Of a stretch of DNA of 64,000 nt, positions 1-64,000 are shown piece by piece. The DNA comes from Saprospiraceae bacterium (GTDB lineage Bacteria; Bacteroidota; Bacteroidia; Chitinophagales; Saprospiraceae). Position 1 is the first letter of the stretch, and every line of letters starts with the position of its first letter. The position numbers and the translations under genes were made by a program. Where the stretch lies: NCBI GenBank assembly GCA_027488855.1, contig JAIYAV010000095.1:1-64000 (forward strand), in the 5' to 3' direction. The notes beneath the pieces were generated by a model that was not told where the DNA came from, ran no database searches, and saw nothing but the letters and a program-made list of their open reading frames with translations.

Positions 1-75
1 AGTCAAACGGATGCCGTACTAGATGGCGATCTTGATGAATTTTTGAAAGCGTATTTAATGCACCACGAAAATTAG
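1..75 (+). CDS. C-terminal fragment of an unidentified CDS (…SQTDAVLDGDLDEFLKAYLMHHEN*)
   Basis: Frame 1 is open from the window edge to the TAG at 73-75. Confidence 0.5.
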   Translation, partial: SQTDAVLDGDLDEFLKAYLMHHEN

Positions 76-153
76 TTGAGGAGTTGAGGCTACCGCGAGC
101 GAATTGGACAAGGACTTTGTCAACATTGCTCGCGGTAGCCTCAACTCCTCAAC
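75..153. repeat. Perfect 26-bp inverted repeat (arms 75-100 and 128-153), family GTTGAGGAGTTGAGG
   Basis: gttgaggagttgaggctaccgcgagc … gctcgcggtagcctcaactcctcaac; begins at the last base of the upstream stop codon. Confidence 0.9.
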
Positions 154-182
154 CTCCCTCAACCTCTCAACTTTTCAACCGT

Positions 183-653
183 ATGTCTCTCTCTCCTTCT
201 TCCCGCGTATGGATTTACGCAAGCAACAAACCCTTTGCTGAAGCTGATGTGCCAACTATCCGCACCAAGTTGCAATACTTTGCCCAGCAATGGGTTAGCC
301 ACAACCGCCAACTGATGGCCGATGCTGATGTGTTGCACAATCGCTTTGTCGTGCTCATGGTCGACGAATCACAAGCAGATGCCAGTGGTTGTTCGATCGA
401 CAAATCGGTGGCATTCCTCAAAGGCCTCCAAGCCGAATATGGAGTAGACTTGTTCAATCGGATGATTTTTTCTTACCAGGATGCCAATGGAGTGGTCAAT
501 TCAGTAGATCGGGAGACTTTTGCCCGCTTGTATGCTACCGAACAAATCAACGAAAACACCTTGGTTTTTGACCCCTTGGTAGCGACTAAGGCAGACTTGG
601 ATCAAGGCTTTGTGAAAAAATTGGGCCAAAGCTGGCACAAGCGTATGATTTGA
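183..653 (+). CDS. Conserved protein resembling Bacteroidota 'ABC transporter ATPase' annotations; start trimmed from 84 to 183
   Basis: ORF MSLSPSSRVWIYASNKPFAEADV…; the upstream 33 codons lie in the inverted repeat. Confidence 0.65.
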   Translation: MSLSPSSRVWIYASNKPFAEADVPTIRTKLQYFAQQWVSHNRQLMADADVLHNRFVVLMVDESQADASGCSIDKSVAFLKGLQAEYGVDLFNRMIFSYQDANGVVNSVDRETFARLYATEQINENTLVFDPLVATKADLDQGFVKKLGQSWHKRMI

Positions 654-769
654 TTTTGCAGATTGAGGTACCGAAATGTAGATTTTTATCCCCTCAATCT
701 TCATTTTTATCCAATATCCCGGATTGGCTTGTGAAATAGTTGCAAATTGTAGTGTAAAATTTACAGACA

Positions 770-1234
770 ATGATCGGAACGGTAAAAAAGTGGTTGGGCA
801 TTGAGGGCGTGAAATTGGAACTCATTTTGGACGAAGACGCTGCCATTCAACCCGGTATGGTGAGTGGGCTGATTCGCTTTACCAGCATGCATTCTCAGGT
901 AGTCACCAAAATCAAAGTGGTCTTGATCGAAACCTATTCCAGAGGCCGCGGTAAGGAAAGGCGGGTGGATGAATACGAACTGGGCAACCTCGAATTACAG
1001 GAAGACATCTCAGTGATTGCAGGCGAAGAGGTAGATGTTGAATTCAGCCTCAGCTACAAACTGGTGCGCTCGGAAATGGATGAGCTGGAAAAATCCAATT
1101 TCTTGTTGTCTCCCTTCGTTAAAGCGGCCAAAAGATTAAGCGCGGTAAAATCGGAATACCGCATCGAAGCCGAGGCCAAAGTCAAAGGCACGGCCCTGAA
1201 TCCTTTCGATAGGAAAGAGGTCATTATCAAATGA
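770..1234 (+). CDS. Spo0M-like (sporulation-control protein, arrestin-fold) protein
   Basis: MIGTVKKWLGIEGVKLELILDEDAAIQPGMVSGLIRFTSMHSQ…VTKIKVVLIE resembles the Spo0M family. Confidence 0.65.
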   Translation: MIGTVKKWLGIEGVKLELILDEDAAIQPGMVSGLIRFTSMHSQVVTKIKVVLIETYSRGRGKERRVDEYELGNLELQEDISVIAGEEVDVEFSLSYKLVRSEMDELEKSNFLLSPFVKAAKRLSAVKSEYRIEAEAKVKGTALNPFDRKEVIIK

Positions 1235-1285
1235 ACCATTCCTGCATTAGCCTGTTCCCTTTCCAATTAAACAGGCGCTATTTTT

Positions 1286-2635
1286 ATGCAAGCACTTACC
1301 CTATTTTGGTTTCGACGCGACTTGCGGCTGCAAGACAATGCGGGATTGTACCATGCCTTAAAAAGTAAATTTCCGGTCCTCCCCCTGTTCATTTTTGATG
1401 CCGATATTCTGGATAAACTAGATGATCCACAGGATGCCCGGGTGAGCTTTTTGCATCAAAGTATTCAGCACTTGCACGAAGAACTCCAAGCGCTCGGCAG
1501 CAGCATCCTGGTGCGTTATGGCAAACCCAGCGAGGTTTGGGCACAAGTCCTGGAGGAATTTGCCATCGCCGAGGTGTACACCAATCACGATTATGAGCCC
1601 ACGGCTATCCAACGTGACGAACAAGTCAAGGCCATGCTCGCGGAGCGTTACATTCCCTTTCATGGGTTTAAGGATCAGGTGATTTTTGAAAAACTGGAGG
1701 TAACCAAGGCCGATGGCAAGCCTTATACGGTATTCACACCTTATAGTCGGATGTGGAAAAACAAGTTGAACTCCCGGATGGAAATGCCCGATGGGGCAGG
1801 GGAGGAGGAGGCTGTTTCGTTTTACCTCAAGCCTTATCCTTGCGAAAAACATTACGCCAATTTTCATCAAATAGAACCCCTGCCTGTCCCTGCGCTCAGT
1901 GCCATGGGATTTCATGCATCTACGGTTGAAATCCCTTCCAGCAACGTCAGTCGTGGCTTGATCAAAACATACGATAAAACCAGAGATTTCCCTTACCTCC
2001 TCGGCACCTCCCGCCTGGGGATTCATTTTCGTTTTGGTACCATCAGCATCCGGGAAAAGGCCCGCCGGGCACAGGAACTGAACGAAACCTTTCTCAATGA
2101 GTTGATCTGGCGTGATTTTTACGCCCAAATCCTCACCAATTTCCCCCATGTGGCCAAGGGCTCCTTCCGCCCCGAATACGACCGCATCGAGTGGCGCAAC
2201 GATGAGAAGGAATTTGAAAAATGGTGTACCGGTAAAACGGGCTACCCCATTGTCGACGCTGCTATGCGCGAACTGAACAGCACAGGCTTCATGCACAACC
2301 GGGTGCGGATGATCACTGCGAGTTTTTTGACCAAACATTTGTTGATTGACTGGCGTTGGGGTGAGGCTTATTTTGCTAAAAAACTCCTCGATTTTGATCT
2401 GGCGAGCAACAATGGGGGCTGGCAATGGGCTGCCGGCTGCGGTACGGATGCGGCGCCGTATTTTCGGGTGTTTAGCCCGGCAGCGCAGCAGGAGAAATTT
2501 GATCCTGAGTACAAGTATGTGCGGAAGTGGGTGCCGGAGTATGGGACGGCAGCTTATCCTAAGCCGATGGTCGACCATAAATTTGCACGGGAGCGCTGTT
2601 TGGAGGTGTACAAAATTGCGCTCAAAGGGGTGTGA
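1286..2635 (+). CDS. phr: Deoxyribodipyrimidine photo-lyase / cryptochrome family
   Basis: MQALTLFWFRRDLRLQDNAGL…; FAD-domain motifs ELIWRDFYAQIL, GYPIVDAAMREL, RVRMITASFLTKHLLIDWRWGE. Confidence 0.95.
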   Translation: MQALTLFWFRRDLRLQDNAGLYHALKSKFPVLPLFIFDADILDKLDDPQDARVSFLHQSIQHLHEELQALGSSILVRYGKPSEVWAQVLEEFAIAEVYTNHDYEPTAIQRDEQVKAMLAERYIPFHGFKDQVIFEKLEVTKADGKPYTVFTPYSRMWKNKLNSRMEMPDGAGEEEAVSFYLKPYPCEKHYANFHQIEPLPVPALSAMGFHASTVEIPSSNVSRGLIKTYDKTRDFPYLLGTSRLGIHFRFGTISIREKARRAQELNETFLNELIWRDFYAQILTNFPHVAKGSFRPEYDRIEWRNDEKEFEKWCTGKTGYPIVDAAMRELNSTGFMHNRVRMITASFLTKHLLIDWRWGEAYFAKKLLDFDLASNNGGWQWAAGCGTDAAPYFRVFSPAAQQEKFDPEYKYVRKWVPEYGTAAYPKPMVDHKFARERCLEVYKIALKGV

Positions 2636-2650
2636 AACTCGAAGTTTTTT

Positions 2651-2786
2651 GATTTGGCTCCGCCAAATTATTTTTCTTCACCACGACGACACGACGGACA
2701 CGACGTTTTTAGCGCTTCGCGCTTAAGACACGACGCGCAGCGTCGTGTTAGCTGAGCTTAACGTCGTGTCCGTCGTGTCGTCGTGG
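2651..2786. repeat. CACGACG-family palindrome, copy A: 27-bp perfect outer stem (2681-2707 / 2760-2786) enclosing hairpins
   Basis: ccacgacgacacgacggacacgacgtt … aacgtcgtgtccgtcgtgtcgtcgtgg; inner hairpins agcgc-ttc-gcgct and acacgacgc-gca-gcgtcgtgt; flanking hairpin atttggc-tcc-gccaaat. Confidence 0.9.
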
Positions 2787-2825
2787 GGAATAAAAAATAA
2801 TCGTTGTGGTGAATAATATCAACTT

Positions 2826-3203
2826 TCAAAGTACCAGTCGAGTAATGCCATCTTTGACAAGTGGGACATTGAAATTAACCAACATACCTAAACTACAATT
2901 GGCCAATTTCATGTATGTCATTAATTGAGCTTGATAGATAGGATTCATAACCTCTACTGCTTTTAGTTCGAGAATAACTTTTTCCTCTACTAAAAGATCA
3001 ATTCTATATCCTGAATCAAGTAAAACTCCCTTGTAGACAATGGGAAGTAATTTCTGCTGTTCAACGATTAAGCCAGCATCCTCTAACTCTTTTTTAAGGC
3101 AAATTTCATAAGTTGATTCTAATAAACCCGGACCGAGTGTTCGGTGAACTTCAAAAATACAATCGAATATTTTATTCGATAAATCCTTATACAAGTATCC
3201 CAT
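2826..3203 (-). CDS. GxxExxY protein (PD-(D/E)XK nuclease-like)
   Basis: MGYLYKDLSNKIFDCIFEVHRTLGPGLLESTYEICL contains GPGLLESTY; downstream YRIDLLVEEKVILELKAVE resembles a D…ExK core; start trimmed from 3299 to the MGYLYKDL methionine. Confidence 0.85.
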   Translation of the reverse strand: MGYLYKDLSNKIFDCIFEVHRTLGPGLLESTYEICLKKELEDAGLIVEQQKLLPIVYKGVLLDSGYRIDLLVEEKVILELKAVEVMNPIYQAQLMTYMKLANCSLGMLVNFNVPLVKDGITRLVL

Positions 3204-3231
3204 TGTTGCGTTCTTTTGTTCAAACCATAAT

Positions 3232-3302
3232 AAGCGCGAAGCGCAAAAACGTCGTGCCCGTCGTGTCGTCGTGGTGAATATACAATTTGGCGCAGCCAAA
3301 TC
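3232..3302. repeat. CACGACG-family repeat, copy B (half-element, inverted relative to the left half of copy A)
   Basis: gcgcgaagcgc aaaaacgtcgtgcccgtcgtgtcgtcgtggtga atatac aatttggcgcagccaaatc. Confidence 0.85.
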
Positions 3303-3321
3303 AAAAAAACACCGTCGTATT

Positions 3322-3362
3322 AAAAAACGCCAACCAGGATTACTCCCGATTGGCGTCTTTTA
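3322..3362 (-). terminator. Rho-independent terminator-like hairpin downstream of the susD-like gene
   Basis: aaaaaacgccaacc…gattggcgtctttt; T-tract on the minus strand. Confidence 0.6.
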
Positions 3363-3410
3363 TTCATAGAGACACGATCAATCGTTCTCTAACCTTATAC
3401 ACAATCCGGC

Positions 3411-5150
3411 TTAGTAGCCTGGGTTCTGCTTCAGGATATCAGCACCGATGATGTCGATCTGATCTTGTGGGATTGGCAGCAATTCATGCTTTCCAGCAGT
3501 GAATTTAGACCCGCCCAGTGTACCTGCCAAAAACTTGGACTCGTAGGTCAGGTATGCATTGATAGCAGCATCCGCGATACCCCAGCGTACGAGGTCATAG
3601 AAGCGGTGACCTTCACCAGACAATTCAATCTTGCGCTCAAAACGTACTGCATTGCGCGCAACGTTTTTGTCGGTCCAAGCAGTGTTGTACAAGCCGATTA
3701 CGTAGTTGGCAGCGTTAGAGCCGTTAGCACGTTTTACAAAGCCAGCAGGGTTCGCTGCACGAGCACGGATCAGGTTGACATATTCCCGAGCTTTTTCCAG
3801 GCTACCGATTTCAACTTCGCACTCAGCAGCCATCAGCAGTACATCTGCAAAACGGATGATGGTGAAGTTTTGAGCAGTATAACCAGGAGTCCAGGAAGTG
3901 TTGTCTTGCAATGAACCAACATCAGACTTGTAGTAAGTATACTTCTTGGGAGAGTAAGGACCACCGTTGGGCTGGTTGCGAATCCAAGCCACACCGGGGT
4001 GATCTTGCCAATCCAGGAATGGAATACCGCGACGGCCAACTGACCAGTCGAGACGTGGATCCAAAGTGCCTGCATCTGGCGTAAAGGCATCGCCTGAACC
4101 AACACCCATGTCCGTTTTTACCTGGTTTGCACCAGTGTTGTAGCTACCATCCAACAGTGGAAGACCATTGGCGTCTACGCGGAAAGAGTTCACCAATTCG
4201 AAGCTAGGCTGGAAGAATCCACAGCAGTTACCAGGACCGTTAGGACCAGTGTTGTATGGATAGTTCAAGTCAAATTCAGCGTTGGCGTTGTTTACGCTAC
4301 CCGTGTTGGCAGCTGCCTGCCAAGCCCATACGGATTCAGCATTGTTGTCGTTAGAACCTTTGTACAGGTCGCCATACCTGGCTTCCAGTGCATACTTTCT
4401 ATTGTTGCTGGTTTTGCCATTGGCGATACAAGCGTCGAATTGAGCTTTGGCTTCAGCATACTTCTTCTGATACAGGTAAGTTTTGCCGAGGTAAGCAGCA
4501 GCAGCCCACTTGTTTACGCGACCTACCTGACCCTGAGTTTCAGGCAGGTTGTCCAGTGCAAATTTGAAGTCTGCTTCAATCTTAGGCCACAGATCTTGGT
4601 TGTTTGGCACTTTTTCGATGCCACTACCATAATCTACACTTTCGTCAACATAAGGTGTGTTGTTGAAGTTGCGCTTCAATTGGAAGTAGAAGTGTGCGCG
4701 CAAGAAACGGACCTGTGCCGAAACACTGGTCTTGGTTGCTGCAGTCACATCTGGCTGAGCATCAGCGATGAGGCGCAACACGAGGTTGGCGCGAGCGATG
4801 CCTTCATACAAACCGACAAAGTTATCGCGGATAACCCCTTGCGTTGATTGGTACTCAAAACGCTGGATTGGGTTGATGTCAGAAAAGTCACCGGGGTCGG
4901 TACCTTTGTTGGCATCACCACCACGAACACTACCCCAAACCCAGTTGATGGGGTGAACCATCCGGCGGCCACGGCCACTGACTTGGGAATACACAGAAAT
5001 CAGGGCAGCTTCGATGCCCTTAGAAGTGGTCAATTGGGCATTGGCCAACTGACCGGTTGGAGCAACCTCCAAAAAGCTATCCTTACAGGCAAAGCCAATC
5101 AGAGCCAACAAGGCCAGGGCAAAACCAGTAATGAGCAATCTATTTTTCAT
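3411..5150 (-). CDS. RagB/SusD family nutrient-uptake outer-membrane lipoprotein
   Basis: Signal and lipobox MKNRLLITGFALALLALIGFACKDSFLEVAPTG; SusD-type C-terminus ERKIELSGEGHRFYDLVRWG. Confidence 0.92.
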   Translation of the reverse strand: MKNRLLITGFALALLALIGFACKDSFLEVAPTGQLANAQLTTSKGIEAALISVYSQVSGRGRRMVHPINWVWGSVRGGDANKGTDPGDFSDINPIQRFEYQSTQGVIRDNFVGLYEGIARANLVLRLIADAQPDVTAATKTSVSAQVRFLRAHFYFQLKRNFNNTPYVDESVDYGSGIEKVPNNQDLWPKIEADFKFALDNLPETQGQVGRVNKWAAAAYLGKTYLYQKKYAEAKAQFDACIANGKTSNNRKYALEARYGDLYKGSNDNNAESVWAWQAAANTGSVNNANAEFDLNYPYNTGPNGPGNCCGFFQPSFELVNSFRVDANGLPLLDGSYNTGANQVKTDMGVGSGDAFTPDAGTLDPRLDWSVGRRGIPFLDWQDHPGVAWIRNQPNGGPYSPKKYTYYKSDVGSLQDNTSWTPGYTAQNFTIIRFADVLLMAAECEVEIGSLEKAREYVNLIRARAANPAGFVKRANGSNAANYVIGLYNTAWTDKNVARNAVRFERKIELSGEGHRFYDLVRWGIADAAINAYLTYESKFLAGTLGGSKFTAGKHELLPIPQDQIDIIGADILKQNPGY

Positions 5151-5195
5151 GTTAGATCATTTATTTAGCTTAACAACTTAAGCAGTTAAGTGTTT

Positions 5196-8100
5196 TTAGA
5201 AACCAACGTTTACACCAATGTTAAAGCTTCTGGTCAGTGGGTAGTTACCTACGTCGATACCGAATTGAGTATCGGCATCTCCACCTACTGATGGATCCAA
5301 ACCTTCGTACTTGGTGAAGGTCACCAGGTTGTTGGCAGAAGCAAATACCCGCAGACGGGTAATTTTAAACTTAGCCAGCATAGAAGAAGGCAGGGTATAA
5401 CCCAATCCCAGGTTCTGCAAACGGACATAAGAGCCATCTTCAACATAGAAAGAGTTGGCTTGGGTGTTGGTGCTGAAGTTAGATGCGGTTTCGAAAATTG
5501 GAATAGTCGCGCCACGGTTGGTTGGAGACCAAGAATCCTTCACACGTTCTGAAATGGCAGCTCCCTGGAAAGATGGGAAGAAGTCGGTAAACCACTTAGA
5601 AGCATTGAAAATCTTGTTGCCGAATACACCGTTGGCGTAGAGGGTGAAGTCAAAATCTTTGTAAGTCAGTGTCAAACCAATACCACCTGAAAAATCAGGC
5701 ACTGGGCTACCCAAGTAAGTACGGTCGTTTACATCGATTTTGTTGTTTCCATCCAGGTCGGCATAACGGAAACGGCCAATGCCTTTACCGTCCTGTGCAG
5801 GTGCAGCCGCAACTTCTTCAGCAGTTTGGAACAAACCAGTCACTTGGTAACCAAAGAAGGCAGAAATGGACTGACCCAACTGGTTACGGATTGGTTGAAG
5901 ACCACGGTAACCTGGGTTAACAGTAGTCAGGTAAGTCAAACCTGGAGCCAGGGAGGTAATTTCGTTCTTCAAAATACCTGCAGTCACGTTCAGTTCGTAC
6001 TTCAAGTCGCCTACTACATTACCCCGAGTGATCACCTGGATGTCTACCCCAGCGTTCAGCATCTCCGCAATGTTTACTGCGGGAGGAGCTGCGTCAACAC
6101 CGTTGGTAGCAGCAATAGGTACTTGCAACAACAAATCACGGGTTTTCTTGTTCCAAACGTCCAAAATCACGTCCAATTTGCCATTGAAGAAGGTACCGTC
6201 AAAACCGATGTTCTGCGTAACCGAAGTTTCCCACTTGGCATCAGGGTTACCGATACGAGTCCGGTAGAAACCAGGAACTGCGCTGGAGTTCGTACCATTG
6301 ATGTCATAAGAAGATGCACCGATGCTACCGCCAAACAAGTTGAACTGGTTGTTGGGGTTAACGTTGTTGGAGTTACCCATGATCCCGTAACCACCACGGA
6401 TCTTCAAATCGTCGATCCACTTCAGGTTTTCCATGAACTTTTCGGAAGAAATCCGCCAAGCAGCCGAGAAGGCTGGGAATACCCCGTAACGGTTGTTTTC
6501 ACCAAAACGAGAAGAACCGTCGCGACGCACAAGGCCAGTCACGATGTATTTGTCGTTAAAATTGTAGGCAACCCGACCGAAGTAAGAAGCAAAGTTTACG
6601 CCTTTGCCGTAGTTACTACCTGGAGGGTTAGGCGTTGTGTTAGGCAGGGTAATGAAGTCTGGGTCATTGGAGAATGGGTTCAGACCACTACCGCTGATGT
6701 TCCGGAAACGACCGTCATTCAGGGCTTCCTGACCTACCAAAACGTCGACGCTGTGTACACCAAACTTCTTCTTATAGTTGGCCGTATTGGTAACTACCCA
6801 ACCAAAGTTAAAGCCACCACCTTCGTTGTAGGTAAATGCAGAGTTGTTTTCAGAGTTCTCGTATTGGATACCGAAGTAGCCTACGTTGTAGAAACTACCG
6901 TAGTTGCCACCCAAGCTGGTGCGTACCACCAAACCTGGGATCAGGTCGTACTCGGCATAAATGTTACCAAAGAAGCTGGTGTTGAAGCCACGGTTGTCGC
7001 GGATACGGTCGCGGTTGGCAACTGGGTTACGTGGGTTGTTGAAACCTTTGGATGCAGTACCAGCATAACCACCAAATTCGTCATAAACTGGAATGATGGA
7101 AGGCATGCGGAAAGCCTGTAGTACGTCGTTTTCGTCGTCACCTACACCCAAACCACCGTTATTTCCTTGTTGACCCAACACCTGGCGATAAGTGAACTGT
7201 AAATTTTCACCGATGCGCAATTTGTTGGTCAGGTTGAACTCAGAGTTGGCGCGGAAAGCGTGACGCTTGAATTCATTGTAAATCATGATCCCAGACTGAT
7301 CCTGGGTGCTCAAACCGAAGTAAAAGCGGCTGTTTTCACCACCACCGGAGAAACCCAAAGAGTGGCGAGTGATCGGTGCAGTACGCGTAAGCGCATCGTA
7401 CCAGTCAGTACCGGCTTTGTTCGCTTTGGTAACCTGATAAATGCCACCACGAGTTGGGTCAACGTTGTACTTGGCCTTCTCGGCTTCCAGGTTCACGCTA
7501 CCAACCACCCCGGAATTGCTACCTACACTGAGGTAGTCAGGAAGAACTGGTGCATTACCGCCCAAACCAATGGAACCGAACTGAGGGTGCGCAAACTTGA
7601 TACCAGAGTTGGTATAACCTTGTGCGGTCCACTTAGCAAAATCGGTAGGGTTCATCATTGCCTGGCCAGTACCTGGATCGGTGAAACCATACAGACCATC
7701 ATAAGTTACACTCAACTTACGAGCGCTTTTTGAGCCTTTCTTAGTGGTGTAAACGATTACCCCACTCGCTGCACGAGCACCATAGATTGAAGCCGCCGCA
7801 GCGTCTTTCAATACGGTGGTAGATTCGATGTCGCCAGGGTTGAGGAAGTCGGTAGAACCAACTGGAACCCCGTCCACGATGTACAATGGCTCGTTGCCAC
7901 CGAAAGAACCGAAGCCACGTACACGGATTTGGCTAGTTGTACCCGGCTGACCGTTGGTTACTACGGTTACCCCAGATACACGACCAGCCAACTGCTGCTC
8001 TACGTTACCAGAAGGAACCAGTACCAGGTCTTTGGCCTTTACGGTTGATACCGCACCAGTTGCTTCCCGGCGGCTATCTACGGTATAACCCGTTACAACC

Positions 8101-8429
8101 AATTCTTTAAGTGTAGATACATCTTCTTGCAAAGTGATTGCATAAGTGCTCTGAGCATCCAGTGCAATTTCAACGGTGCGGTAACCGATGAAACTGACCA
8201 CCAGTGCACCACCAGTGCTTGGAACCTCCAATGAGAAGGCGCCGTCTAAATCGGTAACTGCACCGGATGCAGTACCTTTTAGTAGAACGTTAACTCCAGG
8301 TAAGCTTTCGCGATTGGCGTCAGTGATCTTCCCACTGACCGTCCGTTGTCCGATTGCTGCAACGGCCGGCAAGCACAGCAGCAGGAATACGGCGAGCCTC
8401 TGAAGTAGAGCTGAATAGCTGTTTTTCAT
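5196..8429 (-). CDS. SusC/RagA family TonB-linked outer-membrane protein
   Basis: Carboxypeptidase-like repeat ISGKITDANRESLPGVNVLLKGT-type N-terminus, plug motif VTGYTVDSRREATGAVSTV, VYTTKKGS, long β-barrel region. Confidence 0.95.
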   Translation of the reverse strand: MKNSYSALLQRLAVFLLLCLPAVAAIGQRTVSGKITDANRESLPGVNVLLKGTASGAVTDLDGAFSLEVPSTGGALVVSFIGYRTVEIALDAQSTYAITLQEDVSTLKELVVTGYTVDSRREATGAVSTVKAKDLVLVPSGNVEQQLAGRVSGVTVVTNGQPGTTSQIRVRGFGSFGGNEPLYIVDGVPVGSTDFLNPGDIESTTVLKDAAAASIYGARAASGVIVYTTKKGSKSARKLSVTYDGLYGFTDPGTGQAMMNPTDFAKWTAQGYTNSGIKFAHPQFGSIGLGGNAPVLPDYLSVGSNSGVVGSVNLEAEKAKYNVDPTRGGIYQVTKANKAGTDWYDALTRTAPITRHSLGFSGGGENSRFYFGLSTQDQSGIMIYNEFKRHAFRANSEFNLTNKLRIGENLQFTYRQVLGQQGNNGGLGVGDDENDVLQAFRMPSIIPVYDEFGGYAGTASKGFNNPRNPVANRDRIRDNRGFNTSFFGNIYAEYDLIPGLVVRTSLGGNYGSFYNVGYFGIQYENSENNSAFTYNEGGGFNFGWVVTNTANYKKKFGVHSVDVLVGQEALNDGRFRNISGSGLNPFSNDPDFITLPNTTPNPPGSNYGKGVNFASYFGRVAYNFNDKYIVTGLVRRDGSSRFGENNRYGVFPAFSAAWRISSEKFMENLKWIDDLKIRGGYGIMGNSNNVNPNNQFNLFGGSIGASSYDINGTNSSAVPGFYRTRIGNPDAKWETSVTQNIGFDGTFFNGKLDVILDVWNKKTRDLLLQVPIAATNGVDAAPPAVNIAEMLNAGVDIQVITRGNVVGDLKYELNVTAGILKNEITSLAPGLTYLTTVNPGYRGLQPIRNQLGQSISAFFGYQVTGLFQTAEEVAAAPAQDGKGIGRFRYADLDGNNKIDVNDRTYLGSPVPDFSGGIGLTLTYKDFDFTLYANGVFGNKIFNASKWFTDFFPSFQGAAISERVKDSWSPTNRGATIPIFETASNFSTNTQANSFYVEDGSYVRLQNLGLGYTLPSSMLAKFKITRLRVFASANNLVTFTKYEGLDPSVGGDADTQFGIDVGNYPLTRSFNIGVNVGF

Positions 8430-8520
8430 GAACTAGCAGAATTTAAGATTGGTTAAATAAGAATGTAATTCAAACCCGATTACCACAGTGTTACTAAGCG
8501 TTAATTTGAGAACAATCCGT

Positions 8521-8528
8521 CAAAAATA
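8521..8528 (-). promoter_or_regulatory. Candidate Bacteroidota -7 element (TAnnTTTG) upstream of susC
   Basis: Plus strand CAAAAATA = minus strand TATTTTTG; no convincing -33 element seen. Confidence 0.3.
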
Positions 8529-8795
8529 GTATTTTGGTATAAAATTTGGCGATTTGTTGAAAAAAATTATTTTTAGTGCAACGAAAAGCAATTTTCCCAA
8601 AAACTTGATGGAATCCCCAAAACCCTACCAGCTCAACGTTTTAGTACAATCCATCGCGGCCTGGACATCGGAAAAAATGTAAAAAAAAGTCTTTTCAGAA
8701 TAATCGAGATTTTTTTAGAGTGGACTCAGAATAAAGCAAAAGGCATTTATCTTGCGGCGGTAAAAATGGGGAGATTCCCAATAAACTAAAGGTCA

Positions 8796-11700
8796 ATGAG
8801 ATTTTCTTGCATACTGCTTATTATATCTCTTTTCATTTGGGGTTGCACCAACAACAAAACAACCCTTTTTGAACAACTATCGCCTCAAAAAACCGGGGTG
8901 ACCTTCACCAATACCATCTCCGACAACGATTCCTTCAACATCCTGACTTACGAGTACATCTACAACGGTGGTGGCGTTGCCATCGCAGATTTTAACCAGG
9001 ACGGTTTGCAGGATTTGTTTTTTTCGGGTAATCAAGTTGAAAACAAGCTCTACTTGAACAAAGGAGACTGGAAGTTTGAAGACATTACCGCCCAAGCGGG
9101 GGTAGGAGGGAAGGAGCGTTGGAAATCCGGCGTAGCCATCACCGACCTCAATTACGATGGCCGCATGGATATTTACGTAGCTTGTATGACCTACTCCCCA
9201 GGATCTCGCCGGGCCAATTTATTTTACGTCAATCAGGGCAATGACAAAAACGGTCGCCCCACCTTTAACGAAATGGCTGCAGAATATGGCATTGCCGATA
9301 CTGCTTACACTACTGCCTGCGCTTTTTTGGATTATGACAATGATGGCGATCAGGATCTCTACCTTGCCGTCAATCACCAGCGCAAAAAAGGGAGTAACAA
9401 CTTGTCGGCCAATTCATTCCATTCCAGAAACCCAGATTCCATTTCCTATAACCACGATAAACTGTACCGCAACGATTGGGATGCGACGCGTAAACATGCA
9501 GTTTTTACAGACGTATCCCTGGCTGCCGGCATCAAAGGTGAAGGTTTTGGCTTGGCCATCAACATTACTGATTTGAACCGCGATGGTTGGAAAGACATCT
9601 ATGTGAGCAATGATTACCTCACCAACGATCACCTCTACATCAACAACCAGGACGGCACCTTCACAGATCGATTGGGAGAATACCTTAAACATACCTCCTA
9701 CTCCGCCATGGGCAATGAGGTGGTTGACCTTAACAACGATGGTTTGGTCGATATTCTCGCCGTCGATATGATGCCGGAGGACAACTATCGGCGCAAAACC
9801 ATGTTGCCAGCCAACAACTACAACACCTTTCAGAATTTTGAAGAGTTCAAATACGTGCACCAATATGTGCGCAATACCCTACAACTCAACCAGGGAAACG
9901 CCCCAGGCACCAACACTCCGGTTTTTAGCGAGATTGCCATGTTTGCTGGAATCAGTTCAACGGATTGGAGCTGGACGCCTCTTTCCGCAGATTTTGATCA
10001 GGATGGCTACCGCGATTTGATCGTTACCAATGGCTTCCCGAAAGATGTAACCGACCTGGATTTTGGTGACTACAACTCCAATGCCAATACTTATGCCTCG
10101 CCAGGTTTTTTGAACGACAACATTCCCTCCGTAAAGCTCAAAAACTACGCCTTCCGCAATCGGGGGGATTTGACTTTTGAAAACATGGGTGAAAAATGGG
10201 GGATTACGGAAACCTCCTTTTCCAATGGTGCCGCGTATGGGGATTTGGACAATGATGGGGATTTGGATTATGTGGTGAACAACATCAATGATCCGGCATC
10301 GATTTTTCGGAATAATGCCGTCGCGGGTGATCCGGACGACGACCGCGGGGATCGCACCAACGGGTGGTTATCCATAAAATTACACGGCGATTCCCTGAAC
10401 CCCATGGGCCTGGGCACCTGGATTGAAATCCAATACGGCGATAACCAAAAACAGGTTTGGGAACACAGCATCTATCGGGGCTACCTTTCCTCTATGCAGG
10501 CTTTGGCGCATTTTGGTTTGAGCAAAAATGAGGTCGTGGACAAGGTGATCATCACCTGGCCCAATCAAAAACAACAAATACTGACCCAAGTCAAAGCCAA
10601 TCAAGTACTGGACATCAAGTATCGGGATGCCAAACTCAGTCAGGCACCACCCCCTCCGCCGCCCGTTCAACCCTGGTTCAACAACGTGACGGCAGCAACT
10701 GGAGTGAACTACATACACACCGAAACGGATTTTATCGATTTTAACCTGCAACCCCTTTTGCCGCACAAGCTATCCCAATACGGCCCCGGCCTGGCCGTAG
10801 CCGATGTCAACGGTGACCAACTCGATGATTTCTATGTCTCGGCTGGTCACTTCCGCAAAGGGCGCTTCTTTATCCAAAAACCAGATGGCACCTTTCAGGA
10901 GCGCGACTTAGTGGAAGGGCCGGACGGTCGTGACAAACGGGGCGAAGACCTGGGCGTGTTGTTTTTTGACGCGGACGGGGACGGCGATGAAGATTTGTAC
11001 TCCGTGCGGGGTGGGGTAGAGTACCCAGCGGATGAACCTTCCTATCAGGATATTTTATACCTTAACAATGGTGGTCAATTTAGTCCAGCAAAAGGTGCCT
11101 TGCCGGCTTTCCTCAAAAGTGGCTCCTGTGTCAGAGCTGCCGATTACGATCGAGACGGCGATTTGGATCTCTTCATCGGCGGACGGGCCAAGCACAAAGA
11201 ATATCCCAAACCCCTGAGCAGTTATTTACTGCGCAATGAAAGTAAAGCGGGCAAGCCCAAATTTGTACTCGCAAACGATCAAGTCGCCCCCCAATTGAAT
11301 GATTTAGGCCTGGTGTGTGATGCACTGTGGACGGATTATGATCAGGACGGTTGGGTGGATTTGATGCTGGCCGGAGAATGGATGCCGCTGACCTTGTTCA
11401 AAAACAATCAAGGCAAATTGAGCAATGCGACCAAGGGCAGTGGTCTGGAAAATTTCCCGGGTTGGTGGAATAGTTTGGTTGGTGCTGATTTTGATGCAGA
11501 TGGCGACATCGATTACCTGGCTGGTAATCTAGGATTGAATACTTTGTTCAAAGCTTCGGACAAGTACCCCATTGGAGTGTACGCTGCCGACTTCGATGGC
11601 AACCAGGGGTTTGATGCCATTCCTTCTGTGTTTTTTCCCAATCAAAAAGGAGCACTGGAAGAATTCCCCTACCACAACCGATTGGACATGGACAAGCAGT

Positions 11701-12383
11701 TGATCCTCAGCAAGCGGAGTTACCTGATGCACGCCGAGTTTGCTCAAATCAACATGACCGAATATTTGAGCAACTTCCCGACCATCAAACCCCTGCATCT
11801 TACTGCTACCCACCTGCAAAGCAGTTTCATTCGCAATCTGGGTAAGGGGAAATTTGTAGTAGAGGCACTGCCCACTGCGGCTCAATTGGCCCCGATTTAT
11901 GGCATGATGGCTGGTGATTGGAATGCCGATGGCCACTTGGATGCCCTTTGTGTGGGCAACGACTATGGCATGGAAGTAACCACCGGGCATTGTGATGCCT
12001 TAAGTGGCTTGTTGTTATTGGGTAATGGCAAAGGTGGCTTTACCAATTGTTCTTTGCAACAATCTGGGTTTTATGTGCCCGGAGACGCCAAAAGTTTGGT
12101 GCAATTGGGCAATGCCAAAGGTGAATTGTACCTGGTTGCGGGGCAAAACCGTGGCCCATTACAAGTGTTTACTTCTTTTGCATCAGGTACAAAATTGTTG
12201 AACTATACCCAGAACGATGCGCAGGCTGAGGTAAAACTAAATGACGGCAAAGTTTTATTTTATGAGTTGTACCACGGCGCTGGTTTTTTATCTCAATCTG
12301 CTCGGAAAATTGCCATCCCTAAAATCGCAAAGGAAATAACCTATACTGATTTTAAGGGGAAAAAGCGGGTAGTCAAATTTTAA
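8796..12383 (+). CDS. VCBS/FG-GAP repeat protein with ASPIC/UnbV-type regions (CRTAC-like), probable lipoprotein
   Basis: Lipobox-like IWGCTNNK; many DxNxDGxxD repeats (DFNQDGLQDLFFSGN, DYDNDGDQDLYLAVN); GLGTWIEIQYGDNQKQVWEHSIYRGYLSSMQALAHFGL. Confidence 0.9.
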   Translation: MRFSCILLIISLFIWGCTNNKTTLFEQLSPQKTGVTFTNTISDNDSFNILTYEYIYNGGGVAIADFNQDGLQDLFFSGNQVENKLYLNKGDWKFEDITAQAGVGGKERWKSGVAITDLNYDGRMDIYVACMTYSPGSRRANLFYVNQGNDKNGRPTFNEMAAEYGIADTAYTTACAFLDYDNDGDQDLYLAVNHQRKKGSNNLSANSFHSRNPDSISYNHDKLYRNDWDATRKHAVFTDVSLAAGIKGEGFGLAINITDLNRDGWKDIYVSNDYLTNDHLYINNQDGTFTDRLGEYLKHTSYSAMGNEVVDLNNDGLVDILAVDMMPEDNYRRKTMLPANNYNTFQNFEEFKYVHQYVRNTLQLNQGNAPGTNTPVFSEIAMFAGISSTDWSWTPLSADFDQDGYRDLIVTNGFPKDVTDLDFGDYNSNANTYASPGFLNDNIPSVKLKNYAFRNRGDLTFENMGEKWGITETSFSNGAAYGDLDNDGDLDYVVNNINDPASIFRNNAVAGDPDDDRGDRTNGWLSIKLHGDSLNPMGLGTWIEIQYGDNQKQVWEHSIYRGYLSSMQALAHFGLSKNEVVDKVIITWPNQKQQILTQVKANQVLDIKYRDAKLSQAPPPPPPVQPWFNNVTAATGVNYIHTETDFIDFNLQPLLPHKLSQYGPGLAVADVNGDQLDDFYVSAGHFRKGRFFIQKPDGTFQERDLVEGPDGRDKRGEDLGVLFFDADGDGDEDLYSVRGGVEYPADEPSYQDILYLNNGGQFSPAKGALPAFLKSGSCVRAADYDRDGDLDLFIGGRAKHKEYPKPLSSYLLRNESKAGKPKFVLANDQVAPQLNDLGLVCDALWTDYDQDGWVDLMLAGEWMPLTLFKNNQGKLSNATKGSGLENFPGWWNSLVGADFDADGDIDYLAGNLGLNTLFKASDKYPIGVYAADFDGNQGFDAIPSVFFPNQKGALEEFPYHNRLDMDKQLILSKRSYLMHAEFAQINMTEYLSNFPTIKPLHLTATHLQSSFIRNLGKGKFVVEALPTAAQLAPIYGMMAGDWNADGHLDALCVGNDYGMEVTTGHCDALSGLLLLGNGKGGFTNCSLQQSGFYVPGDAKSLVQLGNAKGELYLVAGQNRGPLQVFTSFASGTKLLNYTQNDAQAEVKLNDGKVLFYELYHGAGFLSQSARKIAIPKIAKEITYTDFKGKKRVVKF

Positions 12384-12406
12384 TTCAACAGTTAAATCTA
12401 AAAGCG

Positions 12407-13936
12407 TTGACTAAGCTCAATACCTTTTCAATTGTAGTGTTTGTTGGTTTACTTTTCTTGGTTTGGACAAATACGGCCTGTGATCAAAAAGAACAGGACC
12501 AAAAACTGGCAGAACTGTACTGTGGGGCCTGTCATATTTTCCCCAAACCGAATTTGCTGGACAAAAAAGGCTGGGAAAAAGGTGTTTTGCCACAAATGGC
12601 GATCCGAATGGGGATAGCTGATCCAGATTTCAATGAGTTAAACCCAGAAGAATACCAAACCATTCTCGAAAAAGGCGGCTTGCCACTAAAGCCGATGATC
12701 AGTAAAAAAGATTGGAGTAAGATAGTGGCTTATTACCTCAAAAATGCTCCTGACAATATACCTGCTCAGCAGGGCGCTTTGCCGATCTCAGTCGATACTC
12801 AACTGTTTAAGCCGCAGATCGTATGGCAATCTCCAGGGGAAAGACCCAATTTTTCCATGTTAAAATACTTGCCCGAGCAAAAAACCTTGGTTGCAGGGCA
12901 GCGGGAAGGGAAAGTGTATTTGTTTAAAGGAGCTAAGCAGGAGCTCCAGGATTCTTTGTTCACACCATCCGCTGCCAGCGATGTCCACATCGCTCAAAAT
13001 GGCCAGCTCCAATTGTTGTTGATGGGGAAAATGGATCCCAATGATGCTTACTCCGGGGCTTTACTCGAAATTGGGAAAAAAGCAGGGCGTTGGGAAGTCA
13101 TGCGCAGCATCGTGAATTCACTGAATCGCCCGGTACAGTTTGCTCCGTTTGATCAAAGTAAGAATGGCGAAGAGGCCTTTGCCATCAGTGAATTTGGGCA
13201 TTATACCGGAGGTTTGAGTTGGCACGAAAGAACAGCTGATGGGAAAAGTAAAGTCTATCAACTCTTCAATGGACCGGGTGCTCGGGTTGCCCATGTGGTT
13301 GATTTAGACCAGGATGGTAAACAAGATATTGTGGCACTGCTCAGCCAGGGGGATGAAAAGATCATTTGGTTTAAAAACCTGGGTAAAGGGGTATTCGATC
13401 CAAGGCTGCTTGCTCGTTTTTCACCCATTTATGGATCCAGTTATTTGGACATCAAAGACATCAATCAGGATGGAAAACTAGACCTCATCCATTCGGCGGG
13501 AGACAATTATGATTACAGTTATGCTTTGAAAGGATACCACGGCATTCGCATTTTGCTGAACCAGGGGAACCAATACTTTGTGGAAAAGAAATTTTTGCCA
13601 CTTCACGGAGTAGGTAAAGTACTGGTAGAGGATTTTGATCAGGATGGCAAACCAGATTTGGCTTGCACCGCTTATTTTCCTGACTTTGCGCAAAAGCCTT
13701 TGGGTGGTTTTGTGGTATTCAAAAATTTGGGAAACTTGAACTTTAGTGCCCATACTTTCCCCATGGCTGATGCGGCCAATTGGTTGCTGATGGACAAAGG
13801 AGATGTGGACCAAGATGGTGATTGTGACATTGTACTGGGAGCTTGCAGCATCAATAATACGGTGCCCAAACCACTGCGCCAAACCTGGAATCAACAGGGA
13901 ATCGGCGTTTTACTCTTCAAAAACCAACTTAAGTAG
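12407..13936 (+). CDS. VCBS/FG-GAP repeat protein with an N-terminal cytochrome-c-like CxxCH motif
   Basis: YCGACHIFPKPN near the N-terminus; DLDQDGKQDIV, DINQDGKLDLI, DVDQDGDCDIV repeats; TTG start. Confidence 0.85.
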   Translation: MTKLNTFSIVVFVGLLFLVWTNTACDQKEQDQKLAELYCGACHIFPKPNLLDKKGWEKGVLPQMAIRMGIADPDFNELNPEEYQTILEKGGLPLKPMISKKDWSKIVAYYLKNAPDNIPAQQGALPISVDTQLFKPQIVWQSPGERPNFSMLKYLPEQKTLVAGQREGKVYLFKGAKQELQDSLFTPSAASDVHIAQNGQLQLLLMGKMDPNDAYSGALLEIGKKAGRWEVMRSIVNSLNRPVQFAPFDQSKNGEEAFAISEFGHYTGGLSWHERTADGKSKVYQLFNGPGARVAHVVDLDQDGKQDIVALLSQGDEKIIWFKNLGKGVFDPRLLARFSPIYGSSYLDIKDINQDGKLDLIHSAGDNYDYSYALKGYHGIRILLNQGNQYFVEKKFLPLHGVGKVLVEDFDQDGKPDLACTAYFPDFAQKPLGGFVVFKNLGNLNFSAHTFPMADAANWLLMDKGDVDQDGDCDIVLGACSINNTVPKPLRQTWNQQGIGVLLFKNQLK

Positions 13937-13950
13937 CTCAAATTATGTAA

Positions 13951-14100
13951 GAGCAGCTTCGCTGCCTATTGTTCACCACGACGACACGACGAACACGACG
14001 ATTTACGCACTTCGTGCGTTCTGAGCACGACGCTTGCGTCGTGAAGTGCGGAGCGAATCGTCGTGTCGTCGTGGTGAAAAAAACAAACAGCGGAGCTGTT
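13951..14100. repeat. CACGACG-family palindrome, copy C (no cargo): 21-bp perfect outer stem with internal and flanking hairpins
   Basis: ttcaccacgacgacacgacga (13972-13992) / tcgtcgtgtcgtcgtggtgaa (14058-14078); hairpins gcagc-ttc-gctgc, acgcac-ttc-gtgcgt, cacgacgc-tt-gcgtcgtg, aacagc-gga-gctgtt. Confidence 0.9.
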
Positions 14101-14179
14101 GACTGCGTAATGTGAGTTAAGTAACCTATGCTGGGCGCAAAATCGCACAGCTTTTCCCGTTTTTTCCAATCACGTTCAT

Positions 14180-14187
14180 TATCTTTG
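14180..14187 (+). promoter_or_regulatory. Candidate TAnnTTTG -7 element upstream of transketolase
   Basis: TATCTTTG about 57 bp before the ATG, T-rich tract upstream. Confidence 0.4.
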
Positions 14188-14243
14188 GCGGATTCTTTTT
14201 GATAAACAAACAATTAACACACAAACTGCTATCAATTTAAGTT

Positions 14244-16274
14244 ATGGCAAATAACCTTTCTCTGCGGGCTGCCGACAACATTCGTATCCTGTCGGCGGCA
14301 ATGGTAGAAAAAGCACAATCTGGTCACCCTGGTGGCCCCATGGGTGGTGCTGATTTTACCCATGTGCTTTATTCCGAGTTTTTGGAATACGATCCAAGCG
14401 ACATGCATTGGCCACTACGCGACCGCTTTTTTCTCGACCCAGGCCACATGTCGGCCATGTTGTACGGGCAACAAGCCTTGTTGGGTAACTACACCATGGA
14501 AGAAATTAGCAATTTCCGCCAATGGGGTAGTCCAACTCCAGGACACCCGGAAGTAGACGTTGAGCGGGGTATTGAAAACACTTCTGGTCCGCTGGGTTTA
14601 GGGCACACTTTTGGCATTGGCGCAGCTATTGCTGAGCGCTTTTTGGTTCAACGTTTTGGGGAGGAAGTTGCCCACAAAACCTACATCTACATCTCCGACG
14701 GCGGTGTGCAGGAAGAAATTTCGCAAGGCGCTGGCCGGATTGCTGGCTTTTTGGGCTTGGGCAACATTGTGATGTTCTACGACGCCAACGATATTCAGCT
14801 TTCTACGGAGGTTGATGCGGTAACCAATGAAGATACTGCTAAAAAATACGAAGCCTGGCATTGGCATGTACAAACCATAGTTGGCAACGACCACGACGCG
14901 ATTCGCGCTGCCATCAAAGCCGCCCTTGCTGAAACGGATCGCCCTTCTTTGATCATCGGCAAAACCATCATGGGCAAAGGGGTGAAAAAAGAAGATGGCT
15001 CTGCTTTTGAAGGTGAAGTGGAATTGCACGGCAAACCACTGGGGCAATCCAAAGCTTCTTATGCCAAAACCATTGAAGGTTTGGGCGGGGATACCAGCAA
15101 TCCTTTCCAGATTTTCCCCGATGTAGCGGAATATTACGCAGGGGTTTTGGAGCAAAAGCGCAAAGCTGCCGCTGCCCGCAAAGCCAAATTTGCGAGTTGG
15201 GAACAAGCCAACCCTGCTCAAGCTGCCAAACTCTCCACTTGGTTGAGTGGCAAACTGCCCGAAATCAACTGGGGTGAAATAGTCCAAAAAGAAAACGATG
15301 CTACCCGCAACGCTTCCGGCAATGTACTGGCTTACCTGGCCGGAAAAGTAGAAAACCTCATTGTGGCTTCAGCCGACTTGAGCAATTCTGACAAAACGGA
15401 TAGCTTTTTGAAAAAGACCCATGCCTTTACCCATGGCGATTTTTCAGGTTCGTTCCTGCAAGCTGGGGTGGCTGAGTTGACCATGGCTGCTTTGTCGATT
15501 GGTATGTCACTGCACGGTGGAGTCATTCCAGCATGTGCTACTTTCTTCGCTTTTTCGGATTACATGAAACCCGCCATTCGGGTGGCTGCTTTGATGGAGA
15601 CGCAAGTGATTTTTATTTGGACCCACGATGCTTTCCGGGTAGGGGAGGACGGGCCTACGCACCAACCCATCGAGCAGGAAGCGCAGTTGCGTTTGTTGGA
15701 GCAGTTGAAAAACCACTCTGGTAAAAATGGCGTTTTGGCGCTGCGCCCCGCCGATAGCCACGAAACCACCATTTGCTGGAAACTGGCCTTGGAAAACCAG
15801 GATTCACCTTCGGGCTTGATCCTGTCCCGCCAAAACATCAATGATTTGCCCGCAGCATCCAGCCGATTCGCGGAGGCTAGCCAGGCTGAACGGGGTGCTT
15901 ACATCGTGCAGAACTGTGATGGTACACCAGATGTGATTTTGGTCGCCAATGGCTCCGAAGTAGCAACCTTGGTTGATGCGGCTAAAAAACTGAGCGAAGA
16001 GAAAGCTTTGAAGGTACGGATTGTATCTGCTCCCTCTGAAGGCTTGTTCCGTAACCAATCGGTGGATTATCAAGAAACGGTATTGCCCTCGAATGTACCT
16101 ACTTTTGGACTTACCGCAGGTTTGCCAGTTACCATGCGTGGCTTGGTCGGAACCCGTGGCAAGGTTTGGGGTTTGAGCCATTTTGGGTATTCAGCACCGT
16201 TCAAAGTGTTGGATGAAAAATTTGGTTTTACGCCAGACAATGTCTTCAACCAGGTGATAGAAATGTTGGGATAA
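14244..16274 (+). CDS. tkt: Transketolase
   Basis: ADNIRILSAAMVEKAQSGHPGGPMGGADF; thiamine-PP region; THDAFRVGEDGPTHQPIEQ. Confidence 0.95.
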   Translation: MANNLSLRAADNIRILSAAMVEKAQSGHPGGPMGGADFTHVLYSEFLEYDPSDMHWPLRDRFFLDPGHMSAMLYGQQALLGNYTMEEISNFRQWGSPTPGHPEVDVERGIENTSGPLGLGHTFGIGAAIAERFLVQRFGEEVAHKTYIYISDGGVQEEISQGAGRIAGFLGLGNIVMFYDANDIQLSTEVDAVTNEDTAKKYEAWHWHVQTIVGNDHDAIRAAIKAALAETDRPSLIIGKTIMGKGVKKEDGSAFEGEVELHGKPLGQSKASYAKTIEGLGGDTSNPFQIFPDVAEYYAGVLEQKRKAAAARKAKFASWEQANPAQAAKLSTWLSGKLPEINWGEIVQKENDATRNASGNVLAYLAGKVENLIVASADLSNSDKTDSFLKKTHAFTHGDFSGSFLQAGVAELTMAALSIGMSLHGGVIPACATFFAFSDYMKPAIRVAALMETQVIFIWTHDAFRVGEDGPTHQPIEQEAQLRLLEQLKNHSGKNGVLALRPADSHETTICWKLALENQDSPSGLILSRQNINDLPAASSRFAEASQAERGAYIVQNCDGTPDVILVANGSEVATLVDAAKKLSEEKALKVRIVSAPSEGLFRNQSVDYQETVLPSNVPTFGLTAGLPVTMRGLVGTRGKVWGLSHFGYSAPFKVLDEKFGFTPDNVFNQVIEMLG

Positions 16275-16290
16275 TTTCCGACAAGTGCCA

Positions 16291-16338
16291 AAAGCAAAGA
16301 GGCTTCCCGTTTTTCAACGAGAAGCCTCTTGCTTTTTA
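16291..16338. terminator. Bidirectional terminator-like hairpin between convergent tkt and TPR genes
   Basis: agcaaagaggcttc … gaagcctcttgctttttacc. Confidence 0.65.
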
Positions 16339-16358
16339 CCGAAATTCCATCAGTAAAA

Positions 16359-17981
16359 TCATCGATTCTGTTTATTCCCACCGGAGGCTTTGATGGCTTC
16401 CTCCAACATCTTTTTGTTTTCTGGTGCTTCCTTGTTGGCAGGATCAAGCGCAATGATCTTGTCAAAGAAAGGGAGTGCGGTTGTATAATCACCCATGGTA
16501 TTGGCAAAATACCCTGCGAGATAGTTGTAAGCTTCAATGGCGCTGCGCTTTTTGAAATCCGTATCTATCTTTGGTTCGGTCAATGACAGGAATTTCTCAT
16601 AGTAAGGTTTGGCCAGGGTAACCTTCGCTTTGGCAGTGTCCAATTTGGTATTGGTTTTGGCACGCATCAACCAGCCTGGACCGTAATCCGGTACGATTTC
16701 GTTTACTTTACGGAAAGCAGTATCCGCCAGTGAATAGTTCTTTTGTTGGTACTCGCTGTTGCCAATAAACCACCAATCCTGGTTGGTCGCTTTCACTTTG
16801 GAGATCTTGGCGTAATACGCTTTGCTCGCCATTGGATAGTTCTTGGCATCAGTGTAATACATTTTGGCGATCATGTCGTACACTTCCACTTTGGTACTGT
16901 CCAATTCGATTACCTTCATGAAGTTTTCTGAAGCAAGATCGTATTCTTTCATTTTGGCGGCAGCTTTGGCGTAGTTTTCGTAATCGATAGCAAATTTTTT
17001 GCGCGCTACTTCTTTTTCGAAAAACAACTTTGAACTTTCCAGTGCTTCCTTGTACTTTTCCTTTTGTACATAAGCCCAAGCCAAATAGCGGTAAACTTCG
17101 CTGCGGTTTGGATCTTGCTGCAATACGGTTTGAGCTTCGGTGATACCACGGTCAAAATCGTTTACGATACCCACCAAGTAACGCACCAAACGTACCCGTG
17201 CATCAATGTCGGAACCGGCCAGGTCTACGTATTTAGACAGGATTGGAGTTCCTTTGGTATATTGCTTGTTGTCAAAATACACTTCGTATAATGCCTTGTA
17301 TGCAGGCGGGTAACTAGGGAACTTGGCGATGATGTCCTCTAGGTTTTTTTGCCCCACATCCTTGATGCCATTTCGGATGTAAGTCAACGCAATCTTCATT
17401 TGAATTTCAGGATTTTCCTTATCCTTTTCAGCGGCGAATTGATAATTGGTCAGGGCTTCGCCAATTTTGTCAGATGCCATTTGTGCATCGCCCAATAGCA
17501 TGAAATAGCGTGGATTTTTGGTGTCATTGTCTCTGGCCAACGTGAAGTTGTTCAAAGCCTTTTCAATATCAGGCTTTTGACAGTTCAAAAAGGCGCTACC
17601 AATTAGGGAATAAGCTTCAGCAGGTTTTTTCTTTACGGAGCGCAAGGCTCGGCCAAAAGCTTTTTCCGCGTCTTGAGCCAATCCTTTATCCAGCGCAATT
17701 TTCCCAACACCTACGTGGGGAGAGGATGCTTCAGGCGCAAGCGCGAGCCCTTTATTGTACCAGAAAGCAGCAGAATCCTGTGCTTCATCAAAGTAGAAGG
17801 TTTCGCCTAGGTAATAATAGCCATCACCGTTAGTTGGTTCTTTTTTGATCAACTCCCGAGCCATTTTGCGGGCGCCTGAGATGTTTTCATCCGACAGCAT
17901 CTTCTGAATTTCCGCAACAGTTTGCGCAAACATCCCTTGCGAAACCAAAATGAATACAGACCACAACACAAGTTTCTTCAT
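16359..17981 (-). CDS. Tetratricopeptide repeat protein with signal peptide
   Basis: MKKLVLWSVFILVSQGMFAQTVAEIQKML; repeated TPR-like segments. Confidence 0.85.
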   Translation of the reverse strand: MKKLVLWSVFILVSQGMFAQTVAEIQKMLSDENISGARKMARELIKKEPTNGDGYYYLGETFYFDEAQDSAAFWYNKGLALAPEASSPHVGVGKIALDKGLAQDAEKAFGRALRSVKKKPAEAYSLIGSAFLNCQKPDIEKALNNFTLARDNDTKNPRYFMLLGDAQMASDKIGEALTNYQFAAEKDKENPEIQMKIALTYIRNGIKDVGQKNLEDIIAKFPSYPPAYKALYEVYFDNKQYTKGTPILSKYVDLAGSDIDARVRLVRYLVGIVNDFDRGITEAQTVLQQDPNRSEVYRYLAWAYVQKEKYKEALESSKLFFEKEVARKKFAIDYENYAKAAAKMKEYDLASENFMKVIELDSTKVEVYDMIAKMYYTDAKNYPMASKAYYAKISKVKATNQDWWFIGNSEYQQKNYSLADTAFRKVNEIVPDYGPGWLMRAKTNTKLDTAKAKVTLAKPYYEKFLSLTEPKIDTDFKKRSAIEAYNYLAGYFANTMGDYTTALPFFDKIIALDPANKEAPENKKMLEEAIKASGGNKQNR

Positions 17982-18015
17982 TGCCGATGAATTTTGAATG
18001 GTTAGCACTTACTTG

Positions 18016-18966
18016 TTATTTTCCAAGTTTAAAAGGTTTTGAATAAATTTCGATATTGTATGGAACCCTGTAAAAGGGTGGAATACCAGCTTTTTGAATG
18101 ATTCTTTGACCGATATCGCCAGAAACGAAGGAAGCGAAACCAGTACCCAAACCCGATCGCCCTTCTCTGCTGATGATGTACACGGTTCGACTGAAGGGAT
18201 ATAGGGTATCAATTAAATAGGTCGCAAAAGGTTGGTAAAAACCCTTACGCGTATCTTTTGGGCGTGGAGAAATGGCCAAAAGTCTTGCTTCTTTAAGCAT
18301 TTTTTTGGTCAAGGGATCATCATAATCGCTGATCCAGCTGTAGCCGATAATTCCCAGTGCATTGGGATTTTTGGCCACATAATCTACCACGGAAAGATTG
18401 TCTTTTAGTGCATACACATTGCTGGGCAATTTTTTTTGATGTGTTTGCTCCAAAATGTATTGTACAGTACTGGAGTTTTGGTTGTCAAAAACGATGTTGA
18501 TCTTTCCGTTACTAGTATTGGGACTGAGCTCAGCCCAGCTCGTCACCTGGCCACTTAAAACTTTAAGAATTTCTTCACTAGTCAATGCTGTATCGGGATT
18601 ACTGGGGTTAGTCAAAAAGGCTACAGCATCAGTAGCAATTGGGGTGTAGCGTGGGGTGATGTTAATTTTTTTAAAAAAAGCTTCTTCTTTGGAGTTGAGT
18701 TTACGGGCAGATATAATGATATTGCTACTGTCCTTTAGGAAGTAATTCATGGCTTGGTTGCCAGGCAAATATTTGACATTGAGACTTGCCGCAGGGTAGG
18801 TGTGTTCAAATATGTCTTCTTCGGCCGCAACAATGGGGAGTAGCGTCTCATCAGCAACGATGGTGATTTCGCCCATGGTAGGTGTATCTGTGTCCGTTTT
18901 ATCGGAGGCACACCCTGATTCTACGAATAGGGCAATACAAATTAGAGCGAAAGTTGGGAATCGCAT
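18016..18966 (-). CDS. PstS-like phosphate ABC transporter substrate-binding family lipoprotein
   Basis: SGCASDKTD lipobox; GEITIVADETLLPIVAAEEDIFEHTYP…; YPFSRTVYIISREGRSGLGTGFASFVSGDIGQRIIQKAG. Confidence 0.85.
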   Translation of the reverse strand: MRFPTFALICIALFVESGCASDKTDTDTPTMGEITIVADETLLPIVAAEEDIFEHTYPAASLNVKYLPGNQAMNYFLKDSSNIIISARKLNSKEEAFFKKINITPRYTPIATDAVAFLTNPSNPDTALTSEEILKVLSGQVTSWAELSPNTSNGKINIVFDNQNSSTVQYILEQTHQKKLPSNVYALKDNLSVVDYVAKNPNALGIIGYSWISDYDDPLTKKMLKEARLLAISPRPKDTRKGFYQPFATYLIDTLYPFSRTVYIISREGRSGLGTGFASFVSGDIGQRIIQKAGIPPFYRVPYNIEIYSKPFKLGK

Positions 18967-18969
18967 GTG

Positions 18970-19158
18970 TTATCCTTCTTGTTGTTTTGGGATGAATAAT
19001 CCTCGGATGAGTCTAAAGGCACCATAGAGAATTGCCCCATATCCGAGAACAGCATCAAAAATTTTATCTTGCATTGGATGGTACTTGAGTACGAACCAAC
19101 CAATTGCTATGTAACCAATGCCTACAGTGATTACGAGAACAATCTTTAGAATATTCAT
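18970..19158 (-). CDS. Small (62 aa) predicted membrane protein
   Basis: Two hydrophobic segments, tight spacing between the tonB-like and pstS-like genes. Confidence 0.6.
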   Translation of the reverse strand: MNILKIVLVITVGIGYIAIGWFVLKYHPMQDKIFDAVLGYGAILYGAFRLIRGLFIPKQQEG

Positions 19159-19228
19159 TCAGGTAAGAAGAGAAGGAAGGTTACCAGCTGCAAATTTCTT
19201 TGTAGCAATGGCAACCTTCCTCTGGTGA

Positions 19229-20092
19229 TTATTCAAGCTTGAAACGGATAGGCAAGTTGAACTGTACCCTTACCGGTTGTCCACGTTGTTTACCTGGTTG
19301 CCATTTTGGCATCGAGCGTACTACGCGCAATGCTTCTTCATCGCAACCTGCACCAATACCTTTTACAACCTGAGCACCAGCAATAGAACCATCTCGTTCT
19401 ACTACGAATTGTACTACAACCATACCTTCTACACCGTTTTCCTTCGCAATGGTAGGATACTCGATGTTTTGTGCCAAGAATTTAAGCAAAGCTGCTGTTC
19501 CATCAGGGAAAGAAGGCATTTGTTCAACTACCTTAAAAACCTCTTGAGTAACCTTTGGTTTTTCTTCCTCCTGAACCACCTCAGGAGCTGGTTCGTCAAT
19601 TGGTGCGTCACCTAAGCCATCGGGCACGCCATCCTCTTTGCCTTCCTGCGTTTTGGTACTTACTTCAATGTCTTTCATTTCTTCCTGAGTTGGTGGTGGA
19701 ACTTCTTCCACGACTTCCTCATCTTTCTTCACCACAGGAGCCACGAAAGCAATGGTCGCTTTTGGTGGTGGTGGTTCCACTGGTGGTGGCGGCGGTGGCG
19801 GTACTGCTTTGGGGTCGATCGGCGGTGGCTCAGCCAGGTTAACCTCTACGCTGAGGGTGTCCTGGTTGGCTTGATTTTCACGAATTACCTTTGCCAACAA
19901 TTGGCCGCCAATCAATAAAGCGATGAGGCCCAATGCTGCGAGTGTCCCCTGAGTCATGCGGTCACTGTACTTCTTACGCAGTACATAGGCTCCATAACTC
20001 TGGTTGCGCCCAGCAAAGATAATATCATTCAAATCCGCCTTCATTACCGCATCCGCCTTAACAGCTCCTTGTGGAGTTTTTTGGGTACTCAT
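19229..20092 (-). CDS. tonB: TonB family energy transducer
   Basis: Proline-rich linker PPPPPPPVEPPPPK; C-terminal IEYPTIAKENGVEGMVVVQFVVERDGSIAGAQVVKGIGAGCDEEALRVVRSMPKWQPGKQRGQPVRVQFNLPIRF. Confidence 0.95.
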   Translation of the reverse strand: MSTQKTPQGAVKADAVMKADLNDIIFAGRNQSYGAYVLRKKYSDRMTQGTLAALGLIALLIGGQLLAKVIRENQANQDTLSVEVNLAEPPPIDPKAVPPPPPPPVEPPPPKATIAFVAPVVKKDEEVVEEVPPPTQEEMKDIEVSTKTQEGKEDGVPDGLGDAPIDEPAPEVVQEEEKPKVTQEVFKVVEQMPSFPDGTAALLKFLAQNIEYPTIAKENGVEGMVVVQFVVERDGSIAGAQVVKGIGAGCDEEALRVVRSMPKWQPGKQRGQPVRVQFNLPIRFKLE

Positions 20093-20110
20093 GCGCGAAT
20101 TATTTTTAAA

Positions 20111-20725
20111 TTATTTGATACCTGTCTTGGCAATTTCGGCGTTGATGGCCTGCATACCTTTCTCAGAGATAAGGCGATTACCAGATTTTGTGGCAACCAG
20201 CTTGTCGATTTCAGAGAATTCGTCAATGATGGCATAACGCTTCACGCCAGTAATGGCCATTTCGTCCAAGATGTCTACCATGTTGCGGTACTTGGAATCA
20301 GGCAATGGTTTGATCATTACAAAGAGTTCGTCTTTGTCACCCCATTGCTGTTGTACCTCCAACTGGCGCTGCTTGATCATGGCGCGGATTCCCGTTCTAG
20401 AGAAAAACGTACTGTCTACTTTGATACTGGTATCGTCGCTGGCACCAGTGTAACAGTAGAGCATATCGTTTTTGCCCATCACAATGGAATAGGTTTTGGA
20501 CTGCTTGATTTCAGGCAAGTCTTCCGTTTTTTCCTTGTCTTTAGCAGGCTTGTTTACTTCCATCGCCTTAGGCTTGCTGAAAGTAGTAGCCAACATAAAG
20601 AAGGTAATCAGAAGAAACCCTAAATCCACCATCGCTGTCAAATCCACCCGGGTTGAAGACTTTTTCGATCGGGCTTTCTTTTTGCCTTTTTTTGCCCCAC
20701 TTTCGGGGGTATTCATTTCTGCCAT
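20111..20725 (-). CDS. exbD: ExbD/TolR family biopolymer transport protein
   Basis: RVDLTAMVDLGFLLITFFMLATTFSKP. Confidence 0.9.
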   Translation of the reverse strand: MAEMNTPESGAKKGKKKARSKKSSTRVDLTAMVDLGFLLITFFMLATTFSKPKAMEVNKPAKDKEKTEDLPEIKQSKTYSIVMGKNDMLYCYTGASDDTSIKVDSTFFSRTGIRAMIKQRQLEVQQQWGDKDELFVMIKPLPDSKYRNMVDILDEMAITGVKRYAIIDEFSEIDKLVATKSGNRLISEKGMQAINAEIAKTGIK

Positions 20726-20768
20726 GGCTTCAATGCTTTTAAAGGGCCAATAAAATTATTGCCTTCGA

Positions 20769-21395
20769 TTACTCTTTATTGGCGCTTTCAGCGTTAGCTG
20801 CCCTGCCAGAAGTAATCAGGTTGAATTTGTTCACCTTGCGCTCTTGAAGTTGAGCAATGACTTCGTTGACGTCTTCGTAGCTTGCTTCTTTGTCGGCTTT
20901 TACCGCAATTCGCAATTTAGGATTTGATTGACGTGCGAAGAGAATTGCATCCATGAATTCACTAGGATTAGGTGGTTTGACCTCCATGCTGATCCCCGGC
21001 TGCTTTACCTTGTTGAGTTCTTCTGGGCTCAAGGCAAGGAACTGAGGCAACTGGCTGGCTGAAACCCCGTAGCTGTCCAACACTACAAAGTTGTGCTGCA
21101 TAGTTGCAGTTACTTTAAACTTGTAGTGTTCCGCCATTTTGGCCAACCAAAGTGCACGTGTATTCTGATCATCAACCCCAATGAATACCTTCCCGCCTTT
21201 TTCAACCTGGATCAACAAAATGTCCTTGTCTGGAAGAGGCAACTGCGCAGTAGATGAAGGGATGTTGATCTGTGCTACTTCGTTTGGCTTAAACTTCGTG
21301 GTCAAGATGAAGAAAGACAAAAGAAGAAAGGCAACATCACACATCGCGGTCATATCGATCGCTGTACTTTTGCGTGGTAACTTTACCTTACTCAT
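20769..21395 (-). CDS. exbD: ExbD/TolR family biopolymer transport protein (second copy)
   Basis: TAIDMTAMCDVAFLLLSFFILTTKFKPNE. Confidence 0.9.
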   Translation of the reverse strand: MSKVKLPRKSTAIDMTAMCDVAFLLLSFFILTTKFKPNEVAQINIPSSTAQLPLPDKDILLIQVEKGGKVFIGVDDQNTRALWLAKMAEHYKFKVTATMQHNFVVLDSYGVSASQLPQFLALSPEELNKVKQPGISMEVKPPNPSEFMDAILFARQSNPKLRIAVKADKEASYEDVNEVIAQLQERKVNKFNLITSGRAANAESANKE

Positions 21396-21414
21396 GCTTT
21401 TAATTTTTAAAAAC

Positions 21415-21464
21415 GCTCTATCTTACCAGATGCAGTACGCATCAAAAGTGGTGTGCGATAGAGC
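21415..21464 (-). terminator. Terminator/attenuator-like hairpin between exbB and exbD
   Basis: Arms gctctatc (21415-21422) and gatagagc (21457-21464), T-run after the stem on the minus strand; inner gatgc-agtac-gcatc hairpin. Confidence 0.5.
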
Positions 21465-21482
21465 ATTTTTTTTTAAAAATTT

Positions 21483-22313
21483 TTAGTGCTTGGAAGCAAA
21501 AGTTTGAGCGATGCTGAAACCAGCTTCATCGATGGCATAAGTCATACCGTCGATACGAGTGGTAAAGAAGTTGTAAAAGATGATCGCAAGTGCAGAAGTA
21601 GAGATACCCAATGCAGTGTTGATCAAGGCTTCAGAGATACCAGTTGAAAGAGCAACCGCATCTGGAGCACCAGTAGATGCCATCGCGGAGAAGGATTTGA
21701 TCATACCAAATACTGTTCCCAACAAACCCAACAATGTTGCGATTGAAGATACAGTTGCCAGGATAACCAAGTTTTTCTCCAACATTGGAAGTTCCAATGA
21801 AGTAGCTTCTTCGATTTCCTTGGTGATGGCCAACACTTTTTGCTCACGGTCAAGCCCTGTTTCCGTTTGCATTTTCTTGTAAGTTTCCAATCCAGCTTTA
21901 ACTACAGCAGCAACTGAACCCTTCTGCTTGTCGCATTCAGCAATCGCAGAGTCTACGTTGTCCGCATTAAGCAGCTGTTGGATTTTTCTTACAAAGTTTG
22001 GAATTGAACCTTTACCCCGCGCATTGAAGATGGTAAAGATGCGCTCAAAAAATACAGAAAGAACCAATAAAAAGGTTCCGATCAAAATGGGAACCAAGAA
22101 CCCACCTTTGTACATCATACCTTGGATTTTCCCAGGAATTGGGTGGTTTTTGTTGTCTCCTCCTTCAAACCATTGGCCATCGCCAAGGTAAAGCGAATAG
22201 ACAAGGTAACCACAAACCAACACAATTGGAACAATTGCGAAGGCAAATACTGTACTGAAAGAACCGGATGACGCTTGTGCTGCTTTAGCAGCTGGTTTTG
22301 TCGATTTACTCAT
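21483..22313 (-). CDS. exbB: MotA/TolQ/ExbB proton channel family protein
   Basis: LATVSSIATLLGLLGTVFGMIKSFSAMASTGAPDAVALSTGISEALINTALGISTSALAIIFYNFF. Confidence 0.93.
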   Translation of the reverse strand: MSKSTKPAAKAAQASSGSFSTVFAFAIVPIVLVCGYLVYSLYLGDGQWFEGGDNKNHPIPGKIQGMMYKGGFLVPILIGTFLLVLSVFFERIFTIFNARGKGSIPNFVRKIQQLLNADNVDSAIAECDKQKGSVAAVVKAGLETYKKMQTETGLDREQKVLAITKEIEEATSLELPMLEKNLVILATVSSIATLLGLLGTVFGMIKSFSAMASTGAPDAVALSTGISEALINTALGISTSALAIIFYNFFTTRIDGMTYAIDEAGFSIAQTFASKH

Positions 22314-22563
22314 GGCTAATCAGGATTTTTAGAAAAAAATTATGTTTTAGTTAACAAATGTTTTACCAAAAGGAAACGTGGGAAGGAAGTGTTCGCAGCC
22401 GTGAAGATAAACAAAAGATAATTCTTTGCAAGTATAAAATTTGCCGGAAAATATGGCTTTGCACAGCTTGTGACAATAATTAAGAGGTGACAACGCAAAC
22501 AAAAACACAACAAGTGGTATAATTTGATGGATAATGTTTTGATAGTGTTGAAAATACAATAAC

Positions 22564-22595
22564 AAAGGGGCAAAATGATTGCATTTTGCCCCTTT
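22564..22595 (-). terminator. Terminator hairpin downstream of nuoN
   Basis: aaaggggcaaaat-gattgc-attttgcccctttc, perfect stem. Confidence 0.7.
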
Positions 22596-22669
22596 CTCAG
22601 TAGAATTTATTATTTGTAAAAAATACAAGATTTTTTATTTGGCCTACATTCTCGTAACATTGGTTGGGC

Positions 22670-24049
22670 TTACCAGCCGTTCAATACCACATTGGGAAAA
22701 ATGCCCAGCACCAACAGCACCAAGGTACAGATCACTAAAACGGCTGAATAGCCGAGCACATATGGCACCGTAACTGGCCCCTCGGCAGCGCCTTGGAAGG
22801 CAGTACGCATGACCCTGAAATAGTAAAAAATACCAATTGCCGAATTTAAGGCGGCCAGTACCACCAACCATGCGTAACCATTGTGTAGTGCATCTACAAA
22901 AACGGCATATTTGCCAATAAATCCGGCCAGGGGTGGAATACCCGCGAGTGAAAGCATCGACAGTACCAAACAAAAGGTAAGCAGGGGCTTGCTTTGATAC
23001 AAACCTTTGAGCCCATCAATGGAACCGCTGCCTAAACTTTCTTTAACGGTCAGGTATACCGCAATGGCAATAACGTTGGCAATGGAATACACCAACATAT
23101 AATACAGTACAGTAGAGGAGGAGTTGGTCCCTAAACCAACCAGTGCCAGCATCACATAACCCGCATTGGCGATACTAGAGAATGCCAACAAACGTTTCAG
23201 GTTATTTTGGTTCAAAGCCATTAAGTTGCCTATAGTCATCGTCAAGGCAGACAATACGGCAAGCAATGGCGTAAAACTGTCTCCAATGGGTGCAATAGCC
23301 TGGGTCAAAAAGCGCAAAAAGCCCCCAAACGCGGCGGTTTTTGCTACAGTTGCCATAAACACCATGATAACAGCTGGAGAACCCTGATATACATCCGGTG
23401 CCCAAAAGTGAAAAGGTGCAGCCGAAATTTTGAAAATGAAGGCAATCATAATCAGCATCACTCCCAATTTCACCAAAGCAGGAGTTTCTGGCGTGTTGCT
23501 CAAATAGGCACTAATGGCACCGAAATCAAAACTGCCGCTCATCCCGTACATCAGCACCATGCCCAAAAGCAGGAAAACGGTAATGAAAGAACCCATCAGG
23601 AAGTACTTCAAGCCCGCTTCATTGGAAAGCAGGTTGTTCCGTTCGCTGGTTGCCAATATATATAATGGTATAGAGAGGATTTCCAAACCAACAAAAAACA
23701 TCACCAGATTGTAACTGCCAACCATAATCATGCCCCCAACGACAGAAAACAGGAACAAGGCATAAATGTCGCCCAGGTGCTCGTGGTTGTCGCGGTAATA
23801 CCGACGGCTCAGGATCAGAATGACCAAAGTTACACCCATTAGTACAGCTGAAAAATTGACCGCAAAACTGTCAAACTTCAACATGCCAGAATAAACCGGA
23901 GCATCGTGCAGGTTCTGAGGCAAAAAATTGGACACAAAGGCGGCCAGGGTAGCCACTAAAACTGCTGGTAGCGCCAGCTTTTTTAGCTTATATGCCCCAA
24001 TAAACATGGACAAGATGCCCGCAAGTGAAAGTATAATGATCGGATACAT
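22670..24049 (-). CDS. nuoN: NADH-quinone oxidoreductase subunit N
   Basis: Proton-pumping antiporter-type membrane protein; position at the end of the nuo cluster; KLGVMLIMIAFIFKISAAPFHFWAPDVYQGSP. Confidence 0.95.
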   Translation of the reverse strand: MYPIIILSLAGILSMFIGAYKLKKLALPAVLVATLAAFVSNFLPQNLHDAPVYSGMLKFDSFAVNFSAVLMGVTLVILILSRRYYRDNHEHLGDIYALFLFSVVGGMIMVGSYNLVMFFVGLEILSIPLYILATSERNNLLSNEAGLKYFLMGSFITVFLLLGMVLMYGMSGSFDFGAISAYLSNTPETPALVKLGVMLIMIAFIFKISAAPFHFWAPDVYQGSPAVIMVFMATVAKTAAFGGFLRFLTQAIAPIGDSFTPLLAVLSALTMTIGNLMALNQNNLKRLLAFSSIANAGYVMLALVGLGTNSSSTVLYYMLVYSIANVIAIAVYLTVKESLGSGSIDGLKGLYQSKPLLTFCLVLSMLSLAGIPPLAGFIGKYAVFVDALHNGYAWLVVLAALNSAIGIFYYFRVMRTAFQGAAEGPVTVPYVLGYSAVLVICTLVLLVLGIFPNVVLNGW

Positions 24050-24073
24050 ACTTTATGATTAATGGGTCGTTGG

Positions 24074-25510
24074 TCAAAGTGATTGCAACAATTGTTCAAT
24101 CGAGGGTTGTGCGATGCGGGTAATGATGTCGGGGAACAAGCCCATCAGTACGATGGCGATGACAATGGGTACCAACACGGCTTTGTCCCAAATGTCCAGA
24201 TCCGGAAAAGCACTAACCTTGGTTTCACCCAACATCACGCCCTGATAAGATTTGAACATGTATACTGCACCCAAGATAACCCCCGAACCAGCCACCAAGC
24301 TCCAGCCCCAATTCTGTTTGAACAAGGAAGAAAGCAACATAAATTCACCCGGGAAACCATTGGTCAGCGGCAATGCCACACTGCCGAGCAACACTACAAA
24401 GTACGTAGTTGCAAACCAGGGCGCAATGTTTCGAATCCCTCCTAACTGAGCAATCTCATTGGTTTGGGTACGCTCCATCAGGATGGCACAAACATAGAAC
24501 AAACCGATGGCATTGACTCCGTGGGCAAACATCTGCAACATGGAGCCCGTCAAACCTTCGGTGCTTACTGTCAAAATCCCCGCAGCAATCAAACCGACGT
24601 GGGCAATGGAAGAGTAAGCAAACAAACGTTTGAGGTCTTTTTGTTGAATGGCGATTACACTAGCGTAGGCAATACCGATGACGATTAACCAGATCATCCA
24701 GGGGGCATGTTGCTGCAGTGCATTGGGTGCAATCGGCAATACCCAGCGAATGATGCTGTACAAACCCATTTTGAGCATGATGCCCGAAAGCAACATGGTG
24801 CCCGCCGTTGGAGCTTGTGTATAGGTATCAGGCTGCCAGGTATGGAACGGGAAAACCGGTATTTTGATGGCGTAAGCGAGCATAAAAGAAAGCAGTACGA
24901 AAGTTTCTGCTTCAGGGCTCAAGCTTACCTTATAAACATTGCTGATGTCGAAGGAGGCTGGGCTCCACTGTTGGCTTAGGAAAATGATGGCCACCAGCAT
25001 CAACAAGCTACCTACCAAGGTGTAGATGAAAAACTTCATCGCTGTTTTGCGGTGTTGGCCGGAGCCCCACAACAAAACCAGGAAGTAAGCTGGAATAAGC
25101 GCCAATTCCCAGAAAATATAGTACAAGAACAAATCCTGGGCAACAAAAACCCCAGTCATCGCTCCTTGCATGATCAGCATCAGACCGTAAAATAGCCCCT
25201 GATGGTCATGGTTTTCTTTAAAAGTAGACAGGAAAATCAGTGGTGACAACAAGTTGGTCAACAGAAGCATCACCATACTGATGCCGTCGGCACCTACGTG
25301 GTAGCCTATCCCCAGCATGGGCAACCATTCGCTTTGTGCTTCAAATTGAACACCTCCAGTTGGTACAAAACTCGAAGCCATGTAAACGCTCAGGGCCGCA
25401 GCAACCAGGGAAAGCAACAGTGCTTGCCAGCGGGTAGTGCTGGTTCCTGGAATCAACGTGAGGAGCAATCCCCCCAGAATGGGTATAAAGAGTAAAAGTG
25501 TAGTCAGCAT
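24074..25510 (-). CDS. nuoM: NADH-quinone oxidoreductase subunit M (start trimmed to MLTTLLLF)
   Basis: FMLAYAIKIPVFPFHTWQPDTYTQAPTAGTMLLSGIMLKMGLY. Confidence 0.95.
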   Translation of the reverse strand: MLTTLLLFIPILGGLLLTLIPGTSTTRWQALLLSLVAAALSVYMASSFVPTGGVQFEAQSEWLPMLGIGYHVGADGISMVMLLLTNLLSPLIFLSTFKENHDHQGLFYGLMLIMQGAMTGVFVAQDLFLYYIFWELALIPAYFLVLLWGSGQHRKTAMKFFIYTLVGSLLMLVAIIFLSQQWSPASFDISNVYKVSLSPEAETFVLLSFMLAYAIKIPVFPFHTWQPDTYTQAPTAGTMLLSGIMLKMGLYSIIRWVLPIAPNALQQHAPWMIWLIVIGIAYASVIAIQQKDLKRLFAYSSIAHVGLIAAGILTVSTEGLTGSMLQMFAHGVNAIGLFYVCAILMERTQTNEIAQLGGIRNIAPWFATTYFVVLLGSVALPLTNGFPGEFMLLSSLFKQNWGWSLVAGSGVILGAVYMFKSYQGVMLGETKVSAFPDLDIWDKAVLVPIVIAIVLMGLFPDIITRIAQPSIEQLLQSL

Positions 25511-25520
25511 GAGCGTTTCG

Positions 25521-27416
25521 TTAAAACAGGATTTGTAATGCCAACAAGAGTATAATGCCCAGGGCAAAGACGAAGAGGTACAAACCTACCGCGCCTTGTT
25601 GGATGTTTTTCAATAAGGCACCGGCATTCGTGACGGATTGACCTACACCATTGATGATCCCGTCGAGAATTTTAGGATCTACAACGCGGCCAAACCACTC
25701 CGACAATAACTGAGTAGGTTTTACAAACAAAGCCTGGTACAATTCGTCTACAAAATATTTGTGGCTGAGTACCCGCCCAAAACCTTGTTCCGCCTCATCT
25801 TCAACGGGGACGGTATTTTTACCCACATAAATGGAATAGGCAAAGGCAATTACGGCTACCACGAGAGCGACTACAATCCCCATTAATACCCATTCGGTAC
25901 TCGCTGAAATGGCATGATGGTGTTCGTGACCTTCCTCCATCCCCAGCACTCCTGCCAGGGTATGTTGCAACCAGTCGCCGCCACCCATCAGGGCTGGCCA
26001 GTTGAGAAAACCACCGATTACCGAAAGCACAGCCAAGACACCTAAAGGAGCCGTCATCGAAATCGGTGACTCATGTGCGTGGTGCAACGTATCGTGTTCC
26101 ACCCGACTTTGGCCAAAAAAGACCAAAAAGAACATGCGGAACATATAGAATACCGTCAGCAAGGAGGCAATTACGCCTGCTGCAAACAGCAACGGACTTT
26201 TTTCGTAAGCAGCCAGCAGGATTTGGTCTTTGGAAACGAAACCTGCGAAAGGAGGAATACCCGCAATGGCCAGGGTACCAACCAAAAATACAATGAAGGT
26301 AACCGGTAGCACCTTGCGCAAGGCCCCCATTTTGCGGATGTCTTGCTCGCCATCCAGGCCGTGGATCACACTACCTGCACCCAGGAACAACAAAGCTTTG
26401 AAAAAAGCGTGTGTCACCAGGTGGAAAAAGGCAGCAACGTATGCACCCAATCCAAGGGCAAAAAACATCAAACCCAACTGAGATACGGTGGAATAGGCGA
26501 GAACCTTCTTGATGTCGTTTTGTTTCAAACCAATCGTAGCAGCAAAAATCGAGGTAGCCAAGCCCACCACCGTCAGCACTTGCATGCTAATGGGGCTCAG
26601 GTCGAACAACACGTGGCTGCGAATGGTCAGGTAAACACCCGCAGTAACCATCGTAGCCGCGTGGATCAGGGCAGATACCGGAGTAGGACCAGCCATCGCG
26701 TCAGGCAACCAGGTGTACAGTGGAATTTGTGCACTTTTACCCGCTGCTCCAACTATGAATAATAAGGTAAGGGTTGTAATGTCAAAGGTAGAGATGCGAG
26801 CCCAAACAGCGGGATCAAGTACATCTTTGTAGTTGAGTGAACCCACCAAGTACAACATACCGAACAAACCCAGCAAAAAGCCGAGGTCACCAATTCGGTT
26901 CATCACGAAGGCTTTTTTGGCTGCTTCGTTGTACTCATCTACTTTGAACCAAAAGCCTATCAATAAGTAAGAGCAGAGCCCAACCCCTTCCCAACCTGCA
27001 AACAGCAGGAGGTAGTTGTTGCTCATGACCAAAATGAGCATGAAAAACACGAACAAGTTGAGGTAGGCAAAAAAGTAATTGTGCCGCTCATCATCGTGCA
27101 TGTAACCAGTAGAGTAAATATGAATCAAAGATCCCACCCCGCTGATTACCAACATCATGATCAAGGAAAGAGGATCGACTAAAAAGCCAAAATTAACCGA
27201 CCAGGTACCACTCGATAACCAAGTGTACAAGTTTTGTTCCAAAGCGCCGTTGCCAAAAACTGCTCCCATCAATCCTAGGGATAGAACAAAGGAAGCCAAA
27301 ACACTTGCGCATCCGATCATTCCAGCCACTCCTTTGGGAAGTTGTTTTGCTCCTAGCCCCAGGACGAAAAAGCCGAGGAGCGGAAGCACGGGAATGAGCC
27401 AAATTAGGTTTTCCAT
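25521..27416 (-). CDS. nuoL: NADH-quinone oxidoreductase subunit L
   Basis: GAAGKSAQIPLYTWLPDAMAGPTPVSALIHAATMVTAGVYL. Confidence 0.97.
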   Translation of the reverse strand: MENLIWLIPVLPLLGFFVLGLGAKQLPKGVAGMIGCASVLASFVLSLGLMGAVFGNGALEQNLYTWLSSGTWSVNFGFLVDPLSLIMMLVISGVGSLIHIYSTGYMHDDERHNYFFAYLNLFVFFMLILVMSNNYLLLFAGWEGVGLCSYLLIGFWFKVDEYNEAAKKAFVMNRIGDLGFLLGLFGMLYLVGSLNYKDVLDPAVWARISTFDITTLTLLFIVGAAGKSAQIPLYTWLPDAMAGPTPVSALIHAATMVTAGVYLTIRSHVLFDLSPISMQVLTVVGLATSIFAATIGLKQNDIKKVLAYSTVSQLGLMFFALGLGAYVAAFFHLVTHAFFKALLFLGAGSVIHGLDGEQDIRKMGALRKVLPVTFIVFLVGTLAIAGIPPFAGFVSKDQILLAAYEKSPLLFAAGVIASLLTVFYMFRMFFLVFFGQSRVEHDTLHHAHESPISMTAPLGVLAVLSVIGGFLNWPALMGGGDWLQHTLAGVLGMEEGHEHHHAISASTEWVLMGIVVALVVAVIAFAYSIYVGKNTVPVEDEAEQGFGRVLSHKYFVDELYQALFVKPTQLLSEWFGRVVDPKILDGIINGVGQSVTNAGALLKNIQQGAVGLYLFVFALGIILLLALQILF

Positions 27417-27461
27417 AAAAGTCTGTTCGATTCAGTTAAAGTGTTCTACACTTCAACTTAT

Positions 27462-27785
27462 TTACCATTTTAACTGCTTCAAAGCATTGACATCTACCGA
27501 CTTGACATTGCGGTAAATCATGACCAAGATCGCTAGGCCCAGGGCAACTTCCGCTGCGGCAACGACCATGACGAAAAAGACGAACACTTGGCCACTTGGA
27601 TCACCCCGGTGAGCCGAAAAGGCTACGGCCAACAAATTGACCGCATTCAGCATCAATTCAATGGACATGAACACCACGATCATGTTGCGGCGACGTAAGA
27701 CCCCGACCATCCCAATGCAAAAAAGAATCAGGCTCAGGATGATGAACTGTTCGAGTGGAACAGTGTCGAATATACTTTTTTCCAT
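27462..27785 (-). CDS. nuoK: NADH-quinone oxidoreductase subunit K
   Basis: GMVGVLRRRNMIVVFMSIELMLNAVNLLAVAF. Confidence 0.97.
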   Translation of the reverse strand: MEKSIFDTVPLEQFIILSLILFCIGMVGVLRRRNMIVVFMSIELMLNAVNLLAVAFSAHRGDPSGQVFVFFVMVVAAAEVALGLAILVMIYRNVKSVDVNALKQLKW

Positions 27786-27787
27786 AA

Positions 27788-28282
27788 CTATTCTTCTTTT
27801 TTGGTCAGTACAATCACCCCAACCATGGTAGCAATCAGCAACACAGAGGTCAGCTCAAAGGGCAGTAAGTATTCGTTGAAGAGCATTTTGCCCAGTACTT
27901 TGACCGTACCATTTTCAGCAGCATTGACACCTCTGGCTGGGAGTGTGGTCACATAAGTGCCATAGCCCAAAATGCCAGCCATGGCCAAGCCAAACAGACC
28001 AGCGATCCACTTGACACTGGTATTGTTGCTGACGATCGAACTCACTGAATTCAAATTGAGCATCATCACCACAAAAAGGAAAAGTACCATGATGGCCCCA
28101 GCATAAACAATGATGTGTACGACCGCTACAAATTCAGCATTGAGCTGTAGGTAAAGGCCCGCCATAGCAAAAAAAGTAACCACCAATGCCAATACACTGT
28201 ACATGGCATTGCGCGCGAAAATGGTGACCAATGCACCAACGATTGCGATAAGGGCGAGTCCGTAAAAAATGACCTGTTCCAT
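27788..28282 (-). CDS. nuoJ: NADH-quinone oxidoreductase subunit J
   Basis: ARNAMYSVLALVVTFFAMAGLYLQLNAEFVAVVHIIVYAGAIMVLFLFVVMMLN. Confidence 0.96.
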   Translation of the reverse strand: MEQVIFYGLALIAIVGALVTIFARNAMYSVLALVVTFFAMAGLYLQLNAEFVAVVHIIVYAGAIMVLFLFVVMMLNLNSVSSIVSNNTSVKWIAGLFGLAMAGILGYGTYVTTLPARGVNAAENGTVKVLGKMLFNEYLLPFELTSVLLIATMVGVIVLTKKEE

Positions 28283-28287
28283 GTGCT

Positions 28288-28818
28288 TTATTTGTCCTTC
28301 TTGCGTTTGCTAATGTCGATGCGGCCTTCCAGGGCAACCTTTTCTACCAGGTCTTCTTTGCGGAAGATGAAATTGGCGCGCTCGTAATTGGAGGTCACAA
28401 TCCGATCGGTAAGGTAAATGGCATCTTTGGGGCAGGCCTCTTCGCACAAACCACAAAAGATACAGCGCAGCATATTGATGTCGTATTCTACTGCGTATTT
28501 TTCCTCACGGTAAAGGTGTTCCTCTCCTTTTTGGCGCTCACCCGCCACAATCGTGATGGCTTCGGCTGGGCAAGCTACGGCACAAAGCCCACAGGCTGTG
28601 CAGTTCTCCCGCCCTTCGGCATCCCGTTTGAGTACGTGCTGGCCCCGGAAAACGGCGCTGTGTTCACGGACTTGTTCGGGGTATTGAACCGTGGCACCTT
28701 TTTTCAACATGTGCGAAAACGTAACCCGCAATCCACCAACGATGGCTGGCAGGTACATGCGTTCGCTGAAGGTCATTTCCTTGTTCGAAACTTGTTTGGA
28801 GCGATTGGTCAATTGCAT
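28288..28818 (-). CDS. nuoI: NADH-quinone oxidoreductase subunit I (2x[4Fe-4S])
   Basis: CTACGLCAVACPAEAI and CIFCGLCEEACPKDAI. Confidence 0.97.
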   Translation of the reverse strand: MQLTNRSKQVSNKEMTFSERMYLPAIVGGLRVTFSHMLKKGATVQYPEQVREHSAVFRGQHVLKRDAEGRENCTACGLCAVACPAEAITIVAGERQKGEEHLYREEKYAVEYDINMLRCIFCGLCEEACPKDAIYLTDRIVTSNYERANFIFRKEDLVEKVALEGRIDISKRKKDK

Positions 28819-28833
28819 GTTTACCCGTTTTGC

Positions 28834-29853
28834 TTAGATGAAACTAAAGATAGCGCCATAAACGACCACCAATATAATGGCCAGGGGCATCAGTACCTGC
28901 CAACCCAAATGCATGAGTTGATCGTAGCGGAAACGTGGAATCGTCCACCGAATCCACATGAAAAAGAAAATGAAGAAGATGATTTTGGCAAAAAGCACCC
29001 CCACACCGACCAGAACGGCCACACCTGCGGGCAACAAACTCATGCCCGGGAAGTGGTAACCGCCAAAAAACAGGGTTGAAATCACTGCGGAAGACGCAAA
29101 CATGTTGACGTATTCTGAAAACAGGAAGAAACCCAATTTCATACTGGTGTATTCGGTGTGGTAACCACCAACCAATTCTGTTTCACATTCTGGAAGATCG
29201 AATGGCGTCCGATTGGTTTCTGCAAAAGCACAGATCAGGAAGATCAAAAAACCAAGAGGATATTTAAAGATATTCCAAACTTCATGTTGAGATTCAACAA
29301 TGGCGCTCATTTGTAAAGATTCACTGCCCAGAATAATCGGGATGATGGACAAACCCATCGCCAATTCATAACTGATCATTTGGGAGGAAGCCCGCACGGC
29401 ACCCAACAAGGAATACTTGTTGTTGGAAGACCAACCACCGATCAAAATGCCATAGACACCGAGGGAAACTACGCCAAAAACGTAAAGAATTCCTACATTG
29501 ATGTCGGCAATTTGTAGCGCATATTTTTGTCCCCCGATTTCGAAATATTTAGGACTCCAGGGAATTACTGCACTGGTCATCAAGGCCGTCAGCATCGCAA
29601 TACTAGGACCGAGAATGAACAGAATGCGGTTGGAACCCGTTGGACGGTGTTCTTCCTTAAAGATCATTTTGACCCCATCGGCAATGGGTTGCAGCAAGCC
29701 CAAGGGACCCGCCCGGTTGGGGCCGATCCGATCTTGCATGAATGCCGCAACTTTGCGCTCAAAATAAGTGCTGTAAGCAGCAATGCCCAGGGTGATCACA
29801 AACAGGATCGCGGCCAGAGCTAGCTTGAAAGTAATTACAGATGCTAGTATCAT
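28834..29853 (-). CDS. nuoH: NADH-quinone oxidoreductase subunit H
   Basis: ERKVAAFMQDRIGPNRAGPLGLLQPIADGVKMIFKEE; FAETNRTPFDLPECETELVGGYHTEYTSM. Confidence 0.97.
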   Translation of the reverse strand: MILASVITFKLALAAILFVITLGIAAYSTYFERKVAAFMQDRIGPNRAGPLGLLQPIADGVKMIFKEEHRPTGSNRILFILGPSIAMLTALMTSAVIPWSPKYFEIGGQKYALQIADINVGILYVFGVVSLGVYGILIGGWSSNNKYSLLGAVRASSQMISYELAMGLSIIPIILGSESLQMSAIVESQHEVWNIFKYPLGFLIFLICAFAETNRTPFDLPECETELVGGYHTEYTSMKLGFFLFSEYVNMFASSAVISTLFFGGYHFPGMSLLPAGVAVLVGVGVLFAKIIFFIFFFMWIRWTIPRFRYDQLMHLGWQVLMPLAIILVVVYGAIFSFI

Positions 29854-30800
29854 TGCGCTGCTTCAATTTGAGGATGAACAACATCCAATTCGTAAGGCAA
29901 ATGATTTTGGGCAATGACCGAATGGGTATCAATTCGGCGTGGGCCTTCAATCACCCAATCTGATTTTTGCTTGGTTTCAAAGCGGCAGGTGTTGCAGATG
30001 AATTCTTCTACCTCACCATACTTGTCTTTTCTTCCGGTTACCCGCAGTACTTCTTCGCCCTGGAACCACAGGGTCACCTTGCCACTACACTTGTCGCAAT
30101 TGCGATGTGCATTCACTGGTTTGGTGAACCATACCCGGCTTTTGAAGCGGAAGGTTTTATCTGTCAATGCTCCTACTGGACAAACGTCGATGACGTTGCC
30201 AGAGAAGTCGTTGTCAATCACATTTTGAATGTAAGTGCTGATTTCGGCGGCATCTCCACGGTTGATGATCCCATGGCGACGTTCATTGGTCAATTGATCA
30301 GCGGTATATACGCAGCGGTAGCACAAGATGCAACGGGTCATGTGCAGCTGAATATAAGGGCCGATGTCAATTTTATCAAAAGTTCGACGGCCAAAATCAT
30401 ACCGAGTAGTAGCTGCACCATGCTCGTAGGAGAGATCCTGCAAGTGGCACTCGCCCGCCTGGTCACAAACCGGACAGTCCAGTGGGTGGTTGATTAACAA
30501 CAGTTCTACTATTCCCTTTCGTGCTTCGATGACTTCAGGCGAAGTGACGTTTTCTACCACCATGCCATCCGCAATTTGGGTACAGCAGGAGGCGACCAGT
30601 TTGGGCATCCCCCGAGGGTTTTGTTCCGAAGATTTGGTCACTTTTACCAAACAGACCCGGCATTTGCCTCCACTGCCTTGCAGCTTGGAATAGTAGCACA
30701 TGGCAGGTGGCACGTTTTCTCCGATCATCCTGGCTGCATTCAGGATGGTGGTACCGGGTGCTACGTCGATGGTGATGTTGTCGATGGTTACCTTTGGCAT
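29850..30800 (-). CDS. nuoG: Short NuoG-like 2Fe-2S/4Fe-4S iron-sulfur protein (316 aa)
   Basis: CYYSKLQGSGGKCRVC, CPVCDQAGECHLQD, CILCYRCV, CDKC…CNTC; no long molybdopterin-type domain. Confidence 0.9.
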   Translation of the reverse strand: MPKVTIDNITIDVAPGTTILNAARMIGENVPPAMCYYSKLQGSGGKCRVCLVKVTKSSEQNPRGMPKLVASCCTQIADGMVVENVTSPEVIEARKGIVELLLINHPLDCPVCDQAGECHLQDLSYEHGAATTRYDFGRRTFDKIDIGPYIQLHMTRCILCYRCVYTADQLTNERRHGIINRGDAAEISTYIQNVIDNDFSGNVIDVCPVGALTDKTFRFKSRVWFTKPVNAHRNCDKCSGKVTLWFQGEEVLRVTGRKDKYGEVEEFICNTCRFETKQKSDWVIEGPRRIDTHSVIAQNHLPYELDVVHPQIEAAQ

Positions 30801-30815
30801 TCGCTTATGCTTGTA

Positions 30816-30874
30816 CCACGAATAAATTCGTGGGCTATGTTTGTTATGTTGCCTCCCACGGATGAATCCGTGGG
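30816..30874. repeat. Two CCCACGAATGAATTCGTGGG-type palindromes between nuoG and nuoF
   Basis: ccacgaat-aa-attcgtggg (30816-30834) and cccacggat-ga-atccgtggg (30855-30874). Confidence 0.9.
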
Positions 30875-30909
30875 TTGGCGTTGTTGGGACAACCCTATGT
30901 GGTTGCCCT

Positions 30910-32268
30910 TTACGCGGTTACCTGTTCAATCGGTTCAGCGGAGCGACCCATGCCGTAATTGCGGCGGGTGGCTTCCTGAGGTTGGAGGACGTGCCACTCA
31001 AATTCATCACGGAAGTGACGAATGGCAGCAGCTACCGGCCAGGCCGAAGCATCTCCAAATGGACAGATGGTATTGCCTTCAATTTTGCGTTGTACGTCCC
31101 ACAGCAGGTCGATGTCTTCCATGCGACCGTGACCGTGTTCCAGGCGGTGCAGGATTTTCTCCATCCAACCCGTACCTTCCCGACAAGGGCTACACTGGCC
31201 GCAAGATTCGTGATGGTAAAAGCGGGAGAAATTCCAGGTATTGCGCACCACACATTGGTCCTCATCAAATACGATGAAGCCACCTGAGCCCAGCATACTG
31301 CCGGTGGCAAAACCACCATCGGCCAGCGACTCATAGCTCATCAGGCGTGGCTCACCTTTGGCGGTTGTTGTGATCAGGCGATTGGGCAGAATGGGCACCG
31401 AAGATCCACCCGGCACGAGTGCCTTGAGTTGTTTCCCTCCTTTAATGCCCCCACAATATTCGTCGGAGTAGATGAATTCCTCAACTGGAACCCCCAATTC
31501 AATTTCGTATACCCCAGGTTTGTTGATGTTGCCACAAGCAGAAATCAACTTGGTGCCAGTACTGGCTCCGATGCCGATTTTGGCGTAAGCCTCGCCTCCT
31601 TCATTGATGATGAAAGGGACTTTACAAATGGTTTCAACGTTGTTGACGATGGTTGGGCAGCCCCACAAACCTTCTACGGCTGGGAAGGGGGGTTTGATGC
31701 GGGGATTGCCCCGTTTGCCTTCCAGCGATTCTATCAAAGCGGTTTCTTCACCACAGATATAGGCACCTCCACCTGGGTGGACGTGTAGATCTAGCGAATA
31801 GCTGGTACCCAGGATGTTTTCACCCAGGTATCCTTTGGCATAAGCTTCATCGATGGCCTGCTGCAGGATGTGCAGAATGTACATGTACTCCCCACGGATA
31901 TAGATGTAGGCAGTACGTACGCCCAGTGCAAAACTGGAAGCAATCATACCCTCGACCAACAGGTGAGGGATTTTTTCCATCAAAAGTCTATCCTTAAAGG
32001 TGCCAGGTTCTGATTCATCGGCATTGCAGAGCAGGTAACGAGGTTTGTCGCTGCCTTTAAAAATAAAGCTCCACTTCATGCCCGTTGGAAAACCCGCACC
32101 ACCACGGCCACGCAAACCAGATTTTTTCACTTCTTCAGTGACTTCGTCGGGTTGCATTTTTTTCAATGCTTTTTCCACCGCACGGTATCCACCGTTTTTG
32201 ATGTACCCTTCAATCCCCGTGATTTCGGGTTTATGGATGTGCTCGGTCAATATTTTCAACCTACTCAT
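30910..32268 (-). CDS. nuoF: NADH-quinone oxidoreductase subunit F
   Basis: SGLRGRGGAGFPTGMKWSF; HESCGQCSPCREGTGWM. Confidence 0.97.
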   Translation of the reverse strand: MSRLKILTEHIHKPEITGIEGYIKNGGYRAVEKALKKMQPDEVTEEVKKSGLRGRGGAGFPTGMKWSFIFKGSDKPRYLLCNADESEPGTFKDRLLMEKIPHLLVEGMIASSFALGVRTAYIYIRGEYMYILHILQQAIDEAYAKGYLGENILGTSYSLDLHVHPGGGAYICGEETALIESLEGKRGNPRIKPPFPAVEGLWGCPTIVNNVETICKVPFIINEGGEAYAKIGIGASTGTKLISACGNINKPGVYEIELGVPVEEFIYSDEYCGGIKGGKQLKALVPGGSSVPILPNRLITTTAKGEPRLMSYESLADGGFATGSMLGSGGFIVFDEDQCVVRNTWNFSRFYHHESCGQCSPCREGTGWMEKILHRLEHGHGRMEDIDLLWDVQRKIEGNTICPFGDASAWPVAAAIRHFRDEFEWHVLQPQEATRRNYGMGRSAEPIEQVTA

Positions 32269-32774
32269 AGCTGTGTGGCGTTTTGTCTGAAGGCTTCCAA
32301 TAGTTGGTCAATCTTCTCCTCGGTCAAAAACTCGTGGTATTTTTCACCCACTTGCATCATTGGCGCGTAACCGCAAGCCCCAAGGCATTCCACCGTTTTG
32401 ATGGTGAACATCCCATCCGGAGTAGTTTCTCCATCTTGGATGTTTAACTTTTGTTCCAGGTACTTCACAATGTTGTCGGAGCCAACCAGCATACAAGGCC
32501 CGGTACGGCATACTTCCAACACGTTTCTGCCAACGGGATGCACGTGAAACATGGTGTAAAAAGTAGCCACTTCATACACCTCGATGTGCTGAATATCGAG
32601 CAACCCAGCTACATAGTCCATTACCTCTACGCTGATCCAACCAAAGTCTTTTTGGGCCAGGTGCAGAATGGGCAAAATGGCCGACTTCTGCTTTCCTTCC
32701 GGGTAACGCTTCAGTAGCGTTTGAACCTGGGCCAGACGTTCTGGTGAAAAAGTTATGTTTTGTGTCTCGATCAT
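32265..32774 (-). CDS. nuoE: NADH-quinone oxidoreductase subunit E
   Basis: EVCRTGPCMLVGSDNIVKYLEQKL…VECLGACGYAPMMQVGE. Confidence 0.97.
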   Translation of the reverse strand: MIETQNITFSPERLAQVQTLLKRYPEGKQKSAILPILHLAQKDFGWISVEVMDYVAGLLDIQHIEVYEVATFYTMFHVHPVGRNVLEVCRTGPCMLVGSDNIVKYLEQKLNIQDGETTPDGMFTIKTVECLGACGYAPMMQVGEKYHEFLTEEKIDQLLEAFRQNATQL

Positions 32775-32777
32775 TGG

Positions 32778-33992
32778 TTATGCATCTAATTCACCCGCAA
32801 TCACGTTCATGCTACTCATCGTCAGGATGGCGTCTGAAAGCATCGAACCTTTGATCATTTCGGGAAAAGCCTGGTAATAAATAAAGCAGGGGCGACGGAA
32901 GTGCAGGCGATAGGGTTGACGGCCACCATCGCTGATGAGGTAGAAACCCAATTCACCGTTGCCACCTTCCACTGCGTGGTAAACTTCACCTTTGGGTATA
33001 TCTACTTCACCCATCACAATTTTGAAGTGCCAAATCAGGGCCTCCATTTTGGTATAAACGTCCTGCTTTGGAGGCAGGTAAAATTCAGGTACGGGAGCGA
33101 AATATTCGCCTTGGGGCATGGCCATCAATTTGGCGTAAGCTTGCTCAATGATGCTCAAACTTTGCCAAATTTCTTCATTGCGCACACAGAAGCGGTCGTA
33201 AACGTCCCCTGATTGACCGATCGGAATGATGAAGTCGAAATCTTGGTAGGAAGAGTAAGGATTCATCACCCGCACATCATAGTCCAAACCAGCAGCGCGT
33301 AGGTTGGGGCCGGTAAAACCATAATTCAACGCGTCTTCCACACTAATGCCACCTACCCCAATGGTACGATCCATAAAGATGCGGTTGCGGGACAACAAGC
33401 CTTCGAATTCTTTCCAAACTTTAGGAAATTCATCCAAAAACTTGCGGATTTTACCCATCACCCTATCGTCAAAGTCGCGTTCGAAGCCACCAATACGACC
33501 AATATTGGTAGTGAGTCGAGAACCACAAATTTCTTCGTAAATTTCGTAAACATGTTCCCGTTGTTGAAACACGTATACAAAGCCAGTTAAAGCTCCTGTA
33601 TCAACCCCGACGACGCTGTTACAAATCAAGTGATCGGTAATGCGCGCCAACTCCATAATGATCACCCGCATGTAATCCACCCGTTTTGGCGTTTGAACAC
33701 CCAGGAGTTTTTCTACAGTCAAGTGCCAGCCAATGTTGTTGATTGGAGAGGAACAGTAGTTGAGTCGGTCCGTAATGGGGGTGACTTGATAAAATGGCCG
33801 GTGCTCTGCCAATTTTTCAAAAGCGCGGTGAATGTAGCCAATGGTGGCTTCACCGGATACGATGTATTCGCCATCCATTTGCAGCACGTTTTGGAAAATA
33901 CCGTGCGTTGCGGGGTGGGTAGGACCGAGGTTAAGCGTATTGTACTGCTTTTCCTCCTGAAGTCCGGGTGGAGTGGTTTGCAATGTATCCAT
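32778..33992 (-). CDS. nuoD: NADH-quinone oxidoreductase subunit D
   Basis: LNLGPTHPATHGIFQNVLQMDGE; IGGFERDFDDRVMGK. Confidence 0.97.
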   Translation of the reverse strand: MDTLQTTPPGLQEEKQYNTLNLGPTHPATHGIFQNVLQMDGEYIVSGEATIGYIHRAFEKLAEHRPFYQVTPITDRLNYCSSPINNIGWHLTVEKLLGVQTPKRVDYMRVIIMELARITDHLICNSVVGVDTGALTGFVYVFQQREHVYEIYEEICGSRLTTNIGRIGGFERDFDDRVMGKIRKFLDEFPKVWKEFEGLLSRNRIFMDRTIGVGGISVEDALNYGFTGPNLRAAGLDYDVRVMNPYSSYQDFDFIIPIGQSGDVYDRFCVRNEEIWQSLSIIEQAYAKLMAMPQGEYFAPVPEFYLPPKQDVYTKMEALIWHFKIVMGEVDIPKGEVYHAVEGGNGELGFYLISDGGRQPYRLHFRRPCFIYYQAFPEMIKGSMLSDAILTMSSMNVIAGELDA

Positions 33993-34504
33993 TAGCGGCC
34001 AAAATATTTGTCGTCCTTGTCGGTGCGGGTTCCATCTTCGAGTGGATACTGCTTCAACAAAGGATGATAGTCCATATCGTCAACATTCAGGATGCGGCGC
34101 AAATCAGGGTGCCCGGTAAACCGAATGCCAAAAAAATCGAAAGTTTCTCTTTCCATCCAGTTGGCAGCTTTGAACACTGTCGTAGCGGTAGGCACTACTG
34201 GGTCATTGGCTGGAAAAAAGGTACGCAAGCGCAAACGAACGTTGTGCACCAGGCTATGCAAGTGGTAAATAACGCCCAACTCTTGCCCGCTCTGTTCAGG
34301 AAAATGGACACCACAAAGATCAGTCATGAAAATGAACTGGAACACAGCATCTTCCTTAAGCCATTTGATGATGTCGATCACGTCTTCACGCGGCACGTTC
34401 AACGAGAGCAGACCAAATGGTTCATCATGGCTAAGAATTTTACCCGGGAATTGGGCTGAAAGTCTTTCCACAATTGATTCGTGGGTAATATCGGTAGCAG
34501 TCAT
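33992..34504 (-). CDS. nuoC: NADH-quinone oxidoreductase subunit C
   Basis: ANWMERETFDFFGIRFTGHPDLRRIL. Confidence 0.96.
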   Translation of the reverse strand: MTATDITHESIVERLSAQFPGKILSHDEPFGLLSLNVPREDVIDIIKWLKEDAVFQFIFMTDLCGVHFPEQSGQELGVIYHLHSLVHNVRLRLRTFFPANDPVVPTATTVFKAANWMERETFDFFGIRFTGHPDLRRILNVDDMDYHPLLKQYPLEDGTRTDKDDKYFGR

Positions 34505-34516
34505 AATGGACTTCGA

Positions 34517-35056
34517 TTATTCAATGCCGTAAGAATTCAACAATTGTTGGTATTCATCACTATTGCGGCGGCGCAAAGATTCGTTTTTAATCAATTCCTG
34601 GATCTTCATCACCCCGTCAATGATGGCTTCTGGGGTAGGAGGGCAACCTGGTACATACACATCTACTGGAATCACCTTATCGATGCCCTGCAAAACGCTG
34701 TAGGTATCAAAAATTCCTCCCGATGAAGCACAAGCACCTACGGACAAAACCCAACGGGGCTCAGCCATTTGCAGATAAACCTGCTTGAGTACTGGCCCCA
34801 TCTTTTTAGCGATGGTACCCATCACCATCAGCAAATCGGCCTGGCGCGGGGAAAAGCTAAGGCGTTCGGAACCAAAACGGGCCAAATCATAATGTGCACC
34901 CATGGTTGCCATAAACTCGATGCCGCAGCAAGAAGTAGCAAAGGGAAGTGGCCAAATGGAGTTGGCACGAGCCAAACCAATGGCTTTATCAAATGAAGTG
35001 GCAAAAAAACCTTGTCCGGTGTGACCTTCGGGACCTTCAACCAGTTTAACAGCCAT
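34517..35056 (-). CDS. nuoB: NADH-quinone oxidoreductase subunit B (start trimmed from 35143 to MAVKLVEG)
   Basis: [46 protein letters not shown]. Confidence 0.96.
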
Positions 35057-35061
35057 TATTG

Positions 35062-35096
35062 TTGAATTATGAGTGATGAGTGGTGAGTGATGAATC
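35062..35096. repeat. Low-complexity ATGAGTGATGAGTGGTGAGTGATGA repeat between nuoA and nuoB
   Basis: gaattatgagtgatgagtggtgagtgatgaatc. Confidence 0.6.
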
Positions 35097-35121
35097 AAAC
35101 ACAACTCTGCTTGTTTTCGAA

Positions 35122-35496
35122 TTAAATTTGCCCTTTTTCCCAATTAAGGGCGCCTTTTTTCAAAACATAAAGGTAGCCTAAGAACAAGGGGGCAATGAAG
35201 AGCAGCATCTTCAAGTAGCCTGCTCCACCCAATTCCTTAAAATTGACTGCCCAGGGATAAAAAAAGATCACCTCCACGTCAAACAAAACGAAGAGGATGG
35301 CAGTCAGGAAATACTTGATGGAAAAAGGCAAACGAGCGTTACCTACCGATTCAACCCCACACTCAAATGCCTCGGCTTTTTGAGCGGTGTAACGCTTGGG
35401 CCCCAACATGTGAGTGGCCACCATTGTAGTGACAACGAAACCTCCGGCTACCAGCAGTTGAATCAAAATTGCGATGTAATCAAATTGACTCTCCAT
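35122..35496 (-). CDS. nuoA: NADH-quinone oxidoreductase subunit A
   Basis: [42 protein letters not shown]. Confidence 0.97.
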
Positions 35497-35545
35497 AGTT
35501 CAAATGTGTTTGGGCGATTGCCATTGCAACAATTGGCACCGACAA

Positions 35546-35565
35546 TCCATGAATTTATTCGTGGG
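35546..35565. repeat. Degenerate CCCACGAATGAATTCGTGGG-type palindrome upstream of nuoA
   Basis: tccatgaat-tt-attcgtggga. Confidence 0.7.
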
Positions 35566-35825
35566 ACAGTGCAACTTGTTCAGTCAAAATTGTGTCAATG
35601 GGAATTCGGAAGCAAAAGTATCAAAGCATTTTGAAATTATTAACAGTATTGCAAAGTAAAGGTTTGCAATGATTTTATTTGTACGAAGTCTAAATAAATA
35701 AATCAAAGCACTGATTGCTAATGACTTGTATTTTCAATCGATACTGAAAATACAGTTTGATTTGGAAAAAAAACCAAAAGCGGAATAAAATGTGGAAGAT
35801 TGGCGAAGTGTTAGAATAAGGTTTG

Positions 35826-35859
35826 CAAAAAAAAACAGCCCAAGGAGAGCTCCTTGGGC
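35826..35859 (-). terminator. Rho-independent terminator downstream of the giant T9SS gene
   Basis: gcccaaggag-ag-ctccttgggc followed on the minus strand by a T-run. Confidence 0.85.
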
Positions 35860-35889
35860 CGTTTAATGTGCAATGAGACTTTATAAACC

Positions 35890-38800
35890 TTAACGGTTCA
35901 ACAGAATCATCTTCTTGGTATCGGTAAAGTCAGCGGTTTCGAGGGTGTAGTACAACACCCCGCTGGCTCTCAAATCAGCTTGCTTCAGGATCACCTTGTT
36001 TTCCCCTTTGACATAATTGCCCTCCAGGCGGTACACCAAACTTCCTTTGGTATCGCGGATGGTCAATGTGCCTTTGGCGGCCTTCGGCAGATAGAACCCG
36101 ATGAGGGTTTCATCCTGGAAGGGGTTGGGCGTATTCTGGCGCAGTACAGCAAGGTCTTGAGTGACATCGGCACCAAAGCTGAGCTTGACACCGATGGACT
36201 CATTTTGCTTATCGTAAGCTTCGGCAGGAGTGAGGCGGCTGCTGATGTTCAGCACTTCGCTCAATTTCACTCCCGTTTTGGCTTTCAATTTCAAGGTGAA
36301 CAGTAACTCGTTGCCAGCGGCATTGAGGGTACTGCCGAGGTTCCAGCTGGTGGTGATGGCACCTTTGTCCTTGAAGATTCCAAAGTTATCCGCCTTGGCT
36401 ATTCCGTACTCAATGCCTTCCAACTCAACGGCATTCAGGTCATAGTTCAGTGTGAACTGGTAACCCTGAATGTTTTGCAAGTCTTTGGCACGGATGGCAA
36501 TATTGTATTGAGTGTTGGCCTTCATGGCTACTTCTTCCGCGTTCAACAGCATCGTGCGGTCGGTACGGATTTCGGTAGCAGCTAGACCAGTGGTGGTTGC
36601 GGCATTGCCATTGACATCACCCATTTTGACTGCGATGAAGTCGGCTTTGACATTACCAACCAGGTCATTGACATTGACTACCTCTGGATACTCAGCCGTG
36701 AATGGGTTTTGAGCATCTGGGAACTTGTAGGTCGCATCAATGAATTTCCAGCTAGGTACATTGTTGAACTTGGTATCAATTTGCAGGATCAACTTGCGAA
36801 TCTGGATCATGTCCAGGGTACTGATCGACTTGGAGTTGTTGACATCAGCAGCAATCATGCGGTATGCGCCTTCCAGCGGCTTCACCCCTAGGATGTGCTT
36901 TTGAATCAAAACAAGGTCGAAAGTAGATACCCCGTTGAGGTGATCCTTATCCAATTGAGCACTTACACTGAAGTCACTTCCTTTCACCAGCGAGTTGAAG
37001 GTGAAGGTACCTACTGCAGGAGTATTGTACTTCATGGTTGCGGCACCACTCAGGTCGACTTGTACACCCAAGACTGGTTCAGCTTCGTCGGTGGTGATCA
37101 AACCAGAGATGCTACCCAGGTCTACATTGCCCGAACCACCGCAAACTTTACGGTTGTCCTGTACTTCAATGTAGGTTACACAGAAGTCGTGGTTACCCGC
37201 ATTGTCCCAGGCGTGCAATTCAACCAGGATGTTTTTGCCCGCGTCAGCACAAGTAAGCGGCAAGCTAGTCTGCGCCTCAAGCACTGGGCTACCCACCCGG
37301 TTGATGGAGTACTTGGTGACCAGTTTTGCACCTGCTGCATTGGTTTCGGTACCTTGGCCGTTGCAATCGTAGATTTTGGAAGCTACGAAGTCACTAGCCC
37401 ACACGGTCATCATGCCAGCACCTGCGCCATTAGGCATCAATTCGGTACTCAAACCATTGATACAAATCGGAGCCGGAGCCTTACAGTCTTCGACGGTGAA
37501 AGGAATCCGAGTAGGCTCACTCAGGTTACCACACTCGTCACGAACCACCACGATCAGGTCATGTTTGCCTTGTGGCAAGTTGCTGACGTTGATCTCGAAC
37601 TGGCCACCCGCCAATGCTTTGGTACTCCAGCGAGGAGTAGCGTAGAAAATCATGCTGCCTGCATTCCGAGTTTGGAACGGAGCAATCATCAAGTATTGGG
37701 TTTCGAGGGTCACTTCGTTGCTGCAGTTGTCCTTACCTGTAACGATCATTTTGATGTTGGCCAGGCAATCGCCACCTTCGCGGATGCAGAACTTGGCTGG
37801 ATCAGCGGTTACGACTGGTTTCACTTCGTCGTATACCTTGATGATCTGGGTATACATGAAGGAGTGGTAGAACTCACCCACGGGCAAACCATAAGGATTG
37901 TCGCGGAAAGCATCTGCGCAGAATGGAGGCACAAAGGCTTCATCGTTACCAGAAAGCACTTTGCCATCACTGAGTGTAATTGTTGGGACTTCATCCACAG
38001 TCTCGTCCAAAGACAGGTAGAACTCTTCACGTTGGTTTCTGTCTTTGTCGCGCACCAGCACATAGATTGGCTTTTTGCCGTATTCGTTGTAAGCACGATC
38101 AACCACATAAACGCTGCCTTGCTGCATTGGATCACCACAACGATCATCGTAAGCACACCAGTCGATGACGGTGTAGGTACGGAAGATTTTGTAGCACTCT
38201 GTATCAGAAGCATCGTAGCGCTTATCACTAACGTTGACTGCGAGGATGTCACAACCCAACTCTTTAACGAAGGCGGTATCGATCACAGGTACTTTGCAGT
38301 CGCGTTGATCTACGTCTTTAGGGAAGCAGATGTTGTATTCGCGAACCGGTAGCACCCGGATGATTTGTTTGCAAGTCGTGGTGATTGGTCCCTTCGCCGT
38401 TTGTTTGGTCAATACCCAAATCCGCTCAATGGTACCAGCGCCACACTTCAAGCGTTTCACCGTACTGTATGCGGTATCTGCTTGGATACAAACTGCACCG
38501 CTGTTGATGATGACATCACCAAACACTCTGGCTGATTTTACTCTATCGTCAATAAACTCGAGGTTCTTATCATTGCAATAGATGCTAACTTCCCAAGGAG
38601 CAAGACATTGAATTGGCGTTTTGTCGTCCACTTGGATGTTGTTCCAGCAGTAGTTGCGGTTGCCAAATTTGTCCTGAGCCCAAAGTTCAACCATCAGCGC
38701 ACTTCCATCACAGCAGAAGAACGGAATGGTATCCATCAATGGCGTCATGATCATGCCCGATCCATTACCAGCCGCTGGTGGGTTCTTCGTGAAGTATTCA

Positions 38801-41800
38801 CCAATGGTAAAGTATTCTTCGATTTGCGGAGTGCCGTTGCTATTGAGGTCGATGTAATCGTAATCGTCGGCTTTGCCATTTTTATTCAGGTCAAGCAGCC
38901 CTTTAGAAGGATCATAAGGATCAAGCTTGCCATTCTTATTGGCGTCGACCACCCGTGGGAATTTCAATATAGTCGCAACACAGGCATCGCTTACCGGACG
39001 GCGTACTTTTACCCACATCAACTTACAGTTGTCCCAGCTCCCTTCATCCAGGTCTTTGGCTGCAACAAATCCGTTACCCTGATTATCGAGGGTAATGTTC
39101 AATTTGTCGTCGCACTTCGCTACTGGTGAAATCTTGTCGACGATACGGATAGGCAGCCAAACCAGGCTATCCTGATAACATGCATCGTAAACCCGTACTT
39201 CTACGAACCAGTCGCCCTGGATTGGCACTCCAGATACGGTGTAACCTTTCGTACAGTCACCAGTTACTTTTACACCTGGATCAGTTTTCAGTACGAATAC
39301 ACCTGTGGGCCGCTCATCCAAGTCAAGGATGGCTACACGTTCAACTACGCGGATTTCGTAGCACCAATCGCTTTGCTCAATTACATTGAAGCTGGAGCGG
39401 TTGAATACAAATCCACCTGTACAATCCATTGGGCCAGTAGAGTATTCCAGTACGTCATCTGGATCGTAAGTTGCAGTAGCTGTTTTTGGATTGGCTTGAG
39501 GGGCACCAGTATAGGCACCTACCTTACCATCTTTATCAACATCCAGTGCAGTAATGATTGGTCTTTCGCTGTCACCTACGATGATGGTTTGTTGCCAGGT
39601 ATAGCGGCCACTATTCCAGTTACTTTCAGCGTAGCAATCGTTGCCGGTTGCTGGCTGGATCAAGTAGTTTGGATAGGCAGTTCCGGTTCCATAGCACCAG
39701 TCGAAGATTGACCAGGTACGGATGATCTTCTTGCCACACAAGCCTTGGCCAGTAGCGAAGGAAACTTCATCCGTGTAGTTGAAGGCAAAACCACAGTAGT
39801 CTTTACCAGTGATGAAAACCTTCTTACCGGCACCGTTGATGTAGTAAGGCACACTCTCAGCGATGTTGTATTTTTTACCTGCCAAATCAGCGGGTAGAAT
39901 CAAATTATCACCTTTCGCTTTGTCATTCGGCACCTCTATCTTACACAAAGGCAATTTGATGACCGGACGATAGATGTTGATCAACTGGCTGCAATTTGCC
40001 TTGTTGCCCATCAAATCTATGAAACTGAAGGTACGGCGAATCTGAGCGTAAAGGTATCCTTGAGCAGCAGATGCGTTGCAATCAGCAAAGTACTGAATTT
40101 CGTCCTTAACGTTCTCCAGTCTTGGCGCACCACAAGCATCCGTAGCCGTAGCCTTACCTGTATAGTAAGCATACAAGCTGTCATTCGAGGATCTGGCCAC
40201 GTTGTAGATGCTGTCCACATCTGAGCATACAAAAGTGTAGGTACCAACGATCTGGTTCTTCGAGTTCAACTTGCGGGAAGTATTCGGCGGACAAGTCACT
40301 ACTGGTGGAATCTTGTCTACAAAGGTGATTGGGCCCCAGATTATATTACAATGGTTGGCGACACTTCTCACTTTGTAAATCAAGGTACGATCACGGTATT
40401 TCTTCACGTCAAATGGAACCCGATCTACCGAAGCCCAAAGGGTTTCTTCTGTCCACTTGTCCTGAATGATTACCCGGTAGTAACTACCCATTGGGTATTT
40501 GTCAAAACCACAAGCTGCGATGAAATTGGGCACCAGCAAATCTGCATTTACTACAGCTTCACAGTTGGCATCCAATGCAATTTGGAATTCTTTGTAACCG
40601 CTGTTCCACTTCGTCTTGATCCAGCAAGAGTCGTTCATGATGGCTTTGTCATCCTCATCCAAATACTTATCCCGACCAGTTACGTTTGGTGAAACGAAAG
40701 GTGGTCTGTAGTCCCCTTTCAATCCACGATCAGCAACCATACCCTCGAAGAGGATACCGTCACCACCAGCAGGATAGGTCAAACCAGCCATTGGCATTGG
40801 ATCGTCGTACTCGTCAGTAGAGTCGAATACTACGATAGATTTGCCAAAGCGTGGGTGGAAGAAGCGGAAGTCAGTCAATGGCCGCTTGTTGCCATTTGAT
40901 TTGTCGAAACCAATTGCACGTGCAGTCACAGAGGCAGACAACATCCATGGATAAGCCGCATTCTTGGTTGGGTCAATTTCGAATTCAATTTGTACGCACA
41001 AGATTGAATCACCACGCAGCAAGAAGTTGGCATTTTCAGAAGTTGGCAACAACAACTTGGTATCAGTAGTACCATTGTAGTTGGGGTTGACCCTCAGCAA
41101 GTCCTTCGGCTTAGCGTTAACCGCAGATTTGAAGTTAACCAGTGAAGATTTTCTGATCTTCTGATGTGGCAAATTGGTCACAAACGCACTATCAACAATG
41201 GTCACAATTGGCTTGGAAGCCGTGTACAATGCTGGGCCATATGCATTCAACAGGTTGAAGAACATCTGGAAGCTATCGAGTGGCACTTCTTGTGGGTTTT
41301 TTACACACAAGTGCGTAATTACGTTGAAGTTGCCGCAAATCTGGCTGGTTGGGAAGTTCACCCCAACGATGTCCATACTTGCTTCTACGTTTGGCTCGTC
41401 AACCCAACCAAAGTCTACCGTCTTGTCCCACTGATTGTCAGGGAAGAAGGCTGGAGTAAATGGATTGGCATTGTCGTCAGCGTCACGTTTGCCGTTTTCA
41501 ATGGCATCATTGGCCCGCAATTCGGCACCAGAACCACCTTCACGTGCATCATTGATCGGGTTCGGCGCGGCGAACAGCGGACGATCATTGACACAAACTT
41601 CAGGTTGGCGGCTGTTGCCATCGGTGATTTTGACAAAAGCACCAGGGCCACGACTTGTACCACCAACGCCAGAGGTTCTGCCATCGCTATCCTGGCCATC
41701 GCTTACTCCTGGGTTGTCCTGGAGGGTCACCACCCGGTGTTTCGGCCAGGCATTCACAAAGCTCGCACTGTCGGTTGCGAAGTATTTCATTGGCAACACG

Positions 41801-44800
41801 TAGTAGACACCAGGGATCAAACCGCGGAAGGAATACAATCCGCTGTCAGCTGCTGGAGAAATACCAGTTTTTACCAGTGCACCAGGAGCATAAGTACCCA
41901 CTCCCGGAGGAGCAATGGTACGGTTGTACAAGATATCCGTTACAGTACCCAATGAAGCGAGGCTGGTCTGGTAACCCACGGTGTCAAATGCACCGGTAGT
42001 ACCATTTACACCACCCCAAATCAGTACAAGGTGCAACGAGTCTACCACATCTTCGCGGGTATCCTGATCACCAAACACATCGTGATCAAACCAAGCTAGG
42101 TTGCCAATTTTGCCCACTGGAATCGCGTAATCTTCCACTTCCCCTTGTGGGTATGGGTATCTTCCGGTATTGCCAGCAGCATCAGTCCAGTTGGCAGGAG
42201 GCGCCAAGATTGGGCCCAATGGCAAGTTATTTTCAAATGACTTCACATAAGGTGACACAGTCATGTGGAAAATATTGTTGTCGGTGCCCAAACCATTCGG
42301 GAATGAAGTGGGGAACTGTGCTGCATAGTTGGTCCAACCCAGGCGGAAACGCATGAAGATGGTACCAGAGTCGAATACAGCGGTAGTTGGTACTCGGAAG
42401 GCCAGGATGGTACTGTCTACACCATTGGTACCTGTAGCAGGCAAAGTAGCCGTGCGGGTAGGTGCACCGAGTGCTGGTACCAAATTGGTCGAGAACGGTG
42501 CAGTTGTAGAAACAGATTGGTGCGTAAATTCAAGCTTTTCAGCTGGAAGATCCATCACACCGTTGCCGTTCCAGTCCATAAAGCCATCGAGGTACGCAGT
42601 TTTGTTGACATAGCCACCATTGGTGGTATCCTGCGAAGTATAGTTGACTTTGATGTAGGCGTATTCACCGGGGAGCAGTGGAGAAAGCAGGCGAACACCT
42701 GTTTCATCATCCACAGTTACACCTTTTTTGAAGGCACCCTGGTCGTCGTCATCACCACCGGCTTTGCTGCCTGCATCTGCATCTGGCTTGCCGTTTAGTT
42801 CACCATCTACACCTTTACCCAAGTAGAGGCGAGGCTGGATGGCGTGGCGTGGGCCAAATTTACCACTGAACAAGGCGTTCATCGAATCGCGCAGGGTCAG
42901 GTATTTTGAACCAGGCAGAATAGCGGTGATCGGCAGATCGCCATAATCAAATCCAGTGTAACCAAAGTCGCGGGTTTCGTCGTATTGGTTGTCCGGGAAG
43001 TTGTTCAATGCATCAGCAGAAGGTGGTCGATTGTTACCAGCCACTAAACCACCCACATCATTGCGTGGTGCATTTTCATCCAGACACAACATCATCGGGT
43101 TGGTGATGGTGAAGGTGTCGGTAGTAATGCGGTTGTCAATCAACAGGTCGTCGCCATTGCTATTGTCATCAATGCAAGAATCGTCAGACAGATCAGGATT
43201 GTTGAACGTAGCGGTCATTCCTGCCGGGTCAGACACGATGATTTGGTAAACCGGGTTGGGAATACCAGAAGGATCAACATTGCCAATCAAGCCACAGAAG
43301 TAGTAGCGGCCATTGGCATCAGTGGTATCGTGATAAGTATATTCGTAAAGGTCACCAGTATTCAATTTGCCATCCAAACCAGCGAATTGCAGTTTGATTG
43401 GAACATTTTTGATGCCTGGTTCGAGTACATCCTGATAGCCATCATAATCGCGGTCTTCAAAGACGGTGTTACCCACTTTGGACAACGAAATGAAGTAATC
43501 TTCTACCTCACCGTAAGGAATAATGCCACCAGGAACCTGAGTTGTGCCTGCACCCGGTTGAGGATCAGGGAAGTTGAGGTTTGGTGCCAAAATGCCGTTT
43601 GGTCCGAGGCGTGGATCGAAGCTAATGCGGAAACGAGACAAAATATTGCCATTGTTGTAAGCCACATTCGCAGGAACTTTGAAGCTCAAGCGTACCGAAT
43701 CACCCACAAACTTCAAGAAGCTCATCTCCAGTTTAACCGCCTGGGTATTGGCTTCCAATACGATTGGGTTGCCATTCAGGTGGGTGAAAATGATGTGTTC
43801 GTTGGAATCAATTTTGCCAGCGCCGTCATCAAAGTTACCGTCGCCGTTCCAGTCAAACCAAGCGTGCAGGTATGCATCCGGGCCGTCCAGGTTGATTTTG
43901 GCGTGGTACTTTACGGTAATTTGAGCCTCATAACCAGCAATCATTGGCGTCACAAAGCGGATACCATCTTCATCATCACCACAAGCATTGGCAGCATTGT
44001 GGAATGGCCAACGGCGACCTTGTGAAGGATCGTATGGGAAGTTGGGATAATTGCTAAAGTCCGCAATTGGATCATCTCCCAAGCTATCACGACCTGGTTT
44101 GAATTCAGCACCAGCATCCTGATCAGGTTGTCCCAGCCATTCTACATCCTGGCAGTTACCCAAACGTAGATCTGGAGTAACGATGTGCTTTGGACCTTCT
44201 GGTTTGGTACCGTTTTCAGTGGTAATGAAGTTGGTATTGGAAGGATCACCAGCTGGAATGTTAGTGCTTTCAGCTAGGTCGCCCAAATCCAAACCGACAT
44301 AACCAAAGTCGATGCGTTGTTCTACCCGCTCATCTGGTAATCCATCAACTGCGTTTGGATCGAGCAGTTGGGGGTTGCTTTGATCGAGGATACCTTCTTC
44401 GTCAGTGCCAATTTGGTCAATCTTGAGCTTGAACATTTGGCTCTTCGACTGTCTGCGGTCGCCACTTAGATACGCCCAAGGATTTTTAAGCGGTTTGCCA
44501 TCGCTATCGAGATCTTCTTCGGTTACATTTTTAATGTAGTCAAAACGAGTAGGCGTAAGGCCAAAAGTATCGATAGCGATGATCTGGTAAACACCTTCAA
44601 TCATACCCGTAAAGCCGTACAAACCTTTAGCATCGGTATAGGTCTGCAAGACTGAATCCTGGATGAAGTCTCGGGATGTACTTCCATCTATAAGCGGTGT
44701 ATTTGGGTTCTGAGCAGTGTTTTGTGTAACGGAGTCACAACGACCAGTGATTGGATCTACCCCACCAAAGCGCAATACTACGCGGACATTCTGGATGCCC

Positions 44801-47800
44801 AGGTTGATTTCCTCCGCATCTTGCAAGCCGTTGTTGTTGCGGTCTTCCCACACGAGGTTGCCCAGTCGGAAGATTGGCAGGAAGTAATCTTCTACTTCAC
44901 CGTCGGCAGCTGAGCCATTGGGCTTAGGTGCAGCGTTGAATGGTACATCCGTGGTGAATCGGAAGCGGAAATAAACTTTGCCGCCCGCAAAAGTAGCATT
45001 GGCCGGTACGTCGAAATTGACGACTTGACCGATTACTGTAGTTGTAGGGGCAACTTTTACACTGTCAACATATTCCAGAATGCCGTCGCTATTCCAGTCT
45101 GCCCAAATGTGTAGATGAGCTGTATCAAGGGTATTGTTGGTTCCGCTGAAAGACAATTGAGCAGTACTTCCAGGTACCAATGGCCCCAGGAAGATGATGC
45201 CGTCTTCGTCATCTGGAATTTGGTTGTTGTCATCACCAGTAGCGCGTTCGGTGGGTTGTCCGTCAGCCTCAGTGTCGATCACTTTACCAATGAATACGAG
45301 TGGAGTCACTGGAACCCCATGACGAGGACCATTGTATACCCGGCGGGTTTGGTAATCGTTGTTGCCAGTGCCAGCAGTAGCATCAGGTAAGTCGCCGTAT
45401 TCTGCACCGCGCAATTCAACCATGAAGTCTTCCACTTCACCATCGGGTGCCTGACCGTAAGCGTTCAGGATGTTCCCGGAAGTAATACGGATACGGACGC
45501 CAATGGAATCAGAAGTAGCAATATTAGGAATGCGAATACCCAGGTTGATGTTCCCCGTAAAGTTGGCGGATACAGGGCGCTGATAAGTCTCTGTAACCCC
45601 ATTGAATTGACCGTCGCCATTCCAGTCAATAAAGGCCCAGAGAGTGGCCGTTTTACCCGTATAATTGTTGGTAACAGGTATACGGAACACAGTACTATCC
45701 GTAGCAATGAGCGGATAAGGCAGTAAGGTAACTGGATTCAAGAAGTTGTTGGGACTCAAATCCTCGTCATCAAACGTATTGGTATCATCACCCGTAGCAG
45801 GCTGGTTAGGCTGGCCTTCCAATTCAGGATCGGGAGGCGTTGCACCGATGTACAGTGCATGTAATGTATCCAGCACAGGGGTGGTGACGATAATAGGCAC
45901 GATTTTGTGGCTTGGGCCAGGCTGGCCACCTTGCTTGTCAGTAATGTAGCGTGGCTCGGCCAAATCACCCCAGTCGTAACCTACAATGGTTACATAGGTA
46001 TCTTCTACTTCACCGAGGATGTCGGTAGTAACCCCTTGAACAGGGCCAGTAGATAGCTGCACAGCTACACTTTCATTACTCAAACGGAAACGGGTAGCAA
46101 CCCGCTCAGGTAGCGGATTCGGTAAAACGGGAACGTTGAAGATCACGTTATAATAACCACTTCCCCCAGCTGGAATGGTAATTGGGCCAGATTTTTGATT
46201 GGGCGAAGCGTCCTCAAAAGAACCATCATCATTCCAATCTGCAAAACCCATCAGGTAAGCATTGGCCGTCGTATTGTTGGTAACAAATACTTTAAATACT
46301 GCTGGTTTTCCACGAATGATCGAGTCAGGTTGAGTGACACCATCTTCGTCGTCGATGCCATTGATGTCATCACCGAAAGCATTCGCTTGGGGTTGCCCAT
46401 CTGCTTCGGCATCAATCGTATTGCCGATTTTTAACCTGTTGTCAATGCGGTGGCGTGGACCACGTGAGCCATTGATGTTGTATATCGTTTCGTAGTTGCC
46501 TGTTCCTGTACCAGCCGCAACGTCTGGGAGGTCACCATAATCGAAACCAGCTACACCTTGCAACATATAATCTTCAACTTCACCGTCAGGTGCTGGGCCA
46601 TAAGCATCGAATACTGCGCCAGAGGTCATACGTACGCGCACGCCGATGTTGCCAGTAGCGAAGATTGGAATAGCCAAATTGAAAACGACAGTATGCGTAC
46701 CGGAGTCAACGGTAGTAGAGTAACGCTCGGTTGAATTTTCAAAAACACCATTGTTGTTCCAGTCTACAAAAACGATCACATTAGCAACGGTATCGAGGTT
46801 GTTGGTTACTGGGAAGGTCATGGTGATGCTGTTGCCCGCAATCAGAGAGTCGGCAGTAGCAGCATTGGTAAACCAACCACGGTTGATGTTTTCATCATTG
46901 ATGTTGTTGTTATCGTCACCTTCTGCCAATACGGATGGGAATGCATCACCTTCTGCATCAGGAGGAGTAGTGCCAATGAACATGGCTGGTTGAATATTGG
47001 TAACCGTTGGGCGTGGATCAATGTCCAATGAATCCATACCGTGGCTAGGGCCTACTAAACCGCCTGCTAAATCAGTGGCAAACTTAGGCTCTGGCAAGTC
47101 GCCAAAGTCACGCATGGTATAAGTGATACAAAGCGTGTGCTCAGCGGAAGGAGCAAATACAATCCCGTGGAACTGGTAAACTGGCAGATCAAAATCAGTA
47201 CCCGAAAGTCTCAAGCCCAAGCGCAAAACGCCATCCTGAGCCAAACGGGTTTGTGCATCAGCCACCCCTTGAGCACCAAGGTTGGTATATTGTCCGGTAG
47301 CGTCTGCTCCAATGGTAAAGTCATTGTATTTGGCTCCGCCCAAATCATCAAAAATATTGGGATCAAACCCAATGAAATTGCCATAATATTTTGGAGCAAC
47401 ATCGGTAATGTCGAACTGGATGTCACCAGTAGCACTCAGGCTACCATGTACAACATCCACATCACAAACCGCCTGGAAACCACCAGTCAAGGATTTGGGA
47501 CGGTATTCGATCTTTTCAATGGTAGCATTTTTGGGCACATAGCTGGAAATGTCAAATTGAACATAACCCCGCATTTCAACCCTTTCGTTGTTGAAAGGAT
47601 CTGTTTTGGTTTGGCGGATGCGGCCTACAGCAATTGAGCCCACTGATTCGTCAACGAGGTTATCACTCGCGCATACATCCTCATAAGCCTGTTGGAAATA
47701 ACCACCTGCTACCCCAGGAATGTCACACTTAACGGTTTTGAGTCCGATGGTAGAGGTGACGTCTGGTGGGGGTGGGCCCAACAATGGGCAAGAAAGTACC

Positions 47801-50800
47801 ACATTGGATTGGCAACCTGCCATGGAAGTAACCGAAATATTGGTATAGTTACCTACCCCCAAGGCAGGGATGGTATAACCAGTAGGTGCAGCGAGTTGGG
47901 CATACGTTAAACCAGAAACCTGAACTATAGTAACTCCATCTGGCAGTGTGTATTGAAGGAGATATGGCGCGCTACCTGGATCACTGCTCATCTTAATGGT
48001 AATCGACCCATCTGTAGAACTCGCCGTAGTGGGTTCTACTTTGGAGTGGGTGATTTGAGGGCTGAGGTTCACCGTATATGACACTGGCGTCAGCGCTGCC
48101 GAATTACACAGCGTGACCGTATTGCGCTTGCGGACATACAGGGTGCCACTTGCACTTGGGGGTGTCGCAGGTGAATAGGAGCTGGTAAGGGAAAACGCTG
48201 GATTGGCCGGAACCGTTCCCGCAGGGTCGGTGTACCACATGTACCGCTCATTGGCACCCAGCACTGAAGTGAGTGTGACCACGATATTGGCACCTTGGCA
48301 AACCTGCGGTACGGCATTCGCCGTGACTGTACTTGGCGCAGGCGGATCCAGTACCGTTATGGTTACGACGTTGGAATTGCAACTATCGACTTGCCCTGGG
48401 GCCACAATCAAGCTAGATACAGAAAGGCTGTAATTGCCTGCTGCAATCAGACTGATCAAAATTTGCCCAGTGGCGCTGGTGGTTACCGTATCGCTGGATT
48501 TAGGGATGGCCGACGCTGCGGATGGTCCCGTGAAATTCAGTTGATATTTGGTATTGGCCACCAAACCAGAAAGGGTAATCGTACCATTGCTGCCGCCACA
48601 CTGAGTGGGGTCAACCTTGGTCACCGAGGTGATATTCGGTGGTATATCCGCGACCTGCGCCTGGCTGCTGGTCAGAAAACAGGTGTTGTTCTGTACCTTG
48701 ACCTGAAAGCGACACCAGGAATCAGCAGGGGTGACCGGATTGACCGAAAAAGTATTGGTGTTACCCAAATTGTCTGTTAAAGTGAACGTATTGGTACCTA
48801 CTCCACCCAGGGTGGCCAGGAATACGTCGTTATCGGTAGTGCTCACCCCATCTGGCTCTGCTACCAGAGCATTGATGACATTACTGGCCAAGCCTACCGT
48901 AATGGTGGTAAAATAATCGCCATTGGGGGTGTTTTTTACACCTAGGTTGCTTACACTAAGGCCCTTGGTGGTACCTACGTAAATAAGGTTGTTGGAAACG
49001 CCGATTGCGGTGATGCCATCATCCGCAAGTCCACTGTTAAATGCGGTGTAGGTCGTCCAGTCAATTCCACCATTGGTTGAAATGGCCAGGCCATTGTCGG
49101 TACCGGCATAAATGACTCCATCTTTGGCAAAAACGGCAGTGACATTCATACTGGGCAACAAACCAGCACCGGCACCAACGGTGACGGGGAAACTAAACCC
49201 ATCATCATAGGATATCTTTAAACCATTGGCTGTGCCGACGTAAATGGTAGATCCAGAGATGAAAATGGACGAAACCGGATCAGTAAAAATGGTGGAAAAA
49301 GCACCACCACTATTGACACTTCGCGACAAGCCGTTGGAAGTTCCTGCAAAGACAATTGCCCCACCGGGCTGTGCGGCGGAAACATTTACATTTAATACCG
49401 GAATTCCATCACCAGTATCAAAAATTGTGCCTGGGTTTGCACTAAACGTACCGCCATTGTCAGAGGAAAGATAGATACCCTGACTGGTCGAAGCATATAC
49501 CCTGGGCCCTTCGACATACACGTGCTTGACCAAAAGGGTGCCCAGTTCAGTCTCCGTAAAAGTCACCCCGCCATCGCGAGAAATCGAGATGCCATTTCCG
49601 GTTCCGACGTATACATTATTGCCATTTTTAGCAATGCTAAAAGAAGTAGGAGTAGCTGGATTGCCTAAACCCGCAGTGATGTTTTTAAATGGAGGCGAGC
49701 ATATCTTTTGCCAGGCATAGCTGTTCCAGCCGGAATTGGTAGATAAGTTTAACGCGCTGCCAGTACAAACGAATTGGCTGAGTGGGTCAGTAAAATTGGG
49801 ACGAATACTAGGAATGGTATAAGGCCCATATTCACAACCATCGAGTGGCCCATTGGAGGCGTGGATGCGGATTTTATACCCGGTTCCACCTACATCGTAA
49901 GGGATAACGGCCAGGATGCTGCCGCTTTTAGCCGCACTGACCAAACGGCCGATAGTAATCGTATTATTAGGTGACAAAAGGGTATTTGCTGCGAAATTAG
50001 TATTACTCAGTTGTATGGTATAAGTGTTGGGTGCATTGATGACTTCAGCATTATTGAAGATATAAGTCAGGTCAAGCAACTCCCCTTGGCAATAAATGGA
50101 GTTCGCGGGCTTCATGGTCATCAACCGGCCACTGCGTACCTCAAAATTCCCGGATTCAAGGCTGAAAACATCTGCTGGATCTGTCGACCTGATCCTCAAT
50201 TTATAGGTACCAGTACGAACATCAGGAATATTGCCATTGATGGTACCGTTACCCGTAGCGCCTACCGAAGCAAAAGTAGTCCAGGTGTTACCAGGGCTAG
50301 GGCTGATCTGCAATTGGAATTGGTTGGGTCCATTAAATGGGCAATTGACGGTATAGGGTACTGAAATCGGATCGCCCACACAGAATGGCCCCAGGGGGTT
50401 TGGATAATTGGCAGTAATCAACAGCCCAAAAGTGAGGTTGCCATTGGCGTTTGGACCGCCGTTGACAACTGCGTTTGGCGCGATTTTCAGCACCCTGATC
50501 CGGTATTGGAAACTGTAGGGCAAACCTGCCGGAACGGTGGTATTGATGGTCAGCGGCGAAATGGCGGCTTTATTCGACCCCACTTGACTCACTATCGTTC
50601 CCAGGTTGGTTGTACCGGCGCCAAAGCCACCAGAGGAGTTACTCAACTGTGCTTGATAGGTGATGTTTTGAGGGCCGGTATTGTTTCCAGCGAAGTTACC
50701 CAAGCAGGCTGCTGGTAAACAGAATGTGTCCACCGTAAACGGAATCGCAATCGCGGCACCCGGACAGTACTGGGTTGGATTGATGCTTCCAGTGGAGATG

Positions 50801-50955
50801 GTTTGAGCCTGGAGGCTGTTGAATAGGAAGCTGATCCCAAACAAAGCCAATAGCGCTTTACCAAAAAACAAAGACAGTTTGCTTGGCTTAGGTGAAAAAG
50901 CTGTAGCAAACAAATCCCTAAAAGCATTGCTGCTAAGGTGTAAGGGTTTTTTCAT
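35890..50955 (-). CDS. Giant (~5020 aa) secreted multidomain protein: Ig-like/HYR-like segments, β-propeller-like insert, GEVED modules, SdrD-B-like modules, dockerin- and cohesin-like region, T9SS type A sorting domain
   Basis: One continuous ORF; 'GEVED' occurs 6 times; GNLVWEDRNNNGLQDAEE and similar modules; C-terminal LRQNTPNPFQDETLIGFYLPKAAKGTLTIRDTKGSLVYRLEG…KKMILLNR; start trimmed to MKKPLHLSS. Confidence 0.9.
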   Translation of the reverse strand: MKKPLHLSSNAFRDLFATAFSPKPSKLSLFFGKALLALFGISFLFNSLQAQTISTGSINPTQYCPGAAIAIPFTVDTFCLPAACLGNFAGNNTGPQNITYQAQLSNSSGGFGAGTTNLGTIVSQVGSNKAAISPLTINTTVPAGLPYSFQYRIRVLKIAPNAVVNGGPNANGNLTFGLLITANYPNPLGPFCVGDPISVPYTVNCPFNGPNQFQLQISPSPGNTWTTFASVGATGNGTINGNIPDVRTGTYKLRIRSTDPADVFSLESGNFEVRSGRLMTMKPANSIYCQGELLDLTYIFNNAEVINAPNTYTIQLSNTNFAANTLLSPNNTITIGRLVSAAKSGSILAVIPYDVGGTGYKIRIHASNGPLDGCEYGPYTIPSIRPNFTDPLSQFVCTGSALNLSTNSGWNSYAWQKICSPPFKNITAGLGNPATPTSFSIAKNGNNVYVGTGNGISISRDGGVTFTETELGTLLVKHVYVEGPRVYASTSQGIYLSSDNGGTFSANPGTIFDTGDGIPVLNVNVSAAQPGGAIVFAGTSNGLSRSVNSGGAFSTIFTDPVSSIFISGSTIYVGTANGLKISYDDGFSFPVTVGAGAGLLPSMNVTAVFAKDGVIYAGTDNGLAISTNGGIDWTTYTAFNSGLADDGITAIGVSNNLIYVGTTKGLSVSNLGVKNTPNGDYFTTITVGLASNVINALVAEPDGVSTTDNDVFLATLGGVGTNTFTLTDNLGNTNTFSVNPVTPADSWCRFQVKVQNNTCFLTSSQAQVADIPPNITSVTKVDPTQCGGSNGTITLSGLVANTKYQLNFTGPSAASAIPKSSDTVTTSATGQILISLIAAGNYSLSVSSLIVAPGQVDSCNSNVVTITVLDPPAPSTVTANAVPQVCQGANIVVTLTSVLGANERYMWYTDPAGTVPANPAFSLTSSYSPATPPSASGTLYVRKRNTVTLCNSAALTPVSYTVNLSPQITHSKVEPTTASSTDGSITIKMSSDPGSAPYLLQYTLPDGVTIVQVSGLTYAQLAAPTGYTIPALGVGNYTNISVTSMAGCQSNVVLSCPLLGPPPPDVTSTIGLKTVKCDIPGVAGGYFQQAYEDVCASDNLVDESVGSIAVGRIRQTKTDPFNNERVEMRGYVQFDISSYVPKNATIEKIEYRPKSLTGGFQAVCDVDVVHGSLSATGDIQFDITDVAPKYYGNFIGFDPNIFDDLGGAKYNDFTIGADATGQYTNLGAQGVADAQTRLAQDGVLRLGLRLSGTDFDLPVYQFHGIVFAPSAEHTLCITYTMRDFGDLPEPKFATDLAGGLVGPSHGMDSLDIDPRPTVTNIQPAMFIGTTPPDAEGDAFPSVLAEGDDNNNINDENINRGWFTNAATADSLIAGNSITMTFPVTNNLDTVANVIVFVDWNNNGVFENSTERYSTTVDSGTHTVVFNLAIPIFATGNIGVRVRMTSGAVFDAYGPAPDGEVEDYMLQGVAGFDYGDLPDVAAGTGTGNYETIYNINGSRGPRHRIDNRLKIGNTIDAEADGQPQANAFGDDINGIDDEDGVTQPDSIIRGKPAVFKVFVTNNTTANAYLMGFADWNDDGSFEDASPNQKSGPITIPAGGSGYYNVIFNVPVLPNPLPERVATRFRLSNESVAVQLSTGPVQGVTTDILGEVEDTYVTIVGYDWGDLAEPRYITDKQGGQPGPSHKIVPIIVTTPVLDTLHALYIGATPPDPELEGQPNQPATGDDTNTFDDEDLSPNNFLNPVTLLPYPLIATDSTVFRIPVTNNYTGKTATLWAFIDWNGDGQFNGVTETYQRPVSANFTGNINLGIRIPNIATSDSIGVRIRITSGNILNAYGQAPDGEVEDFMVELRGAEYGDLPDATAGTGNNDYQTRRVYNGPRHGVPVTPLVFIGKVIDTEADGQPTERATGDDNNQIPDDEDGIIFLGPLVPGSTAQLSFSGTNNTLDTAHLHIWADWNSDGILEYVDSVKVAPTTTVIGQVVNFDVPANATFAGGKVYFRFRFTTDVPFNAAPKPNGSAADGEVEDYFLPIFRLGNLVWEDRNNNGLQDAEEINLGIQNVRVVLRFGGVDPITGRCDSVTQNTAQNPNTPLIDGSTSRDFIQDSVLQTYTDAKGLYGFTGMIEGVYQIIAIDTFGLTPTRFDYIKNVTEEDLDSDGKPLKNPWAYLSGDRRQSKSQMFKLKIDQIGTDEEGILDQSNPQLLDPNAVDGLPDERVEQRIDFGYVGLDLGDLAESTNIPAGDPSNTNFITTENGTKPEGPKHIVTPDLRLGNCQDVEWLGQPDQDAGAEFKPGRDSLGDDPIADFSNYPNFPYDPSQGRRWPFHNAANACGDDEDGIRFVTPMIAGYEAQITVKYHAKINLDGPDAYLHAWFDWNGDGNFDDGAGKIDSNEHIIFTHLNGNPIVLEANTQAVKLEMSFLKFVGDSVRLSFKVPANVAYNNGNILSRFRISFDPRLGPNGILAPNLNFPDPQPGAGTTQVPGGIIPYGEVEDYFISLSKVGNTVFEDRDYDGYQDVLEPGIKNVPIKLQFAGLDGKLNTGDLYEYTYHDTTDANGRYYFCGLIGNVDPSGIPNPVYQIIVSDPAGMTATFNNPDLSDDSCIDDNSNGDDLLIDNRITTDTFTITNPMMLCLDENAPRNDVGGLVAGNNRPPSADALNNFPDNQYDETRDFGYTGFDYGDLPITAILPGSKYLTLRDSMNALFSGKFGPRHAIQPRLYLGKGVDGELNGKPDADAGSKAGGDDDDQGAFKKGVTVDDETGVRLLSPLLPGEYAYIKVNYTSQDTTNGGYVNKTAYLDGFMDWNGNGVMDLPAEKLEFTHQSVSTTAPFSTNLVPALGAPTRTATLPATGTNGVDSTILAFRVPTTAVFDSGTIFMRFRLGWTNYAAQFPTSFPNGLGTDNNIFHMTVSPYVKSFENNLPLGPILAPPANWTDAAGNTGRYPYPQGEVEDYAIPVGKIGNLAWFDHDVFGDQDTREDVVDSLHLVLIWGGVNGTTGAFDTVGYQTSLASLGTVTDILYNRTIAPPGVGTYAPGALVKTGISPAADSGLYSFRGLIPGVYYVLPMKYFATDSASFVNAWPKHRVVTLQDNPGVSDGQDSDGRTSGVGGTSRGPGAFVKITDGNSRQPEVCVNDRPLFAAPNPINDAREGGSGAELRANDAIENGKRDADDNANPFTPAFFPDNQWDKTVDFGWVDEPNVEASMDIVGVNFPTSQICGNFNVITHLCVKNPQEVPLDSFQMFFNLLNAYGPALYTASKPIVTIVDSAFVTNLPHQKIRKSSLVNFKSAVNAKPKDLLRVNPNYNGTTDTKLLLPTSENANFLLRGDSILCVQIEFEIDPTKNAAYPWMLSASVTARAIGFDKSNGNKRPLTDFRFFHPRFGKSIVVFDSTDEYDDPMPMAGLTYPAGGDGILFEGMVADRGLKGDYRPPFVSPNVTGRDKYLDEDDKAIMNDSCWIKTKWNSGYKEFQIALDANCEAVVNADLLVPNFIAACGFDKYPMGSYYRVIIQDKWTEETLWASVDRVPFDVKKYRDRTLIYKVRSVANHCNIIWGPITFVDKIPPVVTCPPNTSRKLNSKNQIVGTYTFVCSDVDSIYNVARSSNDSLYAYYTGKATATDACGAPRLENVKDEIQYFADCNASAAQGYLYAQIRRTFSFIDLMGNKANCSQLINIYRPVIKLPLCKIEVPNDKAKGDNLILPADLAGKKYNIAESVPYYINGAGKKVFITGKDYCGFAFNYTDEVSFATGQGLCGKKIIRTWSIFDWCYGTGTAYPNYLIQPATGNDCYAESNWNSGRYTWQQTIIVGDSERPIITALDVDKDGKVGAYTGAPQANPKTATATYDPDDVLEYSTGPMDCTGGFVFNRSSFNVIEQSDWCYEIRVVERVAILDLDERPTGVFVLKTDPGVKVTGDCTKGYTVSGVPIQGDWFVEVRVYDACYQDSLVWLPIRIVDKISPVAKCDDKLNITLDNQGNGFVAAKDLDEGSWDNCKLMWVKVRRPVSDACVATILKFPRVVDANKNGKLDPYDPSKGLLDLNKNGKADDYDYIDLNSNGTPQIEEYFTIGEYFTKNPPAAGNGSGMIMTPLMDTIPFFCCDGSALMVELWAQDKFGNRNYCWNNIQVDDKTPIQCLAPWEVSIYCNDKNLEFIDDRVKSARVFGDVIINSGAVCIQADTAYSTVKRLKCGAGTIERIWVLTKQTAKGPITTTCKQIIRVLPVREYNICFPKDVDQRDCKVPVIDTAFVKELGCDILAVNVSDKRYDASDTECYKIFRTYTVIDWCAYDDRCGDPMQQGSVYVVDRAYNEYGKKPIYVLVRDKDRNQREEFYLSLDETVDEVPTITLSDGKVLSGNDEAFVPPFCADAFRDNPYGLPVGEFYHSFMYTQIIKVYDEVKPVVTADPAKFCIREGGDCLANIKMIVTGKDNCSNEVTLETQYLMIAPFQTRNAGSMIFYATPRWSTKALAGGQFEINVSNLPQGKHDLIVVVRDECGNLSEPTRIPFTVEDCKAPAPICINGLSTELMPNGAGAGMMTVWASDFVASKIYDCNGQGTETNAAGAKLVTKYSINRVGSPVLEAQTSLPLTCADAGKNILVELHAWDNAGNHDFCVTYIEVQDNRKVCGGSGNVDLGSISGLITTDEAEPVLGVQVDLSGAATMKYNTPAVGTFTFNSLVKGSDFSVSAQLDKDHLNGVSTFDLVLIQKHILGVKPLEGAYRMIAADVNNSKSISTLDMIQIRKLILQIDTKFNNVPSWKFIDATYKFPDAQNPFTAEYPEVVNVNDLVGNVKADFIAVKMGDVNGNAATTTGLAATEIRTDRTMLLNAEEVAMKANTQYNIAIRAKDLQNIQGYQFTLNYDLNAVELEGIEYGIAKADNFGIFKDKGAITTSWNLGSTLNAAGNELLFTLKLKAKTGVKLSEVLNISSRLTPAEAYDKQNESIGVKLSFGADVTQDLAVLRQNTPNPFQDETLIGFYLPKAAKGTLTIRDTKGSLVYRLEGNYVKGENKVILKQADLRASGVLYYTLETADFTDTKKMILLNR

Positions 50956-51015
50956 GAGATAGAGATTATTATGATCAGGTCGCATAAACAATTTGATTCT
51001 TCAACCCACTGATGA

Positions 51016-52869
51016 TTAGTGGTTTGATTTTATTCTTTGGTCAATCAGTTTCCACTGTTCCTTAAATGCGGGGTCGCGTCGCATTTTTTTCAGGGTAGTA
51101 ACTGGATCATTGAACAAGGCTTGTAGTTCTGGTGCTTGTGACAAATCTGCACCTTGTTGCTTCAACTGAGCCGCTAATTTGCCATAAAAATCTTTAAAAA
51201 CACCCGCTTGAGAATCGACCAATTGATCGAATTCGGCGTTTCTTAAAGCTTCATCAGCTGTTTCACCAGGTGTGGTATAAAAAGAAGGAACAGCAGCCAA
51301 TGGGCTATCCGGGCGCAAAGAGCCTTTTCCTTCCAGATAGGCGATGATGTTGTCAATCTTCTGGGAAGCTTCTTCTACTTTGGGTGCCAGATCGTTTTTG
51401 TTCAAGCCGACGCCAATTTTTACCACATTGAGTGGTTTGTCGGTGGCGGATTCCCAAGCTACTCCAACTACATTCTGGTATTCTGCGGCACTTACTTCTG
51501 AAGGGCGCTTTGCAATACCCATCCCATCGTTGTTACCCGAAGCCAGAATATAATCACCAACCTCTACTTTTCCCATTACCCGCACGGGTACCTGACCCAT
51601 GAAGGCTACTTTTTCAAAGTTCTGTTCTTTGCCCGGTTGTGGGGCGTTGCCCAGTACAATTGGGCGACTGGAAACAACCATTACATGATCGGCATCCTGG
51701 GTATTGAGGGAAACGATACCTCCTTTTACCCCAATGATTTCACCAAATTGCAAATCGCGTGATTTGGCGTCGCGCTCCAGCCACTCGGCATAATCGCCGG
51801 CACCAGATGCGTATTCTACGCCGATTTCTTCGTGTATTTTGGTCGACCAGGTGATGGCTTCAGCCAGCAAAGCAGCCGCTTCAATCCCTACGGTGATGGC
51901 TTTCGCGGTAGTGGCAATCCCCGCAGCCAAAAAACCTGGGGATGCAAAAGAAAAAATGACCGTAACCCCGGCAGCAGTGGCAGCGGCATAAAGACCAGCT
52001 GCCATTCCAACGGTGGCGACTACGGAAGTAGCCAGAGAGGCTCCCCTAAGGGCAAAAAGAGCGACCTGCAATTGGTATTCCCAAGTAGCTTCCAATTCAG
52101 CGGTGGTTTGGCCCTGGATTTCTCCCCATTTGTCGACGTCATCGGCAAAGGTGACAAAGTTATTGTCATTGCTGCGTGATCCGTTAACCTTGATGTAGAT
52201 GCCCTGTTTGCTCCCGGTAACGAGGAGAGGGTAATTGTCCATGTTCTGATCCGATCCGGTATTGCGGCCGTAAATTTGCAATTGACCTCCACTGGTGACA
52301 ATAGCATTGGTGAGGTTATTGGTTTTGAATACCAGATTTCTGGCATCGCGGGTACCCACAAAGTGAGTGGGTGGTAACGTATTGGTATTGCCGCCCGTAT
52401 GCCAGTAGATGGACTGGTTTTTTTCCAGCGACTGGTCTTGTTCCAGCACTTGGGAAGCAGTTTCTGCATGGAACGCATAAGGTACAGCTTGCAGTTGGGT
52501 GCTGTTTTTGAGATTAAAGCGCTGGCTTCCTGTAGAGTTCATCTCCACATCCAACCAGATTTTTTTGCTTGCCCAAGGAATGGCGCTAATTTGACCGGAA
52601 CGTTCCGAACCTTCACCGACCACAAACGCAAAAACACCAAGCTCGTTGGTGGTCACCTGATGTGTTTCAGTGTAGTAGGTATCTGGATTGTCGTTTTTGT
52701 TGGTAAACGAGACTTTTATGTTGATAGGCAGATTGGCTAGAACCTGACCAGTTGCATCATAGGCTACCGCCTGGTAGTTCATCCCGCGGGTTGATCCAGA
52801 TTGGGTTTGTGCAAAGCAGGTAAAGCACCAACCCATCACTAGTAATAAAAATAAGCTCAACTTTTTCAT
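51016..52869 (-). CDS. Secreted ~617-aa paralogue 1 (N-terminal 'GMNYQAVAYDATGQVLAN' domain; DYAEW-containing domain resembling IMC/peptidase G2-type domains)
   Basis: Signal peptide; shares GDYAEWLER, GNNDG, (A/S)FMGQV and the RRDPAF…W.LIDQ C-terminus with the next two genes. Confidence 0.75.
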   Translation of the reverse strand: MKKLSLFLLLVMGWCFTCFAQTQSGSTRGMNYQAVAYDATGQVLANLPINIKVSFTNKNDNPDTYYTETHQVTTNELGVFAFVVGEGSERSGQISAIPWASKKIWLDVEMNSTGSQRFNLKNSTQLQAVPYAFHAETASQVLEQDQSLEKNQSIYWHTGGNTNTLPPTHFVGTRDARNLVFKTNNLTNAIVTSGGQLQIYGRNTGSDQNMDNYPLLVTGSKQGIYIKVNGSRSNDNNFVTFADDVDKWGEIQGQTTAELEATWEYQLQVALFALRGASLATSVVATVGMAAGLYAAATAAGVTVIFSFASPGFLAAGIATTAKAITVGIEAAALLAEAITWSTKIHEEIGVEYASGAGDYAEWLERDAKSRDLQFGEIIGVKGGIVSLNTQDADHVMVVSSRPIVLGNAPQPGKEQNFEKVAFMGQVPVRVMGKVEVGDYILASGNNDGMGIAKRPSEVSAAEYQNVVGVAWESATDKPLNVVKIGVGLNKNDLAPKVEEASQKIDNIIAYLEGKGSLRPDSPLAAVPSFYTTPGETADEALRNAEFDQLVDSQAGVFKDFYGKLAAQLKQQGADLSQAPELQALFNDPVTTLKKMRRDPAFKEQWKLIDQRIKSNH

Positions 52870-52894
52870 GCCAATTTATTTATCGCCCCTTACG

Positions 52895-54709
52895 TTATTT
52901 TTTGGGCTTTATTTTTTGATCAATCATTGCCCACTGGGTAATGAAATTCGGATCGCGACGAACCTGTTTGATGATCGGAAGGGGGTTTTCAAAAAACTCA
53001 ATCAGCTTTGGATAGGCATTGATGTCGATGCCCTGTTCTTGCAGATTGATTTTCACCCGGGAATACATCTCTTTGATCATGGGCTCGTTTTGCTCCATCA
53101 TGGCGTCAAACTCTTCGTCGCTGAGTTGTTTCTGCAAGGTAGTTTGAAAATTTTGGAGCGCCGCTGAAGTCGCGAATGCCGGATCACCTGCAACCAATGG
53201 ATTTTGACCTTTCAAATACCCCCTGATGTTGCTTACTTTTTTCTCTAGCAATTCAACCTGGCCACTGAGCTCATTTGAGCCAATGCCAATGGCTACATTG
53301 ACATAATTGATGGGTGCATCTTCAGCTGCTTCCCAAGCAACCCCTACAATTCTTCGGTAATCACCAATTTTCATCAGTTTAGGATGAATGGCTATACCAT
53401 AACCATCGTTGTTGCCAGAAGGGATGATGTAATCGCCAATGGCTACGGGTCCGGCAACTTTTACTTTTACCTGACCCATAAAGGCAACTTTCTCAAATTT
53501 CGACTTGAGTTCAGCTTTGGGCATGTTACCAACAATACCTGGCTTACTGGATACCACCCGAAAATGATCGGCTTCACTGGTATTCAGGGAGATTTTTCCT
53601 CCTTTCACACCTACAATTTGCCCAAAACGCATTTTGGGCTCCTCTTCCATTCTTTCTAACCATTCGGCGTAATCCGCTGCCCCGGTAGAATAGGTGACCC
53701 CAATTTCTTCCCGTATTTTCGTGTTGTACACAATCGATTGAGCCAATAAAGCAGCCCCTTTAGCAAGAAAAGCAACAGAAAGTGCAACTGAACCGATCGC
53801 GGCACCGGCTCCAAATCCAGAAGCAGCCCCACCGGCCGCCATGGCAATTTGTTCAGCCGCCTGGGCTATTAATGAAGCCCCTTGTAACACAAAAAGTGAA
53901 GTTTGTAGTTTGTATTCCCAGGTATCTTCTAGTTCTGACACGGTTTGACCTTCTACTGCGCCCCACCATTGGGTATTGACGTCGTCGGCAAAAGTCATAA
54001 AGTTGTTGGATCCGTCACGGGAACCAGTTACCTTGATGTATATGCCCTGGTTGCTGCCCTGGATCAGCACCGGATAGTTGTCCTTGTTGTCTTCAGCTCC
54101 ACTCACCCCACTCTTTACGCGCATTTGCCCTTCTTTGGTCAGGATGACCCGGGTGGTGTTGCTGGTTTTGAGGTAAAGATCCTTATTGTCGCGGGTTCCC
54201 AGAAAATGAGTGGCTGGAGAAGTATTGGTGTTGCCACCAGTGGTCCAATAGATGGACTGGTTTTTTTCAGTAGGTTCATCCGTTTGTGGCGCCAGAGTGG
54301 ACGCACTCAAAGCATGCATGGCATAAGGTACGGCCATGAAGCGGTTGTGACTGAGTACGTTGAATGCCTTATCCTTGTCCCCGGCCATTTCCACTTTCAA
54401 CCAAAACTGCTCTTTTGACCAGGGAATATCGGCAAGCGCACCGCTTTGTTGTTCACCTTTTCCAATAACCACCGTGAAGAGACCTTGTTCGTTGGTCATT
54501 ACCGTTTGTTGTTCGGAATAATGAATTTTTTGCCCGGTCTCATCTCCAGCAATGGCGATTTTTAAAGCAATTGGGACATTGACAAGCGGTTGGTTGAAAG
54601 AATTGCGGGCAACTGCCTGGTAATGGATGCCTTGAGTGGTTTCTTGTGCTTGCAGTTGCAGTACAGTACCAACCAAGACAAACATTGACAACAGTAAATA
54701 TTTTTTCAT
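52895..54709 (-). CDS. Secreted ~604-aa paralogue 2 of the same family
   Basis: MKKYLLLSMFVLVGTVLQLQAQETTQGIHYQAVARNSFNQPLVNVPIALKIAI…AADYAEWLERMEEEPKMRFGQIVGVKGGKISLNTSEADHF. Confidence 0.75.
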   Translation of the reverse strand: MKKYLLLSMFVLVGTVLQLQAQETTQGIHYQAVARNSFNQPLVNVPIALKIAIAGDETGQKIHYSEQQTVMTNEQGLFTVVIGKGEQQSGALADIPWSKEQFWLKVEMAGDKDKAFNVLSHNRFMAVPYAMHALSASTLAPQTDEPTEKNQSIYWTTGGNTNTSPATHFLGTRDNKDLYLKTSNTTRVILTKEGQMRVKSGVSGAEDNKDNYPVLIQGSNQGIYIKVTGSRDGSNNFMTFADDVNTQWWGAVEGQTVSELEDTWEYKLQTSLFVLQGASLIAQAAEQIAMAAGGAASGFGAGAAIGSVALSVAFLAKGAALLAQSIVYNTKIREEIGVTYSTGAADYAEWLERMEEEPKMRFGQIVGVKGGKISLNTSEADHFRVVSSKPGIVGNMPKAELKSKFEKVAFMGQVKVKVAGPVAIGDYIIPSGNNDGYGIAIHPKLMKIGDYRRIVGVAWEAAEDAPINYVNVAIGIGSNELSGQVELLEKKVSNIRGYLKGQNPLVAGDPAFATSAALQNFQTTLQKQLSDEEFDAMMEQNEPMIKEMYSRVKINLQEQGIDINAYPKLIEFFENPLPIIKQVRRDPNFITQWAMIDQKIKPKK

Positions 54710-54774
54710 GATGTATGATTTAGAAATCACTTTTGCAAATCAATCGGGAAGGATTCAATTGAACCAAATGCCCC

Positions 54775-56574
54775 TTACTTTCTGGACTTCAGCTGTTGAT
54801 CCACCAACGCCCAGTTGGTCAAGTAGGCAGGATTTCTCCGGATGGCTTTCATCGAAGGAATCGGGTTATCCAGAAATTCTGCTACTTGGGGAAAAGTTGC
54901 CAGGTCGTAACCCTGGTTTTGCAATTCGATTTTGGCTTTGGCATAAATGTCTTTGATCAACATTTGATGCTGATCTACGAATTGATCAAACTCTTCATCG
55001 GTCAAGGCTTTTTGGAAAGCTGTCTGCGGCTTGACGACCTGAGTTGCAGGGGCGGTTTGCCCTTCCTCAAGCAGGGGTGCTTTACCTTCCAGATAAGCCA
55101 TGATGTTTTCGATGTTCCGGTTGAGTTCATCCACTTTGCCACTCAAATCATTGGTGTTGATGCCAACTGCTACATTCACAAAATTGATGGGTCGGTCGGG
55201 GGCTTCTTGCCAGGCTACTCCTACTGAACGGGCATAATCACCTGCTTTCATGTTTTTTGGGTGGATGGCTACGCCAAATCCGTCGTTGTTGCCCGATGCA
55301 ATGATGAAGTCGCCAATTGCAACTGCTCCGGCTACTTTCACCGGAACCTGTCCCATAAAGGATATTTTTTCGAAATTTGCTTTTTGGTCTTCTTGAGGCG
55401 CGTTACCAATTACGGCAGGACGCTTGGATACCACCAGGATATGATCGGCTTCGGCGGTGTTGAGTGACACCAAACCACCGCGCACTCCCACAATTTCAGC
55501 ATAATCTATGTCTCTTTCGCCTGCTTTTCTTGGTAGCCATTCGGCGTAATCACCCGCTCCCGTAGCATAACTTACCCCGATATCTTCTCTGATTTTTGCG
55601 GCCCAGGTGATGGATTGTGCCAACAGTGCAGCAACTTCAGCGACTTTGCCAGCGATGCCAGCAAACTCGGCAACTGCAGCACCTACACCAAATACTGAAA
55701 CCGCATAACCCGTTGCTTCTACGAACATCCCCGCGATTTCGGCAGCTAAACCTACACCTTGTAGTGCAAATAGCGCAACCTGGAGTTGGTACTCCCAGGT
55801 TTGTTCCAATTCCGAAAAGGTTTCTCCTTCAATGCGTCCCCATACCGCAATGTCGTCGGCAAAGGTGACGAAATTGTTGGAGTTGTTTCTGGAACCAATC
55901 ACCTTAATATATATACCCTGTAGGCTACCGTCAATGGTCATCGGGTAGTTGGCGAAGTTGTCGTCAGTACCCGTTACTCGAGCAGTCAAATGGGTTTGAC
56001 CGATGGGTTTAAAGGTAAGGAGGGTTTGGTTATTGGTTTTGACCACTACATTTTTATTGTCTCTGCTACCAAGGAAGTGTGTAGGAGGTAAAGTGCTGGT
56101 ATTTCCGCCAGTGGTCCAATAGATGGATTGATTTTTTTCAGTAGCAATTTCTTCCGTCAGTTTAGAGGTGGTCGCAGCGTGCAAAGCATAAGGCACCGAC
56201 AACAATTGAGTCCGGCTGTTGATTTTGAGCGCACGGTTTTGGTCTCCCAACACCTGCACATCCAGCCAGATTTGTTCTTTACCCCAAGGAACCAACTTAA
56301 TGATCCCTATTTTGTTCTGGCCTTCACCAATCACCAGGCTAACCTGGCCAGCGAAATCAGTATTCACCTGATGCGTTTCGCTATAATAAGCTTCAATGTC
56401 CTTATTTTCGGATACTAGCGCAATTTTGATGCTTACAGGGGTATTCGCCAGGACTTTGCCTGCAGCATCTCGAACTACAGCTTGATAACTGATGCCTTCT
56501 GTCCCAGATTGGGCAAATGTGGAGAGTATCCCCAGGCTACAGAACACTATTAAGGTGAGTAAACTTTTTTTCAT
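54775..56574 (-). CDS. Secreted 599-aa paralogue 3 of the same family
   Basis: MKKSLLTLIVFCSLGILSTFAQSGTEGISYQAVVRDAAGKVLANTPVSIKIAL…GAGDYAEWLPRKAGERDIDYAEIVGVRGGLVSLNTAEADHILVVSKRPAVIGNAP. Confidence 0.75.
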   Translation of the reverse strand: MKKSLLTLIVFCSLGILSTFAQSGTEGISYQAVVRDAAGKVLANTPVSIKIALVSENKDIEAYYSETHQVNTDFAGQVSLVIGEGQNKIGIIKLVPWGKEQIWLDVQVLGDQNRALKINSRTQLLSVPYALHAATTSKLTEEIATEKNQSIYWTTGGNTSTLPPTHFLGSRDNKNVVVKTNNQTLLTFKPIGQTHLTARVTGTDDNFANYPMTIDGSLQGIYIKVIGSRNNSNNFVTFADDIAVWGRIEGETFSELEQTWEYQLQVALFALQGVGLAAEIAGMFVEATGYAVSVFGVGAAVAEFAGIAGKVAEVAALLAQSITWAAKIREDIGVSYATGAGDYAEWLPRKAGERDIDYAEIVGVRGGLVSLNTAEADHILVVSKRPAVIGNAPQEDQKANFEKISFMGQVPVKVAGAVAIGDFIIASGNNDGFGVAIHPKNMKAGDYARSVGVAWQEAPDRPINFVNVAVGINTNDLSGKVDELNRNIENIMAYLEGKAPLLEEGQTAPATQVVKPQTAFQKALTDEEFDQFVDQHQMLIKDIYAKAKIELQNQGYDLATFPQVAEFLDNPIPSMKAIRRNPAYLTNWALVDQQLKSRK

Positions 56575-56635
56575 TGTCTAGAGTATTGAAGCATTAATCG
56601 TACAGTGTCGCACTGGACGAAAATCAAGCGCGTGA

Positions 56636-57127
56636 CTACAATTTTACAACTTTATGATTCTGAATGGGGGAGTTCCCTGCTTGCCGAAGCGATAAAAAGT
56701 AGATACCAGCGGGGTACACACTCATGTCGATTTCAGCTTTGCCATTCACTTTCAGGTCTTTGATCAACACCCTTCCTTGAGCATCTACCAGGTTGGCCAG
56801 GTACAGCTCTGGTTTGCTGGATAGTGCAACCAGGTTCAACATTTCCCGAACAGGGTTGGGGACAATTTGAACCCACTGTTCACCCTTAGCAGCCAAGAGG
56901 CTCACTTGTAGTTGGGGTTGATGAAAACCCTCGGTAACGGAAGTTTTATTGTCCGTCGATTGCCATCTTGAAACAGCTACTTCTCCAAGTGTCCAACTCA
57001 AACCTCCACCCTGACCTAGAATGGTGTTGCCCGCATTGCCCAGTACCTGAGGTGAAAGGGATTGGGCAGATATACACATGCTGGTGATTAAAAGGATGCT
57101 GCAAAAGAAAAATTTCATCAGCCTCAT
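56636..57127 (-). CDS. Small T9SS type A sorting domain-containing protein (163 aa)
   Basis: Signal peptide; QVLGNAGNTILGQGGGLSWTLGEVAVS…VQIVPNPVREMLNLVALSSKPELYLANLVDAQGRVLIKDLKVNGKAEIDMSVYPAGIYFLSLRQ. Confidence 0.85.
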   Translation of the reverse strand: MRLMKFFFCSILLITSMCISAQSLSPQVLGNAGNTILGQGGGLSWTLGEVAVSRWQSTDNKTSVTEGFHQPQLQVSLLAAKGEQWVQIVPNPVREMLNLVALSSKPELYLANLVDAQGRVLIKDLKVNGKAEIDMSVYPAGIYFLSLRQAGNSPIQNHKVVKL

Positions 57128-57426
57128 AGATTTGTATTTTGCAAAAGACCAACAAGCCCTTTAGTCCCAATTGTGGGAACACTGGTTGAAGTCTTTTTGT
57201 GTAAGCAAATGGAAAAACGATTAACTTTTAAGGAAGAAGAGAAAAAAGAGATGAACGCATTTTTTGTTAAGAAAGGTACCACATATACAAGCAGATAAAA
57301 AGAAGCAGAGTCAACACAGGAGGACTGTATTGAATCGTAATAAGGAGAGCACAAATCAAAAGACTTGTAAAATCTATTCATGAGATACCGATTTATAAAA
57401 AAAGCGTTGATATAAAAAACATTGAA

Positions 57427-57449
57427 ACTAAAGTCGTTACAACTTTAGT
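57427..57449. promoter_or_regulatory. Short dyad (actaaagt-N7-actttagt) in the intergenic region upstream of the secreted-protein gene run
   Basis: 8-bp perfect inverted arms. Confidence 0.3.
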
Positions 57450-57737
57450 GATTAGATTCAGTGTTTGAAATCGAACGATTGCAAAAAAAATCACACACTG
57501 GTCGTCTCTGAACAGCAATCAGTTCCTAAGAGTAGCATTCAAGGTAGTAAAGAAGAAATTCCTTGCGAAGATAAGCTAAACCCGAATATGTAGTATCTAG
57601 ATGTAGCCTTTTTTTTATTTCATGTAGTTTATTTGTTTCAAATATTGGCTGTGTTTATTTTGTTAGATCGTCGGCGTATTTTTTGTTTCTTTAATAAAAA
57701 ATAAAATAATATTCACTCGGCCTCATTTTTTAAATGT

Positions 57738-58433
57738 TCAATCCACAATGAATTGATAGCCTACACCTTTCAATGTAATGATCTGTACCCGCTCATCCTC
57801 GCGCAGATAATCGCGCAGACGAGTAATGTACACATCGAGATTCCGGGAGTTAAAAAAAGAATCATCGCCCCAGATTTGTTGCATGATCACCTTGCGTTCT
57901 ACCGTAAAATTGCGATGATCGGCGAGGATTTTGAGTAGCTCCGCTTCGCGGTGGGAGAGTTTGCGAATCTGAGCCTGAAACCTCAGTTCGTACTTGCGCA
58001 AATCAAAATCGTATTTTCCCAAATGAATGACCCCGTTTTGCTCTCCCCCACTGTCATTTGGATTTTGCCCACTCAAGTTGAGCAAATTGTGGATGCGGGC
58101 AATCAATTCTTCCATACTGAAGGGTTTGCGGATGTAATCATTCCCACCAGCGGTGAAGCCTTTCAGGACATCTTCCGTTTGTGTTTTGGCAGTCAGAAAA
58201 ATAATGGGTAGGGTAGGGAAGCGTTGGCGAATGTCAGCCCCCAATTCATACCCATTGCGATTGGGCAACATCACATCGAGCAGGCAAATATCAGGTAAGA
58301 AGGTATCAAAAACGGCCATGACCTCGGCACCGTCACCAACCATCTGGACTTCAAATCCCCGACTTTCGAGGCTTTCCTGGACAATTTTGCCCAAAAACAG
58401 CTCATCTTCTACGTAGAGTACTTTTGTTGCCAT
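57738..58433 (-). CDS. OmpR/PhoB-type response regulator
   Basis: VLYVEDELFLGKIVQESLESRG…DICLLDVMLPNRNGYELG…ITLKGVGYQFIVD winged helix. Confidence 0.95.
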   Translation of the reverse strand: MATKVLYVEDELFLGKIVQESLESRGFEVQMVGDGAEVMAVFDTFLPDICLLDVMLPNRNGYELGADIRQRFPTLPIIFLTAKTQTEDVLKGFTAGGNDYIRKPFSMEELIARIHNLLNLSGQNPNDSGGEQNGVIHLGKYDFDLRKYELRFQAQIRKLSHREAELLKILADHRNFTVERKVIMQQIWGDDSFFNSRNLDVYITRLRDYLREDERVQIITLKGVGYQFIVD

Positions 58434-58438
58434 ATTTG

Positions 58439-58551
58439 AAGTTGAAAAGTTGAAATGTTGAAGGGTTGAAATGTTCGGTAGCGCAAGATCAAAGCACTAA
58501 TATAGAACGGTGGAAGGCTAAAAACTCTTCAACATTTCAACTCTTCAACTT
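58439..58551. repeat. Near-perfect 29-bp inverted repeat (arms 58439-58467 / 58523-58551), family AAGTTGAAAAGTTGAAATGTTGAAG
   Basis: 27 of 29 arm positions complementary by eye; right arm reaches into the histidine-kinase stop codon. Confidence 0.9.
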
Positions 58552-60103
58552 ATTTGTGTCTCGGCAAAAATACCGTAAACCGGGTTCCATTGTCTACTTC
58601 GCTATCCAGAATGATTTGTCCACCGTGTTGTTGAATCACGCCAGCTACATAACTCAGGCCTAAACCATACCCTTTGACATTGTGCCGATCGCCATTGGGT
58701 ACCCGAAAAAACTGATCAAAAACCTTGCCCTGGTATTCTTTGGGGATACCAATGCCCTGGTCTTTGACACTGAGGGTGAGGGTACCGTTGTGTTCAGTTA
58801 GGGCAATGTCGATCTTGGGCTCGGCTTTGCTGTATTTTAAGGCATTGTCCAAAAGGTTGTAAACCACATTGGTCAAGTGAATCGGATCGGCGTCGATCTG
58901 AAAATCCTGGCCTTCGGTGGTAAAGTTTACCTTGGCCCGATTCTTTTCAAATTGCAAACTGAGCGACTCCAGGATTTTTTGAATGGCATTTTTTAAATTA
59001 AAAGGCTCGCGCTGGATTTGCAAGGTTTGACTCTCAAACATCGACATTTTTAACACCCTATCCACCAGCATTGCCAATCTTTGCATTTCGTGTTGGGAAA
59101 TATCGATGTATTCCCGGGTGCGTTGCGGATTGTTCAAGGCGTTGAAATCCTTCAGTGCTTCCAGGGCCACACTTACGGTAGCAATCGGCGTTTTTAACTC
59201 GTGGGTGATGTTGCTGATGAAATCGTTTTTTAACTTGGTCAACTGTTGTTGCTGGCGCAAACTGCGGAAGATGATCCAAAAGGTCAGTCCGGTGAACAGC
59301 AACAGGAACAAGCCAAAGATCATTTGGGGGGTCATGCGTTTGAGCAAGAACCAGCGGTAGTCTTCCACCGCCAGTCGGTAAAACTGAAAGGGAGGAATAC
59401 TGGCGGGCGCATAATGGACAATTCCTTCCTTGGACATTTCATCGGGTAAGGAGTCAAGCTTGGTCACCGAAAACGCCAAGGGCAAATCGTTTTTTTCCAA
59501 CTGGCTTTTGTATCGCTTGATCAATTGATCTCTGGGGATCGTATCATCGGATAGCTCAAACATGGCATTGGCGCCTTTGGGAATTTTGCTCAGCGCCAAG
59601 CCAATTCCCCGACGCATTCCAAAGGTTCTGCGGAAACGTTCATCTTGGGGTTTGCGTTGCAGGTAAAAATTGATGGGTCTTTTTTCAGGATGGGTATCGC
59701 GGTGAACAAAGGTAACGCTGTCCATTCTTACAACCACCATGGTGGACGATTTGGATGGAGGGGGCGCTTTGGCCTCAATACGAAAATCGGGCTGGACGAT
59801 TTGTCGAACCGAGCGACTGGGGTCTTCTTCCATGAACACAATCTTGCGTTGAATGAGCGAGTCTTGCAAATCGCGCACCGTTTGAATAAAAACATTCTCC
59901 GATTGGTGGCGCAAAATGTTCTCCTGCTCCTGGTACACCTTTTTAAGCCAGTAGATCTGAAAAACGGCCAGCAGCAGCAAACTACCCGTCATTAAAACCC
60001 GATATAATGTATTGTGCCGATACAAATCAGTAGATTTTGAAGAATGGCAGAGGTTTTTCCTCCATTCTAGGACAAAGTTACAGCAAAGAAAAAGGCCACG
60101 CAC
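58550..60103 (-). CDS. Sensor histidine kinase (exact start uncertain)
   Basis: FISNITHELKTPIATVSVALEAL; VVYNLLDNALKYS; VKDQGIGIPKEYQGKVFDQFFRV; GYGLGLSYV. Confidence 0.93.
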   Translation of the reverse strand: MRGLFLCCNFVLEWRKNLCHSSKSTDLYRHNTLYRVLMTGSLLLLAVFQIYWLKKVYQEQENILRHQSENVFIQTVRDLQDSLIQRKIVFMEEDPSRSVRQIVQPDFRIEAKAPPPSKSSTMVVVRMDSVTFVHRDTHPEKRPINFYLQRKPQDERFRRTFGMRRGIGLALSKIPKGANAMFELSDDTIPRDQLIKRYKSQLEKNDLPLAFSVTKLDSLPDEMSKEGIVHYAPASIPPFQFYRLAVEDYRWFLLKRMTPQMIFGLFLLLFTGLTFWIIFRSLRQQQQLTKLKNDFISNITHELKTPIATVSVALEALKDFNALNNPQRTREYIDISQHEMQRLAMLVDRVLKMSMFESQTLQIQREPFNLKNAIQKILESLSLQFEKNRAKVNFTTEGQDFQIDADPIHLTNVVYNLLDNALKYSKAEPKIDIALTEHNGTLTLSVKDQGIGIPKEYQGKVFDQFFRVPNGDRHNVKGYGLGLSYVAGVIQQHGGQIILDSEVDNGTRFTVFLPRHK

Positions 60104-60145
60104 CTGTCTTTAACCATTATTAACCTTAAATCAAGGAACGTTAAC

Positions 60146-60176
60146 TTGGGGACTGGCCGATTCCAGCTTAGCTTTG
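60146..60176 (+). promoter_or_regulatory. Candidate Bacteroidota promoter: TTG (60146) and TAGCTTTG (60169-60176)
   Basis: -33-like TTG about 20 bp before TAnnTTTG, just upstream of the GLPGLI gene. Confidence 0.45.
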
Positions 60177-60199
60177 TAGATCAAAAAAAGGAATTACCC

Positions 60200-60985
60200 A
60201 TGAGGAATTTACTGCTGTTATTTTTTGGGCTGTTGTCCCTGGCTGTTTCAGCCCAAAACAACGAAGGCACCGTACTGTACAAACAAACGGTGTACATGCG
60301 TCGCGAAATGCAGGCCAATGCACCTGCTGGAATGGACCCCAACATGGCTCGGAACATTCCCGAATCCGTGACCAATGAGTTTAACCTCAATTTTACCGCT
60401 TCTACATCCCTTTACAAGGAAATTGCTTCGGCTACGGATGATGCAGCTGCTGGCGGTGAAGGTGGCGGGATGCGTTTTATGATGCGTCGCTTCAACCCAC
60501 CTATTTATAAGGACCTAGCCAACAACCGCCAGGTGGAAGAGGTAGAATTGTTTGGCAAGCAGTTTTTGGTCGATGATGTGATCCAAACCCGGGCTTGGAA
60601 AGTGACTGGCCAGCAAAAGAAAATCTTGGACTACCCTTGTATTTCGGCTACGTTTACCGACAGCTTGATGGGCCGTGCCCGGCTTGTCACTGCCTGGTTT
60701 GCACCTACCATTCCAGTAGCCCTCGGGCCACAAGGTTATGGTGGCCTGCCTGGGATGATTTTGGCGGTGGAATTCGACGGTGGTCGTAGTATGATTACTG
60801 CTGCCGAAGTGAAACTGCAAAAGCCAGCAGAAGGTAGCATCAAGGTGCCAGAGAAAGGCAAAAAAGTAAGCCGTGCGGAATACAACAAAATCCGCGAAGA
60901 AAAAATGAAGGAAATGCGTGAATCGGGCATGATGCAGGGACGTCCTGGTGGTGGCCCTGGTACGCAGATCATCATTCGGAACTAG
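60200..60985 (+). CDS. GLPGLI family protein
   Basis: MRNLLLLFFGLLSLAVSAQNNEGTVLYKQTVYMRREM…GPQGYGGLPGMILAVEFDGG. Confidence 0.9.
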   Translation: MRNLLLLFFGLLSLAVSAQNNEGTVLYKQTVYMRREMQANAPAGMDPNMARNIPESVTNEFNLNFTASTSLYKEIASATDDAAAGGEGGGMRFMMRRFNPPIYKDLANNRQVEEVELFGKQFLVDDVIQTRAWKVTGQQKKILDYPCISATFTDSLMGRARLVTAWFAPTIPVALGPQGYGGLPGMILAVEFDGGRSMITAAEVKLQKPAEGSIKVPEKGKKVSRAEYNKIREEKMKEMRESGMMQGRPGGGPGTQIIIRN

Positions 60986-60992
60986 CGAGTCA

Positions 60993-61053
60993 TTTCGGAA
61001 TGGGGATTTCGGATTTCGGAGAACCACCGAAATCCGAAATCCCCATTCCGAAA
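60993..61053. repeat. Perfect 27-bp inverted repeat with 7-nt loop, family TTTCGGAATGGGGATTTCGG
   Basis: tttcggaatggggatttcggatttcgg-agaacca-ccgaaatccgaaatccccattccgaaa. Confidence 0.95.
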
Positions 61054-61055
61054 TC

Positions 61056-63797
61056 CTAAAATCCCGACCGATTGTCAAAATTGTTCTTCTGATAAGGTAT
61101 TTTGATGAAATCCAGGGTGCCTGGTTTCACTTGAATGTTGAGCACATAAGTACCCCGCTGAGGCTGCCAGGCAAAAGAGAGTTGCCAGCAATGCAGGTCA
61201 CGGGTAAAGCCAATCGCTGGATAAGTCAATCCTTTGTTGACAAAGTCATACCCAATATTGCCTACCGATACGCCCCAATTTTTGGTCAGTTCCACATTCC
61301 CTTGCGCGTTGATCGAGTTGGTTCCCATCCTGAAAGTGCTTTCATTGCCCCGCGCTTCCCAGGAAAAATCCAGGTTGTGCGAAATGCTGAAGTTTTCAAA
61401 CAAGCTCAAAAAGTCTTGTTCTTGCTCGTCTCTTTTCTTCGGTTGATTGTTGCGTACATCGGTGATTAATTCTTCTTTTTTACCCTGAAACATTTCGCGG
61501 ATTTTTTGCACCGTCAAATCGGTCACAAAGGAAAAACGCGCCGTTTCCATCCGGGGAATGATCCTGCCTTGCTGCCATACCGTGCGGTTGTAGCGCAAGC
61601 CCTGTGAATTCTCCAGATAGGGATCCAAACTCATAAAAAAGCCCATCGTGGTCATGCCTTTGAAAAAACGAGCCGTGGTGCTCATGCTCAGTTGACTCCA
61701 TTTCAAAGAATCTGCGGCATAGTTGTAACTTCCACCGATGACCAGGTTGTCGATGAGTTTGATTTTTTTCTCCATCGAATCCTTCTTCGAATAAGCCTTG
61801 GCCTGAAATATGTTGTTGAGGCTATACCCAATGGCCATCTGCCTTCCGCTGGCTGTAGGGGTACCGTATACGGCGATGTTGTCGAAGCGGGAGTAAATCT
61901 GTTTGATCAGTGGAAAGCGGGAATCCAGTTGCACACTGTCAAAATAATTTAGGTCAGGATTCAAATAGTTGGGCGAATAGTTGAACGAAATGTTGGGCCG
62001 CATTTCCCAGCGTACTGCCCGCAGAGGAGTCAACTTACCCGTTTTGAGGGTAAAAAAGATCCGGGTATTCAAACTCACCCCTGCCGAAAATTGGTTGAAT
62101 CGAGAGAAACCCGATAGCGTATCGGTTTTGACGCTGCCAAAAGTAGTGTCGTAACGAATCAAGGACTTTGCGGGGTCAAAAGGGTCGTCAAGCGTATCTG
62201 CCTTGATGATGTTCCGGGAGTCGAAGGATTTGGAGATGGATTTCAACTGCCAAATTTCGTTGTAAGTCACATTGGGGTTGACGTTGATGTATTTCAACAA
62301 CTTGAAAGAAGTGTTGACGTCGATGTTGTGCCGCGCCCCGGCTACGGCGTCTTGCCACATTTTTTGGGTGAAAATCGAGGTGTCGTTGGTCACAAAACTG
62401 TTGCGGCCCTCACCGGCATAGCGCAAAGCGATGCTTTCGTACCATTTGTCTTGGGTCACTTTTTTCTTAAAAGGATAAAGGGTCTGGGTCTGGAATTGTA
62501 CGTTCGGAAAATTGATGGTGACTTTGCGGTTGTTCAGGTTTTGGCTGTGGTTGAAAGAAGCACTGAGGCTGTAGGGTTTGCCTGGCCAGTTTTTGGAAAA
62601 ATTCAGGTTGGAGTACAACTGCGAGTTCAATACGCTGTAAGCATCGTTGAATACGCGTTGGGTGTTGCGGTTTCCCTGGATATTGATGTTGCCCCCAATT
62701 TTGGCGTTGGGGTGGGCCGCTGCTTCCTGATTGAGGTTGAACTGGATGCCAAAACTTTTGGTCCGCCCAAATTTCCCGGTTTTTAAATCCTCTTGCACCT
62801 GGGAATCAAAACGCAGGTTCAAACCCGAGGCAAATTGATACCGCTTGCGGTAATCTGCCTGTAGGGCCAAACCATAGGTGCCTCGGAAATAAATGTTGCT
62901 CCGCAAAGCCAGGTTCAGGTGATCACCTACCGGAAAATACCAGCCAATGTCGCGCAAACCAAAGCCCCAGGACTCCGAATATTCATAATCTTTAGGAAAC
63001 AACAAACCCGTACTGCGTCCTTTTTTCAGCGGAAAAAAACCAAAGGGCAACCAAATCGGCGTGGGCACGCCCATGATTTCAATCTGCGAAGGCCCTACAA
63101 TGGCCAGTTTATCCGGGATGATTTTTTGCTTGGTACTCCGTACCCCAAAGTGCGGGTGATCAGCCTCACAGGTGGTAAAGAGCAGCTTTTGTCCAAAAAG
63201 GGTATTTTCAGGTTTTGAAGTGTCTTTTTTTTCACCTTGAATGAACTTCATTCGCGAGCCGTGCACAAAAAGATCGGTTTGTTTGGTGCGCACATCGTAG
63301 ACCATGCCCTTGCGGGTTTTGAAGTTGTAGCGCATTCGTTTGGCCGTAAAAGTTTGGTCACCGTCCTGGAATTCGGGTACCCCAGTCAATTTTCCCGTCA
63401 CTGTATCCTCTTGTACTTCGGCGGTAACCAGGTTATTGGCCCAATCCAGCTCAATAAATGCGGCTTTGAGGTTGATGTCCGTATATTTTATGGAAGCTTG
63501 ACCGTATAAATAGATTTTTTTGGCAATATTGTCCAATACCATGGAATCCACAGCGTTGTATTCCACCGGAGCATCCAGGGAGTCGTTGGAAAAACGGATG
63601 GTGCGGGGTGCGCTGAACTGAAATGAGTCAGGGAAAATAACCGGAAGGGTATCGGCAATGGCTAGGCTGTCGGGCAGTTTTGGATAGGGATCTTGCGCCA
63701 ATAAAGGGGTGAATCCCAAGCAAAATAATAAAATTGCCCAGCTACTTGTTGCATTCCAAAAATGAATTCGGTTATTTTGCATTTTGTTCATAATCAA
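61056..63797 (-). CDS. LptD/OstA-like putative LPS assembly protein
   Basis: OstA-like N-terminus (KKIYLYGQASIKYTDINLKAAFIELDWANNLVTAE…) followed by a large β-barrel region. Confidence 0.85.
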   Translation of the reverse strand: MIMNKMQNNRIHFWNATSSWAILLFCLGFTPLLAQDPYPKLPDSLAIADTLPVIFPDSFQFSAPRTIRFSNDSLDAPVEYNAVDSMVLDNIAKKIYLYGQASIKYTDINLKAAFIELDWANNLVTAEVQEDTVTGKLTGVPEFQDGDQTFTAKRMRYNFKTRKGMVYDVRTKQTDLFVHGSRMKFIQGEKKDTSKPENTLFGQKLLFTTCEADHPHFGVRSTKQKIIPDKLAIVGPSQIEIMGVPTPIWLPFGFFPLKKGRSTGLLFPKDYEYSESWGFGLRDIGWYFPVGDHLNLALRSNIYFRGTYGLALQADYRKRYQFASGLNLRFDSQVQEDLKTGKFGRTKSFGIQFNLNQEAAAHPNAKIGGNINIQGNRNTQRVFNDAYSVLNSQLYSNLNFSKNWPGKPYSLSASFNHSQNLNNRKVTINFPNVQFQTQTLYPFKKKVTQDKWYESIALRYAGEGRNSFVTNDTSIFTQKMWQDAVAGARHNIDVNTSFKLLKYINVNPNVTYNEIWQLKSISKSFDSRNIIKADTLDDPFDPAKSLIRYDTTFGSVKTDTLSGFSRFNQFSAGVSLNTRIFFTLKTGKLTPLRAVRWEMRPNISFNYSPNYLNPDLNYFDSVQLDSRFPLIKQIYSRFDNIAVYGTPTASGRQMAIGYSLNNIFQAKAYSKKDSMEKKIKLIDNLVIGGSYNYAADSLKWSQLSMSTTARFFKGMTTMGFFMSLDPYLENSQGLRYNRTVWQQGRIIPRMETARFSFVTDLTVQKIREMFQGKKEELITDVRNNQPKKRDEQEQDFLSLFENFSISHNLDFSWEARGNESTFRMGTNSINAQGNVELTKNWGVSVGNIGYDFVNKGLTYPAIGFTRDLHCWQLSFAWQPQRGTYVLNIQVKPGTLDFIKIPYQKNNFDNRSGF

Positions 63798-63857
63798 ACC
63801 CCAATCAATTTTATATCCGCTGAACTAAACACCACTTTTAATTTAGACCCACGAACT

Positions 63858-64000
63858 ATGACAAAATCAATGATTTCTTTCCAAACGAAGCTCATCCTCA
63901 TCTCGTCCGCCGCCATCTTAGGCTTTAACATTTCTTTAGCAGCCTCAGGCTTTGGGCCGGGCAAAGTTATACAAAGCCACCGAATCCCTACGGATAAGCG
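63858..64000 (+). CDS. N-terminal fragment of a probable secreted protein (truncated by the window edge)
   Basis: MTKSMISFQTKLILISSAAILGFNISLAASGFGPGKVIQSHRIPTDK… open to the end. Confidence 0.5.
   Translation, partial: MTKSMISFQTKLILISSAAILGFNISLAASGFGPGKVIQSHRIPTDK

Follow-up and report, generated by a model that had tools for sequence, protein, structure and literature searches.

The GxxExxY gene near the beginning of the window, by which we mean the whole stretch of 64,000 nucleotides that was analysed, is enclosed by inverted arrays of a seven-base motif, and the same arrays occur in many gene-less copies elsewhere in the genome. We consider it probable that the locus belongs to a selfish palindrome family as the copy which carries the gene, a minimal unit that resembles the REP/RAYT systems but in which an unrelated nuclease would act on its own arrays. 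The inverted heptamer arrays and the enclosed gene would constitute one co-inherited unit of about 0.45-0.7 kb. The argument for a selfish unit is built on the locus-specific enclosure of the gene, the matching of array type and protein type, compensatory changes in the palindromes, presence and absence in related genomes, replacement in orthologous slots, the catalytic residues, and purifying selection on the gene. We infer, with good support, that it is a minimal mobile element, as the sequence-only reading had suggested; the nuclease may move or copy the palindromes. The family of very small selfish DNA units to which it would belong is apparently undescribed; no paper linking GxxExxY or PF13366 proteins to palindromes was found in the open-licence literature, to which the search was confined, and the novelty is provisional.

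The window is part of a genome (G000) that is Haliscomenobacter-like and comprises 8.37 Mb in 422 contigs. The gene (2826-3203, minus strand, ATG start, 125 amino acids) lies between two convergent genes which we take, from their translations read by eye, to be phr (1286-2635, plus strand) and a susD-like gene (3411-5150, minus strand). It had been called the only plausible gene between the ends, and the scores of its product bear this out; the protein is a clear member of TIGR04256 (147.1 bits, cut-off 35) and of PF13366, PDDEXK_3 (141.5 bits, cut-off 22). The ends themselves were correctly described as nearly identical inverted repeats: positions 2645-2725 match the reverse complement of 3231-3308 with 90% identity over about 80 bp (blastn, 104 bits, E 8e-23), the arms were also recovered as the inverted pairs I2, I3 and I4 in a repeat search, and the inverted-repeat score of the flanks is 116 against a threshold of 30.

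Each end consists of an ATTTGGC hairpin, a CACGACG-n-CACGACG-nn-CACGACG array and a GCGC mini-hairpin, the core of the arm being the three CACGACG heptamers with their spacers of 1 and 2 nt. The ATTTGGC-NNN-GCCAAAT hairpin that was said to start both ends is indeed found at both, with the loop TCC on the left (2652-2668), where it also scores as a terminator-like stem followed by a T tail, and with the loop GCA on the right (3285-3301). The left hairpin is followed by the first array (2682-2705, plus strand, an exact match to CACGACG-A-CACGACG-GA-CACGACG), by the mini-hairpin AGCGC-TTC-GCGCT (2711-2723), which is paired and shows compensatory changes among copies, and by an inner hairpin ACACGACGC-GCA-GCGTCGTGT (2728-2748), in which pair 102-112 has changed from A-U to C-G in four of 14 aligned copies. 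This inner hairpin is the loop of a full palindrome (arms 2671-2707 and 2760-2796, 95% complementary) that is closed by a second, inverted array (2762-2785, minus strand, exact pattern match), and beyond it lies a fragment TCGTTGTGGTGAATA (2801-2815), a copy of the arm end which belongs to the direct repeat family D2. The right outer arm (3231-3308) is only half a palindrome and holds the GCGC mini-hairpin, the third array (3250-3273, inverted, an exact match to CACGACG-A-CACGACG-GG-CACGACG on the minus strand) and the terminal hairpin. The view that ends of about 70 bp enclose the gene is thus right as to the enclosure, but the left side is more complex, being a full palindrome plus a fragment. 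No Rfam family matched above its gathering score between 2000 and 4000.

The expectation that GxxExxY genes are flanked by these ends beyond chance turned out to hold in a modified form: most loci have arms, but arms of their own and not this 70-bp sequence. Enclosure was scored by aligning the 350 bp on either side of the gene, the downstream stretch as its reverse complement, with 30 as threshold, at 69 loci outside the window (25 from named records, 27 from the phylum and 17 from the genus). The threshold was reached at 40 of the 69 loci as against one of 325 control windows taken at these loci (Fisher p 9e-35), and swapping left and right arms between loci abolished the match. HigB-type genes (PF05973) gave 0/26 and size-matched ORFs from the genus 7/1385, and the Y1_Tnp (RAYT) genes used as a positive control gave four out of eight. 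About 40% of the GxxExxY loci fell below the threshold, some of them with visible but weak arms. Chance or common AT-rich flanks as the cause of the enclosure were ruled out by three controls. The possible objection that other GxxExxY genes lack such ends is literally correct for the 70-bp sequence, yet most carry their own version, and the linkage of repeat and gene recurs in many phyla with an arm sequence specific to the locus.

The arms have a common syntax, in which C[A/G]CNNA[G/T] is repeated three to four times with the copies 1-4 nt apart. This syntax was seen in no fewer than eight phyla (Bacteroidota, Planctomycetota, Verrucomicrobiota, Thermodesulfobacteriota, Chloroflexota, Pseudomonadota, Gemmatimonadota and SAR324). 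Complete-sequence plasmid records from Bacteroides finegoldii, Sphingomonas parapaucimobilis, Gemmatirosa and Bernardetia are among those with such arms. The possibility that the units are phage or plasmid cargo was rejected, as a search of 50,697 phage records gave no match and one of 72,556 plasmid records gave seven.

Heptamer type follows protein type. When 67 proteins on an ML tree were labelled with the last letter of their heptamer, by a simple fixed count rule which leaves some labels doubtful (L101, L138), the label changed six times against a mean of 15.7 for shuffled labels, and none of 200 shuffles gave a number as low. GPGLLE proteins mostly occur with ...AG heptamers, G(Y/F)GFLEKVYQ proteins with ...AT heptamers; this split is seen in Chloroflexota, Fidelibacterota and Bacteroidota, and a single Haliscomenobacter genome shows both types next to each other. 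Among the genus genes that were compared, the one whose product is nearest to the window protein (L159, in the genome G002; 69% identity) lies at another locus and has CACGACG/CGCGACG arms. In G000 and G004 the L159 locus is occupied by a different GxxExxY gene together with CACCTTAG-type palindromes; the product of this gene shares 44-46% identity with L159. Physical linkage suffices for co-inheritance, and co-inheritance alone could yield the matching of heptamer and protein; the matching of types therefore shows a unit, and that the protein recognizes its arrays directly is a further step which we infer.

The 70-bp ends are not private to this gene, as had been assumed, but belong to a multi-copy repeat of which nearly all copies are gene-less. 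The left end gave 84 blastn matches in G000. The CACGACG array, with up to two mismatches, was found 57 times in G000, 14 times in G002 (chromosome of 8,371,686 bp), twice in G004 and not in G001 or G003, with no match to the reversed control pattern; G000 and G002 are the only members of the genus found with a CACGACG-type gene. The contigs C98, C99, C262, C301, C321 and C386 of G000 begin at most about 30 bases from a CACGACG palindrome, so the repeats probably break the assembly and the copy numbers are lower bounds. One gene-less satellite lies in the window itself (13969-14073, a 79% blastn match, with an exact array at 13977-14000), and the plasmid record of H. hydrossis DSM 1100 contains the same repeat. 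Most copies are gene-less and palindromic, about 130 bp long, with GCAGC and TTTGGC hairpins at their termini. When 14 of the copies were aligned, 15 of 52 predicted pairs were seen to hold their pairing through changes on both sides; covariation of the spacer dinucleotides between the arms was weak (8 of 14 match, 4.1 expected). There is nesting among the copies, e.g. a CGGAT palindrome within a CACGACG palindrome.

The association of gene-less palindromes with the gene was analysed in 148 genomes of the phylum. The pattern CCACRRAG..CRCRRAG..CTYYGYG occurred at least twice in 16 of 73 genomes with GxxExxY and in none of 75 without (p 5e-6), where some matches adjoin a GxxExxY gene and relatedness is only roughly controlled; the p value was 5e-4 for genomes of at least 3 Mb, 2e-4 for genomes with TIGR02436 and 0.017 for both restrictions together. 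Possession of the gene is insufficient for spread, since G003 has at least four GxxExxY genes, yet no heptameric gene-less palindromes and almost no palindromes at all were found in a 400-kb sample. The genome G001, which is 86% complete, carries a CGCGACG palindrome and no known gene of that type. Long palindromes were found at about 115 per Mb in a sample of G002 (L210-L229), mostly of many different heptamer-like types, and at about 8 per Mb in G003 of the same genus. A RAYT as the mover of the CACGACG palindromes was considered and rejected; the 13 Y1_Tnp genes of G000 lie elsewhere and are flanked by differing repeats of their own, with a few stray CACGACG heptamers at most.

Comparison of orthologous loci, which had been proposed as a test, gave presence and absence for gene-less copies, with clean empty sites in sister species at four slots (L006, L008, L010 and L014), but not for the window locus, where G002 shows only a remnant and G004 has a CACCTAAG palindrome. 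No clear target duplication was seen at the window locus or at these four slots. At two orthologous slots the flanks are about 90-93% identical and the dS of the GxxExxY genes is 1.4-2.8, which is far above what the flanks allow, so the gene copies have probably been replaced. In S. parapaucimobilis, an array-gene-array structure with CGCGAAG arrays lies within the fabD-fabG junction (L352:1437-1900, NZ_CP155749.1); the junction is plain in S. paeninsulae. Neither a target duplication at this insertion nor the array in viral contigs was found.

At several intergenic slots (L007, L017, L005, L002; L170-L187) the palindrome differs from one Haliscomenobacter species to the next, and CACGACG, GTTCCAA and GTTCGGG types were all seen at L017. 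An apparent recent transposition of a GxxExxY unit in G003 (L162:1310-2120 and L166, identical over about 800 bp) was discarded as such; the identity extends into paralogous flanking genes, which makes duplication or gene conversion more likely.

The main rival to our reading places the mobility elsewhere, and we regard it as rather unlikely. It says that palindromes and GxxExxY genes are cargo of MITEs moved in trans by DDE transposases, and that the nuclease has another job. The CACGACG family resembles MITEs in being short, non-coding, inverted and multi-copy and in having empty sites, and one nested copy of another type, CACAAAG, does look like a MITE: a 122-bp insert (L330:303-424, empty in L338) contains the CACAAAG palindrome, has CAYACYACTGGACATTTTT as its inverted ends and is accompanied by a 9-bp target duplication, GGCTTCGCC. 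Ordinary transposases therefore probably move at least some copies. This insert places its palindrome in the loop of another palindrome. Some Haliscomenobacter palindromes sit inside outer inverted ends, either AAAGCGACA, which is common to several palindromes and GxxExxY genes, or CAYACYACTGGACA with a 9-bp target duplication. Many palindromes of differing heptamer type (L155, L151, L152, L165, L340, L341, L202) have a common outer AAAGCGACA or close variants of it, and these are possibly transposon ends. What such a model leaves unexplained is that the heptamer type tracks the protein tree and that palindromes in at least two copies occur only with the gene; moreover, outside the terminal hairpins no inverted end is common to the CACGACG copies, and in other phyla the arms lie directly against the gene and no additional inverted ends can be seen.

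The placement of GxxExxY proteins in the PD-(D/E)XK superfamily agrees with the motif residues of the window protein, E29, D69, E79-x-K81 and Q93-xxx-Y97, since E29, D69, E79, K81, Q93 and Y97 are retained in 68-70 of 70 GxxExxY proteins. An acidic helix residue followed by D, E-x-K and Q-xxx-Y makes up a RecB/Cas4-type active site. The AlphaFold2 model of the window protein (pLDDT 93.9) has lambda exonuclease, Cas4 (SSO0001) and LHK-Exo as the nearest PDB folds, all of them weak matches (E 1e-3 to 1e-2, TM 0.45-0.50), and a PDB sequence search with the protein gave no match. Residues and model together predict a RecB/Cas4/lambda-exonuclease-like nuclease with conserved catalytic residues. The genes are under strong purifying selection, with dN/dS of 0.02-0.11 in the seven measurable gene pairs. 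A role as a defence system was rejected; a weak match to a Cas4 profile was obtained, and none to other defence models.

A nuclease of this fold, under strong purifying selection and found in genomes where palindromes are commoner, could also be a housekeeping enzyme which processes palindromes, in an SbcCD-like role or as a trimmer of cruciforms, so that the cell tolerates long ones, and which is housed in a palindrome for regulation or keeping. We think this improbable, since several differing copies per genome, a patchy occurrence (TIGR04256 is above its cut-off in 73 of 148 sampled genomes of the phylum) and slot replacement are typical of selfish genes, and since G003 has the gene and lacks such palindromes. 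Very doubtful is finally a model in which a normal small gene is flanked by arms that serve as bidirectional terminators or as hairpins stabilising the mRNA, and in which the likeness of the arms is due to convergence on strong hairpins: it is in line with the position of the window element between convergent genes, the T tail of the terminal hairpin, the base pairs kept through compensatory changes and the unrelated hairpins in the same slots of sister species, but it predicts neither a heptamer syntax common to several phyla nor the match with protein clades, it would not surround GxxExxY genes while sparing HigB-type genes and other ORFs, and the Sphingomonas arms lie within a co-directional fab operon.

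For the selfish unit that we prefer, the following mechanism can be formulated. The gene-less copies of the array would fold into hairpins and spread as non-autonomous satellites. The nuclease may bind the heptamer arrays both in its own ends and in the satellites and may cut or trim the hairpin or cruciform which the arrays form; this cutting would start the copying or insertion of the palindrome. A more general hypothesis, which we put forward tentatively and do not yet favour, is that throughout the bacteria selfish elements some 0.45 kb long have GxxExxY proteins as their dedicated movers, that the ends of these elements are degenerate heptamer arrays read by the nuclease, and that their satellites account for a large share of the palindromes found between genes in Bacteroidota and other phyla.

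The comparison with REP/RAYT made by the sequence-only reading is apt, as the gene is flanked by palindromes that also occur without it. Like the 'REPtrons' (PMC3116915, PMC8266576, PMC2817692), the unit has one small nuclease gene between inverted palindromes, there are many gene-less intergenic copies of the palindrome, and protein type is paired with palindrome type. It differs in that GxxExxY is a PD-(D/E)XK nuclease and not a HuH tyrosine transposase (Y1_Tnp), and in that the arms are degenerate heptamer arrays, whereas the RAYT palindromes are GTAG-tagged hairpins of 20-40 bp. The CGTC-tagged REPs are palindromes without a RAYT for which no dedicated transposase is reported; they are hairpins of 20-40 bp with an unpaired CGTC tag at one end (PMC3733652). 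CGTC is also present in the window arms, but here it is paired within the heptamer array, and most related arrays lack it. The intervening sequences of 23S rRNA with their S23 four-helix proteins are likewise tiny selfish units of a stem and a small gene (PMC4990558). The GxxExxY units differ from these by lying outside rRNA and by encoding an unrelated protein fold. To our knowledge no heptamer arrays have been found in such intervening sequences.

If the nuclease moves or copies the palindromes, the REP/RAYT way of life would have been arrived at a second time, by unrelated means. The units would be among the smallest self-encoded mobile units, and they would explain many unannotated intergenic palindromes. 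They would then form a class of mobile elements in which a RecB/Cas4-like nuclease replaces the transposase, with an S23-like four-helix class in parallel. We know of no role assigned to TIGR04256 or PF13366, although TIGR04256 is found in half of the sampled genomes of the phylum, often in several copies per genome. The arrays offer a concrete predicted DNA target for these proteins; as the heptamer pairing predicts this target from sequence, the function of GxxExxY is directly testable, and the family may supply small nucleases whose target arrays can be read.

The TIGR02436 loci (L047-L053, L270-L299) show a parallel arrangement, a second system in which the protein is unrelated. Genes for S23-like four-helix bundles lie here inside locus-specific inverted arrays, in 22 of 37 cases as against none of 74 control windows, and the arrays consist of 7-bp units without spacers, such as AGTGAAA, TGAAAAA, GTACGAA and AGCTATC.
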